IMG/VR virus record: IMGVR_UViG_3300036768_000456
Coordinates: 1-40,420 of that record
DNA: 40,420 bases
Source of the DNA: a virus
Strand: one strand, 5' to 3'
Made by a program: the position numbers and the translations under genes. Below the pieces are notes generated by a model. That model was not told where the DNA came from. It did not search any database and saw only the letters and a list, made by a program, of their open reading frames with translations. This document shows positions 1 through 40,420 of the stretch, in pieces; the first letter of the stretch is position 1, and the number at the start of each line of letters is the position of its first letter.

Positions 1-119
1 ACAAACATATTAGCCAGATTCAATCAAATTTATTTCTGCCCCAATATCGTTTGATAAAAAACGCTAATCTTGATGTCGTACTTCAAGAAATTGCTTCAGC
101 AAATCGAAAACTTTCGTAA
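1..119 (+). CDS. 3' end of an unidentified gene
   Basis: An open frame enters from the left edge (first complete codon at position 3) and stops at TAA 117-119, leaving 38 residues ending IASANRKLS. The fragment is hydrophilic with a likely C-terminal helix. I do not recognise a family. It precedes a small ORF and a HigA-like regulator, so it could belong to the same unit. It may also be a chance open frame, because only 39 codons are visible. Confidence 0.4.
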   Translation, partial: KHISQIQSNLFLPQYRLIKNANLDVVLQEIASANRKLS

Positions 120-145
120 AACTCTTTTGACAAGGATTATATAAA

Positions 146-307
146 ATGAGTAAAGGACAGACAAAACGTCTAACTAAACAGCATGTATCATCAGGTGGCG
201 CAAGCGGAATTTTTGGAGAAGACGCAAAAGACGCCCATCGCAAAAAATTGCACTTGTTGTTCGACGCAAGAATGAGTATTTGGCAAGGAGTAAACAGCCA
301 TGAGTGA
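146..307 (+). CDS. small hypothetical protein (53 aa) upstream of HigA-like regulator
   Basis: ATG at 146 opens a 53-residue frame beginning [11 protein letters not shown] and ending at TGA 305-307. It overlaps the next gene (ATG 300) by 8 nt, which suggests translational coupling. The start lies about 10 nt after AAGGA at 132-136. It is basic, with a Gly/Ser-rich middle. Its position is where a HigB toxin would sit upstream of HigA, but it shows no RelE/HigB features and is too short. Function unknown. Confidence 0.45.
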
Positions 308-587
308 TGTAAAACGGTATATTCAAAATCGCGCTGAGCGCGACCCAGAATTTGCAGAAAATTATGAAGTTGGTTATGCTGATTTCAAAATCGGTGTTAT
401 TTTGCGCCAGGCCAGAGAAGCGGCTGGTTTAACTCAAGGTGAAGTAGCGGAGAGATTACAAACTAAAAAATCTGCTATTTCCCGCATTGAAAATCATGCC
501 GATGATGTAAGGTTATCTACAATTCGTCGTTATGCTGAAGCAGTTGGTGCAACCATTCGAATCAGGTTAGCCAAGCAAAGAGCATAG
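300..587 (+). CDS. XRE-family HTH regulator, HigA antitoxin-like
   Basis: A 95-residue protein with a helix-turn-helix at about residues 31-70. The motif [10 protein letters not shown] followed by [11 protein letters not shown] is typical of XRE/Cro-CI folds. The N-terminal [20 protein letters not shown] segment is characteristic of HigA-type antitoxins that pair with RelE/HigB toxins. No recognisable toxin lies on either side: the upstream ORF is unrelated and the downstream gene is an RNA ligase. It could be an orphan antitoxin that protects against a host toxin, or a phage repressor. The gene ends in TAG and is followed by a possible terminator. Confidence 0.85.
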
Positions 588-593
588 CAAAGC

Positions 594-634
594 AAAAGCA
601 GGCTAACAAACCGTGCACCCAACCTGCCTTTTTC
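594..634 (+). terminator. possible intrinsic terminator after HigA-like gene
   Basis: AAAAGCAGG at 594-602 can pair with CCTGCCTTTT at 623-632, with one bulged C and a loop of about 20 nt, followed by T-rich sequence. The long loop and the bulge make it a weak candidate, but it sits between a stop codon and a strong promoter. Confidence 0.4.
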
Positions 635-638
635 TCTA

Positions 639-667
639 TTGACAGTTTTGAGCAAGTGTGGTATATT
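639..667 (+). promoter_or_regulatory. sigma70-type promoter for the RNA-repair operon
   Basis: TTGACA (639-644), a 17-nt spacer and TATATT (662-667) with GTGG just before the -10. This is an almost perfect vegetative promoter, about 80 nt upstream of the RNA ligase start. The same layout recurs at six other places in the plus-strand block. Confidence 0.85.
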
Positions 668-745
668 CAATTATTATTGTTTTCGGAGAAAGATGTCAGA
701 AAAACAAAATCTACTAATTTAAACAACTATAGTACAGGAGAATAA

Positions 746-2017
746 ATGACATATCTTGCTAAAGTAATTATTGCAAACGATATTATCCCACATCCAAATG
801 CGGATAATCTCAGTCTGTTGCGTTATAACGGAACACAGTTTATTGTCTCAAAAAATCTGACTCCGGGAACTATTGTTGTTCTATTTCCCGAAGACGGGCA
901 GTTGTCAGAAGAATTTTGCAGGGAAAACAATCTGTTCCGCAATGCGAGTTTGAATAGAGACAAACTCAAGGCTGGATTTTTCGAGGAAAGCAGGCGTGTA
1001 CGCGCACAGCTATTTCGAAAGGAAAAGTCATACGGATTTGTAGCTGAACTTTCAATGTTCGCCTATCTTGGAAAAGTAACCCTTTCTCCGGGAGACGAGT
1101 TTGATACATTGAACGGAAAATTAGTTTGCCAGAAATATTATACTCCCGCCACCCTTCGTAAGATGAAGGGAAACACTATTAAGAAAGAGCGCGAAGTAGT
1201 ATATGACCTAAAAGAACATTTTGAGACCAAAAAGTTCTCATATTATCCCCCTGCTATTTCCGAGCCAACAAATGTTGTAATTACAGAAAAGGTTCACGGC
1301 ACAAGCGCTAGAACCGGATATGTAAAGGTTACTAGAAAGTTAAAAGGCATTCGCTGGCTCATTGGTCTTTTTAATGGAAAAAAAGAGAACGTGTCATGGG
1401 AACATGTTAGTGGAACCCGTCGCACGATTGTAAACTGGAGAGCGGATGTTACAACGGAAGGCCAACGAGACTATTATCGTTGGGAAGCCCACAACGCAAT
1501 CGCCCCCCTTCTTCGTAAAGGAGAAACAGTCTATTACGAAATTGTCGGCTATGACAGTTTGGGCGGCACTATCATGGAGCGGCAAGACATCGGGAAGATT
1601 CGGGACAAATCCAAGGTAAATCCAGAATGGAGAAACCCTATGGTTTACTCGTATGGAGTCCCAGAACGGGAACGAGATATTTATATATATCGAATTACAA
1701 TGCAGACCGCCGATATGGAAATTGAATTTTCGTGGAAACAGGTAGTTCAGCGCTGTAGAGAACTAGGGCTAAAGCCTGTTCCAATTCTTCAGGAGTTTAC
1801 AACGGATTCTTTGGAACAGTTGCAGAGAATTGTTGCTGGATACATGACAGACGGCTCATCAACTCTCGACAGGCGTCATTTAATGGAAGGGATTGTGATT
1901 AGGCTAGAAGATTCGAAAGGAGTGAGGGTTTTGAAGGAAAAAAATTATATGTTTGGAATTCTCGAAGGGTATCTAAAAGAGAAGGATTCTTATGTTGACG
2001 AAGAAGAAGCAAATTAA
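746..2017 (+). CDS. RNA ligase, DraRnl (Rnl5)-like
   Basis: A 423-residue nucleotidyltransferase-type RNA ligase. The ligase adenylation motif is EKVHGTS with the nucleophile Lys182. Motif IV is EGIVIRLE (about 381-388) and motif V is LKEKNY (about 396-401). About 170 residues precede motif I and start like an OB-type domain, which is the layout of the Deinococcus DraRnl family and not of T4 Rnl1. Family members seal 3'-OH/5'-phosphate ends in nicked RNA. It is the first gene after a consensus promoter and overlaps the kinase-HD gene by 26 nt, so the two are probably made together to repair cleaved RNA such as tRNA cut by host anticodon nucleases. SD AGGAG precedes ATG 746. Confidence 0.88.
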   Translation: MTYLAKVIIANDIIPHPNADNLSLLRYNGTQFIVSKNLTPGTIVVLFPEDGQLSEEFCRENNLFRNASLNRDKLKAGFFEESRRVRAQLFRKEKSYGFVAELSMFAYLGKVTLSPGDEFDTLNGKLVCQKYYTPATLRKMKGNTIKKEREVVYDLKEHFETKKFSYYPPAISEPTNVVITEKVHGTSARTGYVKVTRKLKGIRWLIGLFNGKKENVSWEHVSGTRRTIVNWRADVTTEGQRDYYRWEAHNAIAPLLRKGETVYYEIVGYDSLGGTIMERQDIGKIRDKSKVNPEWRNPMVYSYGVPERERDIYIYRITMQTADMEIEFSWKQVVQRCRELGLKPVPILQEFTTDSLEQLQRIVAGYMTDGSSTLDRRHLMEGIVIRLEDSKGVRVLKEKNYMFGILEGYLKEKDSYVDEEEAN

Positions 2018-2930
2018 CGAGTTCATAATGCTAGGGGGCTTGCCCGGCTCTGGCAAGTCCTCTTGCGCTAAAAAACTCAAGGAACAACTTGCCGTGCCAT
2101 CTGTTATAATTTCGTCCGATGGTGTTAGAGGGGAATTATATGGAGACGAGTCGGTACAAGGAGATAATAGTCGGCTATTTGAAATCGTTCATCAAAGAAT
2201 TGCAGATGCTTTGGAACAGGGGAATAATGTTATTTTTGATGCAACCAACCTTGTTCGCAAACATCGTGTAACCCTTTTGGAAAAACTAAAGCGGTTCGAC
2301 ATTAAAAAGGGGTATATTCTTTTGGCAACTGATTTAAAAACATGTTTGGAAAGAAATAATAATAGAAATCGCGTCGTTGACAAGCAAGTTATTATTAGAA
2401 TGTTGAAAACATTTAACGTTCCTTTATCTACGGAAGGATGGGATTTTGTAGATATTTTTTACGACTATTCCCCGCTACAATATGATATTTTCTCGGAATA
2501 TCAATCTGTGGCGAGTTTATTTAATCAAGAAAATCCTCATCACAGTAATACGTTGTGGGGACATTCAATAAAAGTCCATGTCGAGTGTATCGAGAAGTGT
2601 CCGTTAGAGCCAGTTTTGTCGACTGCGTCAATTTTGCACGATTGCGGAAAACTTTACACAAAGGTTTTTACAAACGCAAGAGGAGAACCTTCGGATTATG
2701 CTCATTATTATGGGCATGAGAACGTGGGCGCATACGAGTCTTTGTTTTATTCCAAGCCTCTCTTCACAAGAGCGCGTGATATTTTAGATGTCGCAACTCT
2801 GATTGAGTTTCACATGCGTCCATATATGGCAAAAACAGATAAGGCGAAAAAGAAGATTAAGAATATGCTCGGGGAAGATTTATATTATCTGCTGAAAGTT
2901 TTGCACAAAGCAGACCGTGACAATCATTAA
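1992..2930 (+). CDS. polynucleotide kinase fused to HD phosphohydrolase
   Basis: A 312-residue two-domain protein. Residues 1-150 are a P-loop kinase: Walker A GGLPGSGKSS (15-24), SSDGVRG (41-47), FDATN (82-86) and a lid with R125, the layout of 5'-OH polynucleotide kinases. Residues 180-312 are an HD domain with H191, HD at 216-217, H242, H274 and D308 or D310. HD-Pnk enzymes such as that of Runella combine 2'/3'-end phosphatase and 5' kinase activity, but with HD first; here the order is Pnk-HD. The start is ATG 1992, after GAAGGA 5 nt upstream, overlapping the ligase. The predicted role is to heal RNA ends before ligation. The substrate is an inference. Confidence 0.85.
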   Translation: MLTKKKQINEFIMLGGLPGSGKSSCAKKLKEQLAVPSVIISSDGVRGELYGDESVQGDNSRLFEIVHQRIADALEQGNNVIFDATNLVRKHRVTLLEKLKRFDIKKGYILLATDLKTCLERNNNRNRVVDKQVIIRMLKTFNVPLSTEGWDFVDIFYDYSPLQYDIFSEYQSVASLFNQENPHHSNTLWGHSIKVHVECIEKCPLEPVLSTASILHDCGKLYTKVFTNARGEPSDYAHYYGHENVGAYESLFYSKPLFTRARDILDVATLIEFHMRPYMAKTDKAKKKIKNMLGEDLYYLLKVLHKADRDNH

Positions 2931-2940
2931 AGGAGAAAAG

Positions 2941-3013
2941 ATGGAAGATAATATAGCAGTTTGGAATAATAGGGGACGAATATCATAAAGAAATTAAGAA
3001 TAGGGAAAAGTAA
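2941..3013 (+). pseudogene. tiny ORF with homopolymer frameshift
   Basis: A strong SD (AAGGAG) precedes ATG 2941. The frame reads MEDNIAVWNNRG and then hits TAA at 2986-2988. Removing one G from GGGG (2972-2975) gives a hydrophilic continuation (DEYHKEIKNREK) to TAA 3011-3013, about 24 residues in all. It may be a very small gene with a real or sequencing-derived indel, or a remnant. No function is recognised. Confidence 0.35.
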
Positions 3014-3041
3014 TCAGAGAAAAGAAACGAAAGATATAAAT

Positions 3042-3275
3042 ATGACAATTAACCAAGCATTTATTATTGTGATAGAAGAAATCATGAAAGATATAAAAAA
3101 CTTGGAAATGATATACTTCTTGACAAATATATGCGAAGATTTAAATAAATATCCTACATTAGAGGAAGACATAAATCCGAGAAGGAAATCGATAATGAAG
3201 TTTGGCTATAATATTTTTACATTCACAAACCAACAATATTTAGAAATGGCCCGTTACATAAAAACAGGAGAATAA
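3042..3275 (+). CDS. hypothetical protein (77 aa)
   Basis: A 77-residue protein, helical and mixed in charge, with no recognised motif. It starts at ATG 3042 after a weak A-rich leader and ends one nucleotide before the next ATG (3277). Its C-terminal coding region contains the SD (GGAG) of that membrane-protein gene, which supports co-translation. No family identified. Confidence 0.5.
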   Translation: MTINQAFIIVIEEIMKDIKNLEMIYFLTNICEDLNKYPTLEEDINPRRKSIMKFGYNIFTFTNQQYLEMARYIKTGE

Positions 3276-3276
3276 G

Positions 3277-3915
3277 ATGGAAGATAGATATATGGACTTT
3301 AAAAGACTGCTTGCTTTCCTGGCCGCTGTTGGCTTATGGGGGGTTAGTATGTATTTTAGTTATTCTGGATTTAAATTTGAATCTACAGAGATTTTATGGT
3401 TTGGTGTTGTTTTGGCTCTTACTGTTACGGTGGTTGAATTGGTGTTCAATACAAAAATAAAAGACTTAAATCCAACACTTATTATTATAGGGATTGTTTG
3501 CTATTTGTATGGAACATACACAAATATAACAGGGTTTTATATACTTCAACACGGAAATCTTGATAACTTCTTTACCAAGTCCTCTTGGGTAATTCCTGTC
3601 TTCGCCGGACTTGTTTGCGAGGTTTTGCCAGAAGCCCTGTTGGCATGGTCTTGGGGCGTGTTCGACAAAGGCGATTTGGTTGGGAACATTGGAGAAATAT
3701 TTGGTACGACCCATTCTTCTCCAAAAAATGCTCAACAACGCTCTAATGCAAGACCAACGCTTCAATCTCCTCCAAAGCCAAGTTATATAACGGAAGAACT
3801 TGGAGAATTTGAGGAAAAAGTTCCTGCGCCTAAATATGTGCGCTCAAAACCAAATTATCACCCAACCAGAATGAATGTGCAAGGACAAGGAACTCGCGGA
3901 AGACTAAACGAATAA
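3277..3915 (+). CDS. four-TM membrane protein with cytosolic tail
   Basis: A 212-residue protein with four predicted membrane segments (about residues 9-29, 37-56, 66-86 and 103-126) and a hydrophilic, Pro/Gln/Arg-rich C-terminal tail of about 75 residues. It starts at ATG 3277 behind GGAG. No family is recognised. Such proteins in phage early regions can act in superinfection exclusion or membrane remodelling, but nothing here demonstrates that. Confidence 0.65.
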   Translation: MEDRYMDFKRLLAFLAAVGLWGVSMYFSYSGFKFESTEILWFGVVLALTVTVVELVFNTKIKDLNPTLIIIGIVCYLYGTYTNITGFYILQHGNLDNFFTKSSWVIPVFAGLVCEVLPEALLAWSWGVFDKGDLVGNIGEIFGTTHSSPKNAQQRSNARPTLQSPPKPSYITEELGEFEEKVPAPKYVRSKPNYHPTRMNVQGQGTRGRLNE

Positions 3916-3926
3916 AGATTTGAGGC

Positions 3927-3954
3927 TTGGCAAAACAAAGTAATATGATATACT
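3927..3954 (+). promoter_or_regulatory. promoter upstream of deaminase gene
   Basis: TTGGCA (3927-3932), a 16-nt spacer and TATACT (3949-3954), preceded by TATGA as in the promoter at 6712. A palindrome lies just downstream at 3962-3974. Confidence 0.7.
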
Positions 3955-3961
3955 AATGGCC

Positions 3962-3974
3962 TGGGTTAAACCCA
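3962..3974. promoter_or_regulatory. operator-like palindrome at the start site
   Basis: TGGGTT-A-AACCCA is a perfect 6-bp inverted repeat with one central base. It begins 8 nt after the -10 hexamer and therefore covers the expected transcription start. A repressor site is plausible. As a hairpin it is unlikely, because the loop would be a single base. Confidence 0.4.
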
Positions 3975-4001
3975 ACCATTTTTGTTTAGGACAACATTAG
4001 C

Positions 4002-4376
4002 ATGGATGATTTGATTTCAGTACCCAATCATTTTAGGCTTGCGAGAAATATAAGTAAACTCTCAACCCACTATAAGCAAAAAATGGGGGCAGTAATTGTT
4101 GTCAACGGGCATCCATTAAGTGTTGGCTGTAATCAAAGTAAAACCCATCCTGCCGCCCCATATACGGGGTTACATGCTGAAGTTCAAGCGATAAAGTGTT
4201 CAGGGAAAACAAGTCTTAAAGGGGGTTCGATTTTTGTATATAGGCGTCGTAAGGACGGGCGCGTAGGTATGGCTAGGCCATGCAAATATTGTATGGAAGA
4301 TTTAAAAAGAGCGGGAATAAAACGAGTATATTATAGTACGCCTGAATATCCCTTCTGGGCAGTAGAGGAGATATAA
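4002..4376 (+). CDS. cytidine/dCMP deaminase-family protein
   Basis: A 124-residue zinc-dependent deaminase. HAEVQAI (His58, catalytic Glu60) and PCKYC (Cys94, Cys97) form the conserved zinc site of the CMP/dCMP deaminase fold. The length fits a minimal single-domain member. The family hydrolytically deaminates cytosine nucleosides or nucleotides, and dCMP to dUMP would feed dTMP synthesis together with the ThyX-like and dUTPase genes later in the window. The exact substrate cannot be told from sequence. It follows its own promoter, and two small genes trail it closely. Confidence 0.85.
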   Translation: MDDLISVPNHFRLARNISKLSTHYKQKMGAVIVVNGHPLSVGCNQSKTHPAAPYTGLHAEVQAIKCSGKTSLKGGSIFVYRRRKDGRVGMARPCKYCMEDLKRAGIKRVYYSTPEYPFWAVEEI

Positions 4377-4378
4377 TC

Positions 4379-4564
4379 ATGAGATATAAATGTGTTGCAT
4401 TGCAAAATAATGAATTGTGGTTAACTGTTGGAAAGATTTACGAAACAGTAGATGGGGACATAAACAAATATTTCCCTGCCGCTGATTGGTTGTTAATATC
4501 TAAGGCAGATGATGGAAGACCGTGCTATTCCAAGAAAGAAAACTTTGTTAGAGCGGAGGACTAA
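4379..4564 (+). CDS. small hypothetical protein (61 aa)
   Basis: A 61-residue protein that looks beta-rich. The pattern LTVGKIYETVDGD followed by ADDGRPCYSKKENF resembles small SH3-like phage proteins, but I cannot name a family. It starts at ATG 4379 behind GAGGAG and shares its last base with the next ATG (TAATG), implying coupled translation. Confidence 0.6.
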   Translation: MRYKCVALQNNELWLTVGKIYETVDGDINKYFPAADWLLISKADDGRPCYSKKENFVRAED

Positions 4565-4758
4565 TGGATTGGATTAAATTTATAGATATTGCTGTTTCCA
4601 AACTAAAGAAGGATGGAAGAAAAGCATATTATGGTTTTTCTATTTCTCTGACTCAATCTGAGGCGGATGGAATAAAACAGCATTTTGAAAAAGAGGGAAT
4701 GGCGGTAATTGTGAAAAAGTGCCCAAGAAACTTATATGATGTTATTATAACGTGGTAA
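4564..4758 (+). CDS. small hypothetical protein (64 aa)
   Basis: A 64-residue protein with an alpha-beta pattern and no recognised motif. The segment LTQSEADGIKQHFEKEGMAV suggests a helix followed by a beta strand. It starts at the TAATG overlap with the preceding gene, with GGAGGA as SD, and ends in TAA just before a frame-broken zinc-ribbon gene. Confidence 0.6.
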   Translation: MDWIKFIDIAVSKLKKDGRKAYYGFSISLTQSEADGIKQHFEKEGMAVIVKKCPRNLYDVIITW

Positions 4759-4760
4759 AA

Positions 4761-4995
4761 ATGACAAACGCTGAAAAATTGAAAAAAAACAGAAAAAGAC
4801 TGCCCTTGATGTGGAGGAAAAAGAACCAGCATCCTATATCAAGTGATGTTTATAGGAGAACCAACGTTTAGAGGGGTTGTGCCGCTGTTTCCTTTTTGAA
4901 TATGCCAAGCATTGTGGAAAGGCGACAAAATAAACGTGACAGAAGAATTCTTATATTCTTACGCTCATAAAATTTCCATCTTACAGATTTATTAG
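4761..4995 (+). pseudogene. zinc-ribbon gene with frameshift and in-frame TGA codons
   Basis: ATG 4761 starts MTNAEKLKK. Removing one A from the A8 run leads into CP-TGA-CGG at 4801-4818. With TGA (4807-4809) read as Trp this is CPWCGG, a standard zinc-knuckle half. A second TGA (4897-4899) follows PFPF. A further one-base change near 4914 would give CQACGKATK and TAA 4931-4933, completing a CxxC...CxxC ribbon; otherwise the frame runs to TAG 4993-4995. It is either decaying, mis-sequenced or partly recoded. The small protein resembles phage zinc ribbons and its function is unknown. Confidence 0.5.
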
Positions 4996-5016
4996 ACAGA
5001 AGTTTGGAGAGCATCA

Positions 5017-5241
5017 ATGATTTCTGTAAAAATTTCATACTATAATTATTATGGTTTATTTATTTGCGAAGGCGAATACGTTAGTCAAGAAACAGACTTT
5101 CGAGATATATGCTACGAGATTGAATATGTACATCCTAAGTCTAAATTCCCGTGTTTTCCTTCTACCGAGACGGATAAGCCAAAGTTCGCATTGATAGAAT
5201 CAACTGGTCGCAAAAGGCTAGTCTTTTTTGGAGAGTCTTAA
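5017..5241 (+). CDS. hypothetical protein (74 aa)
   Basis: A 74-residue protein rich in Tyr and Phe with alternating hydrophobic residues, suggesting beta structure. A GGAG SD lies 8 nt before ATG 5017. It ends in TAA one base before the dNMP kinase start (ATG 5243), whose SD lies inside this gene. No family is recognised. Confidence 0.6.
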   Translation: MISVKISYYNYYGLFICEGEYVSQETDFRDICYEIEYVHPKSKFPCFPSTETDKPKFALIESTGRKRLVFFGES

Positions 5242-5242
5242 C

Positions 5243-5944
5243 ATGAAAATTGTTCTGATTGGCGGGAAGGCCCAACATGGCAAAAGTACTTTTGCTAATA
5301 TGCTTCAACACGAGTATGAAAAGAGAAATTTGTCAGTAATACGCGTAGAATTTGCACACTTGTTGAAGTTTTATGCAACCAAGTATTTCGGATGGGATGG
5401 GAACAAAGATGAAGAAGGAAGAACGTTGTTACAGTGGCTAGGGACAGACTTATTCCGCGAGAAAGACCCTGATTATTGGGCGCGAAACGTTTATGATTTT
5501 TTGGATGTTATTAAAAACCATTTCGATATTGCCATAATTGACGACTGGAGGTTTATAAACGAAGAGCGATATTTTCATTACGGAACATTTGAATACTTTC
5601 CAGTAAAGATAGAACGGCAAAACTTTGAATCTTCGCTAACCGAAGACCAGAAGAATCACCGTTCCGAGAAAGAACTTGAAGACTTTAAAGCGTCATTTAC
5701 TGTGTACAATCGCACGATGGAACGATTGCAAAAGAGCGCAAAAGATTTTGTAGATGTAACTTTGTACCCATATCCTGAATACAAAGTATATGAAAACATA
5801 GAAGATAGAGAAAAGCGGCAATGCTGGCATTGCGGAGTTTTGACAACATCTATCGACTTTGACTTTGAGGCGTTCCTGTGTTCTGATTATTGCCGCGAAA
5901 AGAAGCGCAGGGAGTTTGAATTTGCTATAAAGGAGTCTGAATGA
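5243..5944 (+). CDS. deoxynucleoside monophosphate kinase-like, with zinc knuckle
   Basis: A P-loop kinase of 233 residues. Walker A is GGKAQHGKST near the N-terminus, and later segments (FGWDGNKDEEGR, LLQWLGTDLFREKDPDYWA, IIDDWRF) match the phage dNMP kinase fold, which phosphorylates dNMPs for dNTP synthesis. The C-terminus adds CWHC...CSDYC, a likely treble-clef or ribbon zinc site not typical of the family. I place the start at ATG 5243, preceded by GGAGAG, instead of an upstream in-frame TTG at 5228. The TGA stop overlaps the next ATG (ATGA). Confidence 0.75.
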   Translation: MKIVLIGGKAQHGKSTFANMLQHEYEKRNLSVIRVEFAHLLKFYATKYFGWDGNKDEEGRTLLQWLGTDLFREKDPDYWARNVYDFLDVIKNHFDIAIIDDWRFINEERYFHYGTFEYFPVKIERQNFESSLTEDQKNHRSEKELEDFKASFTVYNRTMERLQKSAKDFVDVTLYPYPEYKVYENIEDREKRQCWHCGVLTTSIDFDFEAFLCSDYCREKKRREFEFAIKESE

Positions 5945-6174
5945 ATAAGTTTTTTGAATGGATAAAAACCATTAATCCGTTTTTTACCCTAAACATTCCT
6001 CTTGGGCGTTTTGGGATTGTTATTGGGGCGGGTTGGTATAGGGGAGAAGCATTTAAGTTTTTCTCTGTTTCGCTTTTAGAAATTCTAGAAGGCGTTGACA
6101 GAACAATTAATTATGTGTCCGTCTTAGACCTCCATGCTTTTAAGTTTATTATACATTTAGGGGTTTCTCTGTAA
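5941..6174 (+). CDS. hypothetical protein (77 aa)
   Basis: A 77-residue hydrophobic protein starting in an ATGA overlap with the kinase gene. It is rich in Phe and Ile (NPFFTLNIPLGRFGIVIGAGW) and could be peripheral to membrane, but has no clear transmembrane span. No family identified. Confidence 0.55.
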   Translation: MNKFFEWIKTINPFFTLNIPLGRFGIVIGAGWYRGEAFKFFSVSLLEILEGVDRTINYVSVLDLHAFKFIIHLGVSL

Positions 6175-6179
6175 CGACA

Positions 6180-6709
6180 TTGTTCTTTATGTCCGACCAT
6201 CATTTCTGGCATGATAACATAATAAAATATTGCAATCGTCCATTCTCGTCTGCTTTTGAAACGAATGAGATTTTGATTGAGCGACGGAACAGTCTTGTAA
6301 AAAAAAGGGGGGGGGAGGAGTTGTTTATTATTTGGGAGACTTTAGTTTTTCAAAACCAGATGTGGCAAACTGTATAATTGAAAAATTAAACGATACGAAA
6401 ATATTTTTACCCGAAAATCATGACTCTGCGTGGTTTTGAAAACTAGAACGGGGACATAATTTTATTTTTGTAGACTCTATCCATGCAGTATTCAATAAAT
6501 CCCAAAAGGTTGTTCTTTGCCATTACGCACTGCGTTCGTGAGATAGAAGCCATCATGGCGCATGGCATTTGTTTGGTCATCGTTGCGGCTCTCTTCCTCC
6601 CTATGGAAAGAGTTTTGACGTTGGAGTAGACACACATGATTTTTATCATTACTCACGGGATGAAGTTGCCGAAAAAATGAAAACCCTCCCTGAAACACAA
6701 GAAATTTAG
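6180..6709 (+). pseudogene. metallophosphoesterase with frameshift and two in-frame TGA
   Basis: The reading starts at TTG 6180: FFMSDHHFWHDNI matches the SDxHFGH opening of small calcineurin-like phosphoesterases. The frame is lost at an A8-G9 run (6299-6315) and resumes as VVYYLGDFSFSKPD, then ENHDS, LCHYALRS, GAWHLFGH and SFDVGVDTHDF, the expected later motifs. TGA 6437-6439 (AWF-TGA-KLERG) and TGA 6539-6541 (LRS-TGA-DRSHHG) fall where Trp is expected; LRSW is conserved in this family. The stop is TAG 6707-6709. It is either a pseudogene or a recoded and slippage-dependent gene. Confidence 0.75.
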
Positions 6710-6711
6710 CC

Positions 6712-6740
6712 TTGCAAAGATTTTCAAACTATGATATACT
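6712..6740 (+). promoter_or_regulatory. sigma70-type promoter
   Basis: TTGCAA (6712-6717), a 17-nt spacer and TATACT (6735-6740), about 25 nt upstream of the next SD/ATG. It starts transcription of the small genes that lead to the SLOG and nucleotidyltransferase genes. Confidence 0.75.
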
Positions 6741-6764
6741 TGTAGTGAATAATAGAGGTGATAA

Positions 6765-6944
6765 ATGTTGCTTGATAAACTTATGACATATGGTATCCTT
6801 ACAATCAAAGATTACAAAGTTTGTCTTGTACAAAACAATCGGGTTGTAGAAGTATGGAATAAAAGTGGAGAGAAGGTTTTATCAAAACCTTCTTCGTGGG
6901 CAGTATTTTGGGTGGTCGGAGAAATGATAGGAGTTAAGTTTTAA
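6765..6944 (+). CDS. small hypothetical protein (59 aa)
   Basis: ATG 6765 behind AGAGGTG opens a 59-residue frame (MLLDKLMTYGIL...) to TAA 6942-6944. The sequence looks like a beta-hairpin (YKVCLVQNNRVVEVW) followed by a short helix. It is the first gene after the promoter at 6712 and shares a TAATG overlap with the next frame. No family recognised. Confidence 0.6.
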   Translation: MLLDKLMTYGILTIKDYKVCLVQNNRVVEVWNKSGEKVLSKPSSWAVFWVVGEMIGVKF

Positions 6945-7039
6945 TGTCTAATCTTAATGTGTATTTCATGGAAGATTTAGTCAATATCCTTGTCCTGGTA
7001 TATGCAACAGTATCGGAGAATTTAAATGTCTGCGGATAA
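6944..7039 (+). CDS. very small ORF (31 aa)
   Basis: It begins in the TAATG overlap and encodes 31 mostly hydrophobic residues (MEDLVNILVLVYATV core), ending at TAA 7037-7039 inside the next gene. It could be a small membrane peptide or a coupling leader. Support is only the overlap and the clean frame. Confidence 0.3.
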   Translation: MSNLNVYFMEDLVNILVLVYATVSENLNVCG

Positions 7040-7442
7040 TACAATCGTTATACTTCATTTGTTAGACCAAAGCCGAGTATCTCATTTACAGGCCATGGAA
7101 GATTTGTATTTTTCCATCGAAGAGGGAAGAGAGATGCCTTTTCCTGTGGCGAGCCGGGTCGTAGAGAGATTTCGGGGCGGGAGCGCTCTACTAGAAGATA
7201 AAGCACGAGAATACGCGCTTGTCCTTCAGGAGAAAATTGGCTATGTGGAATACGGGATTGTAGAAATTTACATAAACAAGACCTGGGAACAACTTGTTCG
7301 AGAATCGTGGTCTTTGTTAGAAAAAGAAGTTCAAACGGCCTATAATCAACATAATGAATCGTGTCGAACACGGTTGTTAAACAATTTCTCTTCGTTATTG
7401 GAAATATTAAAATCAGAAGAATTAAAGATAAAAGGAGTTTAA
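7026..7442 (+). CDS. hypothetical phage protein (138 aa)
   Basis: A 138-residue protein beginning MSADNTIVILH and followed by an SHLQAMEDL-type segment. I recall this opening from several uncharacterised phage proteins, but no function is known to me. The N-terminal half looks alpha-beta and the C-terminal half is helical and charged. The SD GGAG lies 8 nt before ATG 7026. Its last codons carry the SD for the next gene (GTG 7445). Confidence 0.65.
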   Translation: MSADNTIVILHLLDQSRVSHLQAMEDLYFSIEEGREMPFPVASRVVERFRGGSALLEDKAREYALVLQEKIGYVEYGIVEIYINKTWEQLVRESWSLLEKEVQTAYNQHNESCRTRLLNNFSSLLEILKSEELKIKGV

Positions 7443-7444
7443 TT

Positions 7445-7672
7445 GTGAAGCCTACGGGTTCAAAATCTTACGCTCTAGTCTGTGTTCGTAGCGATGGGGA
7501 AGAAAAATGGATTGAGCGGTTTTCTCTCCAAACCAAAAGGTCGGAGATAGAAAAACGCATTCCCAGAAATAAAGAGGATTTTGTAAAGATTGTAGTATAT
7601 TTAGTAGACTCTGAGGATAATGTACTAAGAACACAATATTATTTGTGGGACATAAATGTTCCGCCGAGGTAA
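7445..7672 (+). CDS. hypothetical protein (75 aa), GTG start
   Basis: A GTG start at 7445 is chosen because AAAGGAG lies 7 nt upstream and because a longer in-frame version would overlap the preceding gene by more than 80 nt. The 75-residue product is basic and beta-rich (KSYALVCVRSDGEEKW). It is followed 3 nt later by the SLOG-family gene. No family recognised. Confidence 0.6.
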   Translation: MKPTGSKSYALVCVRSDGEEKWIERFSLQTKRSEIEKRIPRNKEDFVKIVVYLVDSEDNVLRTQYYLWDINVPPR

Positions 7673-7675
7673 ACC

Positions 7676-8182
7676 GTGAAGGTAATAATTGCAGGAAGTA
7701 AGGACTTTACACTTAAAGATTTTTTGTTTCAAGAGTGTTTGGAGATAATTGCTAAAAAACAATACGACTTGGAAATTCCATTAGTCGATGTTGAAATACT
7801 AACTCCACACAACCCCTCCGGCGCAGATTATTACGGAGAGAAGTTTTCTAAACACTACAACATAAAAATAAAAACCTTCCCTGCTAACTGGAATGATATA
7901 ACTACTCCTCCCGTCATAATAAAAGAAGGTTTCTATGGGTCGTATAATTCTCTTGCGGGAAACAACCGCAACGAGGAAATGTTGAATTATGCGACAAAAA
8001 AGGATGTTGCGGTTCTTGTTTTGTTTTCTGTTGATAAATCCCCCGAAACCAAGCACCTACTTTTGTTAGCAAAAAAGTATGGCATAGAAATATTTCATTA
8101 TAAATTCGAGAAAGATAACAGCGGTAAACTAGTAAGGAAAGAGGATAAGCGTGCCAACTCTAATAGACGCAAAGACAATTGA
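7676..8182 (+). CDS. SLOG / DUF2493-like protein
   Basis: A 168-residue protein with a Rossmann-like start (MKVIIAGSKDFT), a central SGADYYGEKFSKHYNI segment and FPANW, then NRNEEML and DVAVLVLFSV. This is the order seen in the DUF2493/YspA branch of the SLOG superfamily, whose relatives bind nucleotides or nucleotide-derived ligands. It starts with GTG 7676. The TGA stop (8180-8182) lies 32 nt inside the nucleotidyltransferase gene, so the two are tightly coupled. The tail is very basic and might include read-through from the overlap. Confidence 0.75.
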   Translation: MKVIIAGSKDFTLKDFLFQECLEIIAKKQYDLEIPLVDVEILTPHNPSGADYYGEKFSKHYNIKIKTFPANWNDITTPPVIIKEGFYGSYNSLAGNNRNEEMLNYATKKDVAVLVLFSVDKSPETKHLLLLAKKYGIEIFHYKFEKDNSGKLVRKEDKRANSNRRKDN

Positions 8183-9077
8183 AGATTATAAGATTTTTGA
8201 ATGTGTAACTGGGTCTAGATTGTATGGCACGTCTCTCCCTCAATCTGATTGGGATTATCGAGGAGTTTCAATTCCTCCGCTGACAGTTTTGCTAGACCCG
8301 TTTATGAAGTTTAATGTCCAAGATTCGGGATTTGAAGAACATGATAGGGTAATATATAATCTCTCAAAGTTTGTTGAATTATGTGTCCGAGCAAACCCGA
8401 ATATAGTAGAATTACTTTTTGTCCCTGAAGAATTTACAACTTTTTCCACTAAAAAGTGGGAACAGATTCGCAGAAATGCTTCACTGTTTCTAAGTAAAAA
8501 AGTAAAATACACCTTCACAGGATACGCATTCAGCCAATTAAATGCTTTGCGTCGTCATCGTGAATGGTTCTTGAATCCTCCTCTAAAAAAGCCGGAGCGT
8601 GAAGATTTTGGTTTGACCAGCGTCCCTACGGTTAGTATGGCTTGGCTAAATAGTTTAAAGGATAGTATAAATTACTCCTTGTTGCGCCCGGAAATAGTGG
8701 ATGAAGTTAGTCGTGAACGAGAATATAGAGATGCCAAAAAGAAATGGGACAATTATATTCAGTGGAAAACGACAAGAAATCCAAAGCGTAGAGGGACTGA
8801 GGAGGCATATGGATACGACACAAAATATGCCTCTCACATTTTTAGACTAATGTTGGAAGGGAAAGAACTTCTTTTAGAAGAAAGAATTACTTTTCCTTTG
8901 CGGGAAGCGGAGTTTGTTTTGGCAGTAAAACGCGGAGAGTTTACTTACGACCAAATAGAAAACATGGCCTCTGAACTAGAAGCATCTTTTGAAATTTGGT
9001 ACGAGGAAAGCAATCTTCCAAAGTCTCCGAACATAAACGCCATAAAAGATTTATATTATTCTCTAATATTGGAGTAA
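8151..9077 (+). CDS. nucleotidyltransferase, COG3541-like (Pol beta superfamily)
   Basis: A 308-residue protein with the Pol beta signature GSRLYGTSLPQSDWDYRG: Gly-Ser at 21-22 and Asp33 and Asp35 as metal ligands. This and the RANPNIVELLF segment match predicted nucleotidyltransferases of COG3541 (YcgL type). They transfer a nucleotide to an unknown acceptor; no substrate is visible here. It starts at GTG 8151 inside the SLOG gene. The pairing of a nucleotidyltransferase with a nucleotide-sensing SLOG protein suggests a shared nucleotide-related function, which is inference. Confidence 0.8.
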   Translation: MPTLIDAKTIEDYKIFECVTGSRLYGTSLPQSDWDYRGVSIPPLTVLLDPFMKFNVQDSGFEEHDRVIYNLSKFVELCVRANPNIVELLFVPEEFTTFSTKKWEQIRRNASLFLSKKVKYTFTGYAFSQLNALRRHREWFLNPPLKKPEREDFGLTSVPTVSMAWLNSLKDSINYSLLRPEIVDEVSREREYRDAKKKWDNYIQWKTTRNPKRRGTEEAYGYDTKYASHIFRLMLEGKELLLEERITFPLREAEFVLAVKRGEFTYDQIENMASELEASFEIWYEESNLPKSPNINAIKDLYYSLILE

Positions 9078-9080
9078 ACA

Positions 9081-9278
9081 TTGACACCTTGGGAACAATT
9101 TATAAATACATTATCATATGAAAAATTAATGGGGGCAACTCCGTTAGTTTTGTTAGAATGGTTTTATACTTGGCTTAAAGAAAATAAGAGCATTCGCATA
9201 CCTGACGAGCCTAAGCGAGAAGGATGCACATGCAACGCCTATCGGTTAGAAAACTTTGGTTGTAAATGTGGAGCGTGA
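9081..9278 (+). CDS. small protein with C-terminal Cys cluster (65 aa)
   Basis: It starts at TTG 9081 with GGAG 6 nt upstream. Residues 1-40 are helical and Trp-rich. The last 20 residues contain CTCNAYRLENFGCKCG, two CxC pairs that could bind zinc. It ends in TGA (9276-9278) just before the integrase promoter. No family recognised. Confidence 0.5.
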   Translation: MTPWEQFINTLSYEKLMGATPLVLLEWFYTWLKENKSIRIPDEPKREGCTCNAYRLENFGCKCGA

Positions 9279-9306
9279 ATGGTCTTTTCCCCAATAAAAC
9301 TTCCTC

Positions 9307-9335
9307 TTGACAGAAAATAGCAATTATGCTATAAT
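9307..9335 (+). promoter_or_regulatory. consensus promoter of the integrase gene
   Basis: TTGACA (9307-9312), a 17-nt spacer and TATAAT (9330-9335), a perfect sigma70-type consensus. The -10 runs into ATAATATTAT, a 10-bp palindrome. The integrase ATG is 22 nt downstream. This makes the integrase independently transcribed within the early block. Confidence 0.88.
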
Positions 9336-9356
9336 ATTATCAGAAAAGAGGATACT

Positions 9357-10247
9357 ATGGATATTCAAATCAAAATTAACGAATATGTTTCTGCTCTGAA
9401 ATTTGGAAACCGAAGCGAAAACACTATTCGCACATATAGAAAAGACCTCTTAAAATTTGTCGATTTCTTTTCTTTGGCTGAAGTTGAGGATTTGCATAAT
9501 CTTTCTGGCTCCGATTACTTGCGATTTTATGAATCTGTTATTAAATCGAAGACAAATCCAAATGGGTTATCATCTACCAGTCTCAACGGACTAATTCGTT
9601 CGATTAATGCTTTTATGTCTTATCTTGGCGAGGAATTCTCTAATAATGCTTTCTTTACCGTAAAACTTGGTGCAGGCAGGTATGCTACAGAAACCCATGT
9701 ACGAAGGCTTGTTTTGACCGATGAAGAAATCGAAGCGATGATTGGGGTTGCTCAAAACCTTCAAGAAAGATTGATGATTAAGTTGATGTCAAAAACGGCC
9801 ATTCGCCGTGGAGCAATAGTGAATATTAAGATGACCGACATCGAAGGTTGCCGCATAAAAATCGTAAACAAAGGCGGGGATGAAACATATGTATATCTAA
9901 ACAACACCCTTTGTAACATGCTAAACGAATATATCTCCAAGGAAAGAAACACAAAAAGCGAATACCTGTTTTACCCAACCCGCGGAGAAAGCGAAACCGG
10001 GAAACTAACGGAAAATTCGGTTAGAAACCGAATCCATCGTTGTGCTTTGAAGTCTGGAATTGACCCTGTTCGAGCAAATAAAATTACTCCACATACACTC
10101 AGGCGAACGACTCTTACTAGAATTGCGGTAGAGAGTGGCGCACATGCGGCAAAGCAGGTTGCCCGTCATAAAAGCATTACCACCACCATGCGATATATTC
10201 ACGATGATGATAAGGTTGCAGAGCAAATTATGATGAAAGAAGGATAG
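9357..10247 (+). CDS. tyrosine recombinase / phage integrase
   Basis: A 296-residue XerC/D-like recombinase. The N-terminal SAM-like core-binding domain (about 5-100) contains SENTIRTYRKDLLKFVDFF. The catalytic domain shows Arg150 (TAIRRGAIV), a likely Lys172, H246xxR249 (TPHTLRR), His271 (ARHKS) and the nucleophile Tyr280. All catalytic residues are present, so it should be active in integration, excision or genome resolution. No excisionase or attachment site could be identified next to it. It has its own perfect promoter and a GAGGA SD. It is the main evidence that the phage can be temperate. Confidence 0.93.
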   Translation: MDIQIKINEYVSALKFGNRSENTIRTYRKDLLKFVDFFSLAEVEDLHNLSGSDYLRFYESVIKSKTNPNGLSSTSLNGLIRSINAFMSYLGEEFSNNAFFTVKLGAGRYATETHVRRLVLTDEEIEAMIGVAQNLQERLMIKLMSKTAIRRGAIVNIKMTDIEGCRIKIVNKGGDETYVYLNNTLCNMLNEYISKERNTKSEYLFYPTRGESETGKLTENSVRNRIHRCALKSGIDPVRANKITPHTLRRTTLTRIAVESGAHAAKQVARHKSITTTMRYIHDDDKVAEQIMMKEG

Positions 10248-10256
10248 AAGTTCCCA

Positions 10257-10745
10257 ATGAATTTATGTTGGCAAACAAGGCTTATTTGGTTGCTGGCTGG
10301 TTTATTTATAGGCTTAGGGGGAGCCTGTCAACTGTTTGGGGGGTATACCAGTAACTTTTTGGAGTTGGTGTTCTCAATCCTAGAGTTTTTGTTCGGGTCG
10401 GCGCTCGTGTATTCCGCCATTAGCCCGATGAATGTTGGCGATAGTATACACCCCGATAAAATTTTATTTGTAGATTTGCCCTCAAAATATGCTAGTGAAG
10501 AAGAGTGGATAGAATACCATGCCAAACTTGGCAGGGTTGCAGAACACAACTATCGTCTCACTAATAAAGAGAAGGATTTAGAGGAACTTGTATATTTGTG
10601 GAAAAATTATTCTAGCACTACGTTTAAAGAAATACTGAGAGATGTATCCCCTGAAGTAATTGACGCACTCCAACGTAGAATTAAACATACCAATGCTCAA
10701 AAATATAAATACGAGGAAATAGATTCTTATGAATATTATGAATGA
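10257..10745 (+). CDS. two-TM membrane protein with cytosolic helical domain
   Basis: A 162-residue protein. Two membrane segments lie at about residues 7-29 and 37-58, followed by a charged, helical C-terminal part (EEWIEYHAKLGRVAEHNYRL) and a Tyr/Glu-rich end. No family recognised. TGA is the stop, overlapping the next membrane-protein frame by 17 nt, so the two may form a membrane pair. Confidence 0.6.
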   Translation: MNLCWQTRLIWLLAGLFIGLGGACQLFGGYTSNFLELVFSILEFLFGSALVYSAISPMNVGDSIHPDKILFVDLPSKYASEEEWIEYHAKLGRVAEHNYRLTNKEKDLEELVYLWKNYSSTTFKEILRDVSPEVIDALQRRIKHTNAQKYKYEEIDSYEYYE

Positions 10746-11061
10746 AATAAATAAAGGTATGCGTCATATAAAACTCTTAATTATTGGGAATATTATTTTT
10801 TTATTTTCTGCTTTTTCTATTTTGAACGTTGTTTTTGGCCCACATGAAAATATAGAATTATATTTAAATAATATGTGGTGGTGACCCATACTGTTCTCAA
10901 TATATGTTGGCTTGATAATTTATTATGATATTTTGTGAAAATGAAGATATTTTAAAAATCATAGTATATTTTCCGAAATATGTTTTTTTATCATTATTGT
11001 TGTTTTGTTCCTTGTGTTTGTTTTTTGGTGGTATATTTCGGAAGCGCGGGAGGATAATTGA
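10729..11061 (+). CDS. three-TM membrane protein, requires three TGA codons read as Trp
   Basis: A continuous frame from ATG 10729 (alternative starts 10738 and 10759) to TGA 11059-11061 is interrupted only by TGA at 10882, 10936 and 10942. Read as Trp these give NNMWWWPILF and DILWKWRYF, placing Trp at membrane borders. The result is a 110-residue protein with three clean membrane spans. No TAA or TAG occurs in the frame, although the region is very AT-rich. TGG also encodes Trp in this gene. It is recoded, a pseudogene or mis-sequenced. If the last TGA is also sense, the frame ends at TAG 11086-11088. Confidence 0.55.
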
Positions 11062-11570
11062 ACAATCCCTTTATTCAGGGGTGGCTAGACAGTTTGTGCG
11101 GGGTTTATTCTATTGTAAATGCCGCCACCCTTATTAACAGCTTATCCCAAGAAGACAGTCAGAAAACGTTTAATGAAGTTATATTTTTTCTTGGGCGTCG
11201 CAAAATCTTAGACCGTGTAATTGTAGAAGGAATAAATCATAAAAATCTATATTCCGTAATTCATGGGGCTTGCAGAAGTTTATTTCCGTATATGGAAACA
11301 AACAAAAAGGGATTTCTCACATTAAACCAGTGGTGGAGATATAGCAAAACGTTTCTGGACGAAAAAGATAAACGAGCAATAATATTGTCTCTTGGCGGGA
11401 AGCATGAACATTTAACTGTTATAAAAAAGATGACAAGCCGTTCTATGCTTTTGGTGGATTCAGGAGGAATGATTAAACTACTAAAATCTAACTGCCGCCT
11501 CCCAGATTACAAAGGGATTGATAAACATATAATCTATTATAGTCAATGCTGGTATTTAGGAGTAGAATAA
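11058..11570 (+). CDS. papain-like cysteine peptidase-fold protein
   Basis: A 170-residue protein starting at TTG 11058 with SD GGGAGG. QGWLDSLCGVYSIVNA (Cys14) resembles the nucleophile helix of papain-like proteins with a (D/S)xCG(V/Y)Y motif. KHEHLTVI (His118) and LLVDS (Asp134) supply the rest of a possible Cys-His-Asp triad in the right order and spacing. Related proteins include peptidases and amidotransferase-like enzymes. The substrate is unknown. The TTG start overlaps the preceding TGA (TTGA), and its own stop shares a base with the next ATG (TAATG). Confidence 0.6.
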   Translation: MNNPFIQGWLDSLCGVYSIVNAATLINSLSQEDSQKTFNEVIFFLGRRKILDRVIVEGINHKNLYSVIHGACRSLFPYMETNKKGFLTLNQWWRYSKTFLDEKDKRAIILSLGGKHEHLTVIKKMTSRSMLLVDSGGMIKLLKSNCRLPDYKGIDKHIIYYSQCWYLGVE

Positions 11571-11791
11571 TGGATATTACAATAAAACATAATTTAGACT
11601 TTATACGGAGGGCAACCCCTAAGGAGTATCGGAGAGTTCGTTCTGCCATAAAGACAATAAATACTGAAATAGGCGGATTGCGCCTTACGGCAATGATGAA
11701 TAAAGGAACAAACCTTTCCCGCATATGCGACCGAAAGGCCAACGCTCTAGAAGCAGAACTCAATGAAAGTTTAAAGAAAGGAGTTTTTTAA
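11570..11791 (+). CDS. hypothetical basic protein (73 aa)
   Basis: I take ATG 11570 (TAATG overlap, AGGAG upstream) instead of an in-frame start at 11546 inside the papain-like gene. The product is 73 residues, helical and basic (RRATPKEYRRVRSAIKTI). No family is recognised. It ends in a TAATG overlap with the next gene. Confidence 0.6.
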   Translation: MDITIKHNLDFIRRATPKEYRRVRSAIKTINTEIGGLRLTAMMNKGTNLSRICDRKANALEAELNESLKKGVF

Positions 11792-12015
11792 TGCCTCCTG
11801 GATTTACATGGATAGTAATATGGCTTGGCATAATAATTACTGCAATTTTTATTGTGGGCTTGTGGGACGATTTCAAAAAAACATCCGTCTTTTTTAAAAT
11901 AGTTTTTGTAATTATGACGTTGGCAAATGTGGTGGTAATATTCGGAAACCTCCTATATATGGTGGTAGAAACGATAAATTGGGCAATAAAATTGGCAATA
12001 AAATGGCTCTTTTAA
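11791..12015 (+). CDS. two-TM small membrane protein (74 aa)
   Basis: A 74-residue protein with two hydrophobic spans (about 5-24 and 36-60). The start is in a TAATG overlap with AAAGGAG upstream, so it is translated after the preceding gene. No family recognised. A holin-like layout can be imagined, but no endolysin is nearby and the gene lies in an early region, so that role is not supported. Confidence 0.55.
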   Translation: MPPGFTWIVIWLGIIITAIFIVGLWDDFKKTSVFFKIVFVIMTLANVVVIFGNLLYMVVETINWAIKLAIKWLF

Positions 12016-12446
12016 TTAGAAATATCATAAAACAAGTAATCGAGAAGGAAATGGGTAAAAACTGGAAATATTCAGAGCCTTTGGTCGATTATTTGGAAGA
12101 TTTGATAAAAAACAAAGAAGAAATCACGGCATCTGCGATTAATAAAAAAATTTTGTTTTTATCTGGTGAAAATCGATTTGGTGAGTCATATTGGATAGCA
12201 AGAAAAGCAAAGAAAGAGATTGAAAGACTTTCTTATAAGACGTGGATAAAACTAAATGAGCGCGGAACAGTTGAAAGCCCGTATAGTTTCGAAGAATCTG
12301 TGTCTGTACTGTATGGATACGCCGGGCCGTTTCATTGCGGGGATTGTGCGATAAACGTTTTATCTTTTGGATTATCTGAGGAAGACGCTTATATCGTCTC
12401 CCACAACACTGACGAAACTGTATCTTATATATTTATGAGGGGATAA
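12003..12446 (+). CDS. hypothetical protein (147 aa)
   Basis: I choose ATG 12003 over the in-frame upstream TTG at 11979, because the shorter overlap (13 nt) is more usual here. The N-terminus is helical (LIRNIIKQVIEKEMGKNW). The C-terminal half has FHCGDCAINVLSFGL, where a Cys pair might be a metal site. No family is recognised. It ends in a TAATG overlap. Confidence 0.6.
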   Translation: MALLIRNIIKQVIEKEMGKNWKYSEPLVDYLEDLIKNKEEITASAINKKILFLSGENRFGESYWIARKAKKEIERLSYKTWIKLNERGTVESPYSFEESVSVLYGYAGPFHCGDCAINVLSFGLSEEDAYIVSHNTDETVSYIFMRG

Positions 12447-12697
12447 TGACTGAACTAAAGATTTGTTATTGCAAAAAAGTAATCGAGGGAACAGGGGTTC
12501 ATTTAAATGTATCTCTGGAAGGAACAGTTAATGACTATTTTTATTGTTCCACCGAATGTATGAATAAAAGAATAAATGACATCCCAAAAACAAACAAAGA
12601 AATGGGAGTGGACGTTAAAATAGATGGCATAGAGCATGTAGGCGGTATTCATTATTTGAGGCTTTCTATAAAAAGAGATGGTGAAAACCCTTTATAA
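12446..12697 (+). CDS. small zinc-binding protein (83 aa)
   Basis: An 83-residue protein whose first 40 residues contain CYC, then about 25 residues later YFYCSTECMNKR, the arrangement of a treble-clef or MYM-like zinc site that follows a YFCS.eC pattern. The rest is beta-rich. It starts in a TAATG overlap behind GAGGGG. The role is unknown; such modules mediate nucleic-acid or protein contacts. Confidence 0.6.
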   Translation: MTELKICYCKKVIEGTGVHLNVSLEGTVNDYFYCSTECMNKRINDIPKTNKEMGVDVKIDGIEHVGGIHYLRLSIKRDGENPL

Positions 12698-12713
12698 AAA
12701 AGGAGCAAAACTT

Positions 12714-12900
12714 ATGTGTGAAACCTCTAACGGACATCTGTACACCGTTCTTCCGAGTGACGAAAAAAATTAGAGGTTATAAGTTTGACCAGTTAATTGT
12801 TTCAACCAAGGCAGATGAATCGTTTATCAAATTTTGTATCCGTTCCATAACTGATTTTCTTCCTTTGGAAACAAGGGTTATTTATGTGGAGAAAGAATGA
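12714..12900 (+). pseudogene. small gene with homopolymer frameshift
   Basis: AGGAG lies 9 nt before ATG 12714, which reads MCETSNGHLYTVLPSDEKN and stops at TAG 12771-12773. Deleting one A from the A7 run at about 12764-12770 joins it to the frame RGYKFDQLIVSTKADESF..., which ends at TGA 12898-12900 in an ATGA overlap with the next gene. The alternative is an intact 60-residue protein from GTG 12718, but that start has a poorer N-terminus. Function unknown. Confidence 0.45.
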
Positions 12901-13265
12901 TTCCTATAGGTAGTGTAGTAACAATACATTCTGCGGTCTATAACAAACACTATTATGTTTTAGATGTTTTTGATAATAATAACGGGGATGACCCTTTATT
13001 GTTCCCACGAACGTTCTATTATAAACTCTCTGGAACAGGAACGTATTGGCCCGAAGATAGATTATCCGTTGTGGAGGAAATGGTGTATTTGGTAACGCTA
13101 TCAAAAGACAAGACACATTTTGTTGGGGATTTTGTTTCTTCGGACAGAATTACACAAGAAGAAAAGTGCGCGTTTTATGACTGGAAAGAACGGAGTGTTG
13201 TATATGTCGGTGAATTTTCAGATGATGAAAAACAGCAGGTCGAAAGGATTTTGTTATTACAATGA
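12897..13265 (+). CDS. hypothetical protein (122 aa)
   Basis: A 122-residue beta-rich protein (IPIGSVVTIHSAVYNKHYYVLDVF resembles a small SH3-like barrel start). No family recognised. It begins in an ATGA overlap and ends in another ATGA overlap (TGA 13263-13265). Reading through that TGA gives only nonsense, so here TGA clearly behaves as a stop. Confidence 0.6.
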   Translation: MIPIGSVVTIHSAVYNKHYYVLDVFDNNNGDDPLLFPRTFYYKLSGTGTYWPEDRLSVVEEMVYLVTLSKDKTHFVGDFVSSDRITQEEKCAFYDWKERSVVYVGEFSDDEKQQVERILLLQ

Positions 13266-13477
13266 GCAAAAAGCAAAAATTTGTTGACGAGTGGAACGAA
13301 ATCCCTTTTCCAAAGGTGTTAGTCCTTTTGGTCAAACTTCCTTCGGGAATTGTAGAAGTGATTACAAGCATGTTCGAATTACCTGGCAAATTTGAATACA
13401 TTTTAGAAACTTACGACAAAGACCTTGTAATGTATAACAACACTAATATAAGAATTGTAGATTGGGCTATAGCATGA
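13262..13477 (+). CDS. hypothetical protein (71 aa)
   Basis: A 71-residue protein that starts in an ATGA overlap. It has alternating hydrophobic residues with two likely beta strands (VLVLLVKLPSGIVEVI). The stop is TGA followed at once by TAG (13475-13480). The next gene's ATG 13474 overlaps this stop. No family recognised. Confidence 0.55.
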   Translation: MSKKQKFVDEWNEIPFPKVLVLLVKLPSGIVEVITSMFELPGKFEYILETYDKDLVMYNNTNIRIVDWAIA

Positions 13478-14205
13478 TAGATATTTGCTCTTTTGATATA
13501 GAAATTTATAATGAAATTTTAGACGGAGAAAATATTGACCCCTTCTCTTTAATTCCATCAGTTGCGGCATATTGTACAGATGTCGAAACTGTTACATATT
13601 TTTACGACACCCCTCATATGACAAAAGAAACCGCCCGTCAAATGTGCGAAGACCTTATATCTTTGGACGCCAAAGGAATTAAGATTTTTGGATGGAACAT
13701 ACTTTCTTTTGACTTTCCTGTTCTGGCTAATTGGGCGGGGATGCTTGAAGAAATGGGCAGTCTTGCTTTTAGAAGTATTGACCCAATGTTTACCCTTTAT
13801 TCGTTGAAGGGGCATTTTTTGGGCTTAGACTCTGCGCTAATTGGGGCAAACATTGAGACCAAACTTCATCAAGTGTCTTTAAATGATGGAACCACTCTCT
13901 TTGCAATGAGCGGAGATAAAGCCCCTAAACTTTGGCGGAACGGGGAAATTAATGCAGTAAAAGATTATCTTGCATATGATGTATGGCAGTCATATAAACT
14001 TGCAGGCTCCATAGTTCAGAACGGTGGCATTAAGTGGAGTAGTAAATCAGGGAAACATTCCTTTGTGAGAATGGGACTGGAAACAGTTAAAGAAGCAATG
14101 GAAAAACCCGTTCCTAACCAATCACAGATGACTAATCCTAAGAAAAGAGAAGATTTTTATTCATGGATTCCGAAGACGGTTCTACACAATGAAGGAGTGT
14201 TATAG
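13474..14205 (+). CDS. DnaQ-like DEDD 3'-5' exonuclease
   Basis: A 243-residue RNase H-fold exonuclease, separate from the polymerase. Exo I is SFDIEIY, exo II is FGWNILSFDFPVL and exo III is YLAYDVWQSY, giving the D-E-D-D set; the residue four before the last Asp is Tyr, which suggests the DEDDy subtype. I use ATG 13474, overlapping the previous stop, because the N-terminus then begins directly with the exo I strand. The polymerase at 22191 carries its own exonuclease motifs, so this enzyme is probably not simply its missing proofreader. Recombination or nucleotide scavenging are alternatives. Confidence 0.8.
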   Translation: MIDICSFDIEIYNEILDGENIDPFSLIPSVAAYCTDVETVTYFYDTPHMTKETARQMCEDLISLDAKGIKIFGWNILSFDFPVLANWAGMLEEMGSLAFRSIDPMFTLYSLKGHFLGLDSALIGANIETKLHQVSLNDGTTLFAMSGDKAPKLWRNGEINAVKDYLAYDVWQSYKLAGSIVQNGGIKWSSKSGKHSFVRMGLETVKEAMEKPVPNQSQMTNPKKREDFYSWIPKTVLHNEGVL

Positions 14206-14654
14206 TGGACATTGAAAGATTAGAGAAAAATTTGGAATTTCTGTTAGACCAATGGGGAGGTTTTGTTGACCAACAGGAACTCCTGAAAATGGAAAAACAA
14301 AAAACCATAAATAGCATTTTGACACCAGAACAAATTGCAGACATCGAATCTATAGAGTTTGAGTTTGAAGAAAAAGAGAAAGTAATTCGAGAACGCGAAA
14401 AAACGGCGCGGAAGCAATTAGATTTAGTTTTGCGTCAATATGCAGAGCAAGTTCAACTTCAGAAAAACGAAAAGCGAGTTGTAAAAGGAAAGTTTGCAAA
14501 GGTTTCTGTTAGTGATGGCGATGTAGAATATGACGCAAAAGCAATTGACGCATATGCGATTGCTGGACACCCGGAGATACTCGCCTTTCGCAATGAAGGT
14601 AAAAAGAAAACCAGAGTTGAAATCTTAAAAGATATTAAATATACTAAGGAGTAA
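14205..14654 (+). CDS. coiled-coil phage protein (149 aa)
   Basis: It starts at GTG 14205, sharing a base with the TAG of the exonuclease gene. The first 95 residues are a long charged helix or coiled coil (FEFEEKEKVIREREKTARKQ), and the remainder is a small globular part (KVSVSDGDVEYDAKAIDAYA). The layout recalls phage host-nuclease-inhibitor (Gam/Gp157-like) proteins, but the similarity is too vague to assign. It lies between an exonuclease and a small acidic protein. Confidence 0.6.
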   Translation: MDIERLEKNLEFLLDQWGGFVDQQELLKMEKQKTINSILTPEQIADIESIEFEFEEKEKVIREREKTARKQLDLVLRQYAEQVQLQKNEKRVVKGKFAKVSVSDGDVEYDAKAIDAYAIAGHPEILAFRNEGKKKTRVEILKDIKYTKE

Positions 14655-14661
14655 GAATATA

Positions 14662-14904
14662 ATGGCTAGCAAAAAGGCAGAATCCGCAAAGATTATCTTC
14701 TTCTTTGACGAGAATGACATGACAACGGACGAGATTATACAAAGCATTACGGATAGAAACTATCGTATATATACCGATATGAAAATTATGGTAGAGCAAG
14801 AAGGAGCCTGTGAGGGAGGAACGGTTGTGGTATGGGGCATAGAGGACATTGGCACAATTGCAACAAATCCAAAGTATGTTTCTGTTTCAAAAAAATCTAC
14901 ATAA
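14662..14904 (+). CDS. hypothetical protein (80 aa)
   Basis: An 80-residue alpha-beta protein (IIFFFDENDMTTDEIIQSI). The SD AAGGAG precedes ATG 14662. It is the last protein gene before the tRNA promoters, and there is no obvious terminator between them, so it may share transcripts with the tRNA cluster. No family recognised. Confidence 0.55.
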   Translation: MASKKAESAKIIFFFDENDMTTDEIIQSITDRNYRIYTDMKIMVEQEGACEGGTVVVWGIEDIGTIATNPKYVSVSKKST

Positions 14905-14908
14905 ACTC

Positions 14909-14937
14909 TTGACAAAATAAATATTCTAGAGTATAAT
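14909..14937 (+). promoter_or_regulatory. tRNA-cluster promoter 1
   Basis: TTGACA (14909-14914), a 17-nt spacer and TATAAT (14932-14937), a perfect consensus. It lies 84 nt upstream of a second promoter, and both face the tRNA genes. Confidence 0.85.
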
Positions 14938-14992
14938 TCTTGTATAAGTTGATAAGAAATTTGCCAGGTTTCTTAAAAAATAGAAATACCCC

Positions 14993-15021
14993 TTGACAAA
15001 CAAAAAATCTTGTGGTATACT
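14993..15021 (+). promoter_or_regulatory. tRNA-cluster promoter 2
   Basis: TTGACA (14993-14998), a 17-nt spacer and TATACT (15016-15021), with GTGG before the -10 as at 662. The first tRNA begins 19 nt downstream. Tandem strong promoters suggest high expression of the stable RNAs. Confidence 0.85.
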
Positions 15022-15039
15022 TATATAAGAATTAAACGT

Positions 15040-15110
15040 AGGCATTTGGTATGGTGGTATTATGGCGGTCTCCAAGCCCGTAGACATGGGTTCAATTCCT
15101 CTAGTGCCTG
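15040..15110 (+). tRNA. tRNA-Trp (CCA anticodon), imperfect stems
   Basis: The acceptor 15040-15046 pairs with 15103-15109 (7 bp, one G-U); the discriminator is G15110. The D arm has a 3-bp stem with a GGTGGTA loop. The anticodon loop CTCCAAG puts CCA at 34-36. The anticodon stem GCGGT/CCCGT has a U31-C39 mismatch and a G-U at 27-43. The T arm has the loop TTCAATT with one U-C mismatch. CCA is not encoded. A phage tRNA-Trp is unusual because UGG is the only standard Trp codon; see the finding on in-frame TGA. A degraded tRNA is the alternative. Confidence 0.6.
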
Positions 15111-15116
15111 CAATAT

Positions 15117-15190
15117 ATTGGAATAGTTCAGCCCGGTAGAACACTTACTTTTTGAGTAAGGAGTTGCATGTTCAAATCCTGTTTCCCATA
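15117..15190 (+). tRNA. tRNA-Lys (TTT anticodon)
   Basis: The acceptor 15117-15123 pairs with 15183-15189 with one U-C mismatch at 3-70; the discriminator is A. The D arm is GTTC/GAAC with an AGCCCGGTA loop. The anticodon stem CTTAC/GTAAG is perfect, and the loop TTTTTGA places TTT at 34-36. The T loop is TTCAAAT, with one mismatch in the stem. CCA is not encoded. AAA is a very common codon in this AT-rich genome. Confidence 0.8.
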
Positions 15191-15205
15191 CAAACTCTTC
15201 ATAAG

Positions 15206-15234
15206 CCTGTAAATCCTAATAAATCACTTACAGG
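15206..15234 (+). ncRNA. hairpin between tRNA-Lys and tRNA-Ile
   Basis: CCTGTAA (15206-15212) pairs with TTACAGG (15228-15234) around a 15-nt loop and is followed by AAAAA. A second small stem, GTCG/CGAC, occurs at 15253-15266. They may be tRNA-processing spacers or part of a larger RNA. Confidence 0.4.
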
Positions 15235-15269
15235 AAAAAGGTAGGATGGCAGTCGGAGAGACGACACTT

Positions 15270-15342
15270 GGGAGAGTAGCAAAATGGTGAATGCACCCGG
15301 CTTATACCCGGCAATGTGAGGGTTCGACTCCCTCCTTTCCCA
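15270..15342 (+). tRNA. tRNA-Ile (TAT anticodon)
   Basis: The acceptor GGGAGAG/CTTTCCC is complete with one G-U; the discriminator is A15342. The D stem is GCA/TGC. The anticodon loop CTTATAC gives TAT at 34-36, reading AUA. The anticodon stem has four good pairs and a C-C mismatch at 27-43. The T arm GAGGG-TTCGACT-CCCTC is perfect. CCA is not encoded. AUA is frequent in this phage and rare in many hosts, which would explain carrying this tRNA. Confidence 0.85.
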
Positions 15343-15343
15343 C

Positions 15344-15650
15344 CTAGGTCTACATACATTAAGGGTTCGAACCCTAATGTAGATACAAGGAGTGATGTAT
15401 GTAGACTAGCATCGGCTGTGAAACTGGCGCAATGATACACCCCGCCTCTGCCTATGATGCCCATACAAGTCCTTTGAGCATTAGGTTACATGGGAGGCAG
15501 AAAGGTAGTCCGAAAGGGTTTCCAGCCAGTCAACAAGTTTCGTTGCGGTCAGACGCGGACGCCTCATCGTCTGGGTTGTATATGTAACCGCGAAACAGGA
15601 AAAGGTTAGCCGAATACTAATCAGGTAATCGTGTAACTACCAGATTGATT
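15344..15650 (+). ncRNA. unidentified structured RNA in the tRNA cluster
   Basis: About 300 nt with no convincing coding frame and visibly higher GC than its surroundings. Helices seen: 15348-15359 with 15395-15406 (12 bp, extended by CTAG/CTAG with one bulge); 15362-15375, a perfect palindrome AGGGTTCGAACCCT like a tRNA T arm; 15448-15453 with 15495-15500 and 15460-15464 with 15490-15494; CC-GAAA-GG at 15510-15517; 15537-15542 with 15591-15596; 15550-15555 with 15568-15573; GGTT/AACC at 15574-15589; and GTAATC/GATTAC near the 3' end. I do not recognise it as tmRNA, RNase P RNA or a group I intron. It may be a phage-type ornate RNA, a class often found beside tRNAs. Confidence 0.55.
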
Positions 15651-15671
15651 ACATCATTGGAGTTTCGTTGC

Positions 15672-16127
15672 ATGGGATATTATAATTTTTCGCAGGATTA
15701 CGCTGTAGCCAGAGAGACCGAAAAAGAAATTGAAAATATTTTAGAAAATAGAGGTTATACGGTTCTTGAATTCTGTAACGATAAACGGTACGATTTATTG
15801 TTAGAGAAAAATGGGCGTAAGGTTGCGGTAGAAATAAAGGAAGACTTTACTTGTGAAAAGACTGGCAATGTAGGCTTAGAATTTGGATGTAGAGGAAAGC
15901 CGTCCGGCATTAGTACAACAGAAGCAGACTTCTATATTTACAAAGTGCATACTCCAAAAGGAGTAATTGTAGTTTCAATATCTACTAAAACTTTGCGTAA
16001 AATGATTGAAGATTGTCAGTACCACCGAATTGTTTCTGGCGGCGATGAAGGAAGTAATTCAAGAAACTATTTGTTCAGACTCGATAAGTTTTTGCAATAT
16101 TCAACTATAATTCAATGTAAATTTTAA
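15672..16127 (+). CDS. PD-(D/E)XK-like nuclease
   Basis: A 151-residue protein. RYDLLLEKNGRKVAVEIKED contains the Asp...ExK core of PD-(D/E)XK nucleases, with an N-terminal helix (ETEKEIENILENRGY) before it and KPSGISTTEADFYIY after it, a segment seen in resolvase- and restriction-like members. I choose ATG 15672 (GGAG 10 nt upstream) over an in-frame ATG at 15645, which lacks an SD and lies in the structured RNA. It lies between tRNA-Ile and tRNA-Arg. It could be a Holliday-junction or homing-type nuclease, or a modification-dependent enzyme. Confidence 0.7.
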   Translation: MGYYNFSQDYAVARETEKEIENILENRGYTVLEFCNDKRYDLLLEKNGRKVAVEIKEDFTCEKTGNVGLEFGCRGKPSGISTTEADFYIYKVHTPKGVIVVSISTKTLRKMIEDCQYHRIVSGGDEGSNSRNYLFRLDKFLQYSTIIQCKF

Positions 16128-16129
16128 AT

Positions 16130-16201
16130 GCCCTTATAGGCTAACGGATAAACCGAGAACCTTCTAAGTTCGGATTGGTGGTTCGAATCCACCTAGGGGC
16201 A
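16130..16201 (+). tRNA. tRNA-Arg (TCT anticodon)
   Basis: The acceptor GCCCTTA/TAGGGGC pairs fully with one U-G; the discriminator is A16201. The D arm is weak but has an AACGGATA loop. The anticodon loop CTTCTAA gives TCT at 34-36, and its stem has four pairs plus an A-G mismatch at 27-43. The T arm GGTGG-TTCGAAT-CCACC is perfect. CCA is not encoded. It begins 2 nt after the nuclease stop. It reads AGA/AGG, the main Arg codons of this phage. Confidence 0.88.
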
Positions 16202-16226
16202 CTAAAAAATTATTTAGGAGAATCAT

Positions 16227-16277
16227 ATGAAGTGACACAATAAAAGCACAACTTTAAAACTTTATAGGAGTTCATGA
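16227..16277 (+). CDS. possible leader peptide with TGA at codon 3
   Basis: A good SD (TTAGGAG) precedes ATG 16227, which reads ATG-AAG-TGA. If TGA 16233-16235 is Trp, the frame continues MKWHNKSTTLKLYRSS to TGA 16275-16277, overlapping the next gene's start (CATGATG). Otherwise it is a two-codon minimal ORF. The SD placement suggests it is translated. Its function could be regulatory for the downstream recombination and replication operon. Confidence 0.3.
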
Positions 16278-16699
16278 TGCAAAAAGCAATTATAATACTG
16301 ACGGGAACTCCAAGACAGTTTATAAACGAAAGTAGAAAATCTTCATGGGTGTGGACAACCACTATTAGAAAAGAACAAAGGGGCGCAAAAGATTTCTTAT
16401 TACAATCGATACATAAATTTGTTGGGGACGATTCCCGTAGGAAAACAGTTATAAAAAATAACAGGAAAGAAGCATATCATAAATTTATTTTAATTCTCCA
16501 AAATGTCCCTAAGGGATTATATAACTTTTTAGAATCTGAATATGGAGCATTTCAAATTCATGTAACAGACTCTAACAATAGAGACAACGAAACACTCAAA
16601 CACGATTATGTGTTATGCGAGGATGCTACTGATTTTGGGGAACAAGTAAAAAGAGTTATTGATATATTAACTAACACACAGAATAAAACGGAGGTATAA
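16274..16699 (+). CDS. hypothetical protein (141 aa)
   Basis: A 141-residue alpha-beta protein, first in the replication operon. It starts at ATG 16274 behind AGGAG (ATG 16277 is an alternative). It contains GTPRQFINESRKSSWVWTTT and a C-terminal helix. No family is recognised. It ends in a TAATG overlap with the Sak4-like ATPase, and this coupling suggests a recombination or replication-related role. Confidence 0.6.
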   Translation: MMQKAIIILTGTPRQFINESRKSSWVWTTTIRKEQRGAKDFLLQSIHKFVGDDSRRKTVIKNNRKEAYHKFILILQNVPKGLYNFLESEYGAFQIHVTDSNNRDNETLKHDYVLCEDATDFGEQVKRVIDILTNTQNKTEV

Positions 16700-17652
16700 T
16701 GTCTGATTCAATAATGTTGAAACGTGCGGCTAGACGTAAGGCGTTCCTAAAATTAGGAATTTCGGCTCCGTCCGGGGCAGGAAAAACTCTAGGGGCTTTG
16801 CTTTTATCATACGGTATGCTGAAACGAAAATATCCAACTCTTAGCGACCAAGAAATTTGGGACAAAATAGCAATCGTGGACACCGAAAACGGTTCGGGAG
16901 AATTGTATGTGGGCTATCAAACCGGAACCTTAACTATTGGCGAATATTTGGCCGTTGGCCTGAAAGCCCCTTTTACTGCGGACAAATACATTTCTGCGAT
17001 TGATGTATGTGAAAAAAACAATGTAGAAATAATTATTCTTGATAGTATATCTCACCTGTGGGCGGGAGAGGGCGGCTTACTCGAAAAGCAAAATATGTTG
17101 ACCGTAAAGTCAAAAAGTGGAAATTCTTATACCGCATGGCGAGAAGTTACCCCTGACCATAATCGATTTGTGGACAAAATGTTGCAATGCAACGCACACG
17201 TTATTGCTACGATGAGAGCAAAAACAGACTATGTGCAAGACAAAGACGATTCGGGCAAAACATCCATTCGCAAGGTTGGTCTGAAGCCAATTCAACGAGA
17301 CGGAATGGAGTATGAGTTTACTGTATTTCTTGACATTGAAGAGACGCATCGTTGCACCGCGTCCAAAGACAGAACGGGCCTCTTGGACGGGAAGATTTTC
17401 ACAATCACCCCAAAAATCGGTTCGGATATTATGGACTGGCTTGAAACAGGCGTTTCTACTGCCCCTGTTATTCTGGCAGATACCAGAACCCTAAAAGAAG
17501 TAAAAGCAGATGTAATTGAAATTATCACAAATAATCCGGAGAAGAAAGAGGAATATCGGGAAATATTTAGCCAATATTCTCCTGATGGCAACCCTAACAG
17601 TCTTTCTCTTGAAGACTTGAAAAAATCGCTCGAACAAATGAAGCAGAAGTAA
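16699..17652 (+). CDS. Sak4-like RecA-family ATPase
   Basis: A 317-residue single-domain RecA-type ATPase. Walker A is SAPSGAGKT (22-30), and Walker B is in EIIILDSISHLW (around 110-121). The pattern HVIATMRAKTDYV followed by KPIQRDGMEYEF is typical of the phage AAA_24/Sak4 group. These proteins bind single-stranded DNA and promote annealing or recombination together with SSB, and the next gene is indeed an SSB-like protein. It begins at a TAATG overlap with GGAGG. Confidence 0.85.
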   Translation: MSDSIMLKRAARRKAFLKLGISAPSGAGKTLGALLLSYGMLKRKYPTLSDQEIWDKIAIVDTENGSGELYVGYQTGTLTIGEYLAVGLKAPFTADKYISAIDVCEKNNVEIIILDSISHLWAGEGGLLEKQNMLTVKSKSGNSYTAWREVTPDHNRFVDKMLQCNAHVIATMRAKTDYVQDKDDSGKTSIRKVGLKPIQRDGMEYEFTVFLDIEETHRCTASKDRTGLLDGKIFTITPKIGSDIMDWLETGVSTAPVILADTRTLKEVKADVIEIITNNPEKKEEYREIFSQYSPDGNPNSLSLEDLKKSLEQMKQK

Positions 17653-17666
17653 GGGAGAATACATAA

Positions 17667-18053
17667 ATGGCAGTACAAATTAAACCCGGCCAGCGCGTTT
17701 ATATCAAGAAGCTCTTTCATGAGCAAAACTACACAAATGCTTTTGGAAGCACCAGTCGTGGGAAGAAGGGGGAATACATCTATTCTGATTGGATAGTTAC
17801 TTTTGTAGGAAAGGCACATATTAAGTGTTTAGAGGAAGTAACTGAAGATTCTATTATTGAAATTAATTCCGGCATTTTCACCAAGGAGCCCTATCAAAAG
17901 GAGGGGGCGAAGGTCTATCCCAAGACCGATAAGTTTATTGTCTTTGATTTTACCGTTTTCAAGAAGAGTGATGAGAAGGCAAATAGCACTCCGGTTGCCA
18001 ATGAAGAAATTAAACAACCGGTTGCCCCTTCGGACGACGACATTCCGTTCTAA
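17667..18053 (+). CDS. ssb: single-stranded DNA-binding protein
   Basis: A 128-residue protein. The N-terminal 95 residues are basic and beta-rich with aromatic residues (YIYSDWIVTFVGKAHI), as in an OB fold. The C-terminus is a linker followed by PSDDDIPF, the classic acidic SSB tip that recruits replication partners. It is not a close match to bacterial SSB, so the assignment rests on the tail, the size and the position between Sak4 and primase. A strong terminator follows. Confidence 0.8.
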   Translation: MAVQIKPGQRVYIKKLFHEQNYTNAFGSTSRGKKGEYIYSDWIVTFVGKAHIKCLEEVTEDSIIEINSGIFTKEPYQKEGAKVYPKTDKFIVFDFTVFKKSDEKANSTPVANEEIKQPVAPSDDDIPF

Positions 18054-18062
18054 TTAAATCTT

Positions 18063-18095
18063 AAATAGGGAGCATGGAAACTTGCTCCCTATTTT
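18063..18095 (+). terminator. intrinsic terminator after ssb
   Basis: AAATAGGGAGCA (18063-18074) pairs perfectly with TGCTCCCTATTT (18083-18094) around an 8-nt loop, followed by TTA. A 12-bp stem this close to a stop codon is a good terminator. Because the primase gene follows within 16 nt and no promoter is visible, it probably terminates only part of the transcripts and lowers primase relative to SSB. Confidence 0.75.
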
Positions 18096-18109
18096 ATTAT
18101 GAGGTATAA

Positions 18110-18991
18110 ATGGCTTTATTGGATGACGCAATCGCATACGCAAAAAGAGGATGGTTTGTTTTTCCAACAAGAGAAAAGGCAAGCAAGCCTTTTACAAACG
18201 ATAAAGGAAAGATTGTTATTATTCCTGTAAAAGCCCCATATCTGAAAGGGGGCTTTATGGAAGCCTCTACAGATATTGAAAAAATAAAAGAATGGTGGAC
18301 AAAATACCCGAGTGCAGGCATTGGTGTTTCTTGTGGTCACTCTGGCTTAGTAGTTGTGGATATTGACATAAAAGACGGACGCGACGGGTTTCGAAACTTT
18401 ATGTCGATGAATGTTTCTGATGAAGGTGCGCTTCACTCTATTACTCCTTCGGGAGGAACCCACATTATTTATACCGGAAATATAAAAAGTCACGCTAATA
18501 TAAAAACGGGCGTTGATATTCGCTCACAAGGGGCGTACATTGTTGCTCCTCCTTCATGGGTTGTAGGCGAAGATGGGCAAAAGCACTATTATATAAAAAT
18601 TGACGATTGGGATAGGCGTCCTGCCCCCGTTCCACCTTCAATGGAATCTGCATTAGACAAACTTAAAGGTAAAACCAATTGTGGCTCAGGAAAAAAGGTA
18701 ATTGTTGATGAACCACTGGAAATTACAATTTCAAGATTAAAACAAGCATTGGAGTTGGTTCCAATGGAATATTGCAACGATTATTTTCGATGGGTAGAAG
18801 CAGGGTTAGCCCTGAAGACTCTTGGGGATGAGGGATTTAACTTGTGGAATGAATGGAGCAAGAAAAGCCCTAAATATGACTATGACGCATGTGTATATCG
18901 ATGGGATAAATTTGAGCCTAACAATATAGGAGTAGGAACCATTTTCTTTTGGGCAGGACAAGGCGCAGCGGAGAAACGTAATGGGAAGTAA
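18110..18991 (+). CDS. Prim-Pol (bifunctional primase/polymerase) protein
   Basis: A 293-residue archaeo-eukaryotic primase-superfamily protein. The N-terminal Prim-Pol domain (1-190) has VVVDIDIKDG with Asp84 and Asp86, SGGTH at 114-118 and GVDIRSQGAYIVAPPS. The C-terminal region (about 200-285) matches a PriCT-type helical domain (YFRWVEAGLALKTLGDEGF and FFWAGQGA). It synthesises primers, possibly also DNA, at the fork with the DnaB helicase encoded two genes later. No helicase is fused to it. The SD is GAGG. Its end overlaps the next gene by 11 nt. Confidence 0.9.
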   Translation: MALLDDAIAYAKRGWFVFPTREKASKPFTNDKGKIVIIPVKAPYLKGGFMEASTDIEKIKEWWTKYPSAGIGVSCGHSGLVVVDIDIKDGRDGFRNFMSMNVSDEGALHSITPSGGTHIIYTGNIKSHANIKTGVDIRSQGAYIVAPPSWVVGEDGQKHYYIKIDDWDRRPAPVPPSMESALDKLKGKTNCGSGKKVIVDEPLEITISRLKQALELVPMEYCNDYFRWVEAGLALKTLGDEGFNLWNEWSKKSPKYDYDACVYRWDKFEPNNIGVGTIFFWAGQGAAEKRNGK

Positions 18992-19457
18992 AGGCGATTT
19001 GGTTGATGGCATTTTACGGGCAAGCGTATTACAAAATGAACCAGAGCAAATATCCAATTACCCGCCTCATGTAATAAATGTCTTACGTTGTTTCTATATA
19101 ACTTTTAATATTCCTGAAGGAGCAATTCCCGGAAAAAAAAGTTCCGGATATAAAAATTGGGTTTTACAATTAGAAGATATATCTAAATTGTTTACAACAG
19201 AAGAACGAATGAAAATGGGCTTCGAACTTGCAAAGCAGAAATATGATAAGTCTCATAAGCCAATTATTTATCAGCCGTTATCTATAAAGCCTTTTTTAGT
19301 AGATGCTATACGAGAACTGAAAGAAAAACTTAAACAAAAGCTGGCGGAACAACAAGAAATGAATAACCGACTAAGCGCTAACAGCCGCACAGTACCAGCA
19401 GACAAAGAGGAGATGAAAAAAGCTATTAGGGATATAAAATCATTTCTTGAGGAATAA
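18981..19457 (+). CDS. hypothetical replication-module protein (158 aa)
   Basis: A 158-residue protein. The N-terminal half is mixed and the C-terminal half is a long charged helix (LKEKLKQKLAEQQEMNN and DKEEMKKAIRDIKSFLEE). It overlaps the primase gene and lies 6 nt before dnaB. That position is typical of helicase loaders or initiator accessory proteins, but no Walker motif is present and I cannot assign it. The SD GGAG lies within the primase gene. Confidence 0.6.
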   Translation: MGSKGDLVDGILRASVLQNEPEQISNYPPHVINVLRCFYITFNIPEGAIPGKKSSGYKNWVLQLEDISKLFTTEERMKMGFELAKQKYDKSHKPIIYQPLSIKPFLVDAIRELKEKLKQKLAEQQEMNNRLSANSRTVPADKEEMKKAIRDIKSFLEE

Positions 19458-19463
19458 GAATAT

Positions 19464-20804
19464 ATGGCAATAACATATAACGAAAATATTGAAGCAAGTG
19501 TTCTCGCTTGCTTATTAAGAAATGCAACCAATTATGCAATTATTGAAGATTTACTTGATAAGCAGTCTTTCGGATTGCCTGCTTTTTCTCAAGTTTTCTC
19601 GGTTATAAAGTTCTGCGTTGAATCGGATATTTATCCTGACCATATTATCGTAGAAGGAGAACTTGATAGACGCGGAATTTTAGATTCGATTATAATCCCT
19701 TCAAATGGACTGAGGGGAAAAGAAGCAATCCGATATTTAAAGAATCTAGATGCTGATGAAAACCATCTAGAAAGTTACGCCATCCAAGTATCAGAAATGA
19801 AAGCCGCAAGACAGATAATTGCCCTTTCTGACAGAATGAAGATGCTGGTAGAAGAGGGGAAAAGACCTTATGACATTTTAAGTGAGATTGACACTGACAC
19901 AGGAAAGATTGGGGCGTTCATTGGCGTACAGAGTAAAAATAACAGAACTTCCAAGGAAGTTGCTTTATCCAATGTCCAACAGCTAGAAGATACTTTGGGA
20001 GGAAAAAGTCGTTACATTTCCACAGGACTTAAATCTTGGGATAATTTTACTGGTGGCTTATACCCTAGTCGCGTTTATATGGTTGCGGCCAGGTCTAATG
20101 AAGGAAAAACCTCTCTATCCTTAAACATTGCTCTTCATGTAGCCGGTGTAGAGGGAAAGGCTGTAAAGATATTTACTTTTGAATCCAGCGCCGAAGAGAT
20201 TCAAAATAAGCTAATTCAAATCAAAACCGGTATTTCTGCCATTCGAATCGAAAAGGGAGAATTGTCCGATGAAGAAATCGAACTTTACAAAAAAGCATTA
20301 GAAGAGATTTCCAAACTTCCTATTTCTTATGATGATTCTTCAGAATTGACACTTCCTCTCTTAAGAACCAAAATTCGTAAAGCTGTTGCGGACGGGGCAG
20401 AGGTAATTATTATTGACCAATTAGAGCAGGTTTTAATTGGCGGTAGCGGCGATTCGCAACCAGAATACATAAAGATTAACTATATGGCATATAGAATTAA
20501 GGCTTTTGCTAGAGAGATGGATACTAGAATTATTTTAGTTCATCAACTGAACCGAAAGGGCGAAGGCTCAGAAAATCGTAACAAAATTGTAGACCCTGTT
20601 TTATCGGATTTGGCTCAGGCAGGCGAGAAGGCTCCCGATGTTGTCATGATGATTAGAACAAGTCATGAGCCAGCCTTATTCTGTGTCAAGAATCGCCAAG
20701 GGCCAAAAGGCAAACAATCTATTAATTGGGACGGCTCTAGGATGAAGTTTTCCGATTTTGATTATAATTCTTTGAAACCGGAATTTGTTCAGTCCGAATT
20801 ATAG
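19464..20804 (+). CDS. dnaB: replicative DNA helicase, DnaB family
   Basis: A 446-residue DnaB-type helicase. The N-terminal helical domain (1-150) begins NIEASVLACLLRN, like DnaB N-terminal collars. The C-terminal RecA-like domain starts at STGLKSWDNFTGGLYPS, with Walker A ARSNEGKTS (about 209-217) and Walker B EVIIIDQLEQV (about 313-323), followed by LVHQLNRKGEG and the arginine-rich end GPKGKQSINWDG. It unwinds the fork 5'-3' on the lagging strand with the Prim-Pol protein. The length is normal. It ends in TAG, and its downstream SD (AGGAGG) serves the beta-helix gene. Confidence 0.95.
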   Translation: MAITYNENIEASVLACLLRNATNYAIIEDLLDKQSFGLPAFSQVFSVIKFCVESDIYPDHIIVEGELDRRGILDSIIIPSNGLRGKEAIRYLKNLDADENHLESYAIQVSEMKAARQIIALSDRMKMLVEEGKRPYDILSEIDTDTGKIGAFIGVQSKNNRTSKEVALSNVQQLEDTLGGKSRYISTGLKSWDNFTGGLYPSRVYMVAARSNEGKTSLSLNIALHVAGVEGKAVKIFTFESSAEEIQNKLIQIKTGISAIRIEKGELSDEEIELYKKALEEISKLPISYDDSSELTLPLLRTKIRKAVADGAEVIIIDQLEQVLIGGSGDSQPEYIKINYMAYRIKAFAREMDTRIILVHQLNRKGEGSENRNKIVDPVLSDLAQAGEKAPDVVMMIRTSHEPALFCVKNRQGPKGKQSINWDGSRMKFSDFDYNSLKPEFVQSEL

Positions 20805-20812
20805 GAGGATGT

Positions 20813-22093
20813 ATGAATAAAAAAATAAAATATATACTTATAGGAGTAGGGGCATTAGCCCTTATTTTGTTTATATTGTTTGGTCAATCGTATACTATAA
20901 ACGAGAGCGAGAACACAAGATTTAACGGAGTAATGCTTGCAACTCCAACAATCAATACAACATATAACAATGGCTTGGTTGTTACTCAAAGCAACATAAC
21001 CATTCAAAACATAGAAGTTACAAATCCGAACGGGGTATGTTTGGACATACGCGGAAACAATGTTGTTGTAGATAACGTATATGTTCATGATTGTAAAGGT
21101 CACGGGATTGTTGTTTCTTCCCAAAATGTAACTGTTAGAAATTCAATCGTTACTATGGCCGTAAACAGGGGATTGAATTGTTCTTCTAATACCCAATGGG
21201 GGTCTGGCATAAAGGGCTACATTGGGGCAGTAAACCTAAACGTAAATAACGTAAATGTTTATAATACCTGCGGAGAAGGGATTGCCTTCACAAGGGTTGC
21301 GGGGGGTTCCATAACAAATTCTACGGTGTGGGACACGTATAGTGTTAATATATACGTGGATAATAGTTATAACATTCTCGTAGAAGGGAATCTTTCCACT
21401 TCGACTGGAAACGCTACTTACAAACGTGACGGAAACAATGCGAGAGGCATCGCGCTAGGGAAAGAATATTACTCTGGCTGGAACGGGCAACTGCACGATA
21501 TTACAATTAGAAGAAATATTGTGTATAATGGTGTAGACGGAATTCGAATATTTCAAGCGGTAGCGGGAGTTACACCTTCCGGTTGTGTAAATTGTTTAAT
21601 TGAATATAATACTGTAATTTCTGGAAGCGGGAGTACGGGGCGTGCGCTTCAAATTTACGGAGATTCTACAAACAGCAATGTTGTTGGGAGATATAATATT
21701 CTTTACAGTTCCCCTTACGCCAATTCCATGAATGGTGTAACCTTTGTAAATAACTATGTTGGCTCCCCGATTTCTGCCTTTGTTTGGAATTTATACGACA
21801 CATTCATTGCGGCGTCCCCTGTATGCAATTATGGAGCAATTCCTTGTGCGGGAACACATACCCCAACAGAAACATATACCCCGTCAAATACCCTGACTCC
21901 AACGCTTACCTTCACAATTACAAACACTCCGACAGTTACCCCCACGGGAACGCTCTTTACTTCAACGCCTTCATTTACTCCAACATTCACGTCAACTTCG
22001 ACGAATACTCCCGCTTTCACATCTACCCTTACGCCAAGTCCTATTCCAACCTTTTGTGAAGATACGTTGCATTTTCACATATGTACACGGTAA
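20813..22093 (+). CDS. exported right-handed beta-helix protein with Thr/Pro tail
   Basis: A 426-residue protein. Residues 6-25 are a signal or anchor helix (YILIGVGALALILFILFG). Residues 40-345 form a right-handed parallel beta-helix with repeating short strands (NITIQNIEV, NVVVDNVYVHD, NVTVRNSIV), as in pectate-lyase-like or glycan-active proteins. Residues about 345-415 are an extended Thr/Pro/Ser linker (TPTFTSTSTNTP), then a short Cys-containing end. No catalytic residues are obvious. Thr/Pro tails of this type are common on exported Chloroflexota proteins. It lies in the replication operon, so it is probably made early and changes or binds host surface glycans. This is inference. Confidence 0.75.
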   Translation: MNKKIKYILIGVGALALILFILFGQSYTINESENTRFNGVMLATPTINTTYNNGLVVTQSNITIQNIEVTNPNGVCLDIRGNNVVVDNVYVHDCKGHGIVVSSQNVTVRNSIVTMAVNRGLNCSSNTQWGSGIKGYIGAVNLNVNNVNVYNTCGEGIAFTRVAGGSITNSTVWDTYSVNIYVDNSYNILVEGNLSTSTGNATYKRDGNNARGIALGKEYYSGWNGQLHDITIRRNIVYNGVDGIRIFQAVAGVTPSGCVNCLIEYNTVISGSGSTGRALQIYGDSTNSNVVGRYNILYSSPYANSMNGVTFVNNYVGSPISAFVWNLYDTFIAASPVCNYGAIPCAGTHTPTETYTPSNTLTPTLTFTITNTPTVTPTGTLFTSTPSFTPTFTSTSTNTPAFTSTLTPSPIPTFCEDTLHFHICTR

Positions 22094-22110
22094 TTAACGC
22101 AAAAAGACCG

Positions 22111-22139
22111 TTGACAATTTTAGAATATTGTGGTAAAAT
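22111..22139 (+). promoter_or_regulatory. promoter of the DNA polymerase gene
   Basis: TTGACA (22111-22116), a 17-nt spacer and TAAAAT (22134-22139) with GTGG before the -10. The -10 overlaps the left arm of an 11-bp inverted repeat (22137-22166). Confidence 0.82.
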
Positions 22140-22170
22140 TATCCTGATATTAAAGTCAGGATAATTTTTT
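22137..22170 (+). promoter_or_regulatory. 11-bp inverted repeat with T-tract at the polymerase promoter
   Basis: AATTATCCTGA (22137-22147) is perfectly complementary to TCAGGATAATT (22156-22166), with an 8-nt loop and a T6 run (22165-22170). It overlaps the -10 and the expected start site. It could act as an operator for a dimeric repressor, as the terminator of transcripts entering from the beta-helix gene, or as an attenuator for the polymerase. Confidence 0.65.
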
Positions 22171-22190
22171 ACCAAAAGAGGTCTTAAACT

Positions 22191-24506
22191 TTGATTTATT
22201 TTTATGATGTTGAATCTTTTCCAAACCTGTTTACTGTAACTTTTCTGGAAGATGAGACAGAAAAATTCTTTCAGTTTGTTATTGGAGCAGGAGCGGACGA
22301 CAGAGAAAAACTTGTAGAATTTCTAGACAGGGAAATTCTTCTTGTTGGATTTAATAGCATGTCATACGACAATGCCATTATTCGTTATATTGTAAACGCA
22401 AAGTCGTCAAAAGGTCTTCCTGAAAAGATTTATAATCTGTCCCAGAGACTAATCAACGATGCTTGCGGGCGAGATGATGATATTCGTGAATTAAGATACC
22501 CGAGAAACGCTTACTATTCTTGGAAGAGCATTGACTTATTCAAAGTTCTTAATTTCGACAGAATGGGCGTGTCTCTTAAGCAGGTAGCTATTAATTTAGG
22601 TCACGAGATTATTCAAGACCTGCCGCTACCATATGACCATGTTGTAGCAGAAGAATCAGAAGTTTCTTTAATATTAGAATATAACAAAAACGATGTAAGA
22701 ATTACCAAGAAACTGTATTATAAAGTTCTTTCTCAAATTAAATTACGTGAGGAAATCGGAAAGTTATATAATGTTGACGTTTCCAATGCGTCCGACTCTA
22801 AAACGGGAAACATTATTTTAGAGCATTATTACCAGGAACAATTAAACGTAGATATTAATGCTCTGAGAGAACTAAGAACAAAAAGAGATTTCGTAGACCT
22901 TAAAGAGTGCATCCCCGACGTAATATCGTTTAAGACAGAAGAGTTAATAAACTTATACGAGAAAATAAAGAATACTCGTGTTTACTCTTTTGACGATTTC
23001 AAATTTGAAGAACTTCTTTTTTATAGAGGCACAGGCTATTCTATCGGGAGCGGCGGGATTCATTCCACCGAGAAATCGGTTAGGTTTGACTCATCTCCCG
23101 AAAAGAAGATAATCAGTTGTGATATTGGAAGCATGTATCCATCTTGTATTATTATTAATAAGATTCATCCTGAACACTTGGGCCTAGAGTTCGTAGATGT
23201 TCTTTCAACGTTAACCGCAGAAAGACTATCGGCTAAAAAGGTCAATAAGACAAAAGCGGAAGCCTTAAAAATAACCGTAAACGGAATGTTCGGCAAGTTA
23301 AACTCGGACACCTTTTGGCTGGAAGACGCAAAGGCCATGTTGTCTGTTACCATTGCTGGACAATTGTATATTCTAATGTTGATAGAGGAATTAGAGTTGT
23401 CTGGCATCCATTGTATTTCCGCGAATACAGACGGTATTGAATGTGAAGTCCCAACAGCCAAAGAAGAATTATATTATACAATATGTAACGCATGGGAACA
23501 AAGAACGGGCTTCAAACTAGAATATGTAGAGTATAAATCTTATATCAAAAGAGATGTAAACAATTACATAGCGATTGGTTCAAAAGAAGTGTGGTTTACA
23601 CACACTTGGAGAACCGCAAGCAGAGAAACAGGAAAAGTTAAGACTAAGGGAGTCTTTATCCCAGAAGTGGATATTAAGAAAGGATACAAACACCCGATTG
23701 TACCAAAGGCGGTTTATGAATATTTTGTAAACAATATTCCTGTAGAAGAAACCATCGGTAATTGCAAAAACATTTTAGATTTTTGTATTTCCCAAAAATC
23801 CGCCAAAGAGTTTACAATGGAATATAAGACTCCGAGAGGGATAGAGGTTCTACAAAAAACAAATCGATTTTATATTTCTTACTCTGGTGGTCAACTTCAG
23901 AAACATCATCAAGACGGAAGAATTATTGGTCTCTACGCCGGAAAAACTGTACAAATCTTAAATATCTATGACCCTTCTCTCCCGTTCGAAAATTACAATG
24001 TTAATCTTTCTTTTTATATTAAAGAGGCTAAAGATTTAATCGAGGAGGTTGTTCCAACCGCTGTTCAGGAAACCCTTTTTGAAATGAATCAAGACTTTGG
24101 GAAGAGAACCAATTTTCAGGGGAAAGAGATAGTAAAGAAGAAGGGGACTACAACCTCTAAAAAAATAACAGAAGACGAAATACGTCAGGCAGACAAAAAG
24201 AAATTAACCTATGATGTTGACCCTTCCCTCGCCTTAGTTATAGATTTGAACCTAAAATATGCTCCCACATTGACATTTTATTCACTGTCCAAAGGCACAA
24301 AAACAACCTTTAAAATATCAAAAAAAGATTTCGAAAAAGTAAAACTGTCATATGGAGATGTTGTAAGACTAGATGGGTTCGAGAAAAAACCACGATATAA
24401 AAAAGAAGGAGCGGCCTTTGTTCCAGTTCCCGGAGAGTTTGTGTGGTGGGTAAATCGATACAGCATAGTAAACGATTTTTCCGATTTCAAAAGAAAGGTA
24501 AAGTAA
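22191..24506 (+). CDS. DNA polymerase, family B-like with 3'-5' exonuclease
   Basis: A 771-residue polymerase. Exonuclease motifs: FYDVES (Asp6, Glu8), GFNSMSYDN (Asp60) and YNKNDVRIT (Tyr164, Asp168). Polymerase motif A is CDIGSMYPS (Asp311), motif B is KITVNGMFG (Lys360), and motif C is NTDG (Asp414). This is the order of family B. About 350 residues follow motif C, including a Lys-rich basic stretch. It starts at TTG 22191 behind AGAGGT. It carries its own proofreading domain, so the stand-alone exonuclease at 13474 has another job. It is the main replicase of the phage. Confidence 0.92.
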   Translation: MIYFYDVESFPNLFTVTFLEDETEKFFQFVIGAGADDREKLVEFLDREILLVGFNSMSYDNAIIRYIVNAKSSKGLPEKIYNLSQRLINDACGRDDDIRELRYPRNAYYSWKSIDLFKVLNFDRMGVSLKQVAINLGHEIIQDLPLPYDHVVAEESEVSLILEYNKNDVRITKKLYYKVLSQIKLREEIGKLYNVDVSNASDSKTGNIILEHYYQEQLNVDINALRELRTKRDFVDLKECIPDVISFKTEELINLYEKIKNTRVYSFDDFKFEELLFYRGTGYSIGSGGIHSTEKSVRFDSSPEKKIISCDIGSMYPSCIIINKIHPEHLGLEFVDVLSTLTAERLSAKKVNKTKAEALKITVNGMFGKLNSDTFWLEDAKAMLSVTIAGQLYILMLIEELELSGIHCISANTDGIECEVPTAKEELYYTICNAWEQRTGFKLEYVEYKSYIKRDVNNYIAIGSKEVWFTHTWRTASRETGKVKTKGVFIPEVDIKKGYKHPIVPKAVYEYFVNNIPVEETIGNCKNILDFCISQKSAKEFTMEYKTPRGIEVLQKTNRFYISYSGGQLQKHHQDGRIIGLYAGKTVQILNIYDPSLPFENYNVNLSFYIKEAKDLIEEVVPTAVQETLFEMNQDFGKRTNFQGKEIVKKKGTTTSKKITEDEIRQADKKKLTYDVDPSLALVIDLNLKYAPTLTFYSLSKGTKTTFKISKKDFEKVKLSYGDVVRLDGFEKKPRYKKEGAAFVPVPGEFVWWVNRYSIVNDFSDFKRKVK

Positions 24507-24507
24507 T

Positions 24508-24807
24508 ATGGTTGGAGACTTATATTCCTTGACTGTAAACTGTTTAGGAAATAAAATTGGAACGGTAGGTGTTGTTTTTAACGAATACCCAGGCCCTGAC
24601 AACCCCGCAAGCAACGGAATTCAAATAATTTTTCCCAACGGAGAATATGATGGATTTTCCTTAAAAGAACAAGACGCATTTCTTGAAAAGGTTGGGTTTG
24701 ACGAGAGAGTTTGTTTTTATAAATTTAAAAATGTAATGCGGGTTATAAACGATTATAGAAAGGGCTACTGGAGCGATGTCTTCATCGAGAACAATATCAA
24801 GACTTAA
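24508..24807 (+). CDS. hypothetical protein (99 aa)
   Basis: A 99-residue beta-rich protein that starts 1 nt after the polymerase stop with AAAGG upstream. The segment NKIGTVGVVFNEYPGPDNPASNG looks like an SH3-like or small barrel fold. No family is recognised. Its end overlaps the next frame by 32 nt. Confidence 0.6.
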   Translation: MVGDLYSLTVNCLGNKIGTVGVVFNEYPGPDNPASNGIQIIFPNGEYDGFSLKEQDAFLEKVGFDERVCFYKFKNVMRVINDYRKGYWSDVFIENNIKT

Positions 24808-25069
24808 GTATTATGCTAGTATGGGAGTATTTATTTTAGCTAAAAACAGATTGGCAGAAATACGCTCTCTCGAACTTGAATTGTGTCAAATTCTTGGAGT
24901 AAAAGGAAACGCGCCCGGAGACGCAATATACGACACTATCTATCCCCCTACCAGAGAGGGATTTAATGAATTTCTCCAATCCATAGGAATAGACGTAGAT
25001 TGGAAAGGCAAACTAGACGATAAGGAAGATAAAAATGAAGAAAGTCCTGAACTGGATAGTAAACAATAA
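24776..25069 (+). CDS. hypothetical protein (97 aa, start uncertain)
   Basis: The frame opens at ATG 24776 inside the preceding gene, but ATG 24821 (MGVFILAKNRLAEIRSLEL, 82 residues) is an equally likely start; neither has a convincing SD. The protein is helical at the N-terminus and ends in a highly acidic, disordered tail (DDKEDKNEESPELDSKQ). No family recognised. Confidence 0.5.
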   Translation: MSSSRTISRLKYYASMGVFILAKNRLAEIRSLELELCQILGVKGNAPGDAIYDTIYPPTREGFNEFLQSIGIDVDWKGKLDDKEDKNEESPELDSKQ

Positions 25070-25361
25070 CTTCTCAAATTTTGTAAAAGAAGTCTTTGGA
25101 ATTGGAACGGATTACCCGACATATTTATATGATACACTCAATAAAGAATATGTCGTGTATTTTCATAAAACTATCAGCCTGTTCGGAGGAACAGAGATTG
25201 AAATTACGACTGTTCCCGAAGGCAACGAGACAAATCCTCCATCGCTTTATGCACACGATTTTAGAAAATTGAATTACTTTCAAAAGAAATCCATTCTCAA
25301 TGACGCAAATAAGGCAGGGACGGCGCGTTTGTTTGTTTGGAAACATTTTATACAATTCTAA
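25035..25361 (+). CDS. hypothetical protein (108 aa)
   Basis: It starts at ATG 25035 behind AAGGA and overlaps the preceding gene by 35 nt. The 108-residue product is aromatic-rich with mixed structure (YVVYFHKTISLFGGTEIEI). No family recognised. It precedes the SprT-like gene by 25 nt. Confidence 0.6.
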   Translation: MKKVLNWIVNNNFSNFVKEVFGIGTDYPTYLYDTLNKEYVVYFHKTISLFGGTEIEITTVPEGNETNPPSLYAHDFRKLNYFQKKSILNDANKAGTARLFVWKHFIQF

Positions 25362-25386
25362 TTTGTTTTGTACATAACAGAAAAAC

Positions 25387-25965
25387 ATGATTACTTTAAA
25401 ACAATACTCCACGTTAGATAAGGCGTTTGAATATTTCAATGCTCACCTGTTCAATCATATGCTACCAGATTGCATTATTACTTTAAACAGGAAGAAGCAT
25501 ACGCGAGGATATTTTCATAAAGATAAGTTTCGTATTCGAGAAAAAAGTGATGCAGTTAGTGAAATCTCCTTAAACCCTGACGAATTTCTTGAGCGAACCG
25601 ATTTGGAAATTCTTTCAACGCTTGTCCACGAAATGTGTCATCTTCTTCAATATACTATTGGAGACCCTCCGCCATCTTCTACAGGAGAACCGGGCGGCAA
25701 GACGGCGGGCCAAAAAATGACCCATTATATTTTAAAGGGCGGTAGGTTCGAAATAGTAGCACAGGGGTTTCTTATTAGTCAGGGAGGACTGCTTGTTGAA
25801 AGTCTGCCCGAACCCGAAAAAGAAAAGAAAGAAAAGAAGAAGACTCGTTATAAATTCGTCTGTCCTGAATGTGGCATGGCGGCGTGGGCAAAAGAATCGG
25901 CTAATCTTGCGTGTGGTAATTGTAGAGAAGTTCTTATAAAGGAAGAGGAAGAAGATGATGTCTAA
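25387..25965 (+). CDS. SprT-like zinc protein with C-terminal zinc ribbon
   Basis: A 192-residue protein. STLVHEMCHLLQ carries HExxH (His81, Glu82, His85), the zinc site of SprT/Spartan-like proteases. The family's later TGEPGGKxxGQKMTHYI segment is present. The region between them, which normally includes the third zinc ligand (HxxxW-type segment), is almost absent (YTIGDPPPSS), suggesting an in-frame deletion. The C-terminus has a CPECG...CGNC ribbon and an acidic tail. SprT-like proteins cleave DNA-crosslinked proteins, but this copy may not be catalytic. Confidence 0.8.
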   Translation: MITLKQYSTLDKAFEYFNAHLFNHMLPDCIITLNRKKHTRGYFHKDKFRIREKSDAVSEISLNPDEFLERTDLEILSTLVHEMCHLLQYTIGDPPPSSTGEPGGKTAGQKMTHYILKGGRFEIVAQGFLISQGGLLVESLPEPEKEKKEKKKTRYKFVCPECGMAAWAKESANLACGNCREVLIKEEEEDDV

Positions 25966-26128
25966 CACTTTTGAAGACTATTGTGAGGAATGGGACGATA
26001 GGTGGGAGGAATGTTCCGGGTATGAAGAATCTCTTTTGCGGGAAGACGACAAGGCGTTGAGCGACTTCCTAAGTGCCAAATGCGAAAACGTAGTAATCAA
26101 TCAAATAACACTAAGGAACAAAGAGTAA
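25958..26128 (+). CDS. small acidic protein (56 aa)
   Basis: ATG 25958 lies 8 nt before the end of the SprT-like gene, with GGAAGAGG-type purines upstream. The 56-residue frame is strongly acidic (MSNTFEDYCEEWDDRWEE...) with several Cys and Trp residues. It ends at TAA 26126-26128, directly before the methyltransferase ATG. The acidity could suit a DNA mimic, but no family is recognised. Confidence 0.55.
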   Translation: MSNTFEDYCEEWDDRWEECSGYEESLLREDDKALSDFLSAKCENVVINQITLRNKE

Positions 26129-26818
26129 ATGGATTTGCTAAATATTAACAACATGGAGTATTATCCTCCCGGTTATCCCCCTAAAGAATTTGACCTTATC
26201 TTTGCCGATTACATATACGAAAATACTGATTTTTCTTGGGTAGAACATTATTGGAAATTTCTAAAACCAAAAGGAATATTGATTGCGATGACAGATTGGC
26301 ACTCCGCCGCAGAATATAAAGTGTTTACGAACGCTCTTCCTGCGGCCCATCTGGTTAACTGGATTGTTTGGAAAAATGAGTTTGGAAATTTTCCGAAAAA
26401 CAAATTCCGCCAATGCCACGACGATATAATCATTTTTTCAAAAGGAAAGGATTACAAGTTCTATCCGGAGCGGGTTCAGGTAGAAAAGGCAACCGCTAAA
26501 TCCAAAGGACTGAACCCAAGCGGAAGAACCACGAAACTTGCAACATCTTTTATATCGGATATTTGCTTAACTACAATCCATACGGAACGTGTTAAAGATA
26601 AAAACGGAAAGAACGTTCCTTGGCAAAAGCCCGTAGCATTATTGGAGCGGATAATGAATCCCTTTTTGGATGCGGGGGAAAGCGTTCTAGACCCGTTTAT
26701 GGGAGTTGGTACAGCAGGGGTTGTTGCACAGAAACTAGGTTGTTCGTATACCGGAATCGAAATAAAATCAGACATTTATCAACTGGCTAAAGAAAGGTTA
26801 GAGAATGGGAGCGGCTAG
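26129..26818 (+). CDS. DNA methyltransferase, beta-class type (N4/N6)
   Basis: A 229-residue amino-methyltransferase. Motif IV is FADYIYEN, where DPPY would be usual; the first Asp and the Tyr are kept (D-Y-x-Y). The SAM motif near the C-terminus is SVLDPFMGVGTAGVVA, followed by GCSYTGIEI. This late position of motif I is the beta-class order. KPVALLERIM precedes it as expected. It probably methylates adenine or cytosine amino groups in phage DNA, protecting it from restriction. The Pro-Pro loss could alter or abolish activity. Confidence 0.8.
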   Translation: MDLLNINNMEYYPPGYPPKEFDLIFADYIYENTDFSWVEHYWKFLKPKGILIAMTDWHSAAEYKVFTNALPAAHLVNWIVWKNEFGNFPKNKFRQCHDDIIIFSKGKDYKFYPERVQVEKATAKSKGLNPSGRTTKLATSFISDICLTTIHTERVKDKNGKNVPWQKPVALLERIMNPFLDAGESVLDPFMGVGTAGVVAQKLGCSYTGIEIKSDIYQLAKERLENGSG

Positions 26819-26951
26819 AAAATATTGGCGCAGGCTAAATACATCTTCTTCGAACGGGTGTATTATTGATGTTTTTCACTTAAGAAAACTTCGTGAAATA
26901 TTAGACGAGGCTATAGAATATGCAGAATCTATCAACAACACTTCAGTGTAA
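26805..26951 (+). CDS. small basic protein (48 aa)
   Basis: ATG 26805 overlaps the methyltransferase end by 14 nt. The 48-residue frame (MGAARKYWRRLN...) is basic at the N-terminus and helical at the C-terminus (LRKLREILDEAIEYAESI), ending at TAA 26949-26951. It overlaps the start of the ThyX-like reading by 32 nt. No family recognised. Confidence 0.45.
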   Translation: MGAARKYWRRLNTSSSNGCIIDVFHLRKLREILDEAIEYAESINNTSV

Positions 26952-27514
26952 AATAGTAGATTACCCAAAAGACGATGATTGGCTGAAAATTAGAAATGAT
27001 TTTTTTGATAAGTCATAGAAAAGAAAGTGATAAAGTGCCTTCTTCTAAATTAAAACTGAAATATTTGGCAAGCGGCCATTCTCCCATTTATGGACTTCAA
27101 TATACGTGGCAATGGAACAATCTTCCATATTGGATTGCAATGCACTTTAAGACTCATCATGTAGGAATCCATCAAATTACATCCAGTCAGAGAAACGACA
27201 TTCAGAGAGAGTATGATAGGCGTAAAGCGCCCCAAGATGCCCTTGTAAACCATAGATGCGTTGCTAATGCGGCGGCAATTATAAATGTTTCTCAGAAACG
27301 CTTATGTTTAACTGCAAGTAACGAAACTCGAAAGGCGTGGGGCATGTTTTTGGAAGAGTTAGGGAAGGTTTCTCCCGAAATCGTAAAACTTTGTGTGAAG
27401 CCATGCGTATTTCGGAATGGTCTGTGTCCTGAACTTTTCAGCGAATGTAGGTGGAACCATACGGAAAAGTTTCAAGAAGAAGTATACGAATATAAAAAGA
27501 TTTTTAAAACTTAA
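26920..27514 (+). pseudogene. ThyX-like (thymidylate synthase-related) gene with T-run frameshift
   Basis: ATG 26920 reads MQNLSTTLQCKIVDYPKDDDW...KIRND and stops at TAG 27016-27018. Removing one T from T7 (27000-27006) joins it to a 172-residue frame with SGHSPIYGLQY, FKTHHVGIHQITSSQRND, ALVNHRCVANAAAIINVSQK and RLCLTASNETRKAW. These match a phage group related to flavin-dependent thymidylate synthase ThyX, where HSPI and an R-H...QR.D pattern recur. The usual Arg before HH is replaced (KTHH). It could be inactive, slippage-dependent or mis-sequenced. It would complete dTMP synthesis with the deaminase and dUTPase. Confidence 0.6.
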
Positions 27515-27516
27515 AT

Positions 27517-27903
27517 ACGAATAAAAATATAGAGCCGGTAATTAAATGGTCGGGAAGCAGGAGAATTCAATCAGAAAGAATCCTTGAGATGTTTCCAGAC
27601 GAAATAGAAACATACTATGAGCCTTTTTGGGCGGGGGGGGTGGTCTGTTCTTTTTCAATTGATGATTTCAAACAAAATCCTTTCAAGGCGTTGCGCGGAA
27701 CAGAAAGGTCTATTGGGGTTTGTGGACATATAGTAAAGAAGTTTAGCAATGAAGGAGGTATTTTGTTAGACAATGTTATGGGAAGCGGAAACACAGGAGT
27801 CGCGTTAATACAAACAAATAGAAGATTTATAGGAATAGAGAAAGACATCTACTACTTCGAATTATCGAAAAAGAGGATAAATGAACTTTCTGGAAAAGAA
27901 TAA
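27517..27903 (+). pseudogene. chimeric, broken DNA methyltransferase
   Basis: The 5' part (from ACG 27517, where ATG would be expected; the first in-frame ATG is 27589) reads PVIKWSGSRRIQSERI and YYEPFW, the start of a D12/Dam-type adenine methyltransferase. After a G8 run the D12 continuation SVLFQLMISN appears in another frame. The open frame instead runs into HIVKKFSNEGGILLDNVMGSGNTGVAL and FIGIEKD, the C-terminal SAM motif of a beta-class enzyme. Two methyltransferases thus appear joined by deletion. No motif IV is present. It is probably non-functional. Confidence 0.6.
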
Positions 27904-28582
27904 AAACAAAAAACTTCTATGCGACGGATTGTTTCTGCTACATTCTCTTAAAAACGAGTCTGTGCATTTATCCATCCAAGATTATCAATATCGTCAAATC
28001 ATGGACAAAATGAATTACGGAAACGAGGGAGCAAGGCAGTCAGAACGGGCAAACCTTCCTCAAATGAGCGACGAGTTGATTGTCGAGTTCATAAAAGAAA
28101 CAAGTCGTGTACTTAAACCGAGCGCATACCTTTTTCTATGGATTGATAAGTTTATTCTCTGCGAAGGAAAGCATTTAAACTGGTTCAAAGAAGTAAACGT
28201 TGTTCCAAAGCCAATTATGAATTTAGTAGACATGATTACATGGGACAAAGAATCTTTTGGGATGGGAGCGAGGAGCAGGCGCACCAACGAATTTTTGCTT
28301 GTATATCAAAAATCCCCAAAGACGACAAAAAACTGGACAGATAAAGGAATCCCTGACACATGGGAAGAATCTATTCCTAATCCAAGAAACAAAGCGTTGC
28401 ATCCACATAGGAAGCCGTCAACGTTGTTGAAAAGATTAATAACTGCCACAGCCAAAGAAAAAGATTTTGTGTTAGACCCGTGCGCGGGTTCATTCTCGGT
28501 TATGGATGCGGCAATCTCGTCAAACAGAAATTTTATTGGGTGTGATATTTCGGAAAAATATGGAGAGGTTATTCCGTCATGA
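27881..28582 (+). CDS. DNA methyltransferase-like protein with atypical motif IV
   Basis: A 233-residue beta-class type protein. SIQDYQYR stands where DPPY is expected, keeping D and Y as D-Y-x-Y, like the gene at 26129. LHPHRKPSTLLKRLI precedes the SAM motif FVLDPCAGSFSVMDAA, followed by NFIGCDISEKY. It has GAGG before ATG 27881, overlaps the broken gene by 23 nt, and its TGA overlaps the next ATG (ATGA). It may be an active enzyme with a variant catalytic loop, or a partner subunit of the 26129 protein. Confidence 0.75.
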   Translation: MNFLEKNKNKKLLCDGLFLLHSLKNESVHLSIQDYQYRQIMDKMNYGNEGARQSERANLPQMSDELIVEFIKETSRVLKPSAYLFLWIDKFILCEGKHLNWFKEVNVVPKPIMNLVDMITWDKESFGMGARSRRTNEFLLVYQKSPKTTKNWTDKGIPDTWEESIPNPRNKALHPHRKPSTLLKRLITATAKEKDFVLDPCAGSFSVMDAAISSNRNFIGCDISEKYGEVIPS

Positions 28583-28719
28583 AACCAAAGATAGTTAGAT
28601 TTGTAATAGATGGAAATATTCTACATGAAGATAATCCCAGCATTGTCGTAGAGGACAACAGTATATTTTTTGAAGATTATCTCACATACGAGGATTGTCC
28701 CGAAGAAAGTGAGGAATAA
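28579..28719 (+). CDS. small acidic protein (46 aa)
   Basis: It starts in the ATGA overlap at 28579 and ends at TAA 28717-28719, immediately before the next ATG. The 46 residues are beta-like at the N-terminus (KIVRFVIDGNILHED) and acidic at the C-terminus. No family recognised. Tight packing between two genes supports it as real. Confidence 0.55.
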   Translation: MKPKIVRFVIDGNILHEDNPSIVVEDNSIFFEDYLTYEDCPEESEE

Positions 28720-28956
28720 ATGCCAACATATAACTATAACTGTAATGATTGTTTACTGCCATTTGAAATATTTATTTCATACAATCTCTACGGAAAGAAA
28801 AATGTATCTTGTCCAATCTGTAGTTCCAGAAATGTCAGCAGGATTATATCTCCGCCCGTTGGAATTTCTTTTAATGGCTCTGGTTTTACTTTAGCAAAAT
28901 ATGTAGAAAAAGACTTAGAAGCATCGAGGAGGCATAATGGCGGTACTAAACGATAA
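28720..28956 (+). CDS. FmdB-like zinc ribbon protein
   Basis: A 78-residue protein. MPTYNYNCNDCLLPFEIFIS followed by CPICSS (two Cys pairs at about 8/11 and 31/34) is the hallmark of FmdB/CxxC regulatory zinc ribbons, followed by a hydrophilic tail. The role in phages is unknown. It lies directly before the ribonucleotide reductase and overlaps its start by 20 nt; the reductase SD (GAGGAGG) is inside this gene, so it may be a small partner or regulator. Confidence 0.75.
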   Translation: MPTYNYNCNDCLLPFEIFISYNLYGKKNVSCPICSSRNVSRIISPPVGISFNGSGFTLAKYVEKDLEASRRHNGGTKR

Positions 28957-30856
28957 GGCACAAAAAGTATTTGCATTAAAATATTCAACCAGAAAGACTA
29001 AAGGTTGGCGCGAAAAGTGCATGGAAATCGCTAACCAAATGAGCGAAGCGTCTCGCAGATACGGAAAAAACGAAAAGGAAATTGAAGAAATAAGAGACAG
29101 ATATTTCAATAGTTTGTTTGAATTATATTTTATTCCCGGAGGGCGTATTATTGCAAATTCGGGAACAGGGATTAAAAATTTAGGTAACTGTTTTGTGTTG
29201 GGAATTGGGGATAGTAGAAAGTCTATATATCAAACTTTAGGAAACGCCGCAGAGGTTTTTGCTGATGGCGGCGGAATCGGATACTTCTTTGGGAATATTC
29301 GAGAAGAAGGGGCAGAGATAAAAACAACAGGAGGAAGTGCGTCAGGGCCAATGTCTTTTATGACACTGTATGACCAAACCGGAGAGGTAATTAGTCAGGC
29401 AAGTAGGCGCGGGGCACAATTGGCTTCCCTAGATGTCAGACATCCCGATATTGAAAAATTTATTCATTTCAAATCATCACTAAACCATAGGAATAGTCGT
29501 GTTGTAGCGGAGTATGATAGAAACTTAAAGACTTCCGGAAGAGGGCAACTAAAGGATACGAAATACGAAAGTGTTTTAATAAAGACTCTACAAGACGACC
29601 AATTAACACATTTCAATGTATCTGTGTTGCTTTCTGACGATTTTATGATTGCGGTTAGAGACAATAAAGATTGGGATTTGGTATCTCCATCTAGCGGAAA
29701 AGTAGTAAAAACACTTAAAGCAAAAGATTTACTTAAACAAATGGCCGAACAGGCGTGGGAATCTGGCGACCCCGGCATACTATTAGAAGACGCCATGAAC
29801 CGCGAGAACTTGGTAGATTATCTGGAAAAAATAAGAGCAACGAATCCGTGCGGAGAGGTTCCTCTGCTCATAAACGAAAGTTGTATTTTAGCATCATTGA
29901 ATCTTCATAAATTCTATGATAAGAAGACAAACGATATTAACTGGGATGAACTAAGAAGCCAAGTAAAAACAATGACAAGATTTCTAGAAGATGTTGTTGA
30001 AATATCGGAAGCCCCATTACCAGAAATAAACGAAAAAACTAAATCCCTGCGGCGCTTGGGCGGGGGAGCAATGGGATGGGCCGATTTGCTTGTTGACCTA
30101 GGAATACCATATGACTCTAAAGAAGCAGTTGCCTTAGCCGATAAGATTTCTTGGTTTATATCTTTTCATTCGTGGGAAACTTCTTATGAACTCGCAAAAG
30201 AAAGAGGGGCTTTTTCGTTATACGATGAGACAAAAGCAAACCTTTCAAATCCGATGAGGGTCTTATACGCCTCAGAATATGGAAAATCAAACATAAATCC
30301 TGAAGACTTAAAAAGGGTAGGATTTAGGAATGTTGCAGTAAATAGTATTGCTCCAACAGGCAGTATCGCAATTCTAGGCGGGGTAAACTCTTCAATTGAA
30401 CCATTCTTTGCTCTTGCCTATAAAAGAAATATTACAGAAGGCGTCGGAAATATCGCAAAGGACTTCTTGTTTGAAATAAACCCCGCCTTAGAAGAAAAAT
30501 TAAAAGAATACGGCCATTCGGTTGAAGAAATAAATAAGATTATGGAATATGCTATAAGTCACGGAACATTAACTGGATGCAAAATGGTTTCTCAAGAGGT
30601 TCAGGAATTATTTAAAACCGCAAACGAAATTCCTTGGAAAACTCATGTCGACATGCAAGCCGCTTGGCAAAGATGGATAAGCAATGCAATATCCAAAACT
30701 ATAAACATCCCAGAGTCCGCTACTCCAAAAGATATTTTCGATATATATTTCTATATGTGGGAAGCGGGTCTGAAGGGCGGAACAATCTATAGAAATAATA
30801 GTAAATCGTTTCAAATATTAGAAAAACCACGGGAGAAAAAGACTAATGAAAAGTAG
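28937..30856 (+). CDS. nrdJ: class II (B12-dependent) ribonucleotide reductase
   Basis: A 639-residue reductase. NLGNCFVLG (Cys85) is the first redox cysteine region, NPCGE gives the radical Cys305 and Glu307, and NESCILASLNLHKF follows. PTGSIAILGGVNSSIEPFFAL and the C-terminal GGTIYRNNSKS are typical of monomeric NrdJ. It converts NTPs or NDPs to deoxy forms using adenosylcobalamin, with or without oxygen. No NrdB partner is encoded, in line with class II. The usual C-terminal CxxC redox tail is absent; the protein ends KPREKKTNEK, so reduction must come from elsewhere. The stop TAG overlaps the dut start. Confidence 0.9.
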   Translation: MAVLNDKAQKVFALKYSTRKTKGWREKCMEIANQMSEASRRYGKNEKEIEEIRDRYFNSLFELYFIPGGRIIANSGTGIKNLGNCFVLGIGDSRKSIYQTLGNAAEVFADGGGIGYFFGNIREEGAEIKTTGGSASGPMSFMTLYDQTGEVISQASRRGAQLASLDVRHPDIEKFIHFKSSLNHRNSRVVAEYDRNLKTSGRGQLKDTKYESVLIKTLQDDQLTHFNVSVLLSDDFMIAVRDNKDWDLVSPSSGKVVKTLKAKDLLKQMAEQAWESGDPGILLEDAMNRENLVDYLEKIRATNPCGEVPLLINESCILASLNLHKFYDKKTNDINWDELRSQVKTMTRFLEDVVEISEAPLPEINEKTKSLRRLGGGAMGWADLLVDLGIPYDSKEAVALADKISWFISFHSWETSYELAKERGAFSLYDETKANLSNPMRVLYASEYGKSNINPEDLKRVGFRNVAVNSIAPTGSIAILGGVNSSIEPFFALAYKRNITEGVGNIAKDFLFEINPALEEKLKEYGHSVEEINKIMEYAISHGTLTGCKMVSQEVQELFKTANEIPWKTHVDMQAAWQRWISNAISKTINIPESATPKDIFDIYFYMWEAGLKGGTIYRNNSKSFQILEKPREKKTNEK

Positions 30857-31556
30857 AACCGCTTTTGAAAAAGTATCATTTGCACAATGGGTTGAAGATG
30901 CTCATCAGCAAACTCTTTCTGAAATTTCGGAAGACCAGAAGAATTTTTATTGGGAGGAATATAGAAACATAAACCTTCCAAGGCGGGCAACCTCTCATTC
31001 TGCGGGGTATGATATTTTTTCAACGTTTGACTTTGTACTTAGCCCTCAACAAGACATAAAACTACCTCTTGGGTGGAAGATATACCTGAAAGAAGATGAG
31101 TTTTTAATGGTTGTCCCCCGTTCCGGGCTAGGATTTAAATATTATACGCGCCTTGCTAACTCGGTTGGAGTCATTGATTCTGATTATGCGGATAATAAAA
31201 CTAACGAGGGACATTGCTGGATAAAATTTCGGAATGAAGGAAATGTTCCTTTTAGTATCAAGGCGGGAGAAGCAATCGCGCAAGCAATCATTGTCCCTTT
31301 TAGACTGATGGACGATGATACTTATGAAGGCGCTACCAGAGTCGGGGGATTTGGGTCAACAGATATGAAACCAATTAACACATTTATAGAAGATTTGCGT
31401 CGTTTACTAGAAGAGGGGGTAGACGATTTTTGGTGGAAAGTAACAGAAAATGGAAATTTTGATTTAATAAATAGGCTAAGGGAATCGGCAGGATTAAGCC
31501 AAATTCCTGTAGAAAAACTACAAGAAGCGCGTGAATATTGGCGGATTTATGGATAA
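30846..31556 (+). CDS. dut: dUTPase with N- and C-terminal extensions
   Basis: A 236-residue trimeric-type dUTPase with all motifs in order: RATSHSAGYDIFS (about 44-56), PRSGLGFKY, GVIDSDY, GEAIAQAIIVP and RVGGFGST (about 166-173). It hydrolyses dUTP to dUMP. About 40 residues precede motif I and about 60 follow motif V, helical and charged (LRRLLEEGVDDFWWKV), which is long for the family (about 150). The extra tail could bind another protein. It overlaps nrdJ by 11 nt and the oxidoreductase gene by 8 nt. Confidence 0.9.
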   Translation: MKSRTAFEKVSFAQWVEDAHQQTLSEISEDQKNFYWEEYRNINLPRRATSHSAGYDIFSTFDFVLSPQQDIKLPLGWKIYLKEDEFLMVVPRSGLGFKYYTRLANSVGVIDSDYADNKTNEGHCWIKFRNEGNVPFSIKAGEAIAQAIIVPFRLMDDDTYEGATRVGGFGSTDMKPINTFIEDLRRLLEEGVDDFWWKVTENGNFDLINRLRESAGLSQIPVEKLQEAREYWRIYG

Positions 31557-33702
31557 AAGACCGATTTTATTGCTTTTTTTAATTAGTTTTCTGCTTTATG
31601 GATTTTCTCCATTTTCAGGGGTAAAACAGACCCTTGTTGAAGAATATGATGTAATTGTGGTCGGAGCAGGGACAGGGGGCATTTCTGCGGCGATTCAGGC
31701 CGCTAGGACAGGTTCTACAGTTCTTCTTTTAGAAGAAACAGATTGGATTGGCGGGCAGATGACCGCCGCCGCCGTTTCGACAATGGACGGAAATTATGGA
31801 GCATGGGAAAGCGGAATATATAAAGAGTTTATCGATAAAGTTAAACTTTATTATTCTTCTCGTGGAATTAGTATTGGCGGATGCTATTATAGCTCGTCAA
31901 CGTATTGTTTTGAACCACATGTAGCAAGCGCCATATTGTCAGAAATGATTCTTTCTGAATCAAATATAACGCTCAGAAAAACGGAAACTGTAACGTCTGT
32001 TTACACAGTCAATGGCATTATTGAATCCGTTACAACTTTATCGTCGGACGGATACAAAACAATAATTCCAAAAATTGTTATTGACGCAACCGAGTATGGA
32101 GATATAATTTCCATGTCGGGAGCATCCTATAGAATTAGCAATCAAACAAGTGCGGCAATCGGGCAAACGTTGTGCGTTCAAGACATAACATATACGGCAG
32201 TGATGAAAGCCTATGTATCTGGAATACCCGAAGAATTGCGGATAACAACTCCGCCTCCAGGATATACCGCTACAGTAGAAAATGATTTTAAAAGCGTTAT
32301 ATCCAACAAAGGATATACCTATTGGGCTGGATTATACCCTATTACGTGGGACACTCATAACAGTTATAGGTATATTCCAGATTCAAGTTCTACTAGAATT
32401 CCGGGAGCAATAACAAAAACCGAGATAAATTTAGCAAATGATTACGTTCGTGAAAACTTTTTCTCTCCAACACAAAGATTGTCATCTCAATATTTATACG
32501 ATTTAAGTTTCAGGCAAGAATCAAACTGTATGGCAAAACTTAAAACCATTCAGTTCATATATTTTGTTCAAAACGTATTAGGAAGAAGCTGGAGTGTTTC
32601 AACCGATGAAGGATACAATACCGAATACAATCGTCAACATGCCTGTTCAAATATCCCCGCATCTCTGAAAACCATAGAGTATAATCTTCCCGTCATGGCG
32701 TATGTCAGAGAAAGTAAGCGGGGCATAGGGCTTGTAACCGTAACAGGAAAGGACATTTATAGAGTCGGAACCCCTGTTCGCGCACAAAATATGTTTTCCA
32801 GCGGTATAGCCATCGGGAACTATGCTACAGACATACACAACTGCGACATGACTGATAGTTATGACTTGCAGGACACCTTCTCCGATAAGAGCGCAGAAGG
32901 TGGGCCATTTAGAATTCCTTTAGGGGCGTTAATTTCCGTAGACGTATCGAACCTTCTTTTTGCGGAAAAGAATATTTCTGTGTCCCGCCTTGCCAACGGA
33001 GCAACACGACTTCAGCCAATTACAATGTTGACGGGACAAGCGGCAGGAGCGTTGGCGTCAATCTCAATAACTAAAAATATACCGCCTGCGTCTGTTTCAT
33101 ATAAGGAAGTTCAGTTCGAGTTGATAAAATGGAACGACATGATTATTCCGTTTACCGACGGAAACGTTACATATCCCTATTTTAAAGATGTTCAATACAT
33201 GGCGGCTAGAGGGATAATGAATGGATATTCTAATCTGACATTTGGTGTGAATGATTTATTAACAAGAGAACAAATGGCTGTTATCCTTGTTAGGTCTTTC
33301 AATATTCCAATTCCCCCTGCTACAGGAATTTTCTCAGATGTTCCAACATCAAGCGTATATGCGCCGTATATTGAAGCGCTATATAATTCTGGTATAACAA
33401 GCGGATGTTCTGCCTCTCCTAAACTATATTGCCCGCAAGGATATGTAACAAATGAGCAAATGGCAATTTTTTCTCTTAGGGGATGGAAAATGATAAACCC
33501 TTCGATAACAGAAATAAATTCGCAAATTCCTCATTACACAGATGTCCCCCAAGGATATTGGGCATATATCTATATTGAAGGTCTGCAATTTAATGGTGTC
33601 ACACACTACTGCCAAGTAAATAAGTTTTGCCCAACGGCTAATATAAAAAGGGGAGAATCGGCGCATATATTAAATCAAATTCTGTTACACGAAAATCAGT
33701 AA
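31549..33702 (+). CDS. exported FAD-dependent oxidoreductase with SLH domains
   Basis: A protein of about 717 residues. A signal peptide (ILLLFLISFLLYGF) is followed by the FAD-binding Rossmann motif VVGAGTGGISAAIQAA and LLEETDWIGGQMTAAA, typical of the FAD_oxidored (PF12831) family, with a C-terminal FAD segment (RLQPITMLTGQAAGALAS). The last about 170 residues hold three SLH repeats (YFKDVQYMAARGIMNGYSN, FSDVPTSSVYAPYIEAL, YTDVPQGYWAYIYIEGL) that bind cell-wall polymers. I use ATG 31549. The substrate is unknown. It is the last gene before a terminator. Surface anchoring on the host is inferred from the SLH domains. Confidence 0.85.
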   Translation: MDKRPILLLFLISFLLYGFSPFSGVKQTLVEEYDVIVVGAGTGGISAAIQAARTGSTVLLLEETDWIGGQMTAAAVSTMDGNYGAWESGIYKEFIDKVKLYYSSRGISIGGCYYSSSTYCFEPHVASAILSEMILSESNITLRKTETVTSVYTVNGIIESVTTLSSDGYKTIIPKIVIDATEYGDIISMSGASYRISNQTSAAIGQTLCVQDITYTAVMKAYVSGIPEELRITTPPPGYTATVENDFKSVISNKGYTYWAGLYPITWDTHNSYRYIPDSSSTRIPGAITKTEINLANDYVRENFFSPTQRLSSQYLYDLSFRQESNCMAKLKTIQFIYFVQNVLGRSWSVSTDEGYNTEYNRQHACSNIPASLKTIEYNLPVMAYVRESKRGIGLVTVTGKDIYRVGTPVRAQNMFSSGIAIGNYATDIHNCDMTDSYDLQDTFSDKSAEGGPFRIPLGALISVDVSNLLFAEKNISVSRLANGATRLQPITMLTGQAAGALASISITKNIPPASVSYKEVQFELIKWNDMIIPFTDGNVTYPYFKDVQYMAARGIMNGYSNLTFGVNDLLTREQMAVILVRSFNIPIPPATGIFSDVPTSSVYAPYIEALYNSGITSGCSASPKLYCPQGYVTNEQMAIFSLRGWKMINPSITEINSQIPHYTDVPQGYWAYIYIEGLQFNGVTHYCQVNKFCPTANIKRGESAHILNQILLHENQ

Positions 33703-33706
33703 AAAG

Positions 33707-33735
33707 AAATACCCCTAGAAATAGGGGTATTTTTA
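33707..33735. terminator. bidirectional intrinsic terminator between convergent blocks
   Basis: AAATACCCCTA (33707-33717), loop GAAA and TAGGGGTATTT (33722-33732), then TT. The 11-bp perfect stem has A-runs on the left and T-runs on the right, so it works in both directions. It separates the early plus-strand block from the minus-strand tail genes. Confidence 0.93.
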
Positions 33736-33738
33736 TTA

Positions 33739-35412
33739 CTAGATGTTATATGAAAAGTTAATATCCAATTCGTCAGGAAAAGTAGTTGTTGCCCACGTAA
33801 AAGGAACAGTTGAGGATATAGCAGACCAAGTAGCATAAGTACCAGAGGCATTAATGACTCTGATTTCAACTTTGCTTGATGTCGGTCTTAAAACGGCCTC
33901 ACCCATGTACAAAGCAATTCCTACATCAATCAAAGAAACTGCACCAATGGCGGAATATGCCCCTGCTCCTGCGCCATAACCACTTGCGGCAACAGGCGTA
34001 TCGAACTGTACGGCTCCTGCGATAGAAGATGTAGACCCCCATACAAGGTTTATGTTTCCTTTCAAAAGGGTTCCGTCAATTCTAATTGTTGCGACAAGAG
34101 TTCCGTTGCCAACCGTTAGGTTTGTCCAAGTCGGACTCCATGTAAACGTTCCGGGCCAACCCTGCGGGTTCTCAACATATGTGTAATATGGGGAGGTTAT
34201 AGAAGCATTGGCAATTGTATAAGAGGTATTTACTAGTATTGTTACTGTCGTGTTTGGGGCGGAATAACTTGAAGAAACAACAACAGCATATTTGACGCTT
34301 GTTTGTGTAAACTTAAGTTTTGTTCCCTTTTTATAAATTGCTGTTTTGTCTCCTGAAACTGTGAACGTTGATGCCGAAGCATATGTCCATGTGTCCGATG
34401 AAGGAATCCAACCATCGTTTATTATATATAAAGTATCCAAATAAGTTTTCAGAGTAGATTTTACATTTGCCCATGTTAGCTTTTTGCTTGCATTAGACGC
34501 GGCGCTATCTGAGATAACGAACATGTCCGCGTCAACAGGAGTTGTTTTAGCGGTAAGGACGTTTATCATTGCTCCTAACGCCGTTCCGATGCTTGTTTTC
34601 AAGTCCGAAAAAGTCAATTTCTTAGTGGCGTTAGATGCCGCGCTATCCGCAAGAGCAAACATGTCAGCATCTACAGGGGTTGATTTTCCTGTCAGGGCGT
34701 TTATCACAGCACCCAATCCAGTACCGATAGCAGTCTTTAGATTCGCAAATGTAACTTTTTTGAGCGCGTAAGTTGCCGCGCTATCCGATAACGGAAGTTC
34801 GTCCGCGTCTACTGGCGTTCCCTTGCTAGTTGCCGCATGGGTTGTATCTGCAACAAGACCGGCCTGTGTAGTTGTTCCCAAAAGAGTATTGTCTGACCCA
34901 ACAGTAACGACATTACCCGAAGTACCAACAATGCTTATTTGGTCAGCAGAGTTGGCAGAGACCCACAACCATCTAGTTCCATCATAATTAAATAGATAAA
35001 ACCTTCCTTTTACCAAATCGGAGCCGGTTAGGTTTGTCGCAACCCCGGAACTGTTTACTTTCATAACAGACTTTGTACCAAGCCCATTTATATTCAAGGT
35101 TACAGTTCCGCTAGAGGTTGTATCTACACTTAATATAATTGACATATTGGTTGTGTATGCTGTTATAGCGGATATACCCGTAGCCTCATAGTAGTTTGCA
35201 GAAACATATGAAGCAGGCACTCTTATTGCCCCTCTTGTTGTTTGCAGGCTTGTTATCTGGCCGGAAAGCGTTCCGTATGCAGTATCAATTTTATAAAAGT
35301 TGCTAGTCGTGGACGGGCCACCCCATACAGCGCGAAAGGTAGCAAAAGAAACGGATTGGTCGGTTGTGGAGTCGTATAGAGTTAGAGCCAAATTTGGTGT
35401 AGTTGAACTCAT
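33739..35412 (-). CDS. tail fibre protein with internal repeats
   Basis: A 557-residue fibre-like protein, last gene of the tail operon. The N-terminus (SSTTPNLALTLYDSTTDQSV) resembles the tail-attachment region of siphovirus fibres. The middle has three tandem repeats of about 46 residues (TPVDADMFALADSAA and KKLTFSDLKT units). The C-terminal part (about 440-557, beginning WPGTFTWSPTWTNLTVGNG) is a beta-rich, Gly/Thr/Ser-rich domain likely to bind the receptor or cap the fibre. SD AGGAGG is perfect. The gene ends in TAG just before the shared terminator. Confidence 0.8.
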   Translation of the reverse strand: MSSTTPNLALTLYDSTTDQSVSFATFRAVWGGPSTTSNFYKIDTAYGTLSGQITSLQTTRGAIRVPASYVSANYYEATGISAITAYTTNMSIILSVDTTSSGTVTLNINGLGTKSVMKVNSSGVATNLTGSDLVKGRFYLFNYDGTRWLWVSANSADQISIVGTSGNVVTVGSDNTLLGTTTQAGLVADTTHAATSKGTPVDADELPLSDSAATYALKKVTFANLKTAIGTGLGAVINALTGKSTPVDADMFALADSAASNATKKLTFSDLKTSIGTALGAMINVLTAKTTPVDADMFVISDSAASNASKKLTWANVKSTLKTYLDTLYIINDGWIPSSDTWTYASASTFTVSGDKTAIYKKGTKLKFTQTSVKYAVVVSSSYSAPNTTVTILVNTSYTIANASITSPYYTYVENPQGWPGTFTWSPTWTNLTVGNGTLVATIRIDGTLLKGNINLVWGSTSSIAGAVQFDTPVAASGYGAGAGAYSAIGAVSLIDVGIALYMGEAVLRPTSSKVEIRVINASGTYATWSAISSTVPFTWATTTFPDELDINFSYNI

Positions 35413-35422
35413 TTATTCCTCC

Positions 35423-35905
35423 TTATTTTATAATATAGTCCATATCGCCCAAGTCATTCACGTCTAAATCCCCCAAAATGTCTAAGTCAAAATCAGACAA
35501 TAAGAAAAATTTAGCCAATATGGGAGAGATGGATAAGGTCAAAATCCCTTGATGAAGGGTTGTTGATAGTTTTTGGCGTAATTTCATATTTAAAATCATA
35601 GTTGCCCCAGAAACAATTGTAACCAAGGCTTTTAGTCTTTCTTTAAATATATATGAAATGTTTATTCTCTTTGAATTTAAGATTAAAGAAACAGACTCTT
35701 TCAGTTTCATTGAGAATTGTAATCTTACTTTTTTTATACTTAGGGTCGTAATCATCTTTGTTATAAGAGATGCTATAAAAGACAATCTTATTTTATCTCG
35801 TATTCTAAAAAAGAAAGTTACAGCCATTTGAAAATTGTAAATATACAAATCAAATGTTTCTTTCGCCCTAACTATCAGGTCAAAAGATTTTTTATTGGCG
35901 TCCAT
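35423..35905 (-). CDS. hypothetical tail-module protein (160 aa)
   Basis: A 160-residue protein. Its first 130 residues are basic and strikingly repetitive, with alternating hydrophobic and basic residues and frequent Ser/Ile/Leu (KMITTLSIKKVRLQFSMKL), so an all-beta ladder or amphipathic repeat fold is likely. The last 25 residues are acidic (SDFDLDILGDLDVNDLGDM). No family is recognised. It lies between two fibre/baseplate genes on the same strand, so a structural role is probable. Confidence 0.6.
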   Translation of the reverse strand: MDANKKSFDLIVRAKETFDLYIYNFQMAVTFFFRIRDKIRLSFIASLITKMITTLSIKKVRLQFSMKLKESVSLILNSKRINISYIFKERLKALVTIVSGATMILNMKLRQKLSTTLHQGILTLSISPILAKFFLLSDFDLDILGDLDVNDLGDMDYIIK

Positions 35906-35914
35906 TTTTCCGCC

Positions 35915-36322
35915 TTATGAGTTATTCATCTGAACCGTGATTGCTCCAATGGCGAACAGAACTGTTGTAGAAGATTGTACTTGTCTTGAAGGGGAAAGGG
36001 CGTCAAACCACCATATGTTTCCTCCGCTCGGAGCATCCGCAACGAATACGTGAGTGATAGTTCCCCATGAAGCGGAACTCTCAGGAAATGTAACGGCGAT
36101 AGAATTTGTTAATGCTCCGTTTGAAGCGGTTCCCCATGTTGTTTTATCGTTTGTTACTCCCACTCTGGCGTAATTTCCGCCAGATGGTTCTGTGGCCCCT
36201 GTTCCATCTATTTGAATCGCTGTTGTCGAAAGACCGAAATACATGGTGGCAGGGGGGGTATATGCCGTTGAACCAAAATTACGGTCTAAAATTTTGTTTG
36301 CCGAATAATATGTAATAGACAT
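35915..36322 (-). CDS. tail fibre/baseplate protein (135 aa)
   Basis: A 135-residue protein. YYSANKILDRNFGST followed by PPATMYFGLSTT is a segment found in phage tail fibre-associated proteins that I know only as a conserved uncharacterised family. The rest is beta-rich with Trp and Gly (WGTITHVFVADAPSGGNIW). It has AGGAG before the ATG. It probably forms a small beta-sandwich in the tail tip. Confidence 0.7.
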   Translation of the reverse strand: MSITYYSANKILDRNFGSTAYTPPATMYFGLSTTAIQIDGTGATEPSGGNYARVGVTNDKTTWGTASNGALTNSIAVTFPESSASWGTITHVFVADAPSGGNIWWFDALSPSRQVQSSTTVLFAIGAITVQMNNS

Positions 36323-36339
36323 TTTATATTCTCCTTATA

Positions 36340-36693
36340 TTATGTAGAAATTCCATCTAATATCAAAATAACCCCCTGTGCTGGTCGATATATGCTTCCT
36401 GCAAAGCTAGTAATCACCGGTTGATGAATGTACTTTCCCGAAAGAGAAATCGAAGAGGCTGAAGGGATAACAACTTTAAATGTGCTTGTCCCTGTTATAG
36501 TACCTGTAAGGTGTAACGCGGTATAATCAGGTTGTCCATAGGGGCACAAATACCAATTGATAGTTGCCCCGGCTAAATCCAACGGGGTTACTCCATCATC
36601 TTCCCATACTGTAAATTCTAAAGTATATTCCGTTCCGGCGATAAAAGAAAACTCTTTCAAAGAGTTGAGTTTAGAATAATTTACGAATGTCAC
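36340..36693 (-). CDS. BppU-like baseplate/tail protein (117 aa)
   Basis: A 117-residue protein whose pattern FIAGTEYTLEFTVWEDDGVT followed by PLDLAGATINWYLC matches the N-terminal immunoglobulin-like domain of phage baseplate upper proteins. The start is GTG (36693), chosen because GGAGG stands at the right distance; the neighbouring ATG would hit TGA at once. It overlaps nothing but is separated by one base from the upstream gene's stop. Confidence 0.7.
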   Translation of the reverse strand: MTFVNYSKLNSLKEFSFIAGTEYTLEFTVWEDDGVTPLDLAGATINWYLCPYGQPDYTALHLTGTITGTSTFKVVIPSASSISLSGKYIHQPVITSFAGSIYRPAQGVILILDGIST

Positions 36694-36694
36694 A

Positions 36695-36868
36695 TTATCC
36701 TCCCTCCTTCTTTTCTTGCTGCTCTTCGGAGGCTTCTAACAATTGTTTAAGCATTACCCTAGCCATAAACAAATGCTCAACAGACTCCCCTTTGACTTCC
36801 ACCTCTGAAAGTCTTTTGATTATTTCAATCATTATATTTTTTGCGTCTTCGCGCTTTATAATAATCAT
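36695..36868 (-). CDS. small helical protein (57 aa)
   Basis: I place the start at ATG 36868, directly behind TTAGGAGG, not at an in-frame ATG at 36958 inside the upstream gene. The 57-residue product begins MIIIKREDAKNIMIEIIKRL and ends in a Glu/Lys/Gln-rich tail (LLEASEEQQEKKEGG), entirely helical. No family recognised. It may be a tail chaperone or a small structural component. Confidence 0.65.
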   Translation of the reverse strand: MIIIKREDAKNIMIEIIKRLSEVEVKGESVEHLFMARVMLKQLLEASEEQQEKKEGG

Positions 36869-36876
36869 TATTCCTC

Positions 36877-38475
36877 CTAATAATAATTGACTAATATTCC
36901 GTTCACAAAATAAAAGTTGTTGTATGAGTTTGGATTTATTGTCCCTGTAATACCCCACCCCCTATTGCTTCCATTAGTTGTATGTATAGGACCATATAAT
37001 CTGATTCCGTTCATCCCTTCAATATTCATATACTTTTCCGATGTTAATAAAACATCTTCATATCCTTGTACAGTTAAATAGTCAGATACCAGTATGGCGT
37101 CGGAGGCACCAGATAATTCCAAGTTTACATCGGCGTGTATAAAGGCATACCCATACCCGGCGTTCCCCATACTTGCTCCGGGCCAAGATATTGTTCCGCC
37201 ATAAATTCTATCGGCAGCCATTGTTCCAACTGTTATTTTTCCAGCGTCTATTCCGCTTGCAATTTGGCTGTCTACCACCTGACCGTAAATCTTATCGGCA
37301 TAAATGTTTCCTCTAAATGTACCTGATGCGGCACTAATATCCCCAGAAAATGTTCCTGTAGCGGCTTGTAGTTGACCTCTAAAAGTCCCAGTTGCGGCGG
37401 ATAATGAGCCGGCAAACGTTCCTGTTGCGGCGGATAATGAGCCGGCAAACGTTCCTGTTGCGGCGGATAATGAGCCGGCAAACGTTCCTGTTGCGGCCAC
37501 AAGCTGTCCGCTAAAAGTCCCAGTTGCGGCGGATAATGAGCCGGCAAACGTTCCTGTTGCGGCCACAAGCTGTCCGCTAAAAGTTCCTGTTGCGCCAGAC
37601 AAAGAGCCTGAAAAGTTTACATTTCCAACGTTGTCTGCCCAGAAATTATCCCTAAACGTTCCACCTGTATTCTTCTGGATTCTAAAAGGGATAGTAGAAG
37701 TAGGGTCTATTATAACTCTTGTGTTTGTAGTTTGGATTGCGAATGTGGCATTGTTTAGGTAAGCGCCGCTCTCGTCAAGTATAAAGTTGTTTTTGTCGTT
37801 AGATATTGTTAAAGAATTTCCAGCCAAAAGACGGCCAACGATTACATCCGCTACAATCAAATGTGAAAAATCTAGATTAGAATATAAGGGAACAGAATCT
37901 ATCTTATCATCATATATCTTCGTTATAGTATTAGATAAAGACCATATATGTAAATTGCCTCCAATTTGAGGAGAAGAAATTTCTAAAAAGGTCTCTTTTA
38001 AGGAGGATAAAACATCTTTGTGATTTTCTATCTTTGAGCAAACTCTATCCAACACCTCTTCCGTTTTAAACCCGGCAGAATACACCTGTATGCCTTTTCC
38101 TTGTTCTAAGTTTCTTTGAACCACAGAAAAATTATTATATTCAGATATTTGTGTAAGTACGTGGAAATTATTTACCAACGATAAAACAAGAATTTCTATT
38201 GAAAAAATGTTTGCATCAGCGCTCATTAAAATATTAGAACGCAAATATTCTGATATTTTCTCGAAATCCAAAGATGAGAGGGAGCGTATATAAGAAACAG
38301 CCCTGTTTACGCTTTCAATTTCACCAGAACAAAAAACCAAGGAGTCAAACAGATTAAATATTTTAATAAAATCGTTAGAAACTCGAACAGGCTTGTTTTC
38401 TAAAAACGAAGAAATAGCCGTATCGGATGCCATAAAACTTTGTTTTCCGTCACTTACTACAACACAACTACTCAT
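36877..38475 (-). CDS. tail fibre with N-terminal Ntn-hydrolase (HslV-like) domain
   Basis: A 532-residue protein. The N-terminal 200 residues look like a proteasome/HslV-type Ntn hydrolase: after Met removal, Ser2 would be the nucleophile, followed by CVVVSDGKQSFMASDTAIS, VSNDFIKIF and LVFCSGEIESVNRAVSYI. A beta-rich linker follows, then nine 11-residue repeats of the type ATGTFAGSLSA, an ADKIYG-type segment and a beta C-terminal domain (about 420-532). The repeats probably make a triple-stranded fibre. The hydrolase might self-process or act on the host surface. It overlaps the upstream tail gene by 8 nt. Confidence 0.75.
   Translation of the reverse strand: MSSCVVVSDGKQSFMASDTAISSFLENKPVRVSNDFIKIFNLFDSLVFCSGEIESVNRAVSYIRSLSSLDFEKISEYLRSNILMSADANIFSIEILVLSLVNNFHVLTQISEYNNFSVVQRNLEQGKGIQVYSAGFKTEEVLDRVCSKIENHKDVLSSLKETFLEISSPQIGGNLHIWSLSNTITKIYDDKIDSVPLYSNLDFSHLIVADVIVGRLLAGNSLTISNDKNNFILDESGAYLNNATFAIQTTNTRVIIDPTSTIPFRIQKNTGGTFRDNFWADNVGNVNFSGSLSGATGTFSGQLVAATGTFAGSLSAATGTFSGQLVAATGTFAGSLSAATGTFAGSLSAATGTFAGSLSAATGTFRGQLQAATGTFSGDISAASGTFRGNIYADKIYGQVVDSQIASGIDAGKITVGTMAADRIYGGTISWPGASMGNAGYGYAFIHADVNLELSGASDAILVSDYLTVQGYEDVLLTSEKYMNIEGMNGIRLYGPIHTTNGSNRGWGITGTINPNSYNNFYFVNGILVNYY
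37312..37607. repeat. 33-bp minisatellite encoding 11-residue repeats
   Basis: About nine tandem 33-bp units in the coding sequence of the fibre gene (edges approximate). Several central copies are nearly identical at DNA level (unit starting GCGGATAATGAGCCGGCAAA on the plus strand), so copy number can change by slippage without breaking the frame. It is coding, hence not a CRISPR array. Confidence 0.85.
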
Positions 38476-40420
38476 TTTTATGCCCTCCGTTCTTATATTG
38501 TTCTTCGTTCCAATAAGTGACCACCCCCTTTTGTATCTTATCTGTAATTATTCCATAAGCATAACTTCCAGAGGGAGTTTGTATTTTTCCTAATGCCATA
38601 TTTGCAGTTTGGAACCCGTCGTTTGAAAAAGCCAGAACGTTATTTGTCATCCATATTTGTTCTGGAAAAAACGAAGATGTGTTTGTATCATATTTTCTGG
38701 CACGAAGTCCCGTCTGGTCAATTTTTATTTCCTGATTCGTGTTGCTTACGATATTGTTTACAGTGGCGTCTAGGGCGGATGTTATAAATGTACTAACGTC
38801 ATTTTTGTAATTTTTCTCCCAATTATCCCATCCTTGAATATTAAAAGAAACGGTTGCTCCTGTTTTTACTGTTTGCCCGACTAAATCGCTATACACAAAG
38901 TTTCCGTTATCTAGTCGAACACGGTTGCTAAACGTCATTGTAAAATCTTCAGGATTATCAAAAGAAAACGATAATTCCAAAAGAACAACGGTCGCTAAAC
39001 CATAGTTAAGCCATGTTCCCGGAGAGAAACCGTCTTCGTTTGCAAGCACGATTGTTTCCAAAGCGTTTATGTCTTTTATTTCAGCAACAACAGAACATCC
39101 CGGAACGATTTGGGAGGTAAAAACATTAAAGGATTCCATTTCCGTATAATTAGCGGAATCAATTGTTATTTCGTATCTAGGAACTGATATTTTAGATAAC
39201 ACAGTAACCGCTTGATTAAATAACTCTGTCTCTGCTTCCTGAACCTCTACAGGAGTCATGTTGTCTGTCTTAATTATATTGTCGTTTTTGTAAGTATTCT
39301 CATATATAAAGTTTTGAAGTTCTGCTAAGGCGTCTTCGGTAAAATTTTGTTCAAAGGAACATAGACTATTTATACCATTTAGCCAATATACATAGCCATC
39401 AATCTGAGTTTGCTTATTTGTGATTTCTGTTTGCTTCTGGTCTATTTCCGCTTGTTTGGCGGCCATTTGTGCCAAAATATCGTCATAAGGTTCTCCCGCC
39501 TGAATTCTAACCGCCTGAACCTGCTCTAATGCGGCATACTCCGCTTCCAGGTCAGATAACTCTCCCTGTAAAACAATAAGTTCAGAATTGGCGTCTTTAT
39601 AATATAATAATGTTTGTAAATATTCTGCTCTGTATATTTCAATGGTGTTTTCCCAAGAATTTATTTGATTTATCAAATCCTGACTCATCCATTGTGTAGA
39701 CTTGAAATAATCAAAATTATATATTTTGTTTGTCCCTAAGGGATTTACCTCTCTTATCGAAAGGTTTCCTCCCCCATACACAGAAAGGCATGTTGTTATT
39801 TCATCACTTTTTTCTGAAAAAGAAGCCTCTTTTATAAGGTTGTCAAAACTAAGATAAATATCAGTCTCGGTAACTGCATTTTCAACAGAAATGGCGGTTA
39901 TTGTTCTATTATCTGTATCAAAAATAAAAACACATTCGAAGGCTGTAGTTACGTCATTCACAAGAAACGAATATATACTCGTGTCTGATACATTAAATGT
40001 TCTATATTTTGCCAACAAACTACCATCTACTGTATTTATAGACCAGTTTGGGGCCAAAACAATCATGTCCCCCAATATTGTTCCTGCGGGAGTTATTGGG
40101 TCGTATAACTTCTTTGTCCCTGTATATACAGAAACGCGCCGCGCATTAAGCTCGTTTTCAAGAGCCATGCACGAAACGTCTTTATAGGAAACAGCCCCGT
40201 CCATTTTCTCTTCCACGTTTACTATCTGAAAATAACCAAATCCCGATATTTTAATAATTCTTTTATTTTTTAAATAATAATACGCTTCTATCGCAGTAGA
40301 ACCACCATCTATAGATTCTGGAAACTTAAAAGAAAATTCTGATAAAGCATTAAACCTAAGTGTAAGTTTTGTATCATACGCGAGACTAAGAGAATATAGT
40401 TCTTCTTTGTTTGGGTTACA
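38468..40420 (-). CDS. tail tip / tail endopeptidase-type protein, 5' end beyond the window
   Basis: The frame is open to the right edge: the 68 codons upstream of an internal GTG (40216) contain no stop and read as a sensible start of a tail protein (ending FGYFQIVNVEEKMDG), so the true start lies outside. About 650 residues are visible. It has a beta-rich N-terminal part like phage tail hub proteins, a coiled-coil segment (about 250-350, ELSDLEAEYAALEQVQAVRI), and a YEITIDSANYTEMESFNVF segment. The length and position fit siphovirus baseplate hub/tail-endopeptidase proteins. It ends in TAG overlapping the fibre start. Confidence 0.75.
   Translation of the reverse strand, partial: CNPNKEELYSLSLAYDTKLTLRFNALSEFSFKFPESIDGGSTAIEAYYYLKNKRIIKISGFGYFQIVNVEEKMDGAVSYKDVSCMALENELNARRVSVYTGTKKLYDPITPAGTILGDMIVLAPNWSINTVDGSLLAKYRTFNVSDTSIYSFLVNDVTTAFECVFIFDTDNRTITAISVENAVTETDIYLSFDNLIKEASFSEKSDEITTCLSVYGGGNLSIREVNPLGTNKIYNFDYFKSTQWMSQDLINQINSWENTIEIYRAEYLQTLLYYKDANSELIVLQGELSDLEAEYAALEQVQAVRIQAGEPYDDILAQMAAKQAEIDQKQTEITNKQTQIDGYVYWLNGINSLCSFEQNFTEDALAELQNFIYENTYKNDNIIKTDNMTPVEVQEAETELFNQAVTVLSKISVPRYEITIDSANYTEMESFNVFTSQIVPGCSVVAEIKDINALETIVLANEDGFSPGTWLNYGLATVVLLELSFSFDNPEDFTMTFSNRVRLDNGNFVYSDLVGQTVKTGATVSFNIQGWDNWEKNYKNDVSTFITSALDATVNNIVSNTNQEIKIDQTGLRARKYDTNTSSFFPEQIWMTNNVLAFSNDGFQTANMALGKIQTPSGSYAYGIITDKIQKGVVTYWNEEQYKNGGHKNE

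Follow-up and report, generated by a model that had tools for sequence, protein, structure and literature searches.

Within the tRNA operon of the phage studied here lie 327 nucleotides that hold no tRNA, and the locus raises the question of whether this gap encodes an RNA of its own, serves the gene that follows it, or has no function as RNA. The window, by which we mean the whole stretch of DNA analyzed, is a 40.4-kb virus record (40,420 nt; IMGVR_UViG_3300036768_000456). Scans of IMG/VR with the nuclease, ATPase, and polymerase of this phage returned no near relative, the best ATPase match reaching 51 to 52%.

Genomic setting of the gap

The tRNA operon (15040-16202) is encoded on the plus strand and consists of tRNA-Trp(CCA) at 15040-15111, tRNA-Lys(TTT) at 15117-15191, tRNA-Ile(TAT) at 15270-15344, the gap at 15345-15671, a nuclease gene at 15672-16127, and tRNA-Arg(TCT) at 16130-16202. 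ARAGORN ends tRNA-Ile at 15344 and the nuclease ATG lies at 15672, so the gap has, to within one base, the boundaries given in a preliminary description of the locus. The two promoters named there are also present: both are of the sigma-70 type and on the plus strand, at 14909-14937 (12/12) and 14993-15021 (11/12). At the candidate RNA itself we found neither a terminator nor a promoter of its own; a terminator-like site at 15556-15573 was dropped, being within the number expected by chance. The stretch occurs once in its own genome.

The nuclease (151 amino acids) is PD-(D/E)XK-like, with a PDDEXK_5 match below the cut-off and an assignment to phrog_13596, and its ATG is preceded by a Shine-Dalgarno (SD) site, GGAG, at 15659-15662. 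Small nucleases of this type occur in the tRNA clusters of three phages (the window, L015, and L016), and PADLOC gives this one a weak homing-endonuclease match (E 0.02). Elsewhere in the operon, the 78-nt spacer between tRNA-Lys and tRNA-Ile (15192-15269) contains the inverted pair CCTGTAA/TTACAGG and a ACAGGAAAA motif that is repeated at 15595; it folds no better than chance.

The gap is non-coding. Its 51-amino-acid open reading frame scores -0.067 bits per codon, below the 5% quantile of -0.024 for in-frame gene pieces; the reading frames of the gap score like wrong frames, and none has the codon usage of the phage, which bears out the earlier judgment that no convincing frame exists. The GC content, previously noted as higher than in the surroundings, is 0.47 to 0.50, compared to 0.38 for the whole window, and is the maximum among the 300-nt windows sampled. 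The 300-nt windows over the stretch also have the lowest folding energies among those sampled.

Folding of the 5' hairpin and the body

The stretch is probably a structured RNA, in which only the 5' hairpin is significant, the nested fold of the body being no better than that of shuffled sequences. The hairpin (15347-15407, plus strand) has 15 pairs, GGUCUACAUACAUUA/UGAUGUAUGUAGACU, enclosing an inner AGGGU/ACCCU hairpin, with a mean pair probability of 0.976; an alternative 8-bp pairing can be drawn within it (15348-15355/15377-15384). None of 200 shuffles of the first 63 nt (15345-15407) folds as well (z -5.04). For the 264-nt body (15408-15671), z is -0.55, and 52 of 200 shuffles do as well. 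The z of the whole stretch, -2.66, is thus carried by the hairpin. These values divide the preliminary description of a structured RNA of about 300 nt: the non-coding character and the 5' hairpin stand, the body fold is at shuffle level, and the "at least eight helices" drawn in the stretch are not borne out as more than chance. The 12-bp stem reported earlier is found at 15348-15359/15395-15406 and extends to the 15 pairs given above, and the GNRA-type loops are represented by CCGAAAGG, which yields a GAAA loop.

Two manA-type RNAs folded as controls gave z of only -0.94 and -1.73. Nested folding energy therefore has little power for such pseudoknotted RNAs, and the z of the body does not refute a pseudoknotted RNA.

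Read as the minus strand, the body gives a better fold than the plus strand does (z -2.16), as would be expected if the functional RNA were transcribed in that direction. We consider this very improbable, as all nearby promoters scoring 11 or 12 of 12, the tRNAs, and the neighboring genes are on the plus strand, as is the manA-like core described below.

A more serious alternative, although still one that we think fairly unlikely, is that the stretch is a decayed spacer, left over from tRNA genes or an inserted element, that opens with a perfect inverted repeat and does not function as RNA. Phage tRNA clusters often contain degenerate tRNAs, and both the z of the body and GGGTTCGAACCC, which resembles a T-arm, would suit such an origin, as would L095, a relative by its ATPase gene, whose tRNA cluster occupies the same position and contains no such stretch. 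Neither ARAGORN nor Rfam detects a tRNA remnant, however, and the GC content well above that of the genome, the 5' hairpin, and the core match to manA-type RNAs also argue against decay. We did not retain a T-arm or tRNA-like reading of GGGTTCGAACCC, as its stem does not fit.

Searches for known families and homologues

Rfam 15 returned nothing above chance for the stretch, with a 351-nt slice checked down to E 10; this is the outcome of the family search proposed earlier. No tmRNA was found by ARAGORN or Rfam, and neither RNase P nor group I introns are among the Rfam matches, in agreement with the preliminary description; the same holds for GOLLD and ROOL, whose Rfam covariance models have no match in the stretch. 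The list of families considered there was right in that no known family matches, and it left out manA-type RNA, the nearest candidate.

GOLLD and ROOL are phage or prophage RNAs of unknown function near tRNA islands, and GOLLD RNAs frequently run to more than 800 nt (PMC12286853). The window RNA shares this setting with them, and it could in principle be a divergent member of one of these families or of the group I intron, RNase P, or tmRNA families. We regard this as the least probable explanation of all: it gave no match to GOLLD or ROOL in sequence or structure, none of the five families reaches E 10 in Rfam, the length often seen in GOLLD is far from that of the gap, and an intron would require an interrupted gene, whereas all the tRNAs and the nuclease are whole. 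A group I reading with GGUUACAU/AUGUAACC as P3 was likewise dropped, having neither Rfam support nor a split gene.

Homologues of the candidate RNA were sought by blastn (words of 11) in phage and plasmid records, which gave none, and by scanning IMG/VR and GTDB genomes for exact patterns taken from it, which gave nothing, chance matches in coding sequence, or manA-type RNAs. The stretch is thus an interesting candidate that is an orphan by all searches; it falls short of being a demonstrated new class of RNA.

manA-type RNAs in phage tRNA clusters

In IMG/VR, the nuclease has L015 (52%) and L016 (46%) as its nearest relatives, both of which lie in tRNA clusters. On the contig of the closer one (L097), a 179-nt RNA at 9163-9341, directly 5' of tRNA-Asn, matches the Rfam family manA (RF01745) with 50.5 bits (E 4e-12; cut-off 55.2). 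The approximately 280 nt upstream of this RNA and its tRNAs (L097, 8880-9160) contain no convincing gene and match nothing in Rfam; neither they nor the slightly longer stretch 8870-9160 resembles the window RNA.

A 17-base core common to the L097 RNA and the window retrieved 24 IMG/VR stretches. Of these, 16 (14 distinct) are RNAs of manA type, most of them directly adjoining tRNAs; the rest are protein coding or otherwise unrelated. A match to the same core in L066 is coding sequence, and a weak manA match in phage XacN1 lies inside a gene. The manA-type RNAs (L099 to L121 and L097, 9163-9341) lie in tRNA-bearing IMG/VR contigs, and four that were scored against Rfam manA reach 42 to 50 bits, below the cut-off of 55.2. 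In one of them (L108, 167-386), the 5' hairpin is replaced by what appears to be the 5' half of a tRNA-Pro.

Our alignment of these RNAs (A3) has a two-pseudoknot structure with 99.5% of cells paired. In 22 of its pairs both partners change, compared to 5.8 in shuffles, the outer (PK1) and inner (PK2) pseudoknots contributing three each. PK2 joins the P2 loop to the interior of P4 (columns 53-57 with 142-146), and three of its five pairs show compensatory changes. What is directly usable here is a tRNA-cluster subgroup of manA with members below the Rfam cut-off and a covarying second pseudoknot.

Rfam files manA as cis-regulatory. In four cyanophages (P-HM1, P-SSM4, P-SSM2, and S-SSM7; L132 to L135, around 1465-1501), a near-consensus sigma-70 promoter lies directly upstream of the manA RNA, ending 3 to 8 nt before it, and in three of the four it scores 12/12. 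This placement, likewise a directly usable finding, makes manA look like a transcript of its own and not like part of a 5' UTR, and leads away from the cis-regulatory label.

Resemblance of the window RNA to manA

The window shares with the tRNA-cluster subgroup a core of about 30 nt, ACAUGGGAGGCAGAAAGGUAGUCCGAAAGGGU (15488-15519, plus strand), supported by local alignment and a profile HMM, that comprises the P2 3' strand, AAGGU, and AGwCCGAArGGG and includes a GAAA-loop hairpin. Its local alignment to the L097 RNA scores 31, a value not reached in 1,000 shuffles; for L111 and L116, 1 and 4 of 1,000 shuffles score as high, and the profile HMM score is reached by 5 of 2,000. The core was first noticed as a BLAST match with E 5.6 and counts only because of the shared context. 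Alignment to cyanophage manA gave nothing, so the match is limited to one manA subgroup.

Five helices can be drawn on the plus strand in the same order as in manA. The possible PK1 pairs CAAUGAU with AUCAUUG (15430-15436/15653-15659) and emerged from the helix list and a descriptor test. A possible P2 joins UCUGCCU and AGGCAGA (15447-15453/15495-15501) or, alternatively, GCCUCU and GGAGGC (15444-15449/15493-15498), and a possible PK2 joins GGUUACAUG and UAUGUAACC (15484-15492/15581-15589). The candidate P4, GUUUCGU/GCGAAAC (15537-15543/15590-15596), would enclose an inner hairpin, UCAGACG/CGUCUGG (15549-15574); the manA sequence of P-HM1 can likewise accommodate a P4 that holds an inner hairpin next to the PK2 strand. 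The putative P5, GUAAUCG/UGAUUAC (15625-15652), lies directly 5' of the PK1 3' strand; its probability in the nested ensemble is 0.006, so it can exist only in a pseudoknotted model.

When the window is scored with a descriptor requiring PK1, P2, PK2, P4, and P5 in manA order and AC/GU around P2, only 22 of 12,000 shuffles do as well, and it is the best of 978 genome segments, a post hoc result for which the ranges had been loosened with the window sequence in view. True manA RNAs and pieces of Escherichia coli rRNA are less extreme on this descriptor than the window, and we take its indication of a manA-order fold as suggestive only. The nested part of the fold has -87.7 kcal/mol, compared to an optimum of -100.4, a cost of 12.7 that the two pseudoknot helices, whose stacks sum to about -25, could repay before any pseudoknot penalty.

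The differences from manA are considerable. The window RNA is about 150 nt longer, with a long P2 loop and extra hairpins. It has AAAGGU instead of UAAGGU after P2 and lacks the GUGAC-GAAU block before P2. The P3 multiloop of manA (hairpins a and b, and c in cyanophages) is also absent: only 30 nt separate GU at 15505-15506 from P4, and they contain no GGAC partner for GUCC. The Rfam manA covariance model has no match at E ≤ 10 in the 351-nt slice or the whole record, and our own model (R1), run with filters off, has none in the stretch. Given the missing P3 and the lack of a covariance-model match, we do not file the window RNA as manA. The resemblance, which extends to the phage, tRNA-cluster, and non-coding context, is credible but unproven, and a distant kinship is conceivable, although we would sooner doubt it than assert it.

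Leader of the nuclease gene or separate RNA

The position of the structure invites a further explanation, namely, that it is a cis-acting 5' leader whose fold sets the amount of nuclease. The SD and ATG are directly at its 3' end, and PK1 ends at its 3' side on the G that opens the GGAG site (15659). A direct repeat, AGTTTCGTTGC, occurs on the plus strand at 15536-15546 and again between the SD and the ATG (15661-15671). Both copies can pair with GCGAAAC at 15590-15596, which could thus switch between GUUUCGU at 15537-15543 and at 15662-15668 and, in the latter state, cover the stretch between the SD and the ATG. The classification of manA as cis-regulatory would agree with such a role, and riboswitch-type leaders with a pseudoknot at the SD are similar in that the structure ends at the SD of the gene. 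In contrast to those leaders, however, the stretch is not conserved with the nuclease gene and matches no ligand family. The nuclease relatives of XacN1 and L016 start within the preceding gene or right at it and have no such leader, and on L015/L097 a long distance separates the nuclease from the manA-type RNA, which is upstream and adjoins tRNA-Asn. We therefore consider a leader unlikely, if less so than decay.

The explanation that we favor, tentatively and with slightly less than even confidence, is a non-coding RNA of the phage tRNA island, about 330 nt long, that acts in trans. It draws directly on the non-coding character of the stretch, the plus-strand promoters, the tRNA context, and the significant 5' hairpin. 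We also count in its support that manA-type RNAs of other phages similarly abut tRNA genes and that the phage encoding the nearest IMG/VR relative of the nuclease has one in its tRNA cluster, together with the core match, the descriptor score, and the promoters of the cyanophage manA RNAs. The RNA would be transcribed on the plus strand from the tRNA-operon promoters and, as it has no promoter of its own, would likely be released from the tRNA transcript at the tRNA-Ile 3' end, where host maturation of the tRNA may set its 5' end. It would begin with the stable 15-bp hairpin, followed by a body folded through long-range, probably pseudoknotted manA-type pairings, with PK1 outside, PK2 inside, and P2, P4, and P5. 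Such an RNA most likely acts separately, as a tRNA-island RNA, rather than as part of a message.

A bolder proposal, which we hold to be possible but on balance doubtful, is that the stretch represents a so far undescribed class of tRNA-island RNA with a role of its own, manA-type RNA being its only detectable distant kin. If so, its role might be, for example, to guard or replace tRNA function under host defence. GOLLD, ROOL, and manA are already structured RNAs in phage tRNA islands whose job is unknown, and another that escapes all models would indicate that the family libraries are missing some of the RNA classes present in such islands.

A possible tie to tRNA guarding is that an RNA ligase and an RNA-repair-type kinase are encoded in the same genome. 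The ligase (TIGR02306, E 4e-9, below the cut-off) overlaps the Pnkp-type kinase at 746-2930 of the window, and the C-terminal part of the kinase resembles the HD region of CCA nucleotidyltransferases. Taken together, the two resemble a pair for repairing RNA or tRNA, encoded by a phage that brings tRNAs of its own. The window also encodes a beta-helix protein with a TPT-rich tail (20813-22093) and an FAD oxidoreductase with SLH-like repeats (31531-33702), a style that we take to be common in Chloroflexota and that may hint at the host.
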